DNA from: Cytospora piceicola
Lineage: Eukaryota; Ascomycota; Sordariomycetes; Diaporthales; Cytosporaceae
NCBI GenBank assembly: GCA_023375675.1
Contig: JALQBC010000006.1
Location: 620,001-684,000, forward strand
DNA: 64,000 nucleotides
Direction: 5' to 3'
Shown here: positions 1-64,000 of the stretch, one piece after another
Layout of the letters: each line of letters opens with the position of its first letter
Position numbering within the stretch: the stretch's first letter is position 1
Position numbers and translations under genes: made by a program
The notes under the pieces: model-generated
What the model saw: only the letters and a program-made list of their open reading frames with translations
Told to the model about the DNA's origin: nothing
Database searches by the model: none

Positions 1-475
1 ACTGGAGTTGTTATTGGATTGGATTGGATCGTGGCCGCATCAATCTCGTCATACTCCCTCTTTTCCCTCGCTCTCTCTTTCCGGGTCTTGTTGCACTCGG
101 CGGGGAAAACCAGCATCAACACACGGCATTAACCCCACCTTGGCCCAACCTCCTCTCAACGCCAGCCCGCCAGCCAGCCAGCCAGACAGCCAGACAGCCA
201 GACCTACCTGACCTGACCTGACCTGACCTGACTGTTGACCAACACACAACAAACACAAACACACACTCTTCCTCCTCACATCACAAAAACAAAGTCACCG
301 AAAAATAACAAACGGGATCAAATCCTAGAGACCAGCCGGGAGACCGCCTTTTGGTCCGTTTCTGTTTGTGTTCCTTATACATCTTTACTACTGCTGTCTC
401 ATTACAGAGCCAGCACAGCACAGCACAGCACCACCGCCAGCAAAGCCAGCCATTTCTGATACTCAAGTCAGTCAG

Positions 476-511
<36 letters not shown>

Positions 512-930
512 CCCCTCTCTCCCTCTCTCTCCCCTCACCTCATCTCACCCTGTCTCTCCTATCACACAAACCTCCGCCATACAACAACTTCCATCACCCC
601 GGGAACAGAAAAAGAGACAAAGTTGAGGCCTTTGAAAGTCAGTCCCATGACCTGTCCTGGCCACACCCGACCTCATATTCACACCCATCCCACACCCCTA
701 CCCTACACTACCCTATCTTACCAGACCAAACCATAAACAAACCTTCTTGAGGCAGGTCTCCCACTCAAGGATGCCACACACTTCATCCGGACGCAGGAAA
801 CTGACCTCATCTTACAGACAAGGCCTCCAAAAGCCCAGCCCTCCATCCGAGCTCGTCTGACATTTGAACCTCACAAGTGGAACCATCCAACAACCCAAAC
901 AAAGTACCGTTTTATAAAACAGTCGTCACC
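1..930 (+). promoter_or_regulatory. Upstream/leader region with simple repeats
   Basis: No credible coding region is seen. The stretch is pyrimidine-rich, as fungal promoters and 5' leaders often are. It holds CCAG/CAGA-type repeats (about 170-204), a pentamer run of ACCTG (about 205-231) and a (CT)n tract (about 479-535). It runs into the start codon at 931, so it most likely carries the promoter and long 5' leader of the first gene. No clear TATA box was seen. Confidence 0.5.
479..535. repeat. (CT)n microsatellite with C interruptions
   Basis: About fifteen uninterrupted CT dinucleotides are followed by C-runs and further CT units. Such tracts are common in fungal 5' leaders and promoters and may be length-polymorphic. 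Confidence 0.9.
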
Positions 931-2966
931 ATGCCTGACACATACCGCCGCTACGAGGAGCGGGATACCTACTACGACGATGAGCCTCCAAGGGGCCCTC
1001 CATCGCGGCGCCCAGCGTCTTCCCGCGGTGGTGATGACTTTTATGACCGGAGGGAGGCCCGCTCGCCCCCTCCAGGTCACGCCGCCCGCCGCAGCGATGT
1101 GCAAGTATCTGTTCGTGACCGTGAAGAAGTAGACCGTGAGTCGAGGGTGCCACACTTCCTGCGAGATGATGGCCGCCGCCCAGAAGCCGGCCCGCTAGTC
1201 CTGCGTCAGCGCGACGTTGAGACCGTCGAGCGGGCCAGACCCCGCCCGAGGTCCCCCTCCCCCTCCAGGGAGCGCATGTCACTCAAGATGAGGGCGAGGA
1301 GCATGAGCCCTGGACCACCACCACACGAGCACCGGGAGGAGATCCGCGCGCGCGTCGTCGACCAGTCGCGGGAGCGAGTCCGGAGCCCCAGCCGGGGACC
1401 GGCCCTCGACAGGGTGCGCCTGGGAACCCGGATCATCGAGCGCCCTGAACGCACCCCGAGCCCGCCTCCGGTCTTGGACCGTCTTCGCTCGCGTATGACC
1501 GAGAGGGAGAGGTCGCCCTCGCCGAAGCCCGAGATGGATAGGAGCAGGAGCAGGATCAGGATCACCGAGAGGGAGAGAGAGCGAGAACCCACACCCAGCC
1601 CCTCTCCTCCCCCGCCTGCTGTCGAGCCGCCCGTCATCAAGGGGCCTACCATCGAGAGAGAAGTCATCACCCACTACAGGGACATTGACCATGGTAAGTT
1701 TTTCACGACCGCGTTGCTGCACACTGTCCTCCGGTTGGATAAGCTTTTCATGGAACACCCTGCTAACACCGCAATTCCACAGGCATGATCCTGGCGCACC
1801 CGCCCTCCCCGCCACCACCTGCTCCTCGCCGAGTCGATCAGCGGGAGACAGATATCGACATCTACACCGGCCGCGGTGAGACCGAGATTGACATTACACG
1901 GACACGGTCTCGCTCTCGCGGACCCCGTGCTAGCTCTCGCCCCCGTGCCCGCTCTGCATCCCGGCCGAGGCAGATGTCCTCGTACGACCCGCTCCCCAAG
2001 CAGGATCGCGGGTACTACCATGACGACGAGATCATCATCAACTCTGGACATGACAAGCTGAAGATCGACATTGACCACGAGCGACGGAGCTCGTCTGCCC
2101 ACCCAAGATCCCGCTCTGCCGCCCCAGGCTTCGACGAGGAGGCAGAATACATCACCGGCAAGCTTGACTCCCGCGGCCGCATGGGCGAGGCATGGGGAGG
2201 CGCAACCAAGGACTGGACCCTCGTCGACGTCCCGCCAGGAACCGAGAGGGTCCGCATGGAAGGCGCTGGTGGCGGTGCCGCCGAGGTGACGTGGCAGAAA
2301 TACAGCGGCTCCCGCCGCTCCAAGTTTGTCCCCGAGCGCGGAAGCGAGGGGGCGCTCGTGCCCCTGTCACCACCTGCCTCGTCCGCGACCACTGTCGTCT
2401 CCGACCGTGAGGGGTACGCCAACCCCCGCGACCGGGAGCGCGACCGCCTGAGCGTGCAGATCTTCGACAAGGACCGCGAGATCGACATCGAGAAGACCAA
2501 CGACCGGCGCATCAGCCTGCGGCCTAGCTTGCCTGCCCCGGCGCCCAAGTCGAAGGACATGTGGACCGAGGTCACCAAGGACCTCGTTGTCAGGGAGGCC
2601 ATCGAGGAGGCCGGATATGACTACGAGGAGACCGAGGTGTTCTTCTATATCATGCAGTACCTGCGCTACGTAAGTTTTACTACCCTACCTCCCCTTGACC
2701 GGCGTCTCGTATCCTAGAATGAATCAAGGCAGCCTTGCTAACGCCAAATGTAAATACAGGAGGACGTCCTTGAACTGGTTGAGATCTCTGACCGCATCCG
2801 TGCACGGAGGAAGGACCGTATCCGTGAGATCCAGTACGAGCGCGACATTCGTGACGACTGGGAGCAGCCCCGCCGCCACCGACCTCGTCCTAGGTGGGAG
2901 GATGAGCGTGAGAGGGTTGTCGAGAGGGAGGTCATCTTTGACTCTGGCCGCCCTAGGAGATACTAG
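931..2966 (+). CDS. Arg/Ser/Glu-rich protein with conserved C-terminal domain
   Basis: Three exons: 931-1693, 1783-2669 and 2760-2966, giving 618 residues. Both introns have GTAAGT donors; the first has a TGCTAAC branch site, and frame continues exactly across both. The start at 931 (gtcaccATGcc) has a better context than the in-frame ATG at 877. Residues 1 to about 250 are rich in RS, RE and SPSP repeats and look disordered. Acidic/basic segments follow. A compact charged C-terminal block (about residues 530-600) runs across intron 2 and contains EAIEEAGYDYEETE and FYIMQYLRYEDVLELVE. I recall this block as a fungal domain of unknown function (possibly DUF8035; not verified). The RS/RE composition resembles nuclear RNA-processing proteins, but that is inference. 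The function is unknown. Confidence 0.85.
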
Positions 2967-4183
2967 AGGGGCGCTTTATCTCGACGATTTCACCCCTGTT
3001 GGATCTCCCTAGGTGCCGAGACCTCCCCTCCCTCTCCCCCTTGCGAATGCTCAGCCCAGCTCACCTTTGACCGCCATAATGTCCGATACTTTCTACAACT
3101 CCCTTGCGCCTATCTTTTGGATTCACGGGAGGCTTCCGGCTTCCCGTGATTGATTTGCCAGCCTTGCTTTTTGTCCCGGCACATAGACAAGCGGAGGAGG
3201 GAATTTTTGGCTGCTTTTCGGTCCTTCGCCCCTTTTAACGCCCTGCGTCTTGGTTATTTCTGAGCCTGGATACCCCTGACGTCCGATTACGTCCCTGTTC
3301 GCAGATGTCTGTATTTACGAGAAAAGTTGCTTTCCTAGACTGCCAAGGTGGATCAACAGTACACGCGTGTTGGGTGTGACGGTCCCAAAAAGCAAGAGGA
3401 GGGGGGCAGGGGGACGTGATGAGGGAAGCATTGAAGAGGAGGAATGGAATATGACTACGAGACATGACGAGAGAGTGAGAGGGCGAGTAAGACTGTGTGG
3501 TGCGGGCTTTCTTCGTTTCTACCCATCTTATTCTTGTGGGTGTTTTTTGTTTTCTTCTTGTTTTCCTTTTGCATGATGCACTGCGTCTTTACTCAAATTT
3601 ATCACGATCATTCGACGATTTTATGATCAAGAAAAAGTCATGTATCTCATGTCAGCGGAGAGAAGGGAAGGTTGAGCCGGAGAGAGGGGGGGACATAAAG
3701 TGAGAGAGTTGGATGTTTTCTTGTTATAAGTTAGTTCGTTTTTTGGGCGCATTTTGTACGGATGGCATTTTACTATGAATTTATGATGTCTATGACTATT
3801 GTCTGTGCCTGTTTGCTTGCCAACTGAAATGTCCAGTTATTCTGTTCCGTCCTGGATGAGCTTCCCTTACGAAGCTTGGCTCTCCGTCTTTCTACACTGT
3901 TCTGTCATTCACTCGTATGCCTGCGACTCCCGGCTCAGCCGTGTGGCATACTTGGGCACCTTGTCTCGTCCAAGGCAGGGCTTCCACCTGTGTCGGTCTT
4001 CTGCCTCAGCAACGTCTCTTCGCGCCTCTTCAATACGTCTCGAAACCGAAGATCACCAGACAAATCCAAAAGTTTCAGCTAAGATACATGTCTCATATAT
4101 AAGTGGGTATTATTCCTATATAAGATCCCTCTGGGCCGGAGCAACTACCACACAGCGACTCGGAACACCACCCTCACTACATA
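2967..4183. other. Intergenic region, convergent 3' ends
   Basis: This is the space between two genes that point towards each other. It holds their 3' UTRs and T-rich tracts (about 3530-3620 and 3720-3750). The ORFs of 60-100 codons here lack splice or composition support. The antisense extension of an ORF into 3799-4183 merely runs into the sulfatase gene. Confidence 0.6.
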
Positions 4184-7983
<3,800 letters not shown>

Positions 7984-8523
7984 ATGTCAAAGCATCTACC
8001 GCCCAAGATCGGGCCTAATTTCGATCTGGAGCGCTTCGTCCGGGTCCAAGACCAACCTCTGCACCAGGAGACGCAATACCAACGTGCGGTCAGAGAACTA
8101 CGGGGAGGTAGAAAGACCAGCCACTGGATGTGGTTCATCTTCCCCCAAGTCTTCGGCCTAGGAAGCCAGCCCAACAGCCGCCTCTACGGCATCAAGAGCG
8201 TCGTCGAGGCCGAAGCCTACCTCGCCCACCCCGTCCTTGGGCCCCGCCTGCGGGCTTCCACCGAGGTCGTCCTCGAGAGCGGGGAGAAGGACCTCAGCAG
8301 GCTGTTTGGTGGGGATCTCGACGCTATGAAGTTCAAGTCGTCGATGTCGCTTTTCGCGTGGGTGTCCCGCGGGACAGATGATGAATTCTATCTACGGGTG
8401 GTGGTGAAGCTCTGGGGCGGGAGCTGGGACGAGAAGACGTTGCGCATAATCAAGAGATGGGGAGACGAAGGCAGGGTGGTTGATCGCGGTGCGGCGGAGA
8501 CTTCAGGTAGTAACGGCCGGTGA
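7984..8523 (+). CDS. DUF1810 family protein
   Basis: A single exon of 179 residues from the ATG at 7984. In-frame ATGs at 7954 and 7957 would add ten residues. The family begins at about residue 11 with DLERFVRVQ. It continues with the diagnostic HWMWFIFPQ, then LAHPVLGPRLR and DAMKFKSSMSLF, the hallmark blocks of the DUF1810 fold (about 140 residues, bacteria and fungi). No enzymatic activity is established for the family. The open frame continues upstream to 7807 without family-like sequence, so the shorter start is chosen. The last ~25 residues are a non-conserved tail. There is no signal peptide or membrane segment, so it is probably a soluble intracellular protein. Confidence 0.88.
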   Translation: MSKHLPPKIGPNFDLERFVRVQDQPLHQETQYQRAVRELRGGRKTSHWMWFIFPQVFGLGSQPNSRLYGIKSVVEAEAYLAHPVLGPRLRASTEVVLESGEKDLSRLFGGDLDAMKFKSSMSLFAWVSRGTDDEFYLRVVVKLWGGSWDEKTLRIIKRWGDEGRVVDRGAAETSGSNGR

Positions 8524-10409
8524 TGGAGCCGTATCTGGATTCTATGCTTTAAAATGAATCGAGAAGGCAATATTGTGTTGGTATGAGGTGGTGCGACAAC
8601 TGAGAGCGACCTCGGGAGCAGACGGTCTTCTTCGAGCAGTAAATTGACAATCACTTTGAGAATATTGAGGCGACAACATGTCGCTGCGACTTATACTGTG
8701 AACACATTCGAATCTAAAAGATAACAGGGATGAATTTTAAATCAGTTATAAATGTTAGAGGAGTAACCTTTCGCTTATATACCAGACATCTACTACTAAT
8801 GCTATACTATCGACGTTGGGCTCACTGTGGAAGTGAAAGCGTAGCGGACGGATATACGGAATTATGGCTCATTGCCACCTATCTCTACTGACCGAAGGAT
8901 TACTCGAAAGGAGTTTCGGGTTGGATAATGGCTGAATTACGCGGGATATTAGGAGGCTCGGTGAGAACCCGGTGGTTGATATTGTTGGAATAGGGCCTCT
9001 CGCGGATTTACAAACACAAGCGGAGGCAACTCCAGCAAACACCATATCTACGCCCAGGCTAAGTCCCAAGTTATGTAGACTGAACTACAGCTCTGTAGAC
9101 CCTCGCTGGCCTGGTAACTTCTTGTTTCAGACCTCGAGAAATCAACATCATACGAAAGTTCCCGCAAACACAAAAGCTGGGGGTAGACCCTGCGTCTTCG
9201 GCTCCGTCAAGATATGGCCTTCACACGTACAAATTAAGTTAATGAACGGAGTGGGATATATGTATATGAGGGCATTGAATTAGTATCTCTGAATTAGTAT
9301 CTGCAATCACTTGGCTCCGAATGCCTACTCTCAGTGTCAATGAGAGTTTCAGGGTCACTTAGGTAGTCACGTTACGGCTATCTCGTGACAACCTCTGTTC
9401 TACCTCGGCGCTCGACTCTGCTTTTAAGAGATGCGAGATGATATAATGAGTTTTACTCCACCCATATCCCACATTGCTGGCATGATTTCTTTTTGACCCT
9501 AGGGTTAGGGAACCCCTGAGCCCGCGAGGCTTATACGTTGTTTCCTCTCCCAACAACGGCGTAGTATTACACTCGAAAATGCCAACCGGTAACAGAATAC
9601 AAAGACTTCGGGGTTTTTCCTTTGTCAAGTAGCATGTCCTCGGTATTTGTATGCAGCCGGTGTATATGAGCCATATTCTTCATGCTGTTGGCGCCTGGAT
9701 CCTGTAATGAGGTGGACGATATGAGGGGTGTAAGAGGCAAGACAGCCGATCGATGGCGCAATCGACATCAATTGATCTCAACCAAAGGAGTTGTGTACCT
9801 CGTGAAACCTTTATCCAATGGCTTCCCATGTGCACGCCATGCCCCGTGGTCTAGTGGTACATATGTTGTCTTTCTCTCGGCCAACTCGGCCATGCTCCTG
9901 GAGTCTTATCTAGGACACGTCGGCGTCCAACCCCATTCGTCGGCTGGGTACATCACAACATATTCGCGATTTATTGCTCAGCTTGTTGCATGGTGAGCTC
10001 CCCCAGACCCTTGGCATCCTGGGCCCCGTTCCATCGTCTCGTCTCGTAATGATCACTCCCTCGGCTTGTTGGAGATCTTGTTTGCACCCGCAGGATGCAG
10101 CGACAACTGCGCTTCTGCTCCCCACACATGAACCATATTACGTGCCGCCATACATGCTTGCAATTGCGATGATGAAACCATCCCGGATGATTTCCAATCC
10201 ATCGAGATAACAGACTCGGGGTCCCTGCATATCAGAAGATCGAGACTCGTAACTGTTTGACCCTTGCCTCCCTGCTAGTCCTGGAAGGGTTCGCTTTCCA
10301 TCTCAAGATCCGATTATTGTTTCTTAGTCTTGTTTTCTCGTTGCCGGGGTGGGACCATTGTTAAGATACAACGGACCGATATATAACAGCTCGGAGCTGG
10401 CATTCCCTC
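8524..10409. other. Intergenic region, no supported gene
   Basis: About 1.9 kb of moderate GC. Only short ORFs (60-105 codons) without family resemblance are present. The right end is the promoter of the MFS transporter. Confidence 0.5.
10380..10386 (+). promoter_or_regulatory. TATA box of MFS transporter gene
   Basis: TATATAA lies 24 bp upstream of the first in-frame ATG (10410). A TATA this close would place the transcription start at or beyond that ATG. The next in-frame ATG at 10455 is therefore a realistic alternative start. Confidence 0.45.
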
Positions 10410-12071
10410 ATGGATGATTCGGCAGATATCTATGTGCCTCTGCTCTCAGGCAAGATGACGGCCGAAACTAAGGACCAGCACGACGTGCACACATCGTCTG
10501 CGGTGTCACCTGTGTCGGATACGGCCAGTATCAGCAATGAGTTTCCGGAGAAGAAGGCACCATGGTGGTCCTATTTCTGGGTAAGCCAATCATATCAGAG
10601 GCACTGGAGCGTGGAAGCTGTAACTGACCGCACGCACAGGACTACGAGCCCAACAGGACCCACGAGGAGAGGAAGTTCGTCCAGAAGTTAGATGTTTCTC
10701 TTTTGACGATCCTCTGTTTCGGATATTTCATCAAGAACTTGGACCAGACCAACATTAGCAATGCCTATATCTCGGGAATGAAGGAGGATCTTGCCATGAA
10801 CGCGGAACAACTTAACCTCATCGACGTGGCATGGACGACAGGCTACGTTATCGGACAACTACCGTCGCAGTTTATCCTCACAAAGGTCCGGCCGTCGATA
10901 TGGATCCCCAGCTGCGAGCTAGTCTGGACCGTCTTGACTTTCTGCCTCTGCGCTACAACAAGTAGCACCCAGGTTATTGTCATCCGTTTCTTCGTTGGCC
11001 TCGTCGAAAGCATTTTCTACCCGGCTGCCCATTTCCTGATCGGGAGCTGGTACAAGCCGAACGAGTTGGGCAAGCGGGCTTGCATCTTCCACGCCTCCTC
11101 GGCGGCGGCAGGAATGTTCTCTGGATACCTTCAAGCCGCTGTCTACAAAGGCCTGAACGGCACACTGGGGAAGGCTGGGTGGCAGTGGCTTTTCATCATG
11201 GACGGCCTCATCAGCACGCCCATCTGCCTTGCTGGGTTCTTCCTGATCCCTGACCTTCCAGAAAACACCCGCGCCTTCTACCTGACCGCCGAGGACACCG
11301 CGATCGCCAGGAAGAGGATGGACGACATCGGCCGGGCGCCGAGGAAAAAGCTGGGCTGGTCCATCCTGAAGAGAGTGTTCCAGCGCTGGCACGTCTGGGT
11401 CCTGACGGTTCTGTACGTCATCTTCATCAACACCGGGTCGTCTTCGAGTGTCAACCCGATGTCACTGTGGATGAAGGCCACTGGTTGGTCGGTAACCTTG
11501 ATTGTAAGTCACCATCTCTGTCTCAGGGCTTCCCATGTCTTCGAAAACGACATATTAATACCACCTCGCCCTCTAGAACGTCATCCCCACGACCCAGTCC
11601 GCTGTGCAGCTGGTCACCACAGTGTCACTGTCCATGCTGTCTGACTACACGCGCAACAGGCCCTTCGTGATGTCCATCTCGACATTCTTCGGCTTCTTCA
11701 CCTCGCTGCTACTCGCCGTCTGGAGCATCCCGACGGGGCTGAAGTGGTTCGCCTTCATCATGTCGCGGGCCGCCGTCGCGTACGGGCCGCTGTCCATGTC
11801 CTGGGCCAACGAGATCTGCGGGAGCGACGCGGAGGAGCGGGCGGTGGTGCTGGGCATCATGAACGCCGCGGGGTACGCCTTCAACGCGTGGCTGCCCCTG
11901 CTGACGTACCCGGTCACCGACAGCCCCAAGTTCACGAAGGGGTTTACGTATTCTACTTGTATGTTTGCCGCGCAGGCTGTCATAACATGGACGGTGTGGT
12001 GGCTTTCCAGGAGGGAGAGGAGGAAAAAGTCGAAGTCGGCAACGGAGAGCCATCAAGAAATTGGAGCCTGA
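10410..12071 (+). CDS. MFS transporter, anion:cation symporter (Dal5/Liz1-like)
   Basis: Three exons: 10410-10580, 10640-11503 and 11577-12071, giving 509 residues. Introns are 59 and 73 bp with GTAAG donors and in-frame joins. After a ~60-residue cytosolic head the family signature appears: EERKFVQKLDVSLL followed by NLDQTNISNAYISGM. Next come the TM2-TM5 blocks (GYVIGQLPSQ, RFFVGLVES, HFLIGSWYKPNELGKRA). About twelve membrane segments are predicted, with the usual central cytosolic loop rich in Lys/Arg (near RAPRKKLGWS). This is the ACS family of the major facilitator superfamily: plasma-membrane proton symport of organic anions, vitamins (pantothenate, nicotinate) or allantoate. The substrate cannot be assigned. 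The start may be 10455 instead (see TATA box). Confidence 0.92.
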
Positions 12072-13047
12072 ATAAGGGCTTGTGGTGTTCCATTTTCTGT
12101 ATCTAGGCAGGTCCCAACATTTGAAAGATTCCCCAACTTGAGATCGAATATCATAATGACAGGCATCGAAGACCTGCAACCGCTGGTGAACTGGTGCCCA
12201 ACTCAACACCAGACATCGAACTTGACAGCATCAACACTTCTGTATCGTAAGGTAAGTCCTTAAGAGATCACTCTTTAGAATACAGGAGGTCCTTGCAAAC
12301 ACAGAAGCATATTGCGGAAGGGGAGTTGCATCCGATGGATCTTACCTCCACTTGAGGGCAATACATGTTCAGAACCATCAATGTTTTGCTGCGGTCGCTT
12401 TGTGTTTTCTCCACGCAAGCTGGGCACTCCGACTTGGCGTTGGTCTTGACCATGCCGTGCGTGGGGCAATTGATGTACGTACATGTGGTGTTACTGGGGC
12501 ATATCTGCGGTGCCGGTTTCAAAGAAATGACTTCAAGGTTCAATATTATGGTCTTGGGCTGACAGCTAGACTACCAACAAGTAAATTTTGTGGGTGGTAT
12601 GTAACCACCCCCCCCCTTACATACCATCCCCCCCTCTGATAGCCGTGAGATCAAATCCAAGGCTTACCGTACCACAGACCAGCAGTCTTCCGTAGTTTTG
12701 AGGGAGGCTGCTGAAATAACGAAGCGGAATGAGACTCTTTGCACAACCGCGAACTACTCGGCGGCGAAAATGATAAACACAATAGCCTGTAGAAACAATT
12801 CCATGACACTGCTGACAGAACTTCTCAAGTACTCAACATCCTCTGACCCACGGAAGGCTGCAGTAGTGTAGAGGCTACCTACCATCCCAAAACAACCACA
12901 TGCAGGTACATATGTATGTAACGATCGCCTCCAGTCAAGTAGCAAGCACCAGCTCAGAGCAACAGAGCAAACCCCTTCATAAACATTGCCAATTCAGTAT
13001 CCACCAATAGGCACCGGTTGCCTGTAGGTACTCTCTAGTAATAATCT
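12072..13047. other. Intergenic region containing a possible small exon
   Basis: Holds the 3' UTR of the transporter, a poly-C tract near 12610-12618 and, on the minus strand, a cysteine-rich open segment listed separately. The remainder shows no gene. Confidence 0.5.
12355..12555 (-). CDS. Possible exon of small cysteine-rich protein
   Basis: A minus-strand open segment encodes a peptide with regularly spaced cysteines, including QICPSNTTCTYINCPTHG and SECPACVEKTQSD. It ends with a canonical donor (GTAAGA at about 12352-12347) directly after the codons PQVE. Acceptor-like CAG/TAG sites sit at its 5' side (about 12523 and 12550). The composition resembles small fungal proteins with paired CxxC and CxH motifs, perhaps zinc-binding. 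No start codon or full exon chain could be fixed. Treat it as an unresolved partial gene, possibly a decayed one. Confidence 0.25.
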
Positions 13048-14903
13048 CTATTCAATCAGTAAAAGAGGTTTCGCATAGAGGAAAATTGGTATCCCTATAA
13101 TGAATACTGCCCACGCTATAACAGCCCGTGTTTTTCTGCCCCAACCTGCTGCCATAGCGAAGCTCATCACCAAGCTCAAAAGAAGACTGGCAACTGAGAA
13201 AGATGAAAAGAAATGCGCCACTGCAGCGGGATATACAAGTGCCCAGAGATAGTTGTGTTTGAGCCAGTGCCAGGAGCTCCGCCACAAGCTATGGTCAGTC
13301 TGGAACTCGGAAGCCTGGATCTTGATCTTACCGTCTCTTAGTTCCTTCCTTGCAAGCCTTCTCAGTTCCTCATCTGTCAGAAGTTCTGCTTCCTCGCCCA
13401 AGCCATTGAAGTCATCGCGTATGGAGTCCGCAAGGTATAAAACGGCCTTGAGACCGTGCGGTACTTCGTATCTGCCCCTGCTCCTGAGCTTAAGATGAGC
13501 GCTGAGCCACATTATATAGATACCGAACGTCCAGATGGTGAGGAGTATCAAGGTAACTTCAAGCTGGGGAACCGAAAAGCCCCACTGGTAGGTTTGTTGA
13601 GAGGCGCTGAGAGCTACTGGTTGACAGACCGCGTTCTCCTCAATATAGGGTAGAGTGTAGGTTGCGTTCGTCGGAGTGTATTTGAACGTCTTGTTGTTCA
13701 CCCTCCCGTTGTAAATGGTGATGTCAAGTGTTGGCCTTTGGAGTTCAATACCATCATACCCATATGTTTTGTACCATGTTGAGGGAGCATTATGACGAAT
13801 ACCGTAATGTTCTACATCTGGGTATTGCATCAATTGATTAGCATTCCAAGTTTGGGGATGTAACTCGCGTGGCATTTGGTAGCCCTACAGTCATCAACGG
13901 AATATCTGATTTTGTCCAAGTCGTAATTTATGTCGTAATCCATGTGGTCTTTGAGCACTTGATAATTCGCAGAGAGATTGACTCTATACCCGTCGTGAAT
14001 GATGTAAGCTATTTGTTCAAAGGACCCATCGAAAGGTGTCTGGATGCGTTCATCCTGTAGTTGTAATTAGAGAAGGAAATGTATCAATTCCGAGATAGGT
14101 TGACTTACAAGTTTGATGACCGCCACATTATTGGCCGTATATCCCGTCATTGCACTGGCGAGTGTCGGGAAGGCCATAACGAATATCATCGTGGCGATCA
14201 TGAAAACCATCGCTGTTTTAGACTGAAGCTGCCGCTTCAACGTAAAGTCTCTTATCAAGCGAAAGATAGAGCGACACGAGGCCTCGCTCTGCAGATAAGT
14301 AACCCAGTACGTTCGATACGTGATGGGTGCGTTCTCCATTGATACCCGAACTTGAACTGAGAATACTTTCCATGAATAGTAGGCCAGCATAGTCTGTCCG
14401 AGACGGCCGACCACCTAGTATGTAGCCCCTCGTCAGTCGGCGATCAGGTCGCAAGTACTTGGGGAACTCACGATGTCCCACACAATATCTATAGCTTTGG
14501 CTTGCGTGAAGGTCAAGGAACCAAAGCCCAAGGTGATTTGGAATACCCATGCGGGTTTCCACGAGTTTGTGGGTTCAAGACTGAACGAGCCATCGGGAGC
14601 ACAATAGTTCCAAGTAGCGGATGTCTTCGGAATTCGCGCATTCATGATGTACAAGGGGAAAATGAGACAATATACCAACTGTCCCAGAGCACAGATGCCA
14701 AAAAGGAACCATGTGAAGTACTCGGCCACAGGGCGCCGCCATCTCGTAGGTCTTGTGAGTTTCAAGTCATACCGAAGCTCGTTGCACGTCTCGACCCAAA
14801 ATCTCCTCATATACAAGGTGACTTTCATGGAATAGGATGCCCCGTTAGTCGGTGAGATATCGGTCTCCATGAGAAGTGGGTCTATATTCATAGTCATGCT
14901 CAT
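13048..14903 (-). CDS. Fungal multi-pass membrane protein, uncharacterised
   Basis: Proposed exons are 14903-14472, 14414-14109, 14054-13959 and 13884-13048, about 556 residues. The first two introns have clean GTGAGT and GTAAGT donors. The third junction is weak: frame requires an intron ending at tgtag (13885), but the only phase-compatible donors are poor (GTGCTC at 13958 or GTCAAT further upstream). About six membrane spans are visible: two in exon 1, one in exon 2 (around MVFMIATMIFVMAFPTLAS) and three in exon 4. An extracellular loop with an N-T site (YTPTNATYTL) lies between. It matches in style a family of fungal integral membrane proteins without known function, with the conserved phrase FPTLASAMTGY. 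It could be intact or carry a frameshift at the weak junction. Confidence 0.75.
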
Positions 14904-16106
14904 CTTGAAAGTAACTTTATAGATAGTTGACGATGTAAGGGAGAACTTGTGCTAGCGACTCCAGAGCCGGATGTGGTAGATAGGAAAGAAAGGGACGAAC
15001 ATGTCTCTCGGATCCTTCGCATTTTCAGTACGGGACTTCATGCCATATAAATACCTAGGTGGCGTTGGCGGTACGACGGTAAGCCTAACGTGTGGAACCT
15101 CGATTTTGGGGTCGGTCACAGAATGACGCCGAATTCTGTCTTGTTCCCCCCCCCCCCAAAACGACGTGACTACTCGGGAGGCATATATCGATACTTTTAT
15201 ATTGATTCATCTGAAAGCGGGCAGCCTTGAGACATTGCGAACAAATTAACTGGGCACGCGAAGCTGCTAATAGATGTGCTTGGCTTCAAGGTTCCCTACG
15301 CCCCGAAGCACTTCAGCTCGAAATTTGCTGCCCGAGAATCCTTGCGGCTGGGATTGATAATACGAGATGCTTGTAAATGTGAATGTGAACCCAAAAATAC
15401 GAGAAGCCTACATCCCTGAGATCCATTGGACCGGGGGCGTCTCGATGCCGACAAGATCAACCAGTAGGGCGACATCCCAGATGATTTCGACAACTCCATT
15501 AAAGCATTCAGTGGCCAGCAACAGCGTGGAAGACCTGGACGTTGGCGTGTTGGCAAACATAAACACTCCCGAGGTCTGTCACAAGAAATTGACCGCTTGC
15601 CCAAAGGGCTCAGCTTACTAACCGAATATTTTTGATATTGCGGTCGGGCAGATTGAATACCACCGTGCCAAAGAACTCAGCAGACAAGGCCACTAGATCG
15701 TACCGAAACGGCGATCCACGATTAGGTGAAGGATGTGTTGTCATTGTTGAAATTTCTCTGAGGCAGCGGCTTGAGGAGGTGCCAATGACTGGTAGCATAC
15801 ATATGTTTCGAGGTGTCGGCTGGCAAAGACCAAAAAAGTGAGGACATGGTGATAAGAATCTGGTAAGAGAGTGGGTAAATGTTGGGAGAGAGAAGGTATT
15901 GTTGCCCAATTCCAAGAAGAAACCACATCGTAAGTCAGGATGGACAGTGAGTTGCACCTTTCCTGTCTCTCTCTATTCCTTCTCATAGGGCAATGGAAGT
16001 TGACGTTCATATGTCAATTTTGAAGACGTTAATCTACCAATGAGCTGCGGCGTACAGGGATTAGTCTTCAGGATCCGGGTTGATGAGAGATCCCTGTACA
16101 TATATA
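14904..16106. other. Intergenic region with TATA box for the minus-strand gene
   Basis: Holds the upstream region of the membrane-protein gene, a poly-C run near 15147-15157 and short ORFs without support. It ends at the left inverted repeat of a Tc1/mariner relic. Confidence 0.5.
15046..15053 (-). promoter_or_regulatory. TATA box for membrane-protein gene
   Basis: On the minus strand this reads TATTTATA, about 145 bp upstream of the ATG at 14903. That distance fits a normal leader length. Confidence 0.4.
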
Positions 16107-17490
16107 GTGGGTCGACAAAAATAACGATTCCAACGCGATTTTTCGCGCCAATCTCGTACCCTCTTTTTAACTCTCCCTTTTACAACTATAACCACGATAG
16201 CATCGCCGTAACCTCGTCGCTTTAAATAACACTATTCACCTTATACGAGGACTAAGATTATTATAGAATATTATTTAGGCTAAACTAAGCGAGTCCTTTT
16301 TACGAAATACGACGTTCCCGTAGGCTTTTTATCTAGAATCGTTACTCGCTACGATATCCAGATTAAAGCGTAATCTTCCTCCGGCTGTAGCGCACCTAAA
16401 AAGATTACTAACGATTAACTTAAACAGGTCTTCGATATTATCGAAAGATAACCTTTTATTTACCTTTAAGACCTAATTAGAAAAGCCTGTTTAAAGTGCT
16501 ATAAAAGGACTTTAATTAGACGCCTTAAAGTTAATAGTATTAATTACGTTAAGGTACTTCGACGGCCTTTTATTATAAAAATAGTAGCTGTAAAGCGTTT
16601 TACGTATACTTACCTTTATATCCGAAAGCCCTTTTCCTTTTAGAAACGTGTTATTTAGTTAAATAAATTAACTATCGCTCGAGAAGACGGTAACCGTACG
16701 AAGTATATATAGTATCGTCGCGTAAGTTAATCTATTCTCTCGTGTTAAGCCGATTTCTAATAACTACGATTTTTATATAAGGTAAACGACTATTACCTCG
16801 AAACGTATAACTAAAAGCGAAGTTATTATAATATTCCTAAATATTTTAAAGCGTTTTTTTATTTAATAAACGAACTTCTTTTGTACTTTTAGTAGGAAAT
16901 CCGAACTTTACTTACAGCGGCGTAGATTTAGTACGAATACTTAAGCTTTATACGGAAACTTTAAAAACTATTTATAAGCCTAAGTCTATTTTTTAATAAG
17001 ATAACGCTCTTATTTATATAGTACGGATTATAATAACGTAGCTAAAGTAATTTTACAATAAAAATAGTATAGAATTACTCGATTACTCTTTTTACAGTTT
17101 TAACCTTAATCCGATCGAAAACGTATAGAAGTTACTTAAAGAAGAAATTAATAAAAAGTACCTCAAGCTCGCTACCTTTAGTATAAACTAAAACTCGTAT
17201 ATAAGATTAGTATAAATAACGATTAAAGTATAGGAAGAGATTAAATAAAGTGTACTTCGAAAGCTAGCTTTAAGTATACCGCGACGACTTAAAGCTGTTA
17301 TTAAGGCCGGGGGCTATTATATAAAATATTAAATAGTTATAATTTAAATACGATTAATTCGTATAACTAGAAATCTAATTTACTAGTAAATTATATATGA
17401 TTTAGAAGATCTGTTATATTTGAAAGTAGTTGAGTTAATGCTGTGATTTAGTGTGGTTTAGGTGGAATCGTTATTTTTGTCCATCGACTG
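16107..17490 (+). mobile_element. RIP-degraded Tc1/mariner transposon (copy 1)
   Basis: Terminal inverted repeats share the identical 19-mer gacaaaaataacgattcca (left 16114-16132; mirrored at about 17465-17483) and lie between TA dinucleotides (16105-16106 and 17491-17492), the Tc1/mariner target. The interior is extremely AT-rich with C->T/G->A-type decay. Reading the plus strand through stops gives DNALIYIVRI near 17000 and, in the same frame, NLNPIENV followed by a stop where Trp is expected, then KLLKEE near 17110-17150. These are the second Asp block and the C-terminal SPDLNPIENVW-like block of a DDE transposase. The Trp-to-stop change (tgg to tag) is typical of RIP. The element is dead. 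Confidence 0.88.
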
Positions 17491-17839
17491 TATAGACTAA
17501 TATTCCGTACCTGACACATCAGTTGATATGGGTACAGAATTGCCTGACCCGCAAAAGTTTAGCATATCCCTGTCTAATATCATCCCTTCCAACCAGATGA
17601 CGCCGCCCTCCGATAGCGGGGTCACCTTTTAAAGATGTTTGGGTTTGCTGCTACTGGGGATTATTCGTATGATTCAATCGTCCGAGTTGGATGATTCACA
17701 CGACTAACTCTTCACACACACCACATACAAGTTGTTTATCAGCCATTCCAAGAATCAATTGGCCTTTTAGGAGTACCGAGTCCCTGATTTCTCCTTCAAA
17801 TACTAGATCCGAGGTGAAAACACAGCAACTACGTTCATC
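17491..17839. promoter_or_regulatory. Upstream region of aspartate-semialdehyde dehydrogenase gene
   Basis: About 350 bp of normal GC between the transposon terminus and the start codon. It probably carries the whole promoter and leader of the gene. No specific operator was recognised. Confidence 0.45.
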
Positions 17840-19198
17840 ATGGCCACCAAGTACCCGGAGAAGAAGTGCGGTCCGTTTAACCTCGAGCTTGTGACTCAAC
17901 CCTGAACCTCAATCTCAACTCTTCGCATGTCCGACTTACCTTAGACTTACACGCGTTGTGCAACAGGTGTTCTCGGCGCAACCGGCTCGGTAGGCCAGCG
18001 CTTCATCCTCCTGCTCCAAGACCACCCCTTCCTCAAGCTCGTCGCTGTCGGCGCCTCCCCGCAGTCCGCAGGCAAGAAGTACCGCGATGCCGTCAGGTGG
18101 AAGCAGTCCAAGCCCATGGGCGCTGTAGGCGACCTGATCGTCAAGGAGTGCAAGTCAAGCGAGTTCACGGAATGTGACATTGTCTTCAGCGGCCTGGACT
18201 CAGACATAGCAGGCCATGTTGGTACGCTTCCCCCAGCTTCCATTTGTATTCTGCCGCCACCCCTCCCCACTTGACGGGTGGTTTACTGACCCGTGATGGA
18301 TGGTCAACAGAGATGGACTTCCTCAAGGCCAACCACGCCGTCTTCTCCAACGCGAAGAACTACCGCCGCGACCCGATTGTGCCCCTCGTTGTCCCGACCG
18401 TCAACCTCAACCACCTCGACCTCATCCCCCACCAGCGCAAGCACCACAACCTCGAGAAGGGCTTCCTCGTGTGTAACAGCAATTGCGCCGTCATTGGCCT
18501 CGTCATCCCCTTCGCTGCCATGCAGGCCAAGTTCGGCCCCATCGAGTCCGTCTCCGTCGTCACCATGCAGGCCGTCAGCGGCGCGGGTTACCCGGGCGTG
18601 AGCTCCATGGACGTCATAGACAACGTGGTGCCGTTCATCTCGGGCGAGGAGGACAAGCTCGAGACGGAGGCGCAGAAGATCCTGGGCGGCCTCAACGCCG
18701 ACGCCACAGGTTTCGAGGAGCTGAAGAGCCTGAAGGTGTCTGCCACATGCAACAGGGTGCCGGTCCTGGATGGCCACACGGCGTGTGTGTCCCTGCGGTT
18801 CGCAAAGAGGCCGGCACCGAGCGCGGAGGAGGTCCGTGAGGCCCTGAGCAGCTACGTTAGCGACGTCGAGAAGCTGGGCTGCCCTTCGGCGCCCAAGCCT
18901 AGCATCAAGGTGTTTGGCGACGACCAGCCAGACCGTCCCCAGCCCAGACTGGACCGGGAGCTGTCCAAGGGTTACACTGTCAGCGTGGGCCGGGTGAGGG
19001 AGGATGAGAGCGGCATCTTCGATCTGAAGTTCACGGCGCTGAGCCATAATAGTAAGTCACATGCATGTCCATTGACGCATGCTCCCTAGTTCTTCAACAA
19101 AAGAAACTCAAAGCTGACTTATTATGGCAGCTGTTATTGGGGCTGCTGGGTCCTCGATATTGAATGCCGAGGCTGCTGTACTCAAGGGTCTGATCTAG
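17840..19198 (+). CDS. hom2: Aspartate-semialdehyde dehydrogenase
   Basis: Four exons: 17840-17870, 17967-18221, 18311-19051 and 19131-19198, giving 364 residues (family length ~360). Intron 1 splits the codon before [11 protein letters not shown], the NADP-binding glycine loop. Its donor, GTCCGT, is weaker than the others. The active-site motif [10 protein letters not shown] places the catalytic Cys at about residue 154. [13 protein letters not shown] and the C-terminal [11 protein letters not shown] are also family blocks. The enzyme reduces aspartyl-4-phosphate to aspartate semialdehyde with NADPH, the second step of the aspartate pathway to threonine, methionine and isoleucine, in the cytosol. 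The arrangement of every join is fixed by frame and homology, so the call is firm. Confidence 0.96.
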
Positions 19199-20590
19199 GT
19201 GCAAGGGTTACACAGGTGCTTTATGGTGGGGCCTGGATAGACAAAACGGAAACAAAAAAAGAGATGACCTATCTACATTGGTATATTACAGCAAGTTGAA
19301 CCAAGTGAAGCAGGTTTATGCGAAGTGCTCATCAAACGAGCCAGAAGTGCATAAGCAGGGTCAACTGCATGGACTGTTTCACAGCACAAATCATTCGGTG
19401 CAGGTAAGACAGTGTTCCGTGCAATGCCTGCCTCCTGCCGTTATGTTCATATATAATAAGGATCTGCCAGACTGCCAAAGTTTAGAGTATGCTAATAATT
19501 CCCCGAGTGGCGGAGTTAGATTGAAAGGCTTACCCAGGCAGCCCAGGTAGGGCCTTACATGAGCTGTGAACACCTATAGGCAGTTTTGAGTCTTGTCATG
19601 TTATGTCATGAATATACTTGGCAATAATCCAAGGTCGACCTAGATTTATACAGTGCTAGTGTGCATTGATACCCAGTAAAGCCACAATAATATCAATGCT
19701 GCAGGCGGAAGTGCCGTGCCGGAACGTCACTCTGGAAACATCGAAGCGGTGGCGCTGGTGGGGCGTCGTTAACCCTTGTTCACAGCGCGTGGGCAGCGTG
19801 GTCGGCAGGTCGGCTATGTAACTCTAACGGTGCACGGCCGTTGGGGGACACGGGAAAAGAAAGTCTCCACCCTGGCACCTGGGGAATTCCAGACCAGTCA
19901 TCATTGCAGCAGTGTAGTGCAGTCAACATGGAAATGACCTTCCAAGGCTGCTGAGCCACAATTCGGACACGCTTGCATATCGCCATCAACCTCTTCCAGA
20001 TAAACCATCTTGAAGCTCTTTGCGCCATATCCCACATCTGATATTGTGTGCTTCAACCTCCAGAACAGCCTCGGGATGTTCAATTGACCGACGCGCGGGT
20101 CTCATCTAAACCACAACCTCCCCACCCCCCTTCGACCGTGCTACATTGGGTACCGGACGCGACCCTCAGGCGAAGCACCGACACGCAGCTCTTTCGACAG
20201 AGCGCATGTTCTACTTGGGTTCCAACACTTGGATTACCTATTACTGAAATTGTCCTGTCTTGACAACGAGCCTCGGGCAAGATATCAAGGGAGTGAGCGT
20301 CATTGCTCTACCACAGTATACTCAAGTACTCAAGTGCACCGTTCCTGTTGCTACCCCCCTACAGGGCGCACGGTCAAGAAGCCCCCGCAGACCCAATCTG
20401 GATCTAGGGTGTCTCAGTTATCTTGGGTCTCACCTCGTACGCTACTTGCAGCTGCTTGATCCGAATCAAGTTCCAGCGGACCTCATTAGAGGCTGGGACT
20501 TGACCTTACCTTAACCATCTTCAAGAGCGATCACGGCAGCTGAAGTTAGAGCCGACTGCTGCCATATTACAACCCCCTTGACCCGCCATC
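19199..20590. other. Intergenic region, no supported gene
   Basis: About 1.4 kb with the 3' UTR of hom2 and the promoter/leader of the RhoGAP gene. ORFs of 60-90 codons show no family resemblance. Confidence 0.5.
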
Positions 20591-23164
20591 ATGGCCGACG
20601 CCAATGCATCCACCGACTACCTCCCCCAAAACACCCGCGACCGAGCCGATAGCACAATGTCAATGGGCGCAGGAATCACGCTCACCGATAATGACGCCGC
20701 GTACCCCAACGGCGCCGGCTCACTTGCCAGCCCAACAGGCCCTCCAGGATCGACTCCAGGACCCCCACCTACCGCACAGTCAGGAGACGAGAAACAGGTG
20801 CAGGATGTGCTCAGCTCGGAGATCGGCGTGGCTACAATGCTCAACAGACTGAAGCAGAGTATCGCATCGGCGAAAGAGTTCGGCAACTTCCTCAAGAAGA
20901 GAGCCGCCATCGAGGAGGACAACGCGAGCGGCTTGAGGAGGCTAGCCAAGAACACTTCAGATAATATGCGCCGGTCCGACCACCTAGGAGGAAGCTTTGC
21001 GAGAGCCTTCGAGGGCATGATGGGCACGCACGATAGGATCGCGGAGAATGGTATGCAATATGCCATGTCACTGATACAGATGGCCGAGGACCTTAATGAG
21101 CTTGCCTCCATCGCGGAGAAGCAGAGGAAGAGCTGGAAACAAAACGGGCTGGCGGCAGAACAGCGGGTGGCCGATGTGGATGCGCAGATGCGGAAATCAC
21201 AGTCAAAATACTACTCGCTGGCGGAAGAGTACGATAGGGTCAGAACAGGGGATGGCTCAAAAGGGCCCAAAATGTTTGGCTTCAAGGGCCCCAAGTCTGC
21301 TGCACAACACGAAGAGGAGCTGCTGCGGAAAGTCCAGGCCGCCGACCAAGATTATCAGAGCAAAGTCCAGACACTGCAGCAGGAGCGGAACCAGTTGATA
21401 TTGACAACAAGGCCGGAGGCTATCAGATCTTTACAAGACATCGTGAGGGAGTGTGACTCTGGCCTGGTTCTGCAAATGCAGAAGTTCGGTAAGCAGTCAA
21501 ATGCCAAGGTGTGGTTATATGTGGAACAATACTAATGAGATTCCCAGCGTCCTTCAACGAGAAACTACTGCTAAGTAACGGCTTGAGTGTCAGCCCCATG
21601 AAGAATGGAAAAGCAGCAAGTCCGGTTTCCATGAGCCTGCGAGAAATCGTCAACCATGTCGACACTCAGAAGGACCTGAGCGATTACTTGTGCGCGAACC
21701 ACAACAGGGTACCTCCGAACAAAGGGGAACCCAAGTATGAGCGCCATCCTGTAGGTTGCTCGTCTTTAGGCCCACTATGACCCATAGTGAGACTGACAGC
21801 ATATAGGTATTAGGAGGATCATCCAGCGGTCCGACGTCGTCAAGCGGTCCCCCTCCACAGACCCAGCCGGTACGAGCACAGCCTCCGAGTCAAAGTTTCG
21901 GACAACCTGCTGGGCACGCCCGCCAAGACTCCTCTTCCCAGCCAACCTCATCCCCTATCCAACCACCCCAGAGTCAGCAGCAGCAACCACCCTCTAGCCA
22001 AGATTCAGACTGGCCAGGGGCTCGGATGTCTATGATGCCAGCACCTTACAGGCCCGTATCTTCGAACCAGCAGCACGAGCGCAGCTTTAGTTCAGCTAGC
22101 ATGCTGAACAATTCTGGCCCGACCGCTACTCAGCAGTACAACAGCAACCGCAATTCCCTAAGTCCGGGCCTGCTTCTCCAGGGCGGCCTGAATTCCAGGC
22201 ACAACGGCAACACGGGCCCGATAGCGTCGCAAGGCCCACCGCAGCTGGGGGCCTTGTCATTCCAGGAACCCATTCAGCCTTTGCAACCGGCTCCTTTCCC
22301 CATGGACGCTCCCGCTCCAGCCCCGCAGCAACAATACCCACCGCCACAGGCGCCACAGGTGCCGATGGGGCCGATCCAAGGGCTGGGCCAAGGGCAGGTC
22401 CCGGATCCGACTAGGACAGTTGGCTCGAGGCCTGTTTTCGGTATATCACTTGCAAGGCTGTACGAGAGAGATGGGCTGGCAGTGCCGATGGTTGTGTATC
22501 AGTGTATACAGGCTGTCGATCTGTTTGGCCTAGCTGTGGAGGGAATATATCGGCTGTCCGGGTCGTTGCCATCTGTCAACAAGTTGAAGAGCATGTTTGA
22601 CACTGGTAGGTTCCAACAGGCTGCTTTTTTAGTCAACAGCATAATTCGCTAACGCACCATACAGATACGGAATCGCCACAGCTTGACTTCAGGAATCCTG
22701 AGAACTTCTTTCATGATGTGAACAGTGTAGCCGGTCTCCTGAAGCAGTTCTTCCGGGATCTACCTGACCCACTTCTGACCAAGGAGCACTATACGGCGTT
22801 TATTGAGGCAGCTAGTGAGTACAATCCAAGTTGCTCTTCCAACCCCGTTTGCTGGCCTCTCTCCTGACCATGCCATCCCCCACTAGAACACGAAGACGAC
22901 ACGGTTCGTCGAGACTCGCTTCACGCCATTATCAACTCTCTCCCAGACCCCAACTACGCAACGCTTCGTGCCGTCTCGCTCCACCTCTTCCGGGTCATGG
23001 ACAACTCTGCCGCCAACAGGATGACCAGCCAGAACCTGGCCATCGTGTTCGGCCCCACGCTTATGGGAGGTAGCACCCACGGCAACATTAGCGATGCGGG
23101 ATTCCAGTGCAAGGTGGTCGATACGATCTTGCAAAACACGTATCAGATCTTCGACGATGACTGA
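20591..23164 (+). CDS. F-BAR and RhoGAP domain protein (Rgd1/Rga8-like)
   Basis: Five exons: 20591-21488, 21548-21750, 21807-22605, 22665-22814 and 22887-23164, giving 775 residues. All introns are 56-72 bp with GTAAG/GTAGG/GTGAG donors and TAG/CAG acceptors. The N-terminal F-BAR (FCH plus coiled coil) spans about residues 75-330 ([16 protein letters not shown] onwards). A Gln/Pro/Ser-rich linker covers about 370-570. RhoGAP follows at about 575-770 with the arginine-finger motif [10 protein letters not shown] near residue 614 and the C-terminal [11 protein letters not shown]. It stimulates GTP hydrolysis by Rho/Cdc42-type GTPases at curved plasma membrane and acts in polarity, cell-wall stress or septation, by analogy to yeast Rgd1 and fission-yeast Rga8. 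The exact GTPase is inference. Confidence 0.95.
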
Positions 23165-23989
23165 GTCTGAAGGACTGTGGGCCCCGGGGTGAAGATGGGG
23201 GGTAAATGTCTGGCCTGATGCATTTACTGTCTACCAGAGTCTTCACCAGGGAGACACTAGGCTGGTGGTTGTTGAGAGTTTGTGATTGCATGAGGAATGC
23301 AAAGCATGACGGATGAGGAGACCGGGCATGTGAAAAGGGGATGTCAAGATAGTGTGTTGAGTTTGTGGATCTTGGCTTTTGGTTTCGATTGTGGCGGATG
23401 GATGTAATAATACTATTACCTACCCAAGTAAGTATGTATCACCATTGTTTCTGTTCCTCTTATAAGAGGCAGGACAATAATGGGATAGAAAATTGCAGCC
23501 CACAAAATGGTACTACTACCTAATTATAAGCATATGAGTAGAGTTGAGTTGCTGTTAACCCTACTTGGGTATATATGAATACTTATGTTCTATATAGAAT
23601 ATTAGTCGACTGACTACTGGGTTCCGGGTTCTTGGTTCTGGGCTTAGAGCCGAAATCGGGACCCACCGACATAGAGTGAAGGTACTAGCGCATCACATGG
23701 AATTGCCCGGAATGCCCTGACCCTCCGGAATGATCTACGCCGCAGCGACTGACGGCGGCTGACCCTTTGACCCTTGGACGCTCTGACCGTTGAAACCTAA
23801 CAACATCCTCCAACCAGTGAAGAGCAATTGCGGCTCTCCAACTTTATTCACCTCCCTGTCCTCGTAACTCTGTTAGCCTTGTCATTTTAACATGTAGTCA
23901 GTCTAGCTGATCGCCCTCAATTTCAAAAGCCTCCATCCTCCTGCTTCTTCTTCACAGGACAGTGTACAAGTGTCGTTACGTTATCCGTG
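23165..23989. other. Intergenic region
   Basis: Holds the 3' UTR of the RhoGAP gene, an AT-richer patch (about 23400-23620) and the promoter/leader of the EAF gene. No gene is seen. Confidence 0.5.
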
Positions 23990-25166
23990 ATGGCCGCATC
24001 ATCAGCAGTTCCAGGGGTCGTCGATTCCACCAAACCGAAGAGTTACCCCGTCATTCTCAGCGATGCCCTGCTTGGAAAGACCCCAAGGGAGGCTATTACC
24101 GCCATCAGATGTGAGCTTGGGCCCAACCTCGCCTCAGACCTCAGGCTGTGGACATTCATGCTTGAGATGCTAATCCCGCGTGTGTGACACCATCGTAGAT
24201 AATCACAGGCCTGCGCTATCATCAGATATCGCCCCGAACAGCGCCGAGATCAAGCCATCCTCCTCCAGCGACACCTCCTTCGACCTATCCTTCTACGAGA
24301 ATGGCGGCAAGTACGCATTCAACGGAACCCGGTCGACCAAGGAGAACCAGTATGTCCTGCTCTTCGACCCGGAGCGGAAGGCCTTTGTCCTACACCGCAT
24401 GGATTCCACGTTCAACATGAACGTAACACGAACACCCACCAATAACGATGCCGACGACCTGCGCGAGAAATACCCCCATATCGACAGCGCCACCAAGGCA
24501 TCGACGGCCGAAAAGAAAGGGACGAAGGCGCCAACAGCAGGCAAGGCGAAAGAGAACAACAAGAAGAGCGCCGCGGCGAACAACAGCAGCAGCAAGAAGA
24601 AGGACGCCTCAGCGGCACCCAAGAAAGCACAGCAGCCCCAGCCCGCGGAATCCCAGCCCAAACCATCCTCCCAGGCGGAGAAGGACAAGAAGCAGAAGCA
24701 GCGCAACCGGTCGCCCGTCGAGTCCGAGGACGAGGAGGACGACGACGACGGCGGCGGCCTGCTCGTCGAGTACCCGGACCCGGCGCCCAGCGGGCCGCTG
24801 CGGCAGGACTTCAGCCCGGCGTTCCCGACGACGATCCGGCGGTTCTCGGAGTTTGTCAACAACGAGAAGTCCGAGTCGGACGAGGACGCCGACGCCGAGT
24901 ACGACGAGGACGACGTGCCGGGCGAGGACGACGACGTGTCGGGCACGGGCGGCGGCGGCGGCGGCGGGTTCAAGCTGCCCAACCCGGTGGGCGGGCCCGG
25001 CGGCGGCGGCGGCGATGGCGGCGGGGACGGTGACACTGGCGGCAACGCCAACGAGGTGGCCGCCGAGGAGGACGACGACGACGGCTTCGGGGAGCTCGAG
25101 AAGGAGCTGGAGAAGGAGCTCGGCATGGATGTCGATTCTGAGAGCTCGGTCAGCGAGGAGGACTAA
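23990..25166 (+). CDS. EAF-type RNA polymerase II elongation factor
   Basis: Two exons (23990-24110 and 24199-25166) give 362 residues. The intron (donor GTGAGC, acceptor TAG) splits the Tyr codon of the conserved AIRYNHRP block. Residues ~18-130 form the EAF domain: SYPVILSDALLGK, YNHRP, the Lys-Pro-Ser stretch, GTRSTKENQYVLLFDP, then VLHRMDSTFNMN. ELL-associated factors stimulate Pol II elongation in metazoa and fission yeast. The remaining ~230 residues are disordered: a Lys/Ala/Ser-rich segment with a basic KKQKQRNRSP, then Asp/Glu-rich and Gly-rich runs ending in SSVSEED. This acidic tail resembles the transactivation tails of animal EAF proteins. It acts in the nucleus. The in-frame GTG at 23987 is not used. 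Confidence 0.92.
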
Positions 25167-25939
25167 CTGGTGTTCTTGGTGTATTGCGCATGGGAAAGCA
25201 CACGGGCTCTCTCTTTTTCTCTCTTTCTTTTTTATTGGATGGGTTTCGTGTACGGCGTTTGGAAACAGCAACATGGCGTTTCGACACAGATCTGGGTATG
25301 AACTATTTTGATGATGAAGATCTTCTGTTGTTTTTTAGTGGTGATAAAGTTCACGGCGGCATGACAGTCTGGACCTTACGACATGATTGAATGGCTTCGT
25401 CCTTGCTCTTGTGTCGAGGCAAATCATCACCTTGTCTTGGTACAGGTTGTTGCTCTGAGTACCTGGAGATCTGGAAAATGGGGATAGCTTCGCAAAACAG
25501 ACACTCTTACGGCACTAATGTGCCGTCCCCACGTCAGTGGTGAGGCATCGTCCTGCTGTTACCTAGTCCCACCTGCTTGTTGACTGGCTGTTACCTCAGG
25601 CAAGGTAGACAGCATACTGTTCGGTCGACCGTTCGAGTCCCCAGGTGAGGCAACGATGGAACGGAGGAGAGGGCCGCTAATTACGACTGGAAAGCTCTCT
25701 TCTAGTGCGTTGCCACAGGTTGCGAGGGATAGATCGAGGCCCCAAGTTATATAGGCCTACAGGTGTCGAGCTCCTCTGCCATAGGTGCCTTCATTGAACA
25801 AGCCTAGGCGCTTGCCCCTCCGATCTTTGAAGAGACCTTCCTCCTTCCATCAACCTGAAAACACCACACAAACCCAACGACACAACATTCACAACATACC
25901 AAAACAACAAACAAACCTGTTACTAAGTCTTCTGCAACC
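25167..25939. other. Intergenic region with TATA box
   Basis: Holds the EAF 3' UTR and the promoter of the secreted-protein gene. TTATATAG at 25746-25753 lies about 190 bp before its ATG and is a plausible TATA element. Before the ATG is an A/C-rich leader typical of highly expressed fungal genes (about 25855-25915). Confidence 0.5.
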
Positions 25940-26504
25940 ATGAAGCTCAGCACCATTCTCTCCCTGGCGGCCGTCGCGACCACCGCCGTCGCCGGCTACA
26001 GCATGAACGTCAACACCACCAAGGTCATCCAGGGCCTGCCCCTCAACTACACCCTGACCCCCAACGCGGTCGAGCTCCTCCAGTCCAAGGGCATCTGGGC
26101 CCCCGACCCCGCCGCCTTTGCCGCCGGCCACCCCAACGTCGACAGCGTCAACATCACCGCCGAGGTCGAGAAGTTCAAGGAGTCGGGCCTCGACGCCAAC
26201 GAGATCGTGACCGTTACCATCGACAACGCTGCCGCCGTCAGGGGTGCCGTCGCTGTCGCCGTGGGCTCCGACGAGAATGAGTATGAAGGTTGGCCGGATT
26301 GTCAGCACTGCAACAGCTGCCAGACTGGCTGCCTCATCTTGGTCATTTTCCTTCCTCTCTGGGGCGCGTGAGTTTGAATCCCCTCCCTTGGCTCTTTTGT
26401 TTTCTCTCTGTTCTGGTTTGCTGACTCCGTTTGTCTTTTCCTCTGACAGCTGCATGGCTGGCTGCATGAAGTCGGATTACTGCGTTGGTTGTCCCCTGGC
26501 CTAA
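25940..26504 (+). CDS. Small secreted cysteine-rich protein
   Basis: Two exons (25940-26367 and 26450-26504) give 160 residues. The intron has donor GTGAGT and acceptor GACAG and splits an Ala codon. Residues 1-19 form a clear signal peptide (MKLSTILSLAAVATTAVAG). A Val/Asn/Thr-rich middle region carries two potential N-glycosylation sites (NYTL, NITA). The C-terminal ~45 residues hold nine cysteines in doublet spacing (CQHCNSCQTGC, then CMAGCM and DYCVGCPLA) around a short hydrophobic stretch. I recognise no family. The gene lies 0.9 kb from a RIP-mutated transposon and 2.8 kb from a secreted pectin methylesterase, a setting common for plant-interaction proteins. Effector function is speculation. 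Confidence 0.85.
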
Positions 26505-27392
26505 GGTGGCTGGCTTTTGGTCAGTCGGCATGTCTCTGGTTGTCTGGTGGACCTGTGTGCTGAGTCGGTTCTACGAATGGATTCCAGGCTGGAACGACAT
26601 GGCATGTCTTGGTGGGTCAGTCACTCGGGATATTTGGACGACTTGGCATGGAGTTGACGATGATGAAGGGTTCTGGGACGAGGGGTCAACACAGGCTTGA
26701 TGGCGACTTTGAGTAACTGTTGTCCGCTGTCATGAGAAGATGGCGTACCTTTGATGAAGCTATGATCCATGGATGGTAGTAATTCACAACATAGGGCTTA
26801 AACGCCTGCATCTTCTCACTGCGATGATACCTGTGTCAACTGGTGAATTTGCCATCCTTGGTCTCCCTGTGTTCCTAGTTTGACTGGTGAGATTCCCATT
26901 CAATATATATTTGACAAGTGACCCTGCATGACAAATGATTAATTAGAGGCACGAATTGTAACCTTACCACCCCTCAAGGCGTCCTTGGGTCTTTTGTTTT
27001 CCACGATTTCAACACATCTTGGGACAGAAAAACAATGTGTGCTATGTACTTCGTACTCAGGATATAAGAAGCATATTGGGTTGAGATTCCATGGATCCCT
27101 AGCAGGGAGACATGCGACGTGTACTGACGGTGTATGGGGTACAGTAGTGCCCTGCGAGATGACCAGAGGTAGAATTGTTCCGTCAATAGCAATGATCCAC
27201 CGGCTCTATTTCACGGAGAAAAGACATTAGCAGCCGCATTCTAGAGACCGAATAAGCAATGGTGATCCTCGACTTAGTTTTGAAGGGGGAAGAAAAGGCC
27301 CAGTCTGGAGTGTGGGGAAATGACCCGCTGCAAAACGCCATCAATGATAGGCAACCGGTGGGCAACCACAGCACATGTATACTACTGTAGTA
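26505..27392. other. Intergenic region
   Basis: Holds the 3' UTR of the secreted-protein gene and about 0.7 kb of moderate-GC DNA up to the left inverted repeat of the second Tc1/mariner relic. No supported gene. Confidence 0.5.
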
Positions 27393-28880
27393 CAGGGCGC
27401 CGGGATTACAATTACTAGTACGGTCCACGCACCCACACTTCTAAACGATATTAAATAATTAGCCTATCTTTTATCCCACAAGAAGCTATATCTTCCTTCT
27501 ATTATTTACTATAGCGGTATACATTCTAACGAGATAAAGCTAACACTTTATTAGTATAAACCTTAACCTTAACAGTACTAGCCAGATCTAACGATGCCAC
27601 CTCTATTTACTAAGCTTATTTAACTACCCTCAGGGACTATTATAACGTACTTTAAACCTTAGGTCCTTAAGGATCGAAACCTTTGTCGGACCTTTTTTAA
27701 ACGTATTAAGGCGAAAGACCTTTCTCGAGACGATAAAATTCGAATTAGATCTTTACGAGAAACGGTTAAATAAACCTATTAATAAATCGCTTCCGAAATA
27801 ACCTATATACCTAACTAGGTTTAAAAGGCTTACTTTAAGCCTTTAACTCCTAAAAAGAAGAAGACATATTATAACTATTTCCTTATTAATAAGGTTATTT
27901 GTAAAGCTATTCGACAGTTTCTCGAGGTCGATAATACTTATAAAAAGATCCCTTAGGCCGACCTCCGCTTTATCGTCCTTAATCTAGCCCGCTTTAATTA
28001 AGATGCTATTAATATAATAATAAAAGAGATAGGATATACGAGAAGATAAAGATATACGGTTCTTAAATATATACCTAGTATATATATAAAAAGAAAGAAT
28101 TATTATCTTTAGCTTCTCGAAACGTTCGGCGACAATCCTATTTAATAGTTAAATAACCTACCTATCGTTTTCTTTAACGAGATACTCGGCCGTAACTCGT
28201 TTTATAGTCTTTAGTTTCTTACGATTTATTAAACCGAAGATCCCGAGACTTACAATATCGCACGACGTTAGAAGGGCGAGAAGTGGATGTTCTAAGGCTG
28301 CTTTTATAGCGAGATTAAAAGTCTATCGTACGTATAGCCTTAAAAGACTAAAGTTAATGCCGAGCTATACGTTAAACGTATATATCCCTTAATCGACAAC
28401 GTAATAAAGGTTCTTCCGGATACTTATTTTATATAAGATAATACTCTAGCCTACCGGGCTTACGTAACTTAAAAAGCCTTTTAAGCCTAGTTTATTAAGG
28501 TTATTAACTAACCCTTTTATAGCCCTAACCTTAATCTTATCGAGAATATCTAGTCTTAGATAAAGAATTAGATTAATTATAACTATAATATTTAAGGCCT
28601 TAAAGGTGACGATTTAAAAGAGGCTATTAAAGCCGCTTAAAATACCGTGCCTATAGACTTTCTAAGGGCTATATATATAAGTATAGTTCGAAAGGCTAAA
28701 ATATATATTAACAGAGACGGAGGGCCGATTGATTATTGAAAATCTAAGGTTAATATATATCGAGTTTGTAGCTACTTTAATTTATTAGTAATCCTTACTA
28801 AAAATAAAGTAACGGTGATCTTGCCAGATGGAGGAAATAGAGCCGTTCCACCGTAGCCTCCTTGTAATCCCGGCGCCCTG
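27393..28880 (+). mobile_element. RIP-degraded Tc1/mariner transposon (copy 2, different family)
   Basis: The perfect terminal inverted repeat cagggcgccgggattacaa occurs at 27393-27411 and inverted at 28862-28880. It is flanked by TA (27391-27392 and 28881-28882), giving a 1,488-bp element with TA target duplication. The GC-rich termini contrast with the extremely AT-rich interior. Reading the plus strand through stops gives a helix-turn-helix-like region near 27850-28000. Further on come DNTLAYRAYV near 28440 and, in the same frame, YSPNLNLIENI followed by a stop in place of Trp near 28520-28555. These are DDE-transposase blocks of the Tc1/mariner superfamily. Its termini and sequence differ from the 16.1-kb copy, so it is a separate family. 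Confidence 0.9.
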
Positions 28881-29316
28881 TACACACCTAGGTAGTACTA
28901 CTGCTATTCCTACTCGAGTAAGCCATACTTTCTCCACATCCACACTTCTCGACCCACTCCATTCAATCACCGGTTGAATCGAAATGACAGGAGAGCGCCT
29001 CTCGAAGCCATTGCGGCGGCATGCCGGTTGTTCGGCTTATTCCAAGGTCACAAGACAAGGCTCATGGGAAACCCATTTTCTTTCGTGGATATTTCCCTTC
29101 CCGCGTGCCGGCATTGCCAGTTCCTTGTAGCATCGTCACTTCGAGGAGTATGGAATGTAGGAAGGTAAGTATGTATGGGGCCGAGATGATTAAATCCAGA
29201 TGCTCTTGACCTCAGGGTGTCAGTCCATCTGATGGATTATCACCCTGTTGGAACTGCTGCTACTCGGTGTTGTGCCAGCCATCTAGCCACCCAGCCATAC
29301 AAGGAACGCGGTCACG
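28881..29316. promoter_or_regulatory. Upstream region of pectin methylesterase gene
   Basis: About 430 bp of normal GC between the right end of the transposon and the start codon. It must hold the promoter of the esterase gene, so the transposon insertion sits very near it. No specific sites were recognised. Confidence 0.4.
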
Positions 29317-30697
29317 ATGATGTTCGGCTCACCAACTGCCCTCATGGGGACTGTTCTCTCTGTGATAAGCTTCACTGGTGCAGTCCTCGCAAATCATACT
29401 GCCACTCCCTATCCTGCAGCGACCTTCGCCCAGTGTCAGAAGAAGACATACAATCCTCTTGAGGGCTGCCCTGAGGGTACCGTATATGTCAGTGCCAATG
29501 ACACAAGAGCAGACTTCACTAGGATTCAAGATGCGATCATCTCCATTGGAAACGACACCGAGCCGCACTACATACTGATTGGTGCGGGATCCTACTATGA
29601 GCGTAAGAATCCCTCGAGGACATTGCCTTCATGTTCCACTGGTGCCCGCTGACAAAAAGCCACAGAGCTCAACGTGACCCGCTCCGGACCATTATATCTG
29701 CTGGGCCAGTCCAACCTTCCCTCCCAGAAGAGGACATATGCTGGAGATGTTAGCTATAACAAAACTGCGCAGAACGATGTCCAGGTCTGGTTCGACGACG
29801 CGAACATTGGCAACAACCTGTATAGTGACAATGCCTACACGGGCGTCTTAACCATCGGGCCAACTCTTAACGCCACCTTGACCGGGTCGGGCCCGACAGG
29901 TTTCGCCGTGCCAGAAGGGACACCATTTGGTTCTCGGGACTTTAGGGCGTACAACATTGACTTCAGGAACGAATTCGCGCCCTACTCGGACGGGCCGGCT
30001 CATGCTCTGGGAGTGTCGAGGGCAAATTCTGGCTTCTATAGTTGTGGCTTTTACAGTTGGCAGGATACTGTGAGTTTGTTTACTTTCTACTTCTCTGGAG
30101 ACTTTATCCTCAAATCGCTGATATTGCATCCAGATATACGTCGGAAAACTAGGCAATGCATACTTCTACGATACAGTAGTTGCAGGACAGACCGATTTTC
30201 TCTACGGCTTCGGCACCCTATACATCACAAAGTCCACGCTTTCCCTCCGACACTGTGGCGGCGGTGTTACAGCCTGGAAGGGCACGAATACCACCTTCGA
30301 GAACAAGTACGGTGTGTATGTCGACTCCTCGCAGCTCATCGCGAATAACTACTCCGCCGCCACCAAGATCGTCGGGACGTGTGCTCTAGGCCGGCCCTGG
30401 AACGCCCAACAGAGGTCCATCTTCATGGACAGCTACTTCGACGCGAGTATCCTGCCGGCGGGATACATCGACTGGAGCACCACAGACCCGAGAGTTAACA
30501 ACTACACCTTCATGGCTACGTGGAACGACTACGGGCCTGGCTGGAATGTCACGGCGGAGGAGGCGGGCAATGTCACGCTTGTGCTTGATGATGAGGAGGT
30601 GGAGCCGTACAGGTGGCCCGTGGATGTGTTCTTGACGAGCACTGGGGAGCCGAACAATACGTGGTGGGTTGATCAGAGCGTATTGGTTCCTTTCTGA
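29317..30697 (+). CDS. Pectin methylesterase, secreted (CE8 family)
   Basis: Three exons: 29317-29602, 29666-30069 and 30134-30697, giving 417 residues. Donors are GTAAGA and GTGAGT and all joins are in frame. A hydrophobic signal peptide covers about residues 1-25. Family motifs in order: GAGSYYE (the GxYxE block), SWQDT with catalytic Gln/Asp at about residue 228, GQTDFLYG with the second catalytic Asp near 246, and LGRPWN near 315. These are the four hallmark blocks of carbohydrate esterase family 8. The enzyme de-esterifies homogalacturonan in plant cell walls, producing methanol and acidic pectin for pectinases. Several N-glycosylation sites fit an extracellular protein. It is intact, with an N-terminal extension of ~45 residues before the catalytic beta-helix. 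Confidence 0.95.
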
Positions 30698-30856
30698 TCT
30701 CTGTGGACATGCAAGTACTCTAACATCAAGAACAAATGGAGAAATCTCTCTTTAAAGCCCTTCGACTGTCTCCGTGTGGGCCTTTGGTGTTCCCTCCTTT
30801 AGAGTCAGGTTATTCTCCCCGTCGAAACCCTTCCGTCCCGGGAGGTCGTTCGAGGT

Positions 30857-33800
30857 CTAACTGATGCGGGAACGCTTAGGCCCGCCTTGTTTTCCCTTAG
30901 GCGACTCGTTGTCCTGGCCATCATCATACTGCTGAAATGTCCTGACAACCCCCTTTCCCTTTCCCTTGGGGTCCTTTGCCTCCTGCGTCCCTTGGTCCTT
31001 TGCCTCCTGCGACCCTTGGTCCTCTATGCGCAGCGAAGTGGGCAGTCGAGGTTGCTCGTTATCGACACTGGAACCACTGTCCTCAAGAGCCTTCGCTTTA
31101 TCCCCATTGAGACCAATGGAATCTTCGGCCGAGGAAGTGTTATCAACAAGGCCTGTGGCTCCTTGGCCACCCAGGCGACGTCGAGCATCATCGCGGCTGA
31201 TATTAATTGCAATATTCATCGCGACGTCCTCATCCAAGTTACCAACGAATTCTTGCCACAGGTCCGAATCACGCTGCTCACCGGACCCCGCAGACTTCGC
31301 GCGGCGGGAGCTAGGCCCAGCTACAGCCTCGCCGCCGCCTCGTGCGCGGGCAAACGCACTCTTGCGGCTGAGATGGGGGAGGTTCGGGATAAGCGGGTTG
31401 CCACACCTCTCGACAGGCTCTGCAAACGTCACGCGGCGGGAGCTAGGCCCAGCCACAGCCTCGTCGCCGCCTCGTGCGCGGGCAAATGCGCTCTCGCGGC
31501 TGAGACGGGGGAGATTCGGCATAGGCGGGTTGCTGCGTCTCTCGCCGGGCTCTGCAAGCGTTACGCGACGAGAGCTAGGCCCAGCCACAGCCTCGTCCCC
31601 GCCAGCGCCGGCGCCTCGGGCCCGGGCAAACGCGCTCTCGCGGCTGAGACGCGGGAAAGTCTGCATGAACGGGTTGCTGTGAGGCGCGGACGGGCGGCGC
31701 GCCCGGGGGAGGGCAGGACTGCTGCTGTCCTGCGGGGCTGAGGGCCTGGCCTCGCCGGCCTGTGCCTCCTCAGCGTCCTCAGCGTCCTCAGCGTCCTCAG
31801 CCTCGGCCCCGCAGTCCTCGACGACGACGGGCAGGTGCCGGGAGGAGCCGAGGCGTGTGGACTCGCCCGTGCTGGAGATATTCTCGGCGCTGGACCTGCG
31901 CCTGTTGGCAGGGGTGGGGTGTCCTGGGTTCTGAGGTCTGGGGTGGTCCCAGTTCGCTTGCATGGCTGTCCCGAGGTCGTCTTCGATGCTGAGGGATCTG
32001 GGATCCCTGAGATGCAGGGCGGGGGGTCTTTGTAATGCTGTGCTGGAGTGGGACTGGGACTGGAACTCCATCATGCTCTCGCGTATTGCCGCCGCTGTGG
32101 CCTCCTTTTCGTCGTAAGTGCCCATGAATTCCCGATAATTGCTGTCCTCGTACTTCAGCCATTTGGCATGCTTATGATCACCATCGTCATCATTATCTTC
32201 ATCACCATCATCGTCATCATCATCGTCGTCGCCGAGGTCGATGATAGAACTAGGCTCCGGCAGGCGCTGAACACCGTCCACTTCCTCCAGGTGCTTGCGG
32301 ATCTGCTTCATTATGGCCTTGACGACGACAGGCGGGAACGCGTTCCCGATTTGCTTCTTGATGTAATTCGAGCGGAACCTGAAATCACTGGGGAACCCCT
32401 GCAGCGCGGCGAACTCGGCCAGGGTGAGGTCCCGGCTGCCGGACCAGTGGTAGCACTGGCCCCCGGACGTGGTGATGGTCCGCTCGAGCGGCCTGGTGCC
32501 GTCCCAGGGCGGGCGGTCGACGGCCCGGGCCTCCTGGACGCCGTGCAGGTTCACCCCCGGGACGAGGGGGCCGCAGGCCTGCACGGCCGACACCAGCGGC
32601 TTCTGCTGCTGGCCGCCGCCGCCGACCGCGGGCGCCCTGCTGTGCGTGGGCCGGGGCCAGTCGGGGAGCGGCTCGCCCGGGGCGGCGCCGACCATGAAGA
32701 GCCGCTTGCGCGTCTGGGGGAGGCCGAACTCGACGAGGTGGAGGACCTTCCACTTGACCGAGAAGCCGTGGCGGGTGAAGCCCTGGATGAAGGCGTTGAG
32801 GTGAAACGAGTGCCGGTCCTGGGAGAGGCCGAAGGTCTGCTCGACTGTGAAGAGGCGGGGGCGGAAGATGAGGATGATAGGCTCGCAAGAGAAGAGGGTC
32901 GTTATGTTAGCTATGTCGTTCTTGCCGGCGCAGGTGTGTGCTGGCGAGTAAAACTGGCATGGGGGAGACATGTGCACGAAGTCGACCGGCTCTGGGGGGT
33001 CGACCGTCAGGTCTGTGTTGTTGTTATTCTCCTGGATAAACTCGTGGACATCTTTCTCGTGAAGATCTGTGTCGGGGAAATTCTCACGGTATGTCTCGCA
33101 GCAGCGTGACCAGTGGTCACACGCGGTCAGGACCTTGAAGCCGGCCATCTCGGCGCCTTTGGAGAAACCGCCGGCGCCGCAGAAGAAATCAACAACCGAG
33201 AATTTCTGTCCAGGGAGTATCTTCGTCGTCGGCCCGGCTTCTGAGATGGGCTCAGCCTTGGCATTTTCTCTCCTCGGGAGGTAGGAACCACCGGGCACCT
33301 TCTCGTGATTTCTTCTCCACTTTGTGAGGCGGTCGTGGTCCGAGGCGCGGTGTCGATCTTTCACCACGTCGGCCTCGCCGTAGTGCCTCAGCTCTTCCCC
33401 GTCAACAGCACGACCACGGCGACGGTATCTGGCATCAGGGTACTTCCTGGTCATGACCCAGCGGCACGTCAGCGGGGCCTTGGCCTCCCTGTCTGCCCTG
33501 GTCTGGTAGCTGACGGGGTCGAACCGGCATTCGGGAAACAGCTTGTTGGTCTTGTGAAGAATGCGGACCGCCTTTATGGCACCTAGGGGAACCTCGAAGA
33601 GCGCCTGGATGTCGATGCTGCGGTCGTCGTTTGTGTCAATCTCGAGGAGCGCACACACTTCGTTCTTGCGAGGATCAATACGCCCGTCCAGGTTCCTCGT
33701 CCTCGCGTAGGGAAACCCCCGGACAAAGTCTTGACCCTTGTCGTTCGCGTTCTTTTGATAATAGATCTGGGCAACCTCCAAGAACTCCGCCTGGTATCGA

Positions 33801-34273
33801 CCGACCTCAATGGGCTCCTTCAGCTCCACGAATTGCATGGTCTTGAACTCGAGTTCGGGGGTAGAGGCATATGTGGCAAGGTAGTGTGTCCCGCAACGGC
33901 ATGGGTTTCGAATCCGCTTCTTCCAGTGTTTGCAGTGGCCGGTGCCGACGGAGACCTTCGCGCGCTCGGGTTCGGGCTCGGGTTCGGGCTCGGGCTCGGG
34001 GTCGTCTTCGGTGAGGTCGATTGCCTCGATGGCTTCGTTTTCCTTGTCATAGTTGGCTTCCTCCTCCGCCCAAGGGTCCTCCGACAAGTCCTCGTCGTCT
34101 TCTTCGACCTTGATCGGTGGCGCTGGGAGCGCATCACACTGACGGACGCGGTCGAGGAGGTCTTGAGCCTGCGCGCCGACTTCAGACTGGGGAACGTCTA
34201 TGTCGTCCTCGATGATGATGGGCTGCGCGTGCGAGCCCTCGGACGCACCCTCGAGAAGGTTGGCTTCAGGCAT
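30857..34273 (-). CDS. rid: RID-type DNA cytosine-5 methyltransferase (RIP-defective homologue)
   Basis: A single exon encodes 1138 residues. The N-terminal ~130 residues are acidic. A BAH-like region (~140-270) precedes the methyltransferase core: motif I VVDFFCGAGGFSKG near residue 360, motif IV SPPCQFYSPAHT near 440, and motif VI TVEQTFGL near 477. Motif VIII QTRKRLFMVG and motif X YIKKQIGNAFPP (near 645) follow. In motif VI the usual ENV is EQT, the mark of the fungal Masc1/RID class needed for repeat-induced point mutation and MIP. The long C-terminal tail (~490 residues, low-complexity) exceeds the ~845-residue Neurospora RID and holds three ~43-residue repeats. Upstream on this strand a branch-like CTGAC and acceptor tttccag (34346) suggest a 5'-UTR intron; 34273 is then the first ATG. 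Tail-to-tail with the esterase gene, 159 bp apart. Confidence 0.9.
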   Translation of the reverse strand: MPEANLLEGASEGSHAQPIIIEDDIDVPQSEVGAQAQDLLDRVRQCDALPAPPIKVEEDDEDLSEDPWAEEEANYDKENEAIEAIDLTEDDPEPEPEPEPEPERAKVSVGTGHCKHWKKRIRNPCRCGTHYLATYASTPELEFKTMQFVELKEPIEVGRYQAEFLEVAQIYYQKNANDKGQDFVRGFPYARTRNLDGRIDPRKNEVCALLEIDTNDDRSIDIQALFEVPLGAIKAVRILHKTNKLFPECRFDPVSYQTRADREAKAPLTCRWVMTRKYPDARYRRRGRAVDGEELRHYGEADVVKDRHRASDHDRLTKWRRNHEKVPGGSYLPRRENAKAEPISEAGPTTKILPGQKFSVVDFFCGAGGFSKGAEMAGFKVLTACDHWSRCCETYRENFPDTDLHEKDVHEFIQENNNNTDLTVDPPEPVDFVHMSPPCQFYSPAHTCAGKNDIANITTLFSCEPIILIFRPRLFTVEQTFGLSQDRHSFHLNAFIQGFTRHGFSVKWKVLHLVEFGLPQTRKRLFMVGAAPGEPLPDWPRPTHSRAPAVGGGGQQQKPLVSAVQACGPLVPGVNLHGVQEARAVDRPPWDGTRPLERTITTSGGQCYHWSGSRDLTLAEFAALQGFPSDFRFRSNYIKKQIGNAFPPVVVKAIMKQIRKHLEEVDGVQRLPEPSSIIDLGDDDDDDDDGDEDNDDDGDHKHAKWLKYEDSNYREFMGTYDEKEATAAAIRESMMEFQSQSHSSTALQRPPALHLRDPRSLSIEDDLGTAMQANWDHPRPQNPGHPTPANRRRSSAENISSTGESTRLGSSRHLPVVVEDCGAEAEDAEDAEDAEEAQAGEARPSAPQDSSSPALPRARRPSAPHSNPFMQTFPRLSRESAFARARGAGAGGDEAVAGPSSRRVTLAEPGERRSNPPMPNLPRLSRESAFARARGGDEAVAGPSSRRVTFAEPVERCGNPLIPNLPHLSRKSAFARARGGGEAVAGPSSRRAKSAGSGEQRDSDLWQEFVGNLDEDVAMNIAINISRDDARRRLGGQGATGLVDNTSSAEDSIGLNGDKAKALEDSGSSVDNEQPRLPTSLRIEDQGSQEAKDQGTQEAKDPKGKGKGVVRTFQQYDDGQDNESPKGKQGGPKRSRIS
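31290..31680 (-). repeat. Three ~130-145-bp in-frame repeats in RID C-terminal tail
   Basis: Three consecutive copies encode SAFARARG followed by EAVAGPSSRR blocks, each preceded by PRLSRES or PHLSRKS. They differ by point changes and small indels. They lie outside the catalytic core in a predicted disordered region. Confidence 0.85.
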
Positions 34274-34387
34274 ACTGTGTGGATCGAACTCGAGCGGCTC
34301 CTGATGAGGAAACGGTTGGAAGGGTTGGGAAATTCGGGTGCCTGGAAAGAAGCTGTGTCAGTAGTCTCCCATATCAGATTAGACCGC

Positions 34388-35190
34388 GAATTCCGGAAGA
34401 GGTGGTTCTGACAATGTAACTCACATGCAAGCGGTTATGGTTCCTTAGGCAGTTTCTTGCAGAATCAGAGGGCGATCTCCGGGAGAGGCGACTCTAACTC
34501 ACAAGCAAGTGCAGGCGATTATGGGTTTATTGTGTAGTTTTTTAGAACCAGAGGGCGAATTCCGAATTCCAGGACAAACGACTTCAAGCTTCAAGCGGTT
34601 TCCTATAGAATCAGAAGGCGACATCAGCGGCCTGATTTCCGGGACAGGCGACTTTGACGATGTCACTCTCAGGTTCTGAGAAGAAGCTATGATGGTGGTT
34701 TCCTGTAAGATCAAGCAGCAAACTCCGGGACAGGTGATTTTGACGATGTCACCCACAAGCAGATGCAAGTGATTAAGTATCCTCTTAGACAAGTTTAGGC
34801 CGTGACTAGGACACACGATTGTCGCCTGAAACTCAGACTTATAAGCAAGTGCAGGTGATTCAAGGTCTTTCAGGCATTGTTCTATCTAAGATTAGGCCGC
34901 AAATACCGGGAGAGGTAATATTAATAATATCGCCTCAAGCTTATACTTACAAGATGCTGCAGATGATTAGGCCACAAGGTTGGATAAGAGCTTTATAGCG
35001 GTGATGTATTTGCGTAGTAGTTTCAAGGGTAGACGTAGGCTTTTTTATATGCACCACTGTCTTCCTGGAGACAAACAGAAGAATCAATAAAAAGCTTTCA
35101 ACCCTTGTAAATGGACGATGCAGTTCATTTCGAAGCGGACATTAGTTCCGGAGAGGCGCTTTATAATAGTTTCACCTGCGATGGTATTCC
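34388..35190. repeat. Diverged ~86-bp tandem repeat array upstream of rid
   Basis: The motif CCGGGA(G/C)AGGCGA or a clear variant recurs near 34393, 34479, 34571, 34639, 34725, 34807, 34906 and 35143. Most copies are 68-99 bp apart. Between them recur ACTCACAAGCAAGTGCAGG-like segments and CAGAATCAGAGGGCGA-like segments. Copies are imperfect, so the array is old. It starts ~115 bp upstream of the rid start codon. On the rid strand some units include a GTGAGTTA splice-donor-like motif. Confidence 0.8.
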
Positions 35191-35269
35191 ACAAAGCTTC
35201 AAGGCAGGAGTCTCTGTTGCAAATGAAACAATGCTGAAAGCTGTAGTCTTTCTTTATCCAAAAGATAAT

Positions 35270-35660
35270 GCTTAAGTCTGGATAGCGTACTGGCAGAGCA
35301 AGTCGCCCTGTAACGATGCTTAAACGATGCTTAGACAGTGCTGATAGAGAAACTTACCTCGTGATGATGCTTAAATAACGTACTGGCAGAGAACTCGTCT
35401 CGTAAAAATAATCTTACAGATATGGACTAGATAGATGGAGGCAGAATGTGACAATGCTTAGATAGCGTACTGGCAGAGAGACACGCCTTGTGATAAACTG
35501 GCAGAGAAACTTTGTCTCGTGGCGTTGATCTTACATATATGGACTAGATAGATGAAGGTGAATTATAACGACAGCGTACTGACAGAAAAACTCGCCTTGT
35601 GACGATGCTCTCACAGACATGGACTGGACAGATAAAGGCGAACTGCCCCAGAAGGTCCCT
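35270..35660. repeat. Second diverged tandem repeat array
   Basis: The motif GCGTACTGGCAGAGAAAC, followed by CGCCTTGTGACGATGCTTA or variants, recurs near 35286, 35335, 35378, 35468, 35495 and 35575. A companion segment, ACAGATATGGACTAGATAGA, appears three times (near 35425, 35540 and 35613). The spacing is irregular (30-100 bp). The unit is unrelated to the first array. Confidence 0.8.
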
Positions 35661-35675
35661 AAAGCAGAGTATTGA

Positions 35676-36155
35676 ATACCTTCCTTCCCAGGAAAAACCC
35701 GCCTTAATGCTACACAGCTTAGTTGGTTACAGGAGTGTAATGCATTTCCTCGTGCCTATATCTCGAGTGCGAAGAGAAAGCTGTCAATTGCAATAGTCTT
35801 CCCGCAAGACTGCAGAGCTGAGGGCCCTGAAAACCTCAAGATCAACATTGAAGGTAGGCCCATTAGCAAGAGGGAATGGTACTCTCTTGACGGACAGTTG
35901 GTGATGCCCTCACGTCCAAGCCACATAAGCCAGCATATCCCTCAGCCCGGAGAGAACCACAGACGCAGGACATGGAACCATGACCATCTCATGTATATGG
36001 CTTATCATGAGCCATGGGAAGCAGTCAATCTCCTTATACCAATCAACAAGAGCTGGTCCTTGGGCAAAGTTGTGAACAAGAGATGTAATGCTGAAAGACT
36101 GGATATTACCACAGTAAAGCTGGCCACTTCGACAAAGGGACCTACCAGTATATGA
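35676..36155 (+). other. Orphan 159-codon open frame, possible exon or decayed gene
   Basis: A stop-free plus-strand frame runs from 35676 to the stop at 36153-36155 in moderate-GC DNA, where such length is less expected than in the GC-rich exons. The conceptual peptide is well mixed in composition (for example FPQDCRAEGPENL, SKREWYSLDGQLV and NKSWSLGKVVNKRC). It lacks an ATG near its start and has a possible acceptor (cttcccag) at about 35691. I recognise no family. It could be one exon of an unrecognised gene, a pseudogene fragment, or chance. Confidence 0.25.
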
Positions 36156-37215
36156 ATGACATGGAATCCTGTGCGAGAAACACAGACCACGCCTTGTATA
36201 AGACGGGAAGATGAATATTGATCTTGTCTATTTTCAGCTTCTGAAGTGGCTACCAGATCTCTCAGTCTCGTCATGATCCTCACCAATATTGTGCCGTCCC
36301 ACTCTTCAGTCGTCCCATTTGTGGCGTCCCGTCCCATATCGTGGCGTCTCTTATAAATAGTGTGACTTCCCTTTTTGGGAGAGAACTAGCCTCTGATTGG
36401 CCGGAATGCTCAACCCACATAAAAACAGTTGAACCCTAACCCATAGAGTAATTGACTAGCTTCTAAATGGCAGAAACGGGAAAAAAAGGGGGGAGGGTTG
36501 CCCCACCCGCCCAGGCACACCCCCGGCTAGGGTCAGAGTAGCCTCACGACGTCATCAGGCAGGATGTCCGTGCCCAATAAGGGAATGGTCGAGACCGTAT
36601 TCAGGTTCTCTCATCCCGGTTTGTTTCACCCCAATAACTCATTTCAGTATGAGAGAAGGAGGATCACCCTCAGCACTTACAGTAGCGTGCCAGGTAGCGT
36701 GCCATGAGAAACGGATCCCGTCACTTAGTCTGACGGCGCTTTGACGTAGTTGAGACCCGTGCGGGCCTGCAAGGCAAGGAGGGAGGAGAAGGAGGAGGAA
36801 GAGAAAAAAAAAAGCCTGGCCAGATTGGTGAACCTTGAAATGAAATGAGAAAAAAGTTCCAGGGGGGGGGGGGCAAAAGCTTCTGGCCACACATGACGTC
36901 AATTCTACCGGCGACGTTGCCTGGGCGCTTATGACGGATCGCGATGCGGAGGAGGAAAAGAAATCAAATTCTTGGATGGCGGGTAGGGGCGAGGGGGGGT
37001 GGTAGGGGGGGACTCTTGGATAGATATATTATAGGGAACACCACCACCTCGAGGGGCCGTGTTCCAGACACCTGTAGTTCATCAACACACCAACGCTTTC
37101 CTTCCTACCTACCTGCAAACAAACCTACATACCAAACCAAAACCAAGCAACCAAACCTCAAAAACGTCACCTATCAACCTTTCACCCCCTTAACAAACCA
37201 CACAACACCGCAAAA

Positions 37216-37500
37216 ATGGGCGCAGTTATGTCATGCTTCCAGGGCATTGGTGATTGCATCATGACAGTCATCAACGCCATCGCCGGAGTCATCATGAGCA
37301 TCATCAACGGCATTGTCTCCGTGCTCGCAGCCATCGTTAGGTTCCTGACCTGTAAGTTCTACCACACACCTCCCACTACTGTCCATTGGACACACACAGA
37401 GAAAGAACGAAGAACGCTGACCATACTTCCCACAATCCCAGGCGGCTACTGCGGACGTCACTCTCGCGGCACTCGCACCACAAGGACAAGTCATGTCTAA
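37216..37500 (+). CDS. 64-residue hydrophobic protein with N-myristoylation-like start
   Basis: Two exons (37216-37351 and 37442-37500). The intron has donor GTAAGT and acceptor CCAG and splits a Cys codon. The product starts MGAVMSCF: Gly2 and Cys7 fit an N-myristoyl/palmitoyl anchor. It continues with repeated Ile/Val/Met-rich amphipathic or membrane-spanning turns (INAIAGVIMSIINGIVSVL). It ends in a short basic tail, CGYCGRHSRGTRTTRTSHV. I recall similar tiny proteins as widespread in filamentous ascomycetes, but with no assigned function. An A/C-rich leader precedes the ATG, which has the good context caaaaATGg. Probably membrane-associated. Confidence 0.85.
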   Translation: MGAVMSCFQGIGDCIMTVINAIAGVIMSIINGIVSVLAAIVRFLTCKFYHTPPTTVHWTHTEKERRTLTILPTIPGGYCGRHSRGTRTTRTSHV

Positions 37501-38132
37501 GACCTGCGACGCGGCCACCAGGCGGGCGTGATCGCAGGGTTAAACAAGACCTGGCACTAGACGGGGGACGAGGAGAGGAGGACTTTCGCTTTTAATTGAG
37601 AAGGGGTTGAGGGGACGATGCGGAGTTGGCGAAAGGAGATGGTCGACGACGACGACGACGATGACATTGGAGGAAGGGGGTCTTCACATGACGATTTTTT
37701 TTACGGTCTTTTGCGCTTTTCGGTTGAAGGGAACCTGAGATACCAGATACCCATTTCCCTCTTCTTTTGTTGTTGTTACTGCCTTCGAGCAGGTTTACTG
37801 GACGATGATGCGGCAAGTCAAAGCAATTTTATCATATTGACACCTTAAAACACGCCGCGCCGATGGTTCCCTGTTTATTTCTTTGAGAGGCATGCAGCCT
37901 TGATTACTTGGCCGCTGACTTGGCCGCTGAGTGGAGATGAGTTGTGGCACACGGCATGTCATCTGCCGCGATTGCATTGGGTCTGCACATGCGGACAGTT
38001 CCGCTGGAATTTTGGTGCCTTGTTGGCATTCTGGCCGTCATTCTGGCCTGACATTCTGGGTGCATTGTGAGACAAGTTCCCGAATCACTTGAAGCTAGCA
38101 ACTAACCACCCAAGAGGTAAAATCTCTTTTTT
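37501..38132. other. Intergenic region, convergent 3' ends
   Basis: The 3' UTRs of the small protein and the XPF gene meet here. No gene is seen. Confidence 0.55.
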
Positions 38133-41039
38133 TTATTCGTTATCCTCGATCAAATCCTTCTCAAAGAACCCAACGATCCTCCTCGCAGCCTCCAACCCCA
38201 CCAGCGGCCCCAGCTCCTGAGTCGACATGTTCGCAACCTCCTTGATGTTCTCCGTCTCGAGCGTGAGGTTCTTGATGTTCTTGCTCGTCACGCCGGGCAC
38301 GTGCATCAGCATCTCCTCCGGCTGCTGGTTGAACGGCTGCTCCTCTGCCGACTCGTTCTTGTCCAGCCCCGCCCTCACCGCCGCGATCGGGTCGGGCTCG
38401 TCCTCCTGGGTCTTGAGGGACTCGAAGATCTCGGCGGTCTGGTAGGGCGACGAGGACCAGATGATGCGCAACTTGGGGAAGGCGAGGGTGAGTAGTACGA
38501 GCTTGGACTGCAGGTCGGACGAGATGTTGTCCGGGTTGACGCTCCTGAGGTTGCCCGACAGGTCGGCGAAGGGCTCGAGGGTGAAGGATTTGTTCTGGTC
38601 GAACTCGATCAGGAGCATTGGCGACTTGTAGTGCTGGAACATAGTTTCGGCCTGGCTGAACAGTCGCCCGTCTCTGAACGAGGATATCAGGTCGCTGATG
38701 GACTTCCGTTCGATGCAGATGTTGGGCGATAGAATATAGTCACCCACCGTCAGCATGCACGGTACAATCACCATAGAACGGCCGTGGAGCAGGGACGGCA
38801 GGGACGACCTGAACTCTCGAACGTCGACGACCACTCTCGGAGGTTGCGCTGTCGCTGCCAGACGGCCACCGCCTGCTATCCGGGTGTTGACGGTCCTCAA
38901 GAAGGCTTCTTGCGGGTCCTCAACACCACGCGTGTCGACTGTCATGACGACGCTCATGCTCGCACGCTCCTTGATGAGCTTGGTAAAAGCGTCCTTCTCT
39001 CGTCGGACCATTGACAAGTATCGCTGCTCCTCCACAGAGCCGCTGTAGTATAGGAAGTACACGCGTACATTGCGGTCGTTGTGGGACGACCTGTAGACCT
39101 CCACCCGTCTGATAAACGAGGCGTCAGGCTCGTACATGATGATGTACCGCGGCTTGACCTCTTCAAGGACGTGCTCATCTTGGTCACCGTCGTATGCGTG
39201 GATGACCACCAGATCCTGCATCTCATACATCTGGTAGAAATCGTCCATATCATCCAAGTTATCGTCAATGATATCGGCCTTTTGCTTCGCCTCCTCTTCA
39301 GTGATCTGCACTTCTGCCATGAGCTCTGACATCTCGTTATGCTTCTCGACATAGGGCATAATGCTGCCATTTTCAGCCCGACCGAGACTGGTAGCCATCG
39401 AACCTCCACCACGGACCCGCCGCCTTTTGTTAGCAGATGCCCGGCTGGTCTTCTGTAGCCTCGGGTCTGTTGCTCCTTTCAGGGCGTTTTGATTTTCAGC
39501 GAAGAGCGTCGCGCTGACCTTAGCAAACTCCCTCTTCCATTGCAAATAATGACGGAGCTTGCGCCGCATCAAGAAGGCCGCGGAGGGGCCGTCCTCATCA
39601 TCGTCATCATCGCCCTCAATTACTATTTTCTTTTTCTGCTGTTCAACGTTCGGCTTTACATGCATTGTCTGCAGATAATCCCTGAGTTGTCGGCAGGTTG
39701 CTGTGTCGGAACACATGATCAACACTGTGCCGTTGGAGTCGTCGCGGGCCGGAGGCTCGAAGTATAGATCGCGGTCGATTTCCTCGAGCACGTCTGCTAG
39801 CACCGCCCATTTTGGCTGTTCCTCCAGTACGGGCCGCACAGAGTCGATGTTGGAGTCTGCGCCTGGCTTGTTCACACCGCTATATACTCGCTTCCTTCCG
39901 GTCTCGAATATTGTCTGCGCAGCATCAAGGAACAGCCACGGTGATTGGTTCTGTCGTGTCGATCCCGGCGTAGGAGAATGAGCAGCATGGATGGTGTCGA
40001 GATCCTGCAGGAATTGCACAGCATCCAGCGTGACAACGGCCTGCAGCAAGCCCCGGAGCACCGTGAGATCGCTCACGATCTGCTTCGTCTTCCAGCTCAC
40101 CCTGTGCCAGTTGGGATCCAGCTGTCGCCTCACCATGACATCAAAATTCTTGGTCAAGGCGCTGTCCAGATTCCAGTCGTCCATTTCTAGCAGACCAGAA
40201 TTCCCCTTTTTCAGCTCGTGGATGCTTACTTCCACACACTCCATGATGGCGGCCTGGATTTCCTTCATAGGATCCGTCATCGGCACCTCCAGCTCGATGA
40301 CCTCGGCCTTTTTCTTGCCCTCGAGCGAGTTCGCAACCGTGACGTGGAATCTCGGCCATAGGCTCGCCTTTCTCAGGAACAGATTTCGCATCCTAGATGC
40401 CAGTGGATTGAAACCTGTCGTGAATGGATCTGGATTATCCGAGAAGGCTTTCAAGAAGCCGGCCTTATTCTTCTGTCTGTATATCCTCAAGACAAAAGCT
40501 TCCAGACTGGTCGCAACTATTCGGTCGGCATGCAGAACAATCATGCCCGTGATCTTTTCCACGTTCAACAGGCCCGTGAGCAGGTCCACCACTAATATCC
40601 GGCTCGTGATGCTGAAGATGCCCCCTGAGGCATACATCTTCTCCCTGGTGCCGACGTTGGTGTAATCCGTATTGACGACAGTCAGGCCGCGGGCGAGGGG
40701 CGCCATGCTGATGGCTGCATGTTCGGCAAGCGCCTCGCCAATCCAATTGTTCTCGCGGTCTTCGGCATTGGCTACTATGATGAGGTTGTTCCCGGCTGCG
40801 TCGTAGGAGTGCAGTAGGTTCGTGATCAGGCGCATGAGGCCGAGGCCCCGTGCAAGGATGACGAGTTCATCTTCGCCGCGGAGTTCCTGGAAGAGGGATT
40901 GCTGGTATTCCTTGTCGGGAGAAGTTCAGGTCAGCTTTGGGGTTCGAGAGTGGGTGGATCCTCCGGACTGGGAAGGTGAAGGCGGGCTTACAAGAGGTAG
41001 CGAGAGCTTCACGGGCTGGGGCGCGTCGTTGGCGGCCAT
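38133..41039 (-). CDS. mus-38: XPF/Rad1-family DNA repair endonuclease
   Basis: Two exons (41039-40992 and 40910-38133) give 941 residues. The 81-bp intron (GTAAGC...CAAG) lies after residue 16, and the join reads LSLPLEYQQSLFQELR, a conserved XPF N-terminus. Residues ~20-650 form the degenerate SF2 helicase-like region (LARGLGLMRLITNLLHSYD). The ERCC4 nuclease domain follows at about 700-830 with VVVDVREFRSSLP and the catalytic VGDYILSPNICIERKS (GDx(n)ERKxxxD form). A C-terminal helix-hairpin-helix pair (about 880-935) mediates ERCC1/Rad10 pairing. With its partner it cuts 5' of bulky lesions in nucleotide-excision repair and removes non-homologous flaps, in the nucleus. The symbol is that of the Neurospora orthologue. 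Confidence 0.95.
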
Positions 41040-41970
41040 GTCGAGAACCGGCTGCCCAAGGCGAATTTGATGCGTCCCGGACTCTTATGGAACATTCTCT
41101 TCAGCTTGACATGTGCCAGTCAAGCAACTTACTAGTTGCACCGTTACGAAGTGTGAAGGACTCAATCGCTTTGTCGTCGCATGTGAAGTCCTGGCGGTTG
41201 CGGCTGCTCATGTCGTCAGCGAATATGGCCGCCAGCCGGTAGCCAGCTGTTCGCAGGTGACGTCCTGTCCCAGCTCCATAGTCATCATCTGCTCTTAGAG
41301 TCTTAGTGAGAGCCCTGCCTCAACGGAAAGCTGATTTTTCGATACAGGTGTCTGATGGATACGTTGGGCATGAATTGTTCCACCCTATATCCGAATACCG
41401 CTGCATGTTGAGGCCTCTTGCCGTTGTTGAGAGGGAGCTAACTCTGAATCTGATATTCTAGATTTCGCGAACTGAGGCAACCCAGGACTGACATGCGGGA
41501 AACAGCGGGTACGCCCGCCTTTGCCAGCAAAGCGGGCATGACCAGCGGTACCTAGGTATCGCTAAGCCCTACCGATTGGAGGATAAGCCATCATTGTTCA
41601 TCCATGGATCTAAAGTCGACGGAAGCCGCCTTCTCAGAAGTCCGCTGTGCAGTCACGAGTACGTGGTTAGTCAGGAGCGACGTCATCTTCATGTGCTGGA
41701 GTGAGGCCAGGAGCTGGGCGTTGCAAGCCTCGTACAAGTAAACGGTTGTTTTCTATAAGACGGGCATCACCTCGCTCCTTATACAACCTTCCTGATTTCA
41801 GCAATCCAACACTCTAACACACACCCAACACACTTCCTGAAATACTCCCCACTACTACAAACCAGTACGTGCGACTTGATCCGTTCATCACCCGCCTTTA
41901 GATATCAGTATACTTACTTCTCTGCCAGCCGTAAATCACCTCAAACTACTTACACCTCCCAAACAACAAC
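41040..41970. other. Divergent promoter region with a possible minus-strand exon
   Basis: Lies between the XPF gene (minus) and a small plus-strand gene. On the minus strand about 41327-41133 is open and ends in a canonical GTAAGT donor (41132-41127). It encodes segments such as LRTAGYRLAAIFADDMSS and DFTCDDKAIESFTLRNG. It may be an upstream exon of a separate small gene or a transcribed leader. An A/C-rich leader precedes 41971. Confidence 0.4.
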
Positions 41971-42227
41971 ATGTCCGGCAACCAGGAGCAAGAGTTTACC
42001 ACTCAGGTGAGTTGACCGTCCTGCTTGCACCCAAGAGACACGTACTGATTGTCGTATGATAGCCCATCAAGGAGGACAAGGGCGGCAGCACTATCGACGC
42101 CATCAAGTCCAAGGTCGCCCCTCACCTCGCCGCACCCGGCCCTGCTCAGTCTCATGACCACAGCCAGATTCCCGAGGAGGGAACCAAGGAGGAGCGCATC
42201 GCCAAGACTCAGGAGATCAACAAATAG
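41971..42227 (+). CDS. 66-residue hydrophilic protein, unknown
   Basis: Two exons (41971-42006 and 42063-42227). The 56-bp intron has donor GTGAGT and acceptor GATAG and joins in frame. The product is rich in Glu, Lys, Ala and His (SQSHDHSQ-like middle, EEGTKEERIAKTQEINK end) with no signal peptide or membrane segment. The long A/C-rich leader suggests strong expression. I do not recognise a family. Its size and composition resemble small stress- or conidiation-associated fungal proteins, but that is weak inference. Confidence 0.75.
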
Positions 42228-43750
42228 GCTCTTGTTTTTGAGAACGATGGAGGCGTTTTTGGACCTTTTTGATTGATGTTTGCGATGCAGAACGACCTCT
42301 GATGAACAACCGGGGTCAGGAAGGGGGGGGGAGGGTGTTAGTGCTGGAAGCGCTTCTTGTTTTTTTCTTAGTAACCTACTCGGATCACCTCAAGTCACCT
42401 AGATACCTTATGAATCCGAGTTAATCAACGTTAACTCACTTGCAATGACACGGTGATCTCCGTGAGAGACTGAGAGTCGAGGGTCAGGCTGCAGGGAGCC
42501 CACCGCTCCTTAAGCTCCACCAGAGACAGACCTACGGCTAGGAGATGACGTTATGCCTTCAAAGTTGCAGAACCTCTACACTACCTAGGCACATATTTAC
42601 TGCATCGGTAAGATGGATTAGGTTAGCTAGGCAAGCTGTCTTTGAAAGTCCATTTGAAACGTGATGTGCAACGCAAGATTGGTGATCAATTCTATATGCT
42701 TACACGTCAGGCGCGTGTGACGAGGTCATAACCGAGGAGGGCCGTGTGGCTGTGGACATGCAGAGAGACATTGTGGCTGTGTGGCTGTGCTATGTTCAAG
42801 CCACGGCTGCATGGTGTCTCCTTCAGTCAATGCATACTTATACAGTTATCGGGTTTATGCATTAAAAGAGCGATGATGCAACACCTGTCAGGTAACAACC
42901 CTCGCTCGGGAAGCTCTGCGGTCACCGCTCAAGGTGTTTCCAGAAGCTTGTGTACTCGGGAGGCTGGGGCAGTCCAGGGCAACCGAAGGTCAGCAGGGTA
43001 GGTACTTTGTACCGTAAATTAGCATCATCCTAGCCGGCGACCTTCACCTCACCCTATATTCGGATCAATCCCCGCCCGTTGCCGACCTGTCCGACGATAC
43101 GACGATACCTACATACAATCACTCGACTCTGACTGGGTTGTTGCTGTCCTCCTTGGCCTCGCTTTCACTGCTCAACGACAATTGCGCCTGACGGGCTATT
43201 GTTAGGAGAGACTGTGTCAACACGCAAGTACACACTCAAACAGTACACCTAGTCTGCACAGTAGTCAAAAGAAAGAAGAGAGACCGGCCGAACGGTAAAC
43301 GGTTCCGTTAGGCTCGACCTAAGCTTACCACCCAATCCCCATCCAATCTCGTTCCCAAGCGCCACCACTACTCCCAGATTCCACGCGTACCGAGTAGTAA
43401 GCCACCCAACGATCTTCGTTCGATTTCCAAGGTATCTGCGACATCAGAGTCCAAGTCTATCTAGCCTTTCCAGGTCGGCACACCATAGACCTTGTGTATA
43501 CATTTCATACTCAACGTCCACACAACACACGGCGACTGCGACGGAGACGTCACTTCGCAACACCTAGGAGGCGACACAGCCACCGTTGCTCGATTCAACC
43601 ACTCCATGATTTAATTTACAGAAGACTACATCGACACAAGGCTGTAGGGAGGAAAGACACCACCACCTCGAGGACACTCCCCCTCTTGGTCCTGCATCGC
43701 ATCATCGAACCCCCACTTCCCCGTCCGCCTCTGCAACGAAGTCGACCATA
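42228..43750. other. Intergenic region
   Basis: About 1.5 kb: the 3' UTR of the small gene (including a G-run near 42325), unremarkable DNA, and the C/A-rich leader of the WASP gene (about 43500-43750). ORFs at 42744-43001 and 43494-43750 show no support. Confidence 0.5.
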
Positions 43751-45828
43751 ATGCCGTCCATCCTTAGCGACGCCGACAAGGAGACCGTCAAGCGCTTCGT
43801 CCCCAAACAGACCAACAAGATCCAGGCTGTCGCCGTCGCACGACTCTATGTCGCCTACCCAAATCCATCAAGATGGACCTACAGTGGGTTGCAGGGAGCT
43901 GTCGTACTGGCCAACGACCTCGTCGGCAACACGTACTGGCTAAAGATGGTTGACATCTCTGTAAGTCGCTTGCGACCTTACCATCCATTTCATTATATGC
44001 AGTGCTGGAGCTGACTTGTTTATGTACCGTAGCCCGCCGTGCGAGGGGTCATATGGGACCAAGAGATATTCGACACGTGGAGCTACAATCAAGACCGAAC
44101 CTTCTTCCACACCTTCGAGACAGAGGACTACGTGGCCGGCCTATCCTTCGTCGACGAAAAGGAGGCGAAGCAGTTCAAGAAGAAGATGGACGATAGGGAA
44201 AAGAACGCGAGTAAAGCCACCAGGGCGGCACCGTTCGGAGGAGCAGCTCCTGGCGCAGGCGGTCATCATAAACACGGCTTGCTGGGCGGTATCTTTGGAG
44301 GACATAGGCATTCCTCGGCACCAACGCCGCCGCCGCCCGAGTCTCCTCGCGCCAGGGGTTCGTCCATCGGGCAATTCAACATCACCAGGCAATCTTCGGG
44401 GAGTGTTAATGGTCACAAGTCCGAGTTTACCATTCTCGAGGCGTTTGATCCCGAGTGGAGGGAACACTTTGGCGATGATTTGAAACAGAAGGGCCTCACG
44501 GATGACTTCATCAAGGAGAACCAGGACTTTATCGTCGACTTTCTGAAGCAGGAGCAAGCCCAGACGAAGCATTCTACTCCTCCACCGCCTCCGCCTCCGG
44601 TCAATGGAGCGGGAACTAGGGTGCCTCCTCCGCCTCCGGCAGCACGACGAGGCGGACCACCTGCTCCTCCAGCCCCGAGGAGGTCTGGGAAGGTTGAGCC
44701 GCCCACCGTTAGTCGAGAGTCGACGCCTCCTCGCGAAGCTTCACCGCCGAGACCAAGATTCGCCGTCCCTCCACCGCTGGCCAATGCTGGCAAATTCGCA
44801 CACGACGAGCCAGCCAGGTCGCCCGCCTCTGGACCACCACCTCCACCCCGGCCGTCAAAGACTCCTGTCGAAGAATCAGGCCCCAGGTTCGGTATTCCTC
44901 CGCCATTTGCAGGACAAAGAAGCGTTCCACCACCACCTGCAAGCCGTGGCCATGTTCCCCCACCTCCTCCGGCACGAGAAACGAACGCACTGCCTTCTGG
45001 GCCGCCGCCACCATTGCCTCCCAAGACGCCTGCAGGGGTCGCACCTCCTTTACCTCCCCCGTCCTCGCGACCACCTCCAAGCTTGCCGCCAAGTGCGCCT
45101 CCAAGCTTGCCACCAAGTGCGCCTCCAGGTCTGCCATCCAGAAGCGCTGGACCTCCCCCGTTACCAGCTTCCAACGCTCCACCAGCGCCCCCAACACCAG
45201 CTGCTGCGGCGCCACCCCCACCACCTTTGCCAGCGACGAACGCGCCACCACCTCCTCCATTGCCATCATCGACCGCCCCACCCGCGCCTCCTCTACCACC
45301 TCCATCTTCGAGCGGACCACCACCCCCTCCGCCTCCCCCGCCAGCAGGTGTTCCAAGCGGGATTCCTCCACCGCCTCCACCACCACCGGGCGGCATCCCT
45401 CCACCTCCTGGGCCCCCTCCACCACCAGGCCCTCCCCCACCACCAAACCGCGACTCCGGATACTCATCCGGGGCGCCCGCGCCAGCGGTCGAGCCCAGTC
45501 GCGCAGCTGTGCTCGGCGATATCCAGAAGGCCGGCGGTATTGGCGCTCTCAAGAAAGTGGACAGGAGCCAGATCCGCGACAGGAGTAGCGCGCAAGTTGG
45601 TGGAGGCAGTGATACAGGGCCTCATGGCAGTGGATTGCCGCCAGCAGGAGTTGCACCAGGAGGGGGCGGCGGTATGGCCGACGCCCTCGCTGCGGCTCTG
45701 GCGGCGAGGAATAAGAAAGTTAGCCATAGTGGTAAGTTACGAACCTTGCTTTTGATGATCATAAGTGGTTGTGGGACAGTGCTGACAAAGTTCCAGATGA
45801 TGAGGATAACGACGATGATTGGGACTAG
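43751..45828 (+). CDS. las17: WASP/Las17 actin nucleation-promoting factor
   Basis: Three exons: 43751-43960, 44033-45731 and 45797-45828, giving 646 residues. The WH1/EVH1 domain (residues ~10-130) begins DKETVKRFVPKQTNKI and includes GAVVLANDLVGNTYWLKM. A conserved block FDPEWREHFGDDLKQKG lies near residue 209. A polyproline region with many PPPPPP runs (about 245-540) binds profilin and SH3 proteins. The WH2 segment, AVLGDIQKAGGIGALKKV (about 560), binds actin. The last exon supplies the acidic tail DDEDNDDDWD with the terminal Trp that contacts Arp2/3. It drives actin patch assembly and endocytosis at the cortex. There is no CRIB domain, as in yeast Las17. Confidence 0.96.
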
Positions 45829-46765
45829 GGGGTTGAAAGAGAAGGAACCGGCAGATGAACGAGTAAAGGAGCAGCAGGGCCGAGAACAACAACAGGGATG
45901 TTTGGCGTCTCGGGCCCTTCTGCGGCGTCGTGGACTACTGAGCCAAAATACTTTCTACAGAGCATGCATAATTGACTTGCAGCCATCGATGTGAGCAAGT
46001 CAGCCGCGGACGATGCACTGTGGTATTTTGGGAATGACTGCCATCTTTGGGGTATGGAGGACGACGCCAGGGACTGCTGTATGGTGGCAGCTGCTGCCCC
46101 GTACGTATGAGCAGGCTCACGCTGCGAGCTCCGAGAGTAGGAATGAGACAAAATACAGAATGTTTTGGATGGACAAAAAGTGCCCTATAGCTCACGGTAC
46201 TGAAGGAGCAAGTCATCGATAGCAGCACCGTTACGGACCGCCAGGCCGGACTGATTCCAGTCAGGATCCAAGCAGCCTCACACTTGAAGGAGGCGATATG
46301 GCATGTTTTGAATATAAATAGTTTTCAAAGGAATTGAACATTACGTGTGTTCTGAATACCGGTCTATCAAGGCACTGTCCATACTGACCCATACGTCCCC
46401 TCGTCAAGAAACACCATGCATGCATTCCCTGAAAGGCCTCTGAAGCCTCTCCCGGCAGGGGACGTCCCTCCCATCCCAAGCCGCCCACTCACTGTCGAGA
46501 AACCAGGGGCCTGCGAGACAGAAATCGTGTCTTGCGAGCCCCCAGGTCTAATAGAGAGAAGACAGTTTTTTCACTTCGTCACCTTGGCAAACGGATCACC
46601 CACCACCCGTCCACCCCTTCAAGAGAGGCATGGCCTCCGGTCAGCCGATGGGCTCTCGCGACAGTACCAGCTCGAGATCGAGTCGGGTACCGATGCCACT
46701 GGAAAAGGGGGGCGGCCGGGGCCGGGCCGGGCGCACACGGCGCCCGCAGCATTCGAGGTCCACGT
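45829..46765. other. Intergenic region, convergent 3' ends
   Basis: 3' UTRs of las17 and of the eIF1A gene. ORFs near 46416-46769 have no support. Confidence 0.5.
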
Positions 46766-47532
46766 CTAGATGTCGTCGATGTCAACCTCCTTGCCGCCGG
46801 CACCACCCTCCTCGCCGCTCTCGGAGTCACGGTCCTCGTCGAACTCGAAGCCGCAGTCGCCGTCCTCGGGGCCTCCGAAGGTGTCGGTCTCGTTGATCTT
46901 GGCGGTCTCGGGGAGCTCGCCGTAGGCTTTCAGGGAACGGGCCTCGTCGGCTGTGTACTTGAGGCTGTGGGCGGTTCATGCCAGGTCAGCACGGCGTGAT
47001 ACTTCTAGGGGCGAGGGGATGGGGGTGGGTGGTAGTAGTTGGGGTGTGTAGGTGTATGTTCGGGGGAAAAAGGAGTGATTGGGGGGGGGGGGGAGTGTGG
47101 GTGAACGTACATAACATCACCCTTGTCATCTTGGTATTCACGCAGCGACAGCAGGATGATATCGCCCTGGTTGATCCAGACCTTCTTGCGAAGCTTGCCA
47201 CGGATGTTTCCGAGTCTGCGGGTTCCGTCGAAGCACTGGGCCTCGAGACGGCCGTTTCTGTTATATCACGGATGTCAGCGGTCAGACCCCTTTGTTTTGC
47301 GACCTGCCTTTTTCGGGCGAAACGGTCATGGCGAAGAAGAAGATAGCCCCAGCCTAGGAGGGTCAAGGGTAGAAGGGTAGCATGACCAAGAAAAAAGAAC
47401 CTACCCGAGCATCTTCACGACCTGAGCGTACTCCTGGCCATCCTCCTTGAACGTAAGCTCACGCTTCTCGTTGTCGTTCTCGTTCTTTCCACGTCTCCTG
47501 TTCTTTCCTCCCTTTCCCTTGTTCTTCGGCAT
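46766..47532 (-). CDS. tif11: Translation initiation factor eIF1A
   Basis: Three exons (47532-47405, 47257-47111 and 46964-46766) give 157 residues. The introns are 146-147 bp, longer than most here; the second holds a 12-bp G-run. Joins restore [15 protein letters not shown] and [19 protein letters not shown]. The basic N-terminus [17 protein letters not shown] is nearly diagnostic. The OB fold follows ([19 protein letters not shown]). The acidic C-terminal tail ends in VDIDDI, the motif that contacts eIF5B during subunit joining. It promotes scanning and start-codon selection on the 40S subunit. The gene is complete. Confidence 0.97.
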
Positions 47533-48171
47533 GGTGTCTGTTTAGTTGGTGCGAGAAAAAGGTAGTGTCGGTGTTGTGTGTTTAGGAATAAGAGGGGTGC
47601 TGCCTCTTATGTTGCGGAACTCCAGGTTGTTGTGTGGAGTTGGGTGGTGGTTGATGAGTTGTTGTATGTTGCGGAACGATGGAGGAAGCGTCGAGTGAGG
47701 CGAATGGGTTTGTTGGCGGGGTCCTTTTGTGCCTGTGGAGTGTGGGCTTTGACCGCGGGGCGAATCCCAGTGCCCAAAAAGCCAATCCACCCGCCCAGCC
47801 GCTAAAGGAGTTATAAATGGGTCAGGCTTTTGTGTGGGGACCACATGCATCAAAGTTATTTATATGAAGTACCGCTTAATTGCATATCTGCTTACTATGG
47901 TCACCCATGGATTCTTCTCACTACCTAGGTAGCATATCAACCTTCAGAACATCATCATCCTCACTCATCCTGCTTCATACCGTCACTGCCCCTCGGGGCA
48001 TGAGCCAACAACTCCTGCGACATATGATTCATAGTTCGGACCTCATTTTGATTCATTCCTGGGGTGTGTGACTGGACCGCAGCCTAGCACAGCCTGTTGG
48101 AAAGCGGCTTACGACCCACTGTCAGTCAGTCAGCAGGATGATATGAACGGACGAGTATTCATCCGACTATC
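47533..48171. other. Divergent promoter region
   Basis: Upstream regions of eIF1A (minus) and of the unknown plus-strand gene. GTTG-rich near 47620-47680. No gene is seen. Confidence 0.5.
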
Positions 48172-49185
48172 ATGTTTCGATGCTTTCCTCGACCGGGAGG
48201 AAACGCAGCACGGCCACTATGGCAGGCACTCCTCACCCACGGCGGTAGCAGGGGCATCAAGCTGTCCGCCATGATCCCGTCCGCCACTCGCAACCAAAAC
48301 AGCCCCAAAGGCGGCCCAAGGCTCAGCCAGGAGGGCAGACAGCGCCTCGAGGAGCTTTCGGCGCACAACATCGGGGTGTACACGGAGCAGAAGCCGGCGC
48401 GGAGGCTGACCTGGGGCAGCATCAACGTCAGGGTCGGCCACCGGCACACGGTGCAGAGGTTCGACATGGACTGCTTCACGGGCTTCGGGCGCGCCTACAC
48501 CGAGGCCGTGTGCAGGAGGTACCTGGCCGACAACGCGAAGCCGCTGTGGTGGTCGGCCAAGCTGGTGACGGGGCAGAGCCCCGTCGTCCGGAACAAGGGC
48601 AGCGCGCGCATGAACGTCGCGTTCCGGGGGGCGCTGCGGGATGCCGGGTACGACGTGGAGGGGTGGAGGGTGGGGGACCCCGAGGGCGGGCAACAGTCCC
48701 AGCCGTGGAGGAGGAAGATCGTGCAGCTATACGGGAGCGTGGAGGTTGCTGCGCACCAGGTCGAGATGCTGATCAATGCCAGATTCAGTGAGCTGCAAGC
48801 CTACTTCGCGAGGGTCGTCAGGGGCCTCGAAGAAGAGCTGGGCAAAACGGTGGACGGTAGCCATGCTGCGCCCGGTCAGGTTCAGTCAGCCCGGGGGGCT
48901 CAGGACCGAGGAAACCCACGGGGAGGCTCAGAACAACGAGGAGGGGGCTCGGATAGGAAGAGGCCCGGCCTTCCGCTCGATCGGCTGTCGCCTTCGAGGA
49001 AGCAGGATGTGCGGAACGCTGAAAGGTCCCTTGGAAATTCGTCCAGCGGGGAAGCCAAGACAGCTCATACGATGCCCAATGGAATGCGTCGTCTAGATCT
49101 TGTCGGGCGACCAGGCCCGAAGGACACACCGTCGGGCATAACAGCTCTCCGCGGGAAAGGACCGCCGCCGAAGAAGCAGTGGTGA
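48172..49185 (+). CDS. Hypothetical basic protein, unknown
   Basis: A single open frame of 337 residues from 48172; an in-frame ATG at 48271 (304 residues) is equally possible. Residues ~45-200 look folded, with balanced composition (WGSINVRVGHRHTVQRFD, GFGRAYTEAVCRRYL, WWSAKLVTGQSPVVRNKG). A long helical segment follows near 48700-48840. The last ~115 residues are Gly/Arg/Ser/Lys-rich and look disordered. I recognise no domain. The opposite strand also has long ORFs, an effect of high GC, but this frame has the more protein-like composition and an intact start. It could be a lineage-specific nuclear or nucleic-acid-binding protein; that is only inference from charge. Confidence 0.55.
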   Translation: MFRCFPRPGGNAARPLWQALLTHGGSRGIKLSAMIPSATRNQNSPKGGPRLSQEGRQRLEELSAHNIGVYTEQKPARRLTWGSINVRVGHRHTVQRFDMDCFTGFGRAYTEAVCRRYLADNAKPLWWSAKLVTGQSPVVRNKGSARMNVAFRGALRDAGYDVEGWRVGDPEGGQQSQPWRRKIVQLYGSVEVAAHQVEMLINARFSELQAYFARVVRGLEEELGKTVDGSHAAPGQVQSARGAQDRGNPRGGSEQRGGGSDRKRPGLPLDRLSPSRKQDVRNAERSLGNSSSGEAKTAHTMPNGMRRLDLVGRPGPKDTPSGITALRGKGPPPKKQW

Positions 49186-50050
49186 AAACTGCAACGATGA
49201 GAAAGAGCCCTGGGAAGGCTTGGGCTCCGGCGACATGGTTGAGTCGGACATGCCAGCCCAAACATTATTGGAGCCACTATTAGACATCATGGACGTCGTA
49301 CCAAAGGCTTGAGACAGTACAAGGCTACTGAAGATGAATGCCGATCACCTGAAGAGCAATAAATATACCCATATAGTTCAGGAAGGGCATCTGGGTACAT
49401 ATGATATTGATGAGCAACGATGACATCGCTGTTCGGAAATTTGAAATGCATAAACCTGAGCTTTTGCGCTTCTTGAGAGCCAATTCACGCCGTTGCTGGA
49501 CATCATTCTCACCTAAATATCTTCGTCGTTCTAATATGGGCATTAGGGAAACTTGCTGTTACTACCGCACCTCTGTCACCCCAGTATATGATATTGTAGA
49601 TACTTAGGATTCTTCACTGAAGACTTTGTCGTACGACACCCAGTTTGCATTTCTGGGAGATCCGTTTCACCTGGAAAATGTCAAAATTGATCGACAAACA
49701 ATGGTTTATTGGATTTACTAGGTATCCCAGCATATCGTCGCCCCTTTTTGGTACCTGGCGGCTTACCTAATACGTAATTCGTACTAAGTCTAGGTACTAA
49801 GTACACGCAGCTCGACGGTTGGTGGTGTTCCACGGTTGGTGAGAGAGCTACGAAGCGCTGCATGCAGGTTTCACAGGCAAGATTGTCCAGATCTCCATTG
49901 AACCCTTGTTCCTAAAAGTCCACCTGGCTTCTGCTTCCCTTCTCGACTTACTACACAAATTAACACACCCAATCCGTCCCTAACCTCTATTCGATAAGTG
50001 ACAGCATTGGCATATCACACGCGACTCAAGGCCGCGACTGGACAGACAAG
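49186..50050. other. Intergenic region
   Basis: 3' UTR of the unknown gene, AT-richer DNA (49300-49780) and the leader of chs5. No gene is seen. Confidence 0.5.
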
Positions 50051-50975
50051 ATGCTTGTCTCACTGACCGTTGGCAAGGTCGACGCCGGCGTCACCGTGCT
50101 TCTTACACCAGATAAACGACTCGTAAGTCTATAATCCATACAAGTAAACCCTCGGGACGAAGCACTCGTTCTTGCGACAGCTATCACGACCCAGTTGAGT
50201 TGCTCAAGCTAAACAACGCGCCCGACAGATCGAATTCCCCTCCATTCTGCTCCCACCCGACATCTCCTCCGGTTCCATTGTCGACATCACCGTCGCGCGC
50301 AACCTCTCCTCCGAGTCCACCACCGAGCAGCGCTTCCAGAGCCTCCAGGAGCAGATCTTCAAGTCCTTCGGCACCGTCTCGCCGTCCACCCCCATCCTCC
50401 GCTGCCGCAATGCCACCCAGACCTCGGTCGTGCTCGAGTGGGACCCCATACAGCTCGCGACGGCCGACCTGATCAGCCTCGCGCTGTACCGCAACGGCCA
50501 GAAGGCCGGCAACATCCCGCGGCCCCTGCAGATGCACACGACCAAGATCTCGGGCCTGGCCGTCGACACGAGCTACTCGTTCCACCTGGTCCTGCGCACG
50601 ACGGCGGGCACCCTCACCAGCGAGAGGGTCGAGGTCCAGACGCACAAGATGACGGACCTGAGCGGCATCACCATCACCACCGGCATCCTGCCGCAGTCGA
50701 CGCGCGAGAACCTGGCCGCGGCCGTCGAGCGCATCGGCGCCAAGATCGTCGACAGCGTGCGCATCGACACGACGCACTTCGTCACCACCGAGGGCAGGGG
50801 CATCCAGTGGGAGAAGGCCGTCGAGATGAACATCCCCGTCGTGCGGCCCGAGTGGGTCGACGCCTGCGAGACCAACGGCAGGATCCTGGGCGTGACCAAG
50901 TTCTACCTCGACGCGTTGAGGCCGGGGCTGGCTAGTGAGGATAGGCCTGGGACTGCCGGGACGGTCACGCAGCAG

Positions 50976-51020
<45 letters not shown>

Positions 51021-51464
51021 AAACAGCAGCAATACCACCAGCAGCAGCAACAACAACAACAACACCTGCAGCAACAGTCACAACGTCAGCAGACTCCTAC
51101 ACCCCCTGCTGCTGCACCAGCTCCGGCTGTGCAGGAGAAAGAGCTTCCAAGCCCTCCATCAGAGAACGGCGAGGAGACCAGCAGCAAGGAGAAGGAGGAT
51201 GAGAAGCCAGAGTTGGAGGGGACTGGGGCCCAGGGCAAGGAAGAAGCTGTGGAGGAGGGCGACAAGAACGAATCAGATGAGGACGCTGAGCCCGAAGAAA
51301 CGACGAAAACAGCAGAACAGGAGGAGGGAGATGCTGGAGTCGAGGACAAGGAGCAGAACCTGGCGTTGCGGCCAACCAAGTCCGCAACTCTCGAGGACAT
51401 TGACAAGGACCTAGGAGCGCCCTCGCCGGCCAGTCGCTCATCGTTCCAGGAGGTGCAGCTATAA
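50051..51464 (+). CDS. chs5: Chs5-like exomer subunit (chitin synthase export)
   Basis: Two exons (50051-50122 and 50229-51464) give 435 residues. The 106-bp intron (GTAAGT...CCGACAG) joins in frame. The N-terminus MLVSLTVGKVDAGVTVLLTP forms the dimerisation segment of Chs5. A fibronectin-III domain spans about 80-165 (SVVLEWDPIQLATADLISL). A BRCT domain spans about 170-255 (ITTGILPQSTRENLAAAV ... PEWVDACETNG). Then come a poly-Gln tract (about residues 271-308, CAG/CAA mix) and a Glu/Lys-rich tail. Chs5 is the core of the exomer coat at the trans-Golgi, sorting chitin synthases and other cargo to the plasma membrane. The tail is shorter than in budding yeast. Confidence 0.93.
50970..51085 (+). 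repeat. CAG/CAA poly-glutamine repeat in chs5
   Basis: An imperfect trinucleotide repeat (CAG/CAA, with AAA and CAC interruptions) encodes ~35 glutamines. It is likely variable in length between strains. Confidence 0.9.
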
Positions 51465-51969
51465 GGTCTATATCTCGGACAGGGTGGACGGCAAGGGGGC
51501 GGGGCGGGCAATGGCGGAGTGCTGTGTCACAGTGTAATGTTTTGTTTCTTAAAAGACTATCCAAGCCCACGGCTTTATTATCTCAGACTATGACCTGATC
51601 CTTTTTTATGCGCAACTGTGGCTCATGTGGCTAGATGTTATTGTGGTTCTATACCCGTGATACACGATCCGTCTCCCATGGTTATCTCAACGCATGAACA
51701 AGGAAACCTTTTACCTCACTCACATCGGTGGCCCATGATTCATCCATCCTCTATAGATCGATGCATCGTTCCTAGACTGCTTAAATGCGAGCGTTGTCCA
51801 CATTGGTAATGGTGTTTCGGTGTTGTGTGATTTACTACCCAACTTGTCTCAGTGGACGCACAAGGAGTATTTATAACAGCTCGATCATGGTTGTTCCGAC
51901 TTCCATAGAACAATTTGAAACTGGCGGTTTTCTCACACAAGTCCTTCCAGTGTCAACGGTCAATCGAAC
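51465..51969. other. Intergenic region
   Basis: chs5 3' UTR and possible promoter of the tentative small gene. Nothing else is seen. Confidence 0.45.
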
Positions 51970-52467
51970 ATGGATGTGGCTCTGGGAGGGGGTGTTGGAT
52001 TCAACTTGACCGACGCTCTAATTCAAACTTTGCCGCTCAACACCAACTTTGCTAAACCCAACCCTTTCCTCTTCTTCCTTGCCCTTACCGCGCTTTATGC
52101 ACCATTCATCTACAAGGTGGCAAGCAAAGATTGCTCGCTGAGAATGGCACGATATATAAACTGACTGCAACCAAAGGTCAGCAAGAAGGCGGGAGACTCA
52201 CGAGGTCATGATGATGGAGGAGGTGAAGACGAACCCAGCGGCTCCAGCGGTAATGCTCGGAAGCAGCAGCCGCAGTCACATTTCAGCGGCGCCGACATGT
52301 CCTTTCACAACAGTACTTTCAACCACAGCATCTTCAACAGCCGTGTCGTCGTCGTCAACAATGGCCGTGTCAGCAGCATCCACAACACCAGATGCAACCA
52401 CTGGAAGCAAGAGCATGCTGCCCCTGACTCTAGCAGCAGCGGCGAAGGAGATGAGTATTCGGGTTGA
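51970..52467 (+). CDS. Tentative small single-pass membrane protein
   Basis: Proposed exons are 51970-52116 and 52177-52467, 145 residues. Exon 1 encodes a polar N-terminus and a convincing membrane span (PNPFLFFLALTALYAPFIYK). A 60-bp intron is suggested by an AACTGAC branch-like site at about 52159-52165. Its donor GTGGCA and acceptor AAAG are weak; an alternative acceptor CAG (52181) gives a short C-terminus. The second exon in the long frame is Ser/Gly/His-rich (SHFSGADMSFHNSTFNHS) with plausible protein composition, but the overlapping frame is also open. The family is not recognised. Call made on composition and context only. Confidence 0.35.
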
Positions 52468-52582
52468 GATGGGTGGTCTTGGTCCGGATTGGACAGACAT
52501 GAGGCCTGGAGCTTCACACCAGCCACAGAATCGATGAATTTGGAACCAATGAGCAATTGCAATCGTAAAATTATCGTCGATC

Positions 52583-53416
52583 TCAGGGCAAAACCTCCTC
52601 CCCCTTCCAGTCCCAACATTTGCCCCTCCCTTGCAAGCCAACCTTCCCAGTAGCAACGTCGACCAGCCTCTCCACCGCGTATTCAGGCGTGAATAACTTC
52701 TCATTCGGTATACCCTCCCAGAATTCCCTGCTCAAATCAGTCCTCACCGTGCCAGGGTGATACGCCAAGGCCATAGCCTTGTCCCCGCACCTCGACACCA
52801 ACTGATGATCGAAGCTCTTGATCAGGCTATTCACCGCAGCCTTGCTGCTCCTGTAGCTATACCAGCCGCCCTTCCTGTTGTCAGAGATGGACCCCACCCT
52901 AGCCGACATGCTCATCCAGACCGCGTGCCCCGGCATGCGCACCTCCTGCTTCTGCCCTGTGCCGTCGGTCCCCTCCGCCTCGGCGAACTGCGTGCGCTTC
53001 CGCGGGAGGAAGTCCTCGAACCACTTCATCAGCAGCAGCGGGCCGAGCGTGTTGACGCGGTACGTCATCAGCGCGTCGGCGGCGTCGACCTGCCTGGGCG
53101 ACTTCTCGGCGTGCAGCAGGCCCGGGATGGCGAAGGCCAGGCGCAGGTGGTGCGTGTCGTGGGGGAACAGCCGGGCGGCCTCGCGCGAGGCCGCCTCGAC
53201 CGTCGGCTCGTCCGTCACGTCGACCTCCACGACGGTGAGGCGGTCCCGGGCGGCCGTGTCGTGCTTGATGTCGTCGAGGAGGAGGTCCTTGACCGCCGAG
53301 GGGTCGCGGCGCGCCGTGGCCAGGATCGGGACCGTGGTGTTGCGGAGGAGGTGCCGGGTCAGGGCGTGGCCGATGCCCCTGCTGGAGGGGCAGACGAGGA
53401 TCCAGGGGCGAGACAT
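52583..53416 (-). CDS. Short-chain dehydrogenase/reductase
   Basis: A single exon of 277 residues from the ATG at 53416. An upstream in-frame ATG (53545) would add 43 non-conserved residues before the Rossmann start WILVCPSSRGIGHAL (the TGxxxGxG loop with SSRGIG). An acidic residue follows strand 3 (EVDVTD). VNTLGPLLLMKWF lies before the catalytic segment, where SMSARVGSISDN supplies the Ser and YSYRSSKAAVN the Tyr-x-x-x-Lys. YHPGTVRTDLS is the usual post-catalytic loop. It is closest in style to C-factor/CsgA-like and sniffer-type SDRs. It is an NAD(P)(H)-dependent oxidoreductase of unknown substrate, cytosolic, and complete. Confidence 0.9.
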   Translation of the reverse strand: MSRPWILVCPSSRGIGHALTRHLLRNTTVPILATARRDPSAVKDLLLDDIKHDTAARDRLTVVEVDVTDEPTVEAASREAARLFPHDTHHLRLAFAIPGLLHAEKSPRQVDAADALMTYRVNTLGPLLLMKWFEDFLPRKRTQFAEAEGTDGTGQKQEVRMPGHAVWMSMSARVGSISDNRKGGWYSYRSSKAAVNSLIKSFDHQLVSRCGDKAMALAYHPGTVRTDLSREFWEGIPNEKLFTPEYAVERLVDVATGKVGLQGRGKCWDWKGEEVLP

Positions 53417-53930
53417 CTGGTCTGGGTGCGAGGTGAGGTGATGGCGAGATGATGAGAAGAGGTGCCAATGGATGGCATTGGATGATTTTACGTCCGGTAT
53501 CAGTCTCGCTCGAGATGTGGATGGAGAAACCAGGTTGGTTTTCATCCGAGCACAATCCCCCCTACCGGAAGCTCGATATTACATATTAGCTGCAGGTGGC
53601 CCTCTAGCTGTGTTTACTTAGTACCTAAAGGCATCATTGTGTCGTCTTAGGCTGTTGTTGTGAGCTCTATTGAGCTGCAAAACAACAATTGATGCTAATG
53701 GTCGACGTCATTGCTATCCATGTCTTTGATCGAGGTCAGGGATTCATGGTCTTGGGAGCGTCACATGTGAGACAACATTCCCCATACGCTTGAGACCAGG
53801 TGCTGACCGTGAATAATTACCACTGAAGGCTGAAAGGATGAATATATTGCGAGTACCAGGTTCGTATTCTATTCGTCCACCATTCCGAGGTTCAACACGT
53901 CAAGAAAAGCGGGTACCACTGTCAGCGGCG
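53417..53930. other. Upstream region of SDR gene, edge of gene-rich DNA
   Basis: The last normal-GC DNA of the window, holding the SDR promoter. Composition collapses to high AT from about 53,950 onward. Confidence 0.5.
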
Positions 53931-55659
53931 ATTAAGGGCTCCGAAACCTATATAGGTTATAGTATACGGTTTAAGCGTGTTCTAATAATCTGGCCGGGAC
54001 AGCTAAACTACCCTAACAGGCTATATCTCGGCTATATTTTAACTATTTTTAAAGTTGTTAACTTCGTTATTACTTTAAATTTCGTAATATTTTATAGTAT
54101 TTTAGTTTTCGATCGATATAACTATTTCCGGTAGAAATTTAACGGCGTAAAAATAGTTCTATATATATCTACTATTCGATAGCGGTTTAAATAATACCGA
54201 GATCGCCGAGATTATATAGTATAGTAAGTGTTATATACGGTAAAATCGATATAAATAAGAAATTCGAAAAGGTTTAAATTTATTAAAAGTTTTTAAAGCT
54301 AGCTGTTTAAAGATTAAACTATACTTAAAGAAAGTTTATATCTATTAGCTTTATCGATATTTTATATATTAGTTAATAAATAGCTAAAAAATTAAAGAAT
54401 TCCTTATCTTAAAGCCGGATAATAACCGCTATAAGGTATATAAATACTTTTTTTAAAACTATAATGTTATTATCGACGTTTTTATAATCAGAAAGTATTT
54501 TAAAAAAAATCGGCTAGTTTAATAAAAAGATAAGGTTAATTATAGTTTAAAAAAATAAAGAATTTTATAAAAGATAGGTTAAAAAACTCTAAGTCTTATA
54601 TAAACTATATTAGTTAGTATATATAAATAAATTTAGTTATAATAAACGTAATAAAGTACGACAATATAGCTAATTACTTTTAAATATTATACCTAAAGGT
54701 AAAAGCTAGCTATAAAAAAGGTAACGATATTACTTACTTCCGGTTATTATAATCGATAAGCTTTTTAATACTTTTATATACTTAAGGTAAACTAATATAA
54801 AAAGCTTTATAAGCTAAATTAGGTATTATATACTACTTTAATATTAGCGGTTTTTTAAGCTTAAGTTAGTATTTATAATAAATAACGTTTTATAGTATTA
54901 TTATAAAAAACTTACTTTATTATATAAAGAATTTAATATAAAGCTAGTATATCTTTTACTATATTCTTTAAATCTAAACCTTATTAAGGCCTTTTTTAAA
55001 AACTTTAAAACCTTATTATAATAAAAATATATTAAAAAGTACGGTAACGACGTAAGCCTTAAAGAGTTTATAACCTTTTTAAAAGCTATCGTTTAAAAGG
55101 TTTCTTATAACGTAAAGGGTATTAAAAGGTATTTCCGTTAAATATAAGTTAATTTTAAAAGGTTTAATAAGATAGCAATAACTTTAAAGTAGGTATAAAA
55201 GGTAGTATAAAAAGGTAGGTTAAAGTTTAAGTTTATAAGTTAAGTTTATAAGTTTAATAAATTTAATTTATACTAAATAGTAGAAAAACTATAATAAAAG
55301 TCTAAATATATATATTAAGAAAGAAATCTATAATATTATTATTAAATCTTTTATTTATACCTTATAGTTAGCTTTTACAGTTACCTTTACCGCCTTTAGC
55401 CTGTTATTTAACTTATAACCTTTTTATCTACCTTAACTATTACTTATACTATTATTATTACTTTTCTTCGTTACCTTAGCTCGAAGTTACTTTATTACTT
55501 TATAATAATAGCGACGGTAACAGTAAACTTAATTACGTAGTAATTTAAAACTTTAATAGCTAAGACTTTAGTAGATCGATATTATTAAACGATTTACTAT
55601 CGTTAAATATCTTAAGATATTTAGCTAATCTAAGTACGTAATCGTTTTTTAATAGTAAG
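53931..55659 (+). mobile_element. RIP-degraded IS630/Tc1-type DNA transposon, left part
   Basis: Extreme AT content with loss of CpA/TpG. Reading the plus strand through stops gives a recognisable DDE transposase order. YNKRNKVRQY followed by a stop (Trp expected) and then IIPKGKS lies near 54,630-54,710. KEFNIKLVYLLLYSLNLN followed by an IKAFFKNFKTLL-like block lies near 54,930-55,020. LKEFITFLKAIV and GIKRYFR lie near 55,060-55,140. This is the order of fungal IS630-Tc1/mariner transposases of the type whose C-terminus continues after the PYSPDLNPIE block with a FFxxxKAL helix. The left terminus was not fixed (perhaps near 53,923). The element is cut at 55,659 by the LTR retrotransposon and presumably resumes at 63,719. 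Confidence 0.6.
55655..55659. repeat. 5-bp target-site duplication, left copy
   Basis: GTAAG immediately precedes the 5' LTR. The same five bases follow the 3' LTR at 63714-63718. Confidence 0.85.
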
Positions 55660-55873
55660 TGTAGTAGCGCATATAAGGTCTAGGCCCTTTCTGCAGACTG
55701 CCTGCCGGCTGCGTGCCTGCCGGCTGTGCCTAACCGCCTAGCAGAATACTTACCGCCCGGCAGAATGCCTAGTTACCTCGGGGATTCTGTAGGGCCTTTT
55801 AGATAGTTTACTTTTAGAAAGTAATATACCTAGACAGTATAATAAAACACTATACCTTAACGTATTTTCTATA
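55660..55873 (+). repeat. 5' LTR (214 bp)
   Basis: Begins TGTAGTAGCG and ends near ttttctata. The central part keeps a GC-rich segment (tgcctgccggctgcgtgcc) that is more eroded in the 3' copy. It has one fewer copy of a 19-bp internal unit than the 3' LTR. Confidence 0.88.
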
Positions 55874-57306
55874 AATAGTAGCTATAACGTATATATTATA
55901 TTAAAGGTGATTAATTATTAATTAACTTTACTAGCACGCGATTAACTAAAGCCGTTTAGCGGTTTAGTAAGAGTAATACTATCGTAATTACTAGAGCCGT
56001 TAAGCAGGCTAGTTAAAGGCGAAATATTAACTAATTAACGCGATAAACGTATCGTAATTAACGCGATACCTTTATATTAAGCTAAGTTATAAAGTATAAC
56101 CTTTCGCGAATATTTATAAACAGATAAGCGCTTACGAATTATATCGACTTCTCGATACTAACCTATCTCTATATATCGGCTATACTCGAGTAACTAATAG
56201 GGAAATATTGTTTCTACCTCCCTTAAGTAAACCTTTAGGTTAAGACCTATTACTACTTAAGCTAAAGGATATAATAGAAGCTAACGATAATTCGAACGTA
56301 AATATCGAGAACGACTTTCTTTACCGACTAGATATAGCTTTTAGAATACCTAACGCCTTTCGCGATAGTCTTATAGCTAGCCGTACGATAGAACCTAAAG
56401 ATTCCGATATTCTTTAAAATCTTAAAAATAATTTATATACTTAGAAGTAGATTAAAAAGTATTTAACTAACCTGCCTAAGCAAATTAGTTAATTAACTTT
56501 AGTTTAAAGGGATTAAAATCGACGCCTCGAAAAGATAATATTAATAATCGGTTAATTATTAGAATACTTACGACGTTAGTTAAACGATATTCCTAAAAAC
56601 GCTTTAATAAATATAGCTAGGGATATTCGAAATAATCGATTAGGAAGCGGTTTCGGATAAGATCCTTTTATAAAGTAAAACGCTCTTTTTCGCTTTTAAG
56701 AAAACGCCTTTCCTTAAAATAATCGTCCGGCGGTGTTTAGCTTAAAAGGTAAAGGTAAAGAAGATCTATATAGATCCGATAATAACGATAATAGTAATAA
56801 CCCTCGACGTCCGCGTTACTTAAGAGATCTTTATAGTCTCTTACGTAATCGTAATCGTAATTGTAATCGCGATTATAGTCGTCGCTCTTTAATATATAAC
56901 ACTTTTTATAGCTTTTTTACTTAAAAAGGTACTCGTAAGCTAAAGCGAGAGGAAGTTAATGTCTTTAACCTTAAGTATAACAACCTTTATAATATAAGAG
57001 TTATTACTATTAGTAAGGATATTATTTTTATAAATGTCTAGAGTTTTTAAGATTATTTAAACACCTTCTTTAATAACAAAGCTACTCGGAGTAATATATA
57101 AGGTTAAATTATAGAAATGTTCTTTACTTTACTTTAAGGTTTAGTAGTAGCCTAGTAGACGAATAAGCTTACTTAATAAGCTTATCGATAATTTTATTAA
57201 GATAGATTTAAAGCTATTATAAAAGCTTTAGAATTACGCTTCTTAATAAAACCTGTATATATAACTCGTAAGTTTTATAAGGTAAGTTATCGCTTTAAAG
57301 ATCTCG

Positions 57307-58007
57307 CTAATAATCAGAGTTATAACTGTATTTTTATATTTTGTATTTGTATTTTTAAAAATACAAAAATACATGTATTTTGTATTTGTATTTTTAGACC
57401 TTTGTATTTGTATTTGTATTTATTTCTAAACCTTTGTATTTTATATTTTTGTATTTCTAATACAAAAATACAAAATACACTATATAAAATAATAAAGAAC
57501 TATATAAAGGTATAAATAACTATTATATTATTAAGTATTATAGTTATTATTATAAAAGCTCTTAAAGTATATTAATATCTATTTTATTTAATTTTATATT
57601 TATATTTATATAAGTGTATATTTTTGTATTTTTGTATTTTTATATTAGAAATATAAAATACAAATACAAAAATACAAAATACATATTTATATTTGTATTT
57701 ATTTTGTATTTCTGTATTAGAAATATAAAAATACAAAATAACTTTAAGTTTTTTAAAATATTTTATATACTAAATACTTATATTTACAGGTTAATAGTAC
57801 TAGTATAAGTTATATTAATAATAATAATATTATATATTTACTTTTATATTACTTGTATTTTTATATTAGAAATACAAAAATACAAAATAAATACAAATAC
57901 AAATACGTATTTGTATTTGTATTTATTTCCGACCCTCTGTATTTGTATTTTTGTATTTTGTATTTATATTTTTGTATTTGCTTATATTTCACAACTCTGC
58001 TAATAAT
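57307..58007. repeat. 8-bp target duplication around hAT-like insertion
   Basis: CTAATAAT occurs at 57307-57314 and again at 58000-58007, exactly flanking the insertion. An 8-bp duplication is the hallmark of hAT transposition. Confidence 0.85.
57315..57999. mobile_element. Non-autonomous hAT-like element (MITE), nested in LTR element
   Basis: 685 bp. The left end reads CAGAGTTATAAC; the right end, inverted, reads CAGAGTTGTGAA, the CAGNGTTG-type terminus of hAT elements. It is flanked by a perfect 8-bp target duplication. The interior has no coding capacity and consists largely of TTTGTATTTG/AAATACAAA units in both orientations, making several long imperfect hairpins. Unlike the surrounding DNA it is rich in TpG and CpA. 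It interrupts the gag-proximal region of the retrotransposon. Confidence 0.85.
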
Positions 58008-61000
58008 AAATATTCTTTATATAAGTTTATTTAGAAGATACTTCGATATACTTATATTATAGGTATTTTAAACTATATTAATATAAACTAGTCTGAAGTT
58101 ATAGTTAATATTTAGTTTAGTATAAATTTAGAAGTTTATATTTACCTTCCGGCTTTTTATAAAAAGAGCACCTTAAAGTAATATATATAAACTGTTAAAA
58201 AGTCTAAAAGTATTTTATTAGTAGCTGCTAATTAACGGTATCTTTATTATCGATTATTAGTAAAGTTATCTCGTTTTAAAGGTTGTTATAATTCTCGCTA
58301 TACTATAGATAAGTCTAGTCGAAATAATAATTATCGTCGAGGTAATCGTTTTTAGGCGTTATTTTATAGCAACTACTTTTATAATAATTATCGTAGCTAT
58401 TATAATAAAGACCGAAGAAACTATCGCGATAAAGACTGTAATAACCGACGAGACTATCGCGATAAAAATAGAGACTATAATAATCGGAAGGATAAATATA
58501 AAAATAAGTATAAAGATAAATATAAGTTTAACGATAAAAACTATAATAAAGATAAAAAAGTTTATTATAAAGATAAAAAGAAAGAAGATCGAGCTTATAA
58601 TATTATATTAGATAAGGAAGCTAATAATAAGTAATTAGATAACGGTTTACTGCCTTTATCTTCGATATTTTTATAAGGCTTTAAGTTATATATTGTTATA
58701 GATAATTAAAACGCTTATTTTATACGTCGCACTTATATCTACTATAACGTTAAATTCCCTTTACATAATACCTTTTTTAAGTATATCTCTGTTTATAATA
58801 AACGTAATTTTAATATAAATTTTCGTAAGGAAGTTAAAAGACGTATATATAAAGCTGACTTTTCCCGACTGTCTTACTATATTAAGAATTAGTATTAACT
58901 AAAAGATATTATAGTTATTTAAGCTATTAATAATAAGAATTTATTAGCTTTAAGCGGCTACCGATATATATATATTACTGTTTAATTTACTTTAAATAAT
59001 AAAGATCTAGTACTATATGTAGATATAGGTACTAAAAAGAATTTAGTTAATTTTAAGTAACTAAATAATAATTTTCCGGAATATAAAATCTTTTCTCTTT
59101 TTTAAGCCGATTTTATATAAAGAGTTAAAGGTAAACTTATATACTTAAAATAAAAAGCTCGATAAACCTTCTTTACCTTAAGACGTAGGAGTAATAGTAT
59201 TTTAGCTATTATATAAGAGAAAGTTAAGGCTTAGATTATTAATAGTTTAGATATAGGCTATTTATTAGGTAATAATTAGCTATATCTTTATAAAGTCTAT
59301 ATCGATTATAATAAATACGTTATTTAATTTCCTAATAATAACTTTATAATTTCGTTTATAGTAAAGAAGTAAGCTAAAAAGCCTGTTATATATAAGGTTT
59401 ATATTACTTAAAAGTATATAATTTAACCGCGTTAATTAATTTAGGTTTTAGTAGTATATATAAACCTTCTTAAAAGACGATTATTTATATTTACCGCTTA
59501 GTATCCTACTGCTTTAAATACTATTATAGATATCGATACTTTATATATTTATAAGTTATATAATACTTCTATAGAACTAGTTTTTATTCCGAAAAGTATT
59601 TATTTTAATATTATTACCGAATATAAAAACGGTACTTACTTTATAGCTAATTAAACTAGTTTTATATAGGCAGTTATATATACTTATATAATAAGTAGTA
59701 TATCTTCTATCGCTAAGCCGAGCTTAGATATACTCGGAACTTATAACGTTAACCTAAAGCTAACTAATAACCTTAGTATTACTAATATAGTCTATATAAG
59801 CTTTAAGTTTAACTTTACCCCTTATATATTAGAAACGGCGTAAGGATTTATAAAGATAAAGTTATTAAACGTTTCTTTTTCAGAACCGATACCTTATACA
59901 GATACCGTATATATAGTTATTTTTAAAATATATTATATAGAATAGTAAGATTAGCCTATTACTAATTTTAATTTAAAAGATAAACCTTATATAAAAAAGA
60001 TTTTAAGTTTATTCGGTATTAAAACGCCTCCCGATACTCCGATAATTCGAATAATATATAATATATATATTAATACTATAGATAAATTTAAAGCCTTTAA
60101 GCTTTAAAAAGTTTATAAAACCTTTACTATTATATAAGAGGATACTAGCTTTATCGATATACCCGAAGACTAAATAATAAAAGTTCCTTTTATTAAAGGC
60201 TAATAAAACGCTAAACTTAATTATTATAAATACTTAGTATTTTATAAAAATAAGAAACTTTTTAATAAATAGTTTAATAAACTTTATAAGTAAGGTAAGA
60301 TAAAGTATATAGATAACGTATACCTTTTTACTTTACCTGTTTTTATAATTTAAAGAATAGTACGTAATTAAGAAAAAGGTCGTATTATAATCGATCTCTG
60401 TCTTTTAAATAAATAGGCTATTCCTAATAGCTACCTTTTACCTTTATAGTTAGACGTAGTTAAAACTATCCGAGGTAAGTGTTAAATTATAATTATCGAT
60501 ATTATACGTTTCTTTTACTAATTACTCGTTTATCTAAACTATCGAAATCGTTTTACTTATATTAGCTATCGAAGTTTTAAGCGATTTAAAGTCGTTTTTA
60601 TAAGCTTTCGAAATTCTTCGTCTTATACTTAACGCTTTATAGATAGGTTACTCCGAGATTATAAAACGTATTATTACGTTTTTATTAACGATATTATTAT
60701 CTTTTTAAACTTTTTTAAAGATTATTTATATTACTTAGAAACTGTATTTAAAGTATTTTAAGACTATAGAGTATTTATTTTAGCCGATAAATTATATATT
60801 AGATTTTAGTTAGTTAAACTTTTTAGTTTTTATATTAACGCTTTAAGTCTTTCTATTACTAAGGAGCGTATTTAAGGTTTCTGTAACCTTAAGTTTCTAC
60901 GAACTCTTAAAGCCTTAAAAACCTATCTCGGTATAATAGGTTTTTTAAGGCCTATAATTCCCTACTACGCTTAAATTACCGACTTTCTTTAAAAGCGTAA

Positions 61001-63480
61001 GACTACGTTATTAATATAAAGTTATAAGATAGGCTGTATTACTACTAGTAATCGAAGTAAACGGTAATATTATATTAAGATAATAACTTTTAAACTAATA
61101 TCGGCAGAACGTTAAGTATTCGAGAATCTTTAAAAATTCGTTTATAAAGAAATACGTTTATATTATATAAATCCCGATAAGCTTTTATTTATTTAAATTA
61201 ACGGTAATTTATAGTATAGATTTAATATAATAGCGTTTTACCTTAAAGACGGTTATAAATAAAAATAAGACTATATCCCGGCTATAGCTATTAAACCTAT
61301 TATATTTCTTAGCCGATCTCTTATATAAGCAGAGTTAAACTATAGCCTGTCGGAGTTAGAAGTTATATACCTTATATAGGCCTATAAGAAACTCTATACT
61401 ATATTAGTCGGGAGTCGTTACCTTATTATTATTTTAACTAATTACGAATCTATTAAAAGTATTATTAATTATTCGACTTTAAATACTACTTTTACAGATC
61501 GTGCTAATCGTTATTTAATTAATATAGCTATATATTTTAATATATACCGGCTAGATATTTATTACTTTTTTAAACGTTTTAATTTAATTCTCGATATACT
61601 TTTTCGACTATTAACTCTTAAAGATATTATAGCTCGATAAAGCTAGAAACTACTTATTTTAAACTAGATATTTAACGAATTACCGGTATATACACTAAGT
61701 ACGGTTTCGTTAAACCTAGCTAATATAACTCTCTTTATTACTAAGGCTTAAATAGACGATAAAATATATTTACGCTTCGAAAAAGTATACTAAGAAGAAT
61801 CTGTATAGAAATCTATTATTTAAAGATTAAAGACCCTTAGTTTATTAAGTCGTTACTTAAACGTCGTCGTCGATAATAAAGACGTTATAATCGCTTTAAA
61901 GCCCGGCTATTTATTTCGTTTAGATAATCGACTTCTTTATAACTGCGATAACGATAGTAGAGAACGATTAGTTATACCCTTTATATTAATATAAGAGTTT
62001 TTAGCCGAAGTTTATAATATTAAGTATTATTTTAGTTATAATCGTATAATAGTAGACCTTAAACTTTTATACTTTCGATATAAGAAAGCTTTAGTTGATA
62101 AGTATTATAAGAAGTATTTTTAATATAGTAAGTAACGGAAGGATAATTAACGTTTAATTAAAGATTTTAAACCTATTTAAGCTTTTAAAAAGCTTATATA
62201 TACTATTACTATAGACTTTATCGTTACCCTTCTATTAGTTTTATCGATCGGAACTCTTTAGTAAGTTAAAGACTTTAATAGCTATAATACCCTTTTAATA
62301 GTAACTTATAAAACCTTAAAGTAAACCTTACTTATTCTTAGCTATACTAAATATAAAGCTAAACAGTAAGCTAAGGTTCTTATATATTAACTATTACTAA
62401 CTAATTAGTTATACTTTAAAGTAATTATCTTAAATCGTAATACTAAGTTTCTTTTACGTTTTTAGTAATAGTTATAGAAAGGCTTTAGTATTAAACTTAT
62501 AATAACTACAGCTTATTATCCTTAAGCGGACGGTTAGTTTAAACGTAAGAATTAGACAGTTAAACTCGTTCTCCGCTACTACGTCGTTAAGTATAATAAG
62601 GAAAACTAGGTAAACGTACTTCCTTTTTTATAATAGAATCTAAACGGAGTATATTCTCGTACGATAAATACAAGCCCTTATAAGTTCTTATTCGGATTTA
62701 AGATTCTAGCCCCTTTTAATAAGCTTATAAATCTCCTCTCTCGATAATAAGCAGAAATCCGTTTTATACGATAATATTTACAACGTAATATATAATTATT
62801 AATAGATATTATCGCTACTAAAGTAAAGCGACTATACGATTTAAAATATCGCTAACTTAAGTTTAATAAAAGCGATAAAGTTTAGCTAAAAACTAAAAGA
62901 GCTTATAAACCTTTATATCGATAAGGTAAGTTAACCCTTTTAAAACTTAGCCCCTTTAAAGTAGTTAAAAAGGTAAATACCTTCGCTTATTAACTTAACT
63001 TCCTTAAGACTTTTAAGGTATATTTTATAATTAGTATTTAATACCTTCTACTTTACGATAGCGATAGTAATACCGACCTATTTTAACGATAAGCACCTAT
63101 TCTAAAAGCCGTTAACTATAGTAGTAAAAGCTTAACTGCTTTTAACGAATAACATTATAAAGTAGAGAAAGTTTTTAATAAGAAACTTAATCGTCGAGGT
63201 CGAAGCTAAAACATTATAAAATACTTAGTTTAATAAAAGGGTTATACTACTAAAGATAATACTTAGCTTCCTCTATCTACTTTTAAGCATTATAAGGATC
63301 TTATTAATAACTACAAGGCTCGATATATTATACCCTCTAACTAAAAGGTTAAGTTAATTAAGATCTTAAAACGTAAGCGAGGTCGACCTTGTAAACTAAT
63401 TTAAAGGAATAGAAAAGAATTAGGAATTAAATAAAGAACCTTAATAAGGATATTAAAACGCTTTTTTTATACCCGGCACT

Positions 63481-63713
63481 TATAATAACGTATATAAGGT
63501 CTAAGCCTTTTCTGTAAACTGCCTGCCGGCTATATACCTGCCGGTTATACTTAACCGCCTAGCAGAATACTTATCGCCTAGCAGAATACTTATCGCCTAG
63601 CAGAATACTTAGTTACCTCGGGGATTCTGTAGGGCCTTTTAGATAGTTTACTTTTAGAAAGTAATATACCTAGACAGTATAATAAAACACTATACCCTAA
63701 CGTATCTTCCACA
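63481..63713 (+). repeat. 3' LTR (233 bp)
   Basis: Aligns with the 5' LTR apart from transitions (for example start TG to TA) and one extra copy of the 19-bp unit ttatcgcctagcagaatac, which accounts exactly for the 19-bp length difference. It ends ttccaca. Confidence 0.88.
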
Positions 63714-64000
63714 GTAAGTTTATAAGTAACGATAAAGGTATTTCCTTTTATTTATATACTTTTTAAGCTACTAAAAATAACTAACGTATTACTAGATTTA
63801 TTTAAAAAGGCTTAAAGCCGTTTTTATTACCGACGATAGCCTTATTCCTATCCTTTTCGATAACTTAGTTATTTTTAACCTTTATCTTTTTACGTTTCCG
63901 TTTCTGTTTATTTTATCGTTACTAAGTCGTAATACTTTTTTATTTCCTTATAAACAGCTTTATATACGTCTTTATAAGCTTATATATCTAGTTAAATATA
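63714..64000. mobile_element. AT-rich host DNA beyond LTR element, probably right part of interrupted transposon
   Basis: Starts with the right target duplication GTAAG (63714-63718) and continues as very AT-rich, CpA-poor DNA to the window edge. It has no recognisable coding motif. By position it should continue the IS630/Tc1-type relic left of 55,660, but this could not be verified. Confidence 0.45.

What the first reader, a model, noticed from the sequence alone, without database searches (positions are those of the whole stretch)
57315..57999. hAT-like MITE that keeps TpG/CpA inside RIP-stripped DNA
The 685-bp element has hAT termini and an 8-bp duplication. Its body is built almost wholly of TTTGTATTTG-type units in both orientations. 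Surrounding DNA has lost CpA/TpG, yet this element is dense in them. Either it inserted after RIP acted, or it evades RIP (small size, low copy, or unusual structure). The low-complexity hairpin core looks undescribed.
Basis: partly seen in the sequence, partly recalled or inferred. Interest (0 to 1): 0.75.

Follow-up and report, generated by a model that had tools for sequence, protein, structure and literature searches.

The report
Young hAT-derived MITE, partly RIP-mutated
This is a short non-coding jumping gene of a tree-canker fungus that most likely landed recently in DNA already eroded by the fungus's repeat-mutating defence; its sister copies run from nearly intact to fully eroded, so it is not immune to that defence.

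Summary
The observation mostly holds. Window 57315-57999 is a 685-bp element with CAGAGTTGTGA-type termini and a perfect 8-bp duplication (CTAATAAT). Its (CpA+TpG)/(ApC+GpT) is 0.66, against 0.18 and 0.16 in the 500 bp either side. It belongs to a two-size family (about 685 and 492 bp) in a Cytospora genome. A 9,179-bp RIP-broken element (contig C21) with the same termini, its own 8-bp duplication, MITE-like ends and a hAT dimerisation domain ties the family to hAT. Substitutions among copies are mostly C-to-T, 68-69% of them at CpA. Over 31 copies the fraction of CpA/TpG kept runs from 56/57 to 0/34; this copy lacks 14 of 58. After C21 and a sister copy (C46) diverged, C21 lost 27 of 35 such sites in its unit-rich end and 89 of 138 in its interior, so the units are not protected. 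The family is not low-copy, and units cover about 43% of the element, not nearly all. They are probably subterminal transposase-binding repeats (inferred). Slower RIP on short copies is not excluded, and is already a published idea. Ordinary in kind.

The parts
56864..58507 (.). Host repeat flanking the insertion (stretch compared with its paralogs, element excluded), CpA/TpG-poor
   Evidence: Five fetched paralogs (C6, C70, C5, C13, C66) align across the site without the element; observed/expected CpA+TpG 0.09-0.17 in the six copies
57307..57314 (.). Target-site duplication, left copy, CTAATAAT
57315..57325 (+). Left terminal inverted repeat, CAGAGTTATAA (family form CAGAGTTGTGA, both TpG changed to TpA here)
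57326..57474 (.). Left subterminal block of TTTGTATTT / AAATACAAA units
   Evidence: matches the left end of the long C21 element
57475..57591 (.). Unit-free stretch 1
57592..57737 (.). Internal block of units in both orientations
57738..57869 (.). Unit-free stretch 2; the best-conserved match to the right end of the long elements runs through it
57870..57988 (.). Right subterminal block of units, with a 44-bp perfect self-complementary stretch at about 57885-57928
   Evidence: element positions 571-614 match their own reverse complement at 100%
57989..57999 (-). Right terminal inverted repeat, TCACAACTCTG
58000..58007 (.). Target-site duplication, right copy, CTAATAAT

Best explanation
It is a non-autonomous, internally deleted relative of a hAT transposon (a MITE) in a Cytospora species. 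Shown: 8-bp duplications, matching termini, no long reading frame, and a 9.2-kb element with the same termini, MITE-like ends and a broken hAT transposase. Inferred: the TTTGTATTT units are subterminal repeats bound by that family's transposase, so the MITE was moved in trans. Shown: the host repeat's paralogs lack the insertion and are equally RIPped. Most likely: this copy arrived after most of the RIP of that repeat, which is why it still holds CpA/TpG. RIP acts on this family and in time strips copies completely; part of this copy's 14 lost sites may have been inherited from its source copy.
For: Perfect 8-bp duplication and termini. Substitutions against the majority: C>T/G>A are 157 of 232 in 10 long copies and 99 of 136 in 8 of the 492-class copies; 107 of 157 and 68 of 99 of these are at CpA. 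Kept CpA/TpG over 31 copies runs from 56/57 to 0/34, 8 copies under 20%, and falls with transversions (Spearman -0.75; -0.71, n = 27, after leaving out four of five copies that are one duplicated insertion). L027, with its own duplication (1 mismatch), kept 6 of 46. C21:586013-595191 has the same termini, CTAATAAA on both sides (read by eye), PF05699 inside and MITE-like ends (76% and 79%). Domain piece: Dimer_Tnp_hAT 1e-13, Hermes 1.4e-9. C21 lost 27/35 sites in the unit end and 89/138 in the interior after diverging from C46 (Fisher p = 0.23). Uninterrupted site in five paralogs.
Against: Pairwise transversions of the MITE copies (4-7.5 per kb) are not clearly fewer than those of the host repeat (3-23 per kb), although the host is far more eroded; a purely younger age is therefore not shown by that clock. 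Lost sites are shared between copies more than independent hits predict, so losses are not all private to this insertion. The middle of the MITE aligns poorly with the long element (transversions 103-126 per kb over whole ends), so the direct progenitor is not in hand. Four of five transposase pieces had no Pfam match.
Confidence: 0.8

Rival explanations
1. Short copies (492-685 bp) lie near the length limit of RIP's homology search, so they are detected rarely and eroded slowly; strong erosion of some copies comes from lying inside larger RIPped repeats.
For: MITEs less affected by RIP are reported for Zymoseptoria (PMC9970103 and PMC8759822, passages); a threshold of about 400 bp is quoted in PMC4522978 (passage). 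Similar transversion counts but much lighter erosion than the host repeat. The five copies with at most 2 kept sites L024, L025, L026, L029 and L033 are one insertion duplicated with its host repeat. All 31 table copies lie in CpA-poor flanks (observed/expected at most 0.36), so detection in unique DNA could not be tested.
Against: Copies with no shared adjacent flank are also heavily eroded: L035 0/31, L027 6/46, L022 8/43, L030 6/25, L019 9/35, though L022, L030 and L035 lie next to TAAG/CTTA-rich repeats. Erosion shows no gradient from the ends inward (Spearman 0.06 and -0.10), as spill-over from flanks might give. L009 lost 37 of 57 sites with about one transversion.
Confidence: 0.25
2. 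The unit-rich low-complexity sequence itself resists RIP.
For: Ends of two long elements are well kept beside eroded interiors: C46 right end 27 of 39 sites, C40 left end 22 of 22.
Against: The same ends in C21 (2/29 and 6/41 kept) and C4 (1/24 kept) are stripped; C21 lost unit-end sites at least as readily as interior sites; old MITE copies lose nearly all.
Confidence: 0.05
3. It is not a mobile element but a local low-complexity or satellite expansion.
For: GC 14% and dense short repeats.
Against: Discrete full-length copies at 93-97%, separate 8-bp duplications and empty sites.
Confidence: 0.01

Closest known systems
hAT superfamily transposons with subterminal repeats (Hermes; Ac and Tol2 as described in the Hermes paper PMC10368747, passages)
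   Same: 8-bp duplications, short terminal inverted repeats, many short motifs near both ends in both orientations, C-terminal hAT dimerisation domain in the related long element
   Different: The unit (TTTGTATTT) is not the Hermes motif (AAGT in that paper); units extend into the middle; no binding was tested; the transposase is broken
Fungal MITEs under RIP (Zymoseptoria tritici; PMC9970103, PMC8759822 and PMC4522978, passages)
   Same: Short non-coding elements with terminal inverted repeats, less RIPped than long neighbours
   Different: Those MITEs lie mostly outside large RIP-affected regions and ten families there showed no CpA bias; these lie in RIPped DNA and show a clear CpA bias down to complete loss
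Repeat-induced point mutation (RIP)
   Same: C>T and G>A changes with CpA preference on both strands
   Different: CpT is hit too: 41 of 157 and 26 of 99 of the C>T/G>A changes

Membership tests
hAT superfamily | 8-bp target-site duplication | tested here: met
   18 terminus pairs passed a 2-mismatch filter, 16 identical; L007 adds an identical pair; uninterrupted single site in paralogs
hAT superfamily | Short terminal inverted repeats of the CAGAG type (type recalled, not from a call) | tested here: met
   CAGAGTTGTGA-type at both ends
hAT superfamily | Transposase with hAT C-terminal dimerisation domain in a partner with the same ends | tested here: met
   PF05699 in C21 and C46, broken by stops; piece 1e-13, Hermes 1.4e-9
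hAT superfamily | N-terminal BED zinc finger and catalytic core | tested here: inconclusive
   No Pfam match in four other pieces of the broken C46 frame
hAT superfamily | Subterminal repeats bound by the transposase | tested here: inconclusive
   Units present and shared with the long elements' ends; binding not testable here
MITE | Short, non-coding, multicopy derivative of a DNA transposon | tested here: met
   685 bp; longest frame touching it 69 aa, low-complexity; 31 copies scored
RIP substrate | C>T transitions biased to CpA among copies, on both strands | tested here: met
   79 C>T and 78 G>A in long copies; CpA 107 of 157
RIP substrate | Dependence on the sexual cycle and on the RID methylase | not testable with these tools
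   Needs crosses

The most novel reading that the evidence does not exclude
In this family RIP kills the coding interior while unit-bearing ends persist long enough to be moved in trans. The common ancestor of C21 and C46 seems to have had an eroded interior but an intact right end, and the C40 end, beside GC-rich DNA, keeps 22 of 22 sites above a CpA-poor body. RIP-dead elements would then go on spreading as non-autonomous ones, with the transposase-binding repeats as the part that must stay un-RIPped.
Probability: 0.2. Interest if true: 0.45.

Novelty: new member of a known kind. Interest (0 to 1): 0.27.

Why it matters
It is a worked case in which an apparent RIP-resistant island is best read as a younger layer, and it supplies one family sampled at every stage of erosion. 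That series, with long elements sharing the same ends, could be used to measure how RIP depends on repeat length and sequence in a fungus outside the usual models.

Tried and rejected
Resistance by unit structure: rejected. Low copy number: rejected. Spill-over of RIP from the flanks as the only cause: no end-to-centre gradient, not fully excluded. Dating by transversions: not used to decide, because counts are small, C21 and C46 seem to share an already eroded ancestor and low-complexity alignment can inflate counts; as it stands it does not favour a younger MITE, and this is told as evidence against. The terminus motif alone is close to its control. A text search for the unit and terminus strings found 128 papers of which 10 were listed, none of the ten on fungal transposons by title; hAT with subterminal repeats, transposase binding and MITE found none; Cytospora with transposable elements and repeat-induced point mutation found two, one of them seen in passages (PMC9911072). 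So no description of this family was found, in that library only. Isolate presence/absence was not tested: the collections on hand hold no other fungal genomes.

Rows left out: of the 40 loci scored, 9 were not put in the 31-copy table: ends of long elements (L028, L031, L036, L039, L040) and short or partial pieces (L032, L034, L037, L038); their kept fractions run from 0/9 to 22/22. One search used 10 long and 8 of the 21 492-class copies. The pairwise host-repeat figures leave out L082, the most distant paralog. One search listed further short matches of the host repeat that were not fetched.

Full report
What is there. The element at 57315-57999 is real and its borders are exact: CAGAGTTATAA at the left, TCACAACTCTG at the right, CTAATAAT on both sides. 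It lies in the AT-rich end of the window (54-64 kb, GC 17-31% per kb). Inside, TpA/ApT is 1.20 and (CpA+TpG)/(ApC+GpT) 0.66; in the 500 bp left and right the values are 1.72 and 0.18, and 1.40 and 0.16. No other 685-bp window of the tract, of 319, exceeds a CpA+TpG observed/expected of 0.31; the element has 1.08. So the contrast is real. Of its 27 TpG, 24 lie in TGTATT, and of its 18 CpA, 13 lie in AAATACA: the retained dinucleotides are largely the units. Units cover 42-44% of the element, with two unit-free stretches. The strand folds well (z = -9.0, 20 shuffles), as expected from units in both orientations. It holds no long reading frame (longest touching it 69 aa).

Family. The genome search with the element returned copies over (nearly) the full length at 93-97%, one at 91% over 1-648, and a second class that shares positions 1-390. 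Aligned references show the 492-bp class as the 685-bp class without most of the block between two AATACGTATTT repeats. In the first 40 loci, 18 terminus pairs had duplications within 2 mismatches, 16 of them identical; L007 adds an identical pair. The genome is a Cytospora: the neighbouring XPF-type protein is 97% identical to Cytospora chrysosperma VSDG_05672 (best 120 of 1806 listed).

Relation to hAT. Ten PF05699 matches were found in the genome, each with 1 to 4 stops. One, at C21:594006-594194, lies inside a 9,179-bp stretch with the family's termini and CTAATAAA on both sides (read by eye from the two loci). The MITE's positions 1-350 match its left end (76%) and 116-685 its right end (79%); a copy on C46 that runs to the contig's end is 92% identical over 6.5 kb. 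The C46 domain piece matches Dimer_Tnp_hAT (1e-13) and Hermes (1.4e-9). Four other pieces of the broken frame gave no Pfam match. This makes it hAT by more than resemblance of termini. Part of the MITE aligns poorly with the long elements, so the exact progenitor is not in hand.

Insertion after RIP or escape from RIP. The flank is a repeat; in five fetched paralogs the aligned target is uninterrupted (CTAATAAT in four, CTATTAAT in one), and all six copies are about equally CpA-poor (observed/expected 0.09-0.17). Inside the MITE family, 157 of 232 substitutions against the majority among 10 long copies and 99 of 136 among 8 short ones are C>T/G>A; 107 of 157 and 68 of 99 of these are at CpA. 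Against a most-CpA reference this copy lacks 14 of 58 sites; the ten long copies lack from 1 to 37. Over 31 copies of both classes the kept fraction runs from 56/57 to 0/34, with 8 copies under 20%. It falls with transversions (Spearman -0.75). Five of the most eroded copies (L024, L025, L026, L029, L033) share flanks and are one insertion duplicated with its host repeat; with four of them removed the correlation is -0.71, n = 27. Among the 26 others, none of which passed my test for a duplicated insertion (L021 matched that group on one side only, at 76-78%), kept fractions still reach 0.00 (L035), 0.13 (L027) and 0.19 (L022). L022, L030 and L035 lie next to TAAG/CTTA-rich repeats, so L027 is the cleanest case. 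The family is therefore open to RIP, and this copy is a lightly eroded member. Lost sites are shared between copies more than independent hits predict (669 against a null maximum of 587, and 315 against 305): hot sites, or losses inherited from a source copy. So not all 14 losses need have happened after this insertion.

The long elements give the same answer. Since C21 and C46 diverged, C21 lost 27 of 35 CpA/TpG sites in the MITE-like right end and 89 of 138 in the interior (difference not significant, p = 0.23). The units give no protection. Yet two long elements have well-kept ends and eroded interiors (C46 right end 27/39 kept, profile; C40 left end 22/22 kept, profile, where simple-repeat arrays naturally lack CpA), while C21 and C4 ends are stripped. 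One account is that copies were mobilised in trans while their ends were intact although their interiors were already eroded; this is inference.

What remains open. Transversions do not show the MITE copies to be clearly younger than the host repeat (4-7.5 against 3-23 per kb), though they are far less eroded. That leaves room for slower RIP on short copies, an idea already in print for Zymoseptoria MITEs (PMC9970103, PMC8759822; passages). Erosion shows no gradient from the ends inward, so it does not look like spill-over from the flanks. All 31 table copies lie in CpA-poor flanks (at most 0.36), so direct detection in unique DNA could not be tested.

How it most likely works. Inferred from hAT biology: transposase from an intact relative bound the terminal repeats and the subterminal TTTGTATTT units, cut the element out and pasted it with an 8-bp duplication (Hermes needs about 220 terminal bp of both ends in cells and carries many subterminal motifs, PMC10368747, passages). 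RIP changes TTTGTATTT to TTTATATTT and so probably removes binding sites. With all ten transposase domains found in this assembly broken, the family is probably immobile in this strain unless a source was missed.

Verdict. A new member of a known kind: a hAT-derived MITE caught early in RIP erosion. Interest is modest; its use is as a graded series for measuring RIP.

Noticed in passing
window 30857-34273 (-): 1138-aa frame with a C-5 cytosine methylase domain (PF00145, 5e-43); relatives include one named 'putative rip defective' (Diaporthe ampelina, 56%) and Cytospora proteins at 58-62%, one of them VPNG_03600, two tags from the XPF neighbour VPNG_03602. It is thus RID-like, the methylase class tied to RIP. 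A second, more distant Cytospora relative (VPNG_01461, 40%) exists. Identity to the closest hit is 69%, against 97% for the XPF neighbour, so it seems to evolve fast.
   Followed up: partly
window 31300-31603: 132-bp unit repeated 2.3 times inside the frame of that methylase.
   Followed up: no
L024, L025, L026, L029, L033 (contigs C7, C18, C2, C15, C1): One MITE insertion duplicated within a TAAG-rich host repeat, 84-97% alike in the flanks compared.
   Followed up: partly
L036 and L083 (contig C40:1-2674): A longer element with the family's left end wholly un-RIPped (22 of 22 sites), next to GC-rich DNA, body running off the contig start; it holds two diverged copies of a frame beginning MDLFKEVT / MDVFNEVT and AGT/AAT-rich arrays.
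   Followed up: partly
L017 (C53:177244-177735): Its 600-bp flanks have a higher CpA+TpG observed/expected (0.55) than those of the other 17 copies in that table.
   Followed up: no
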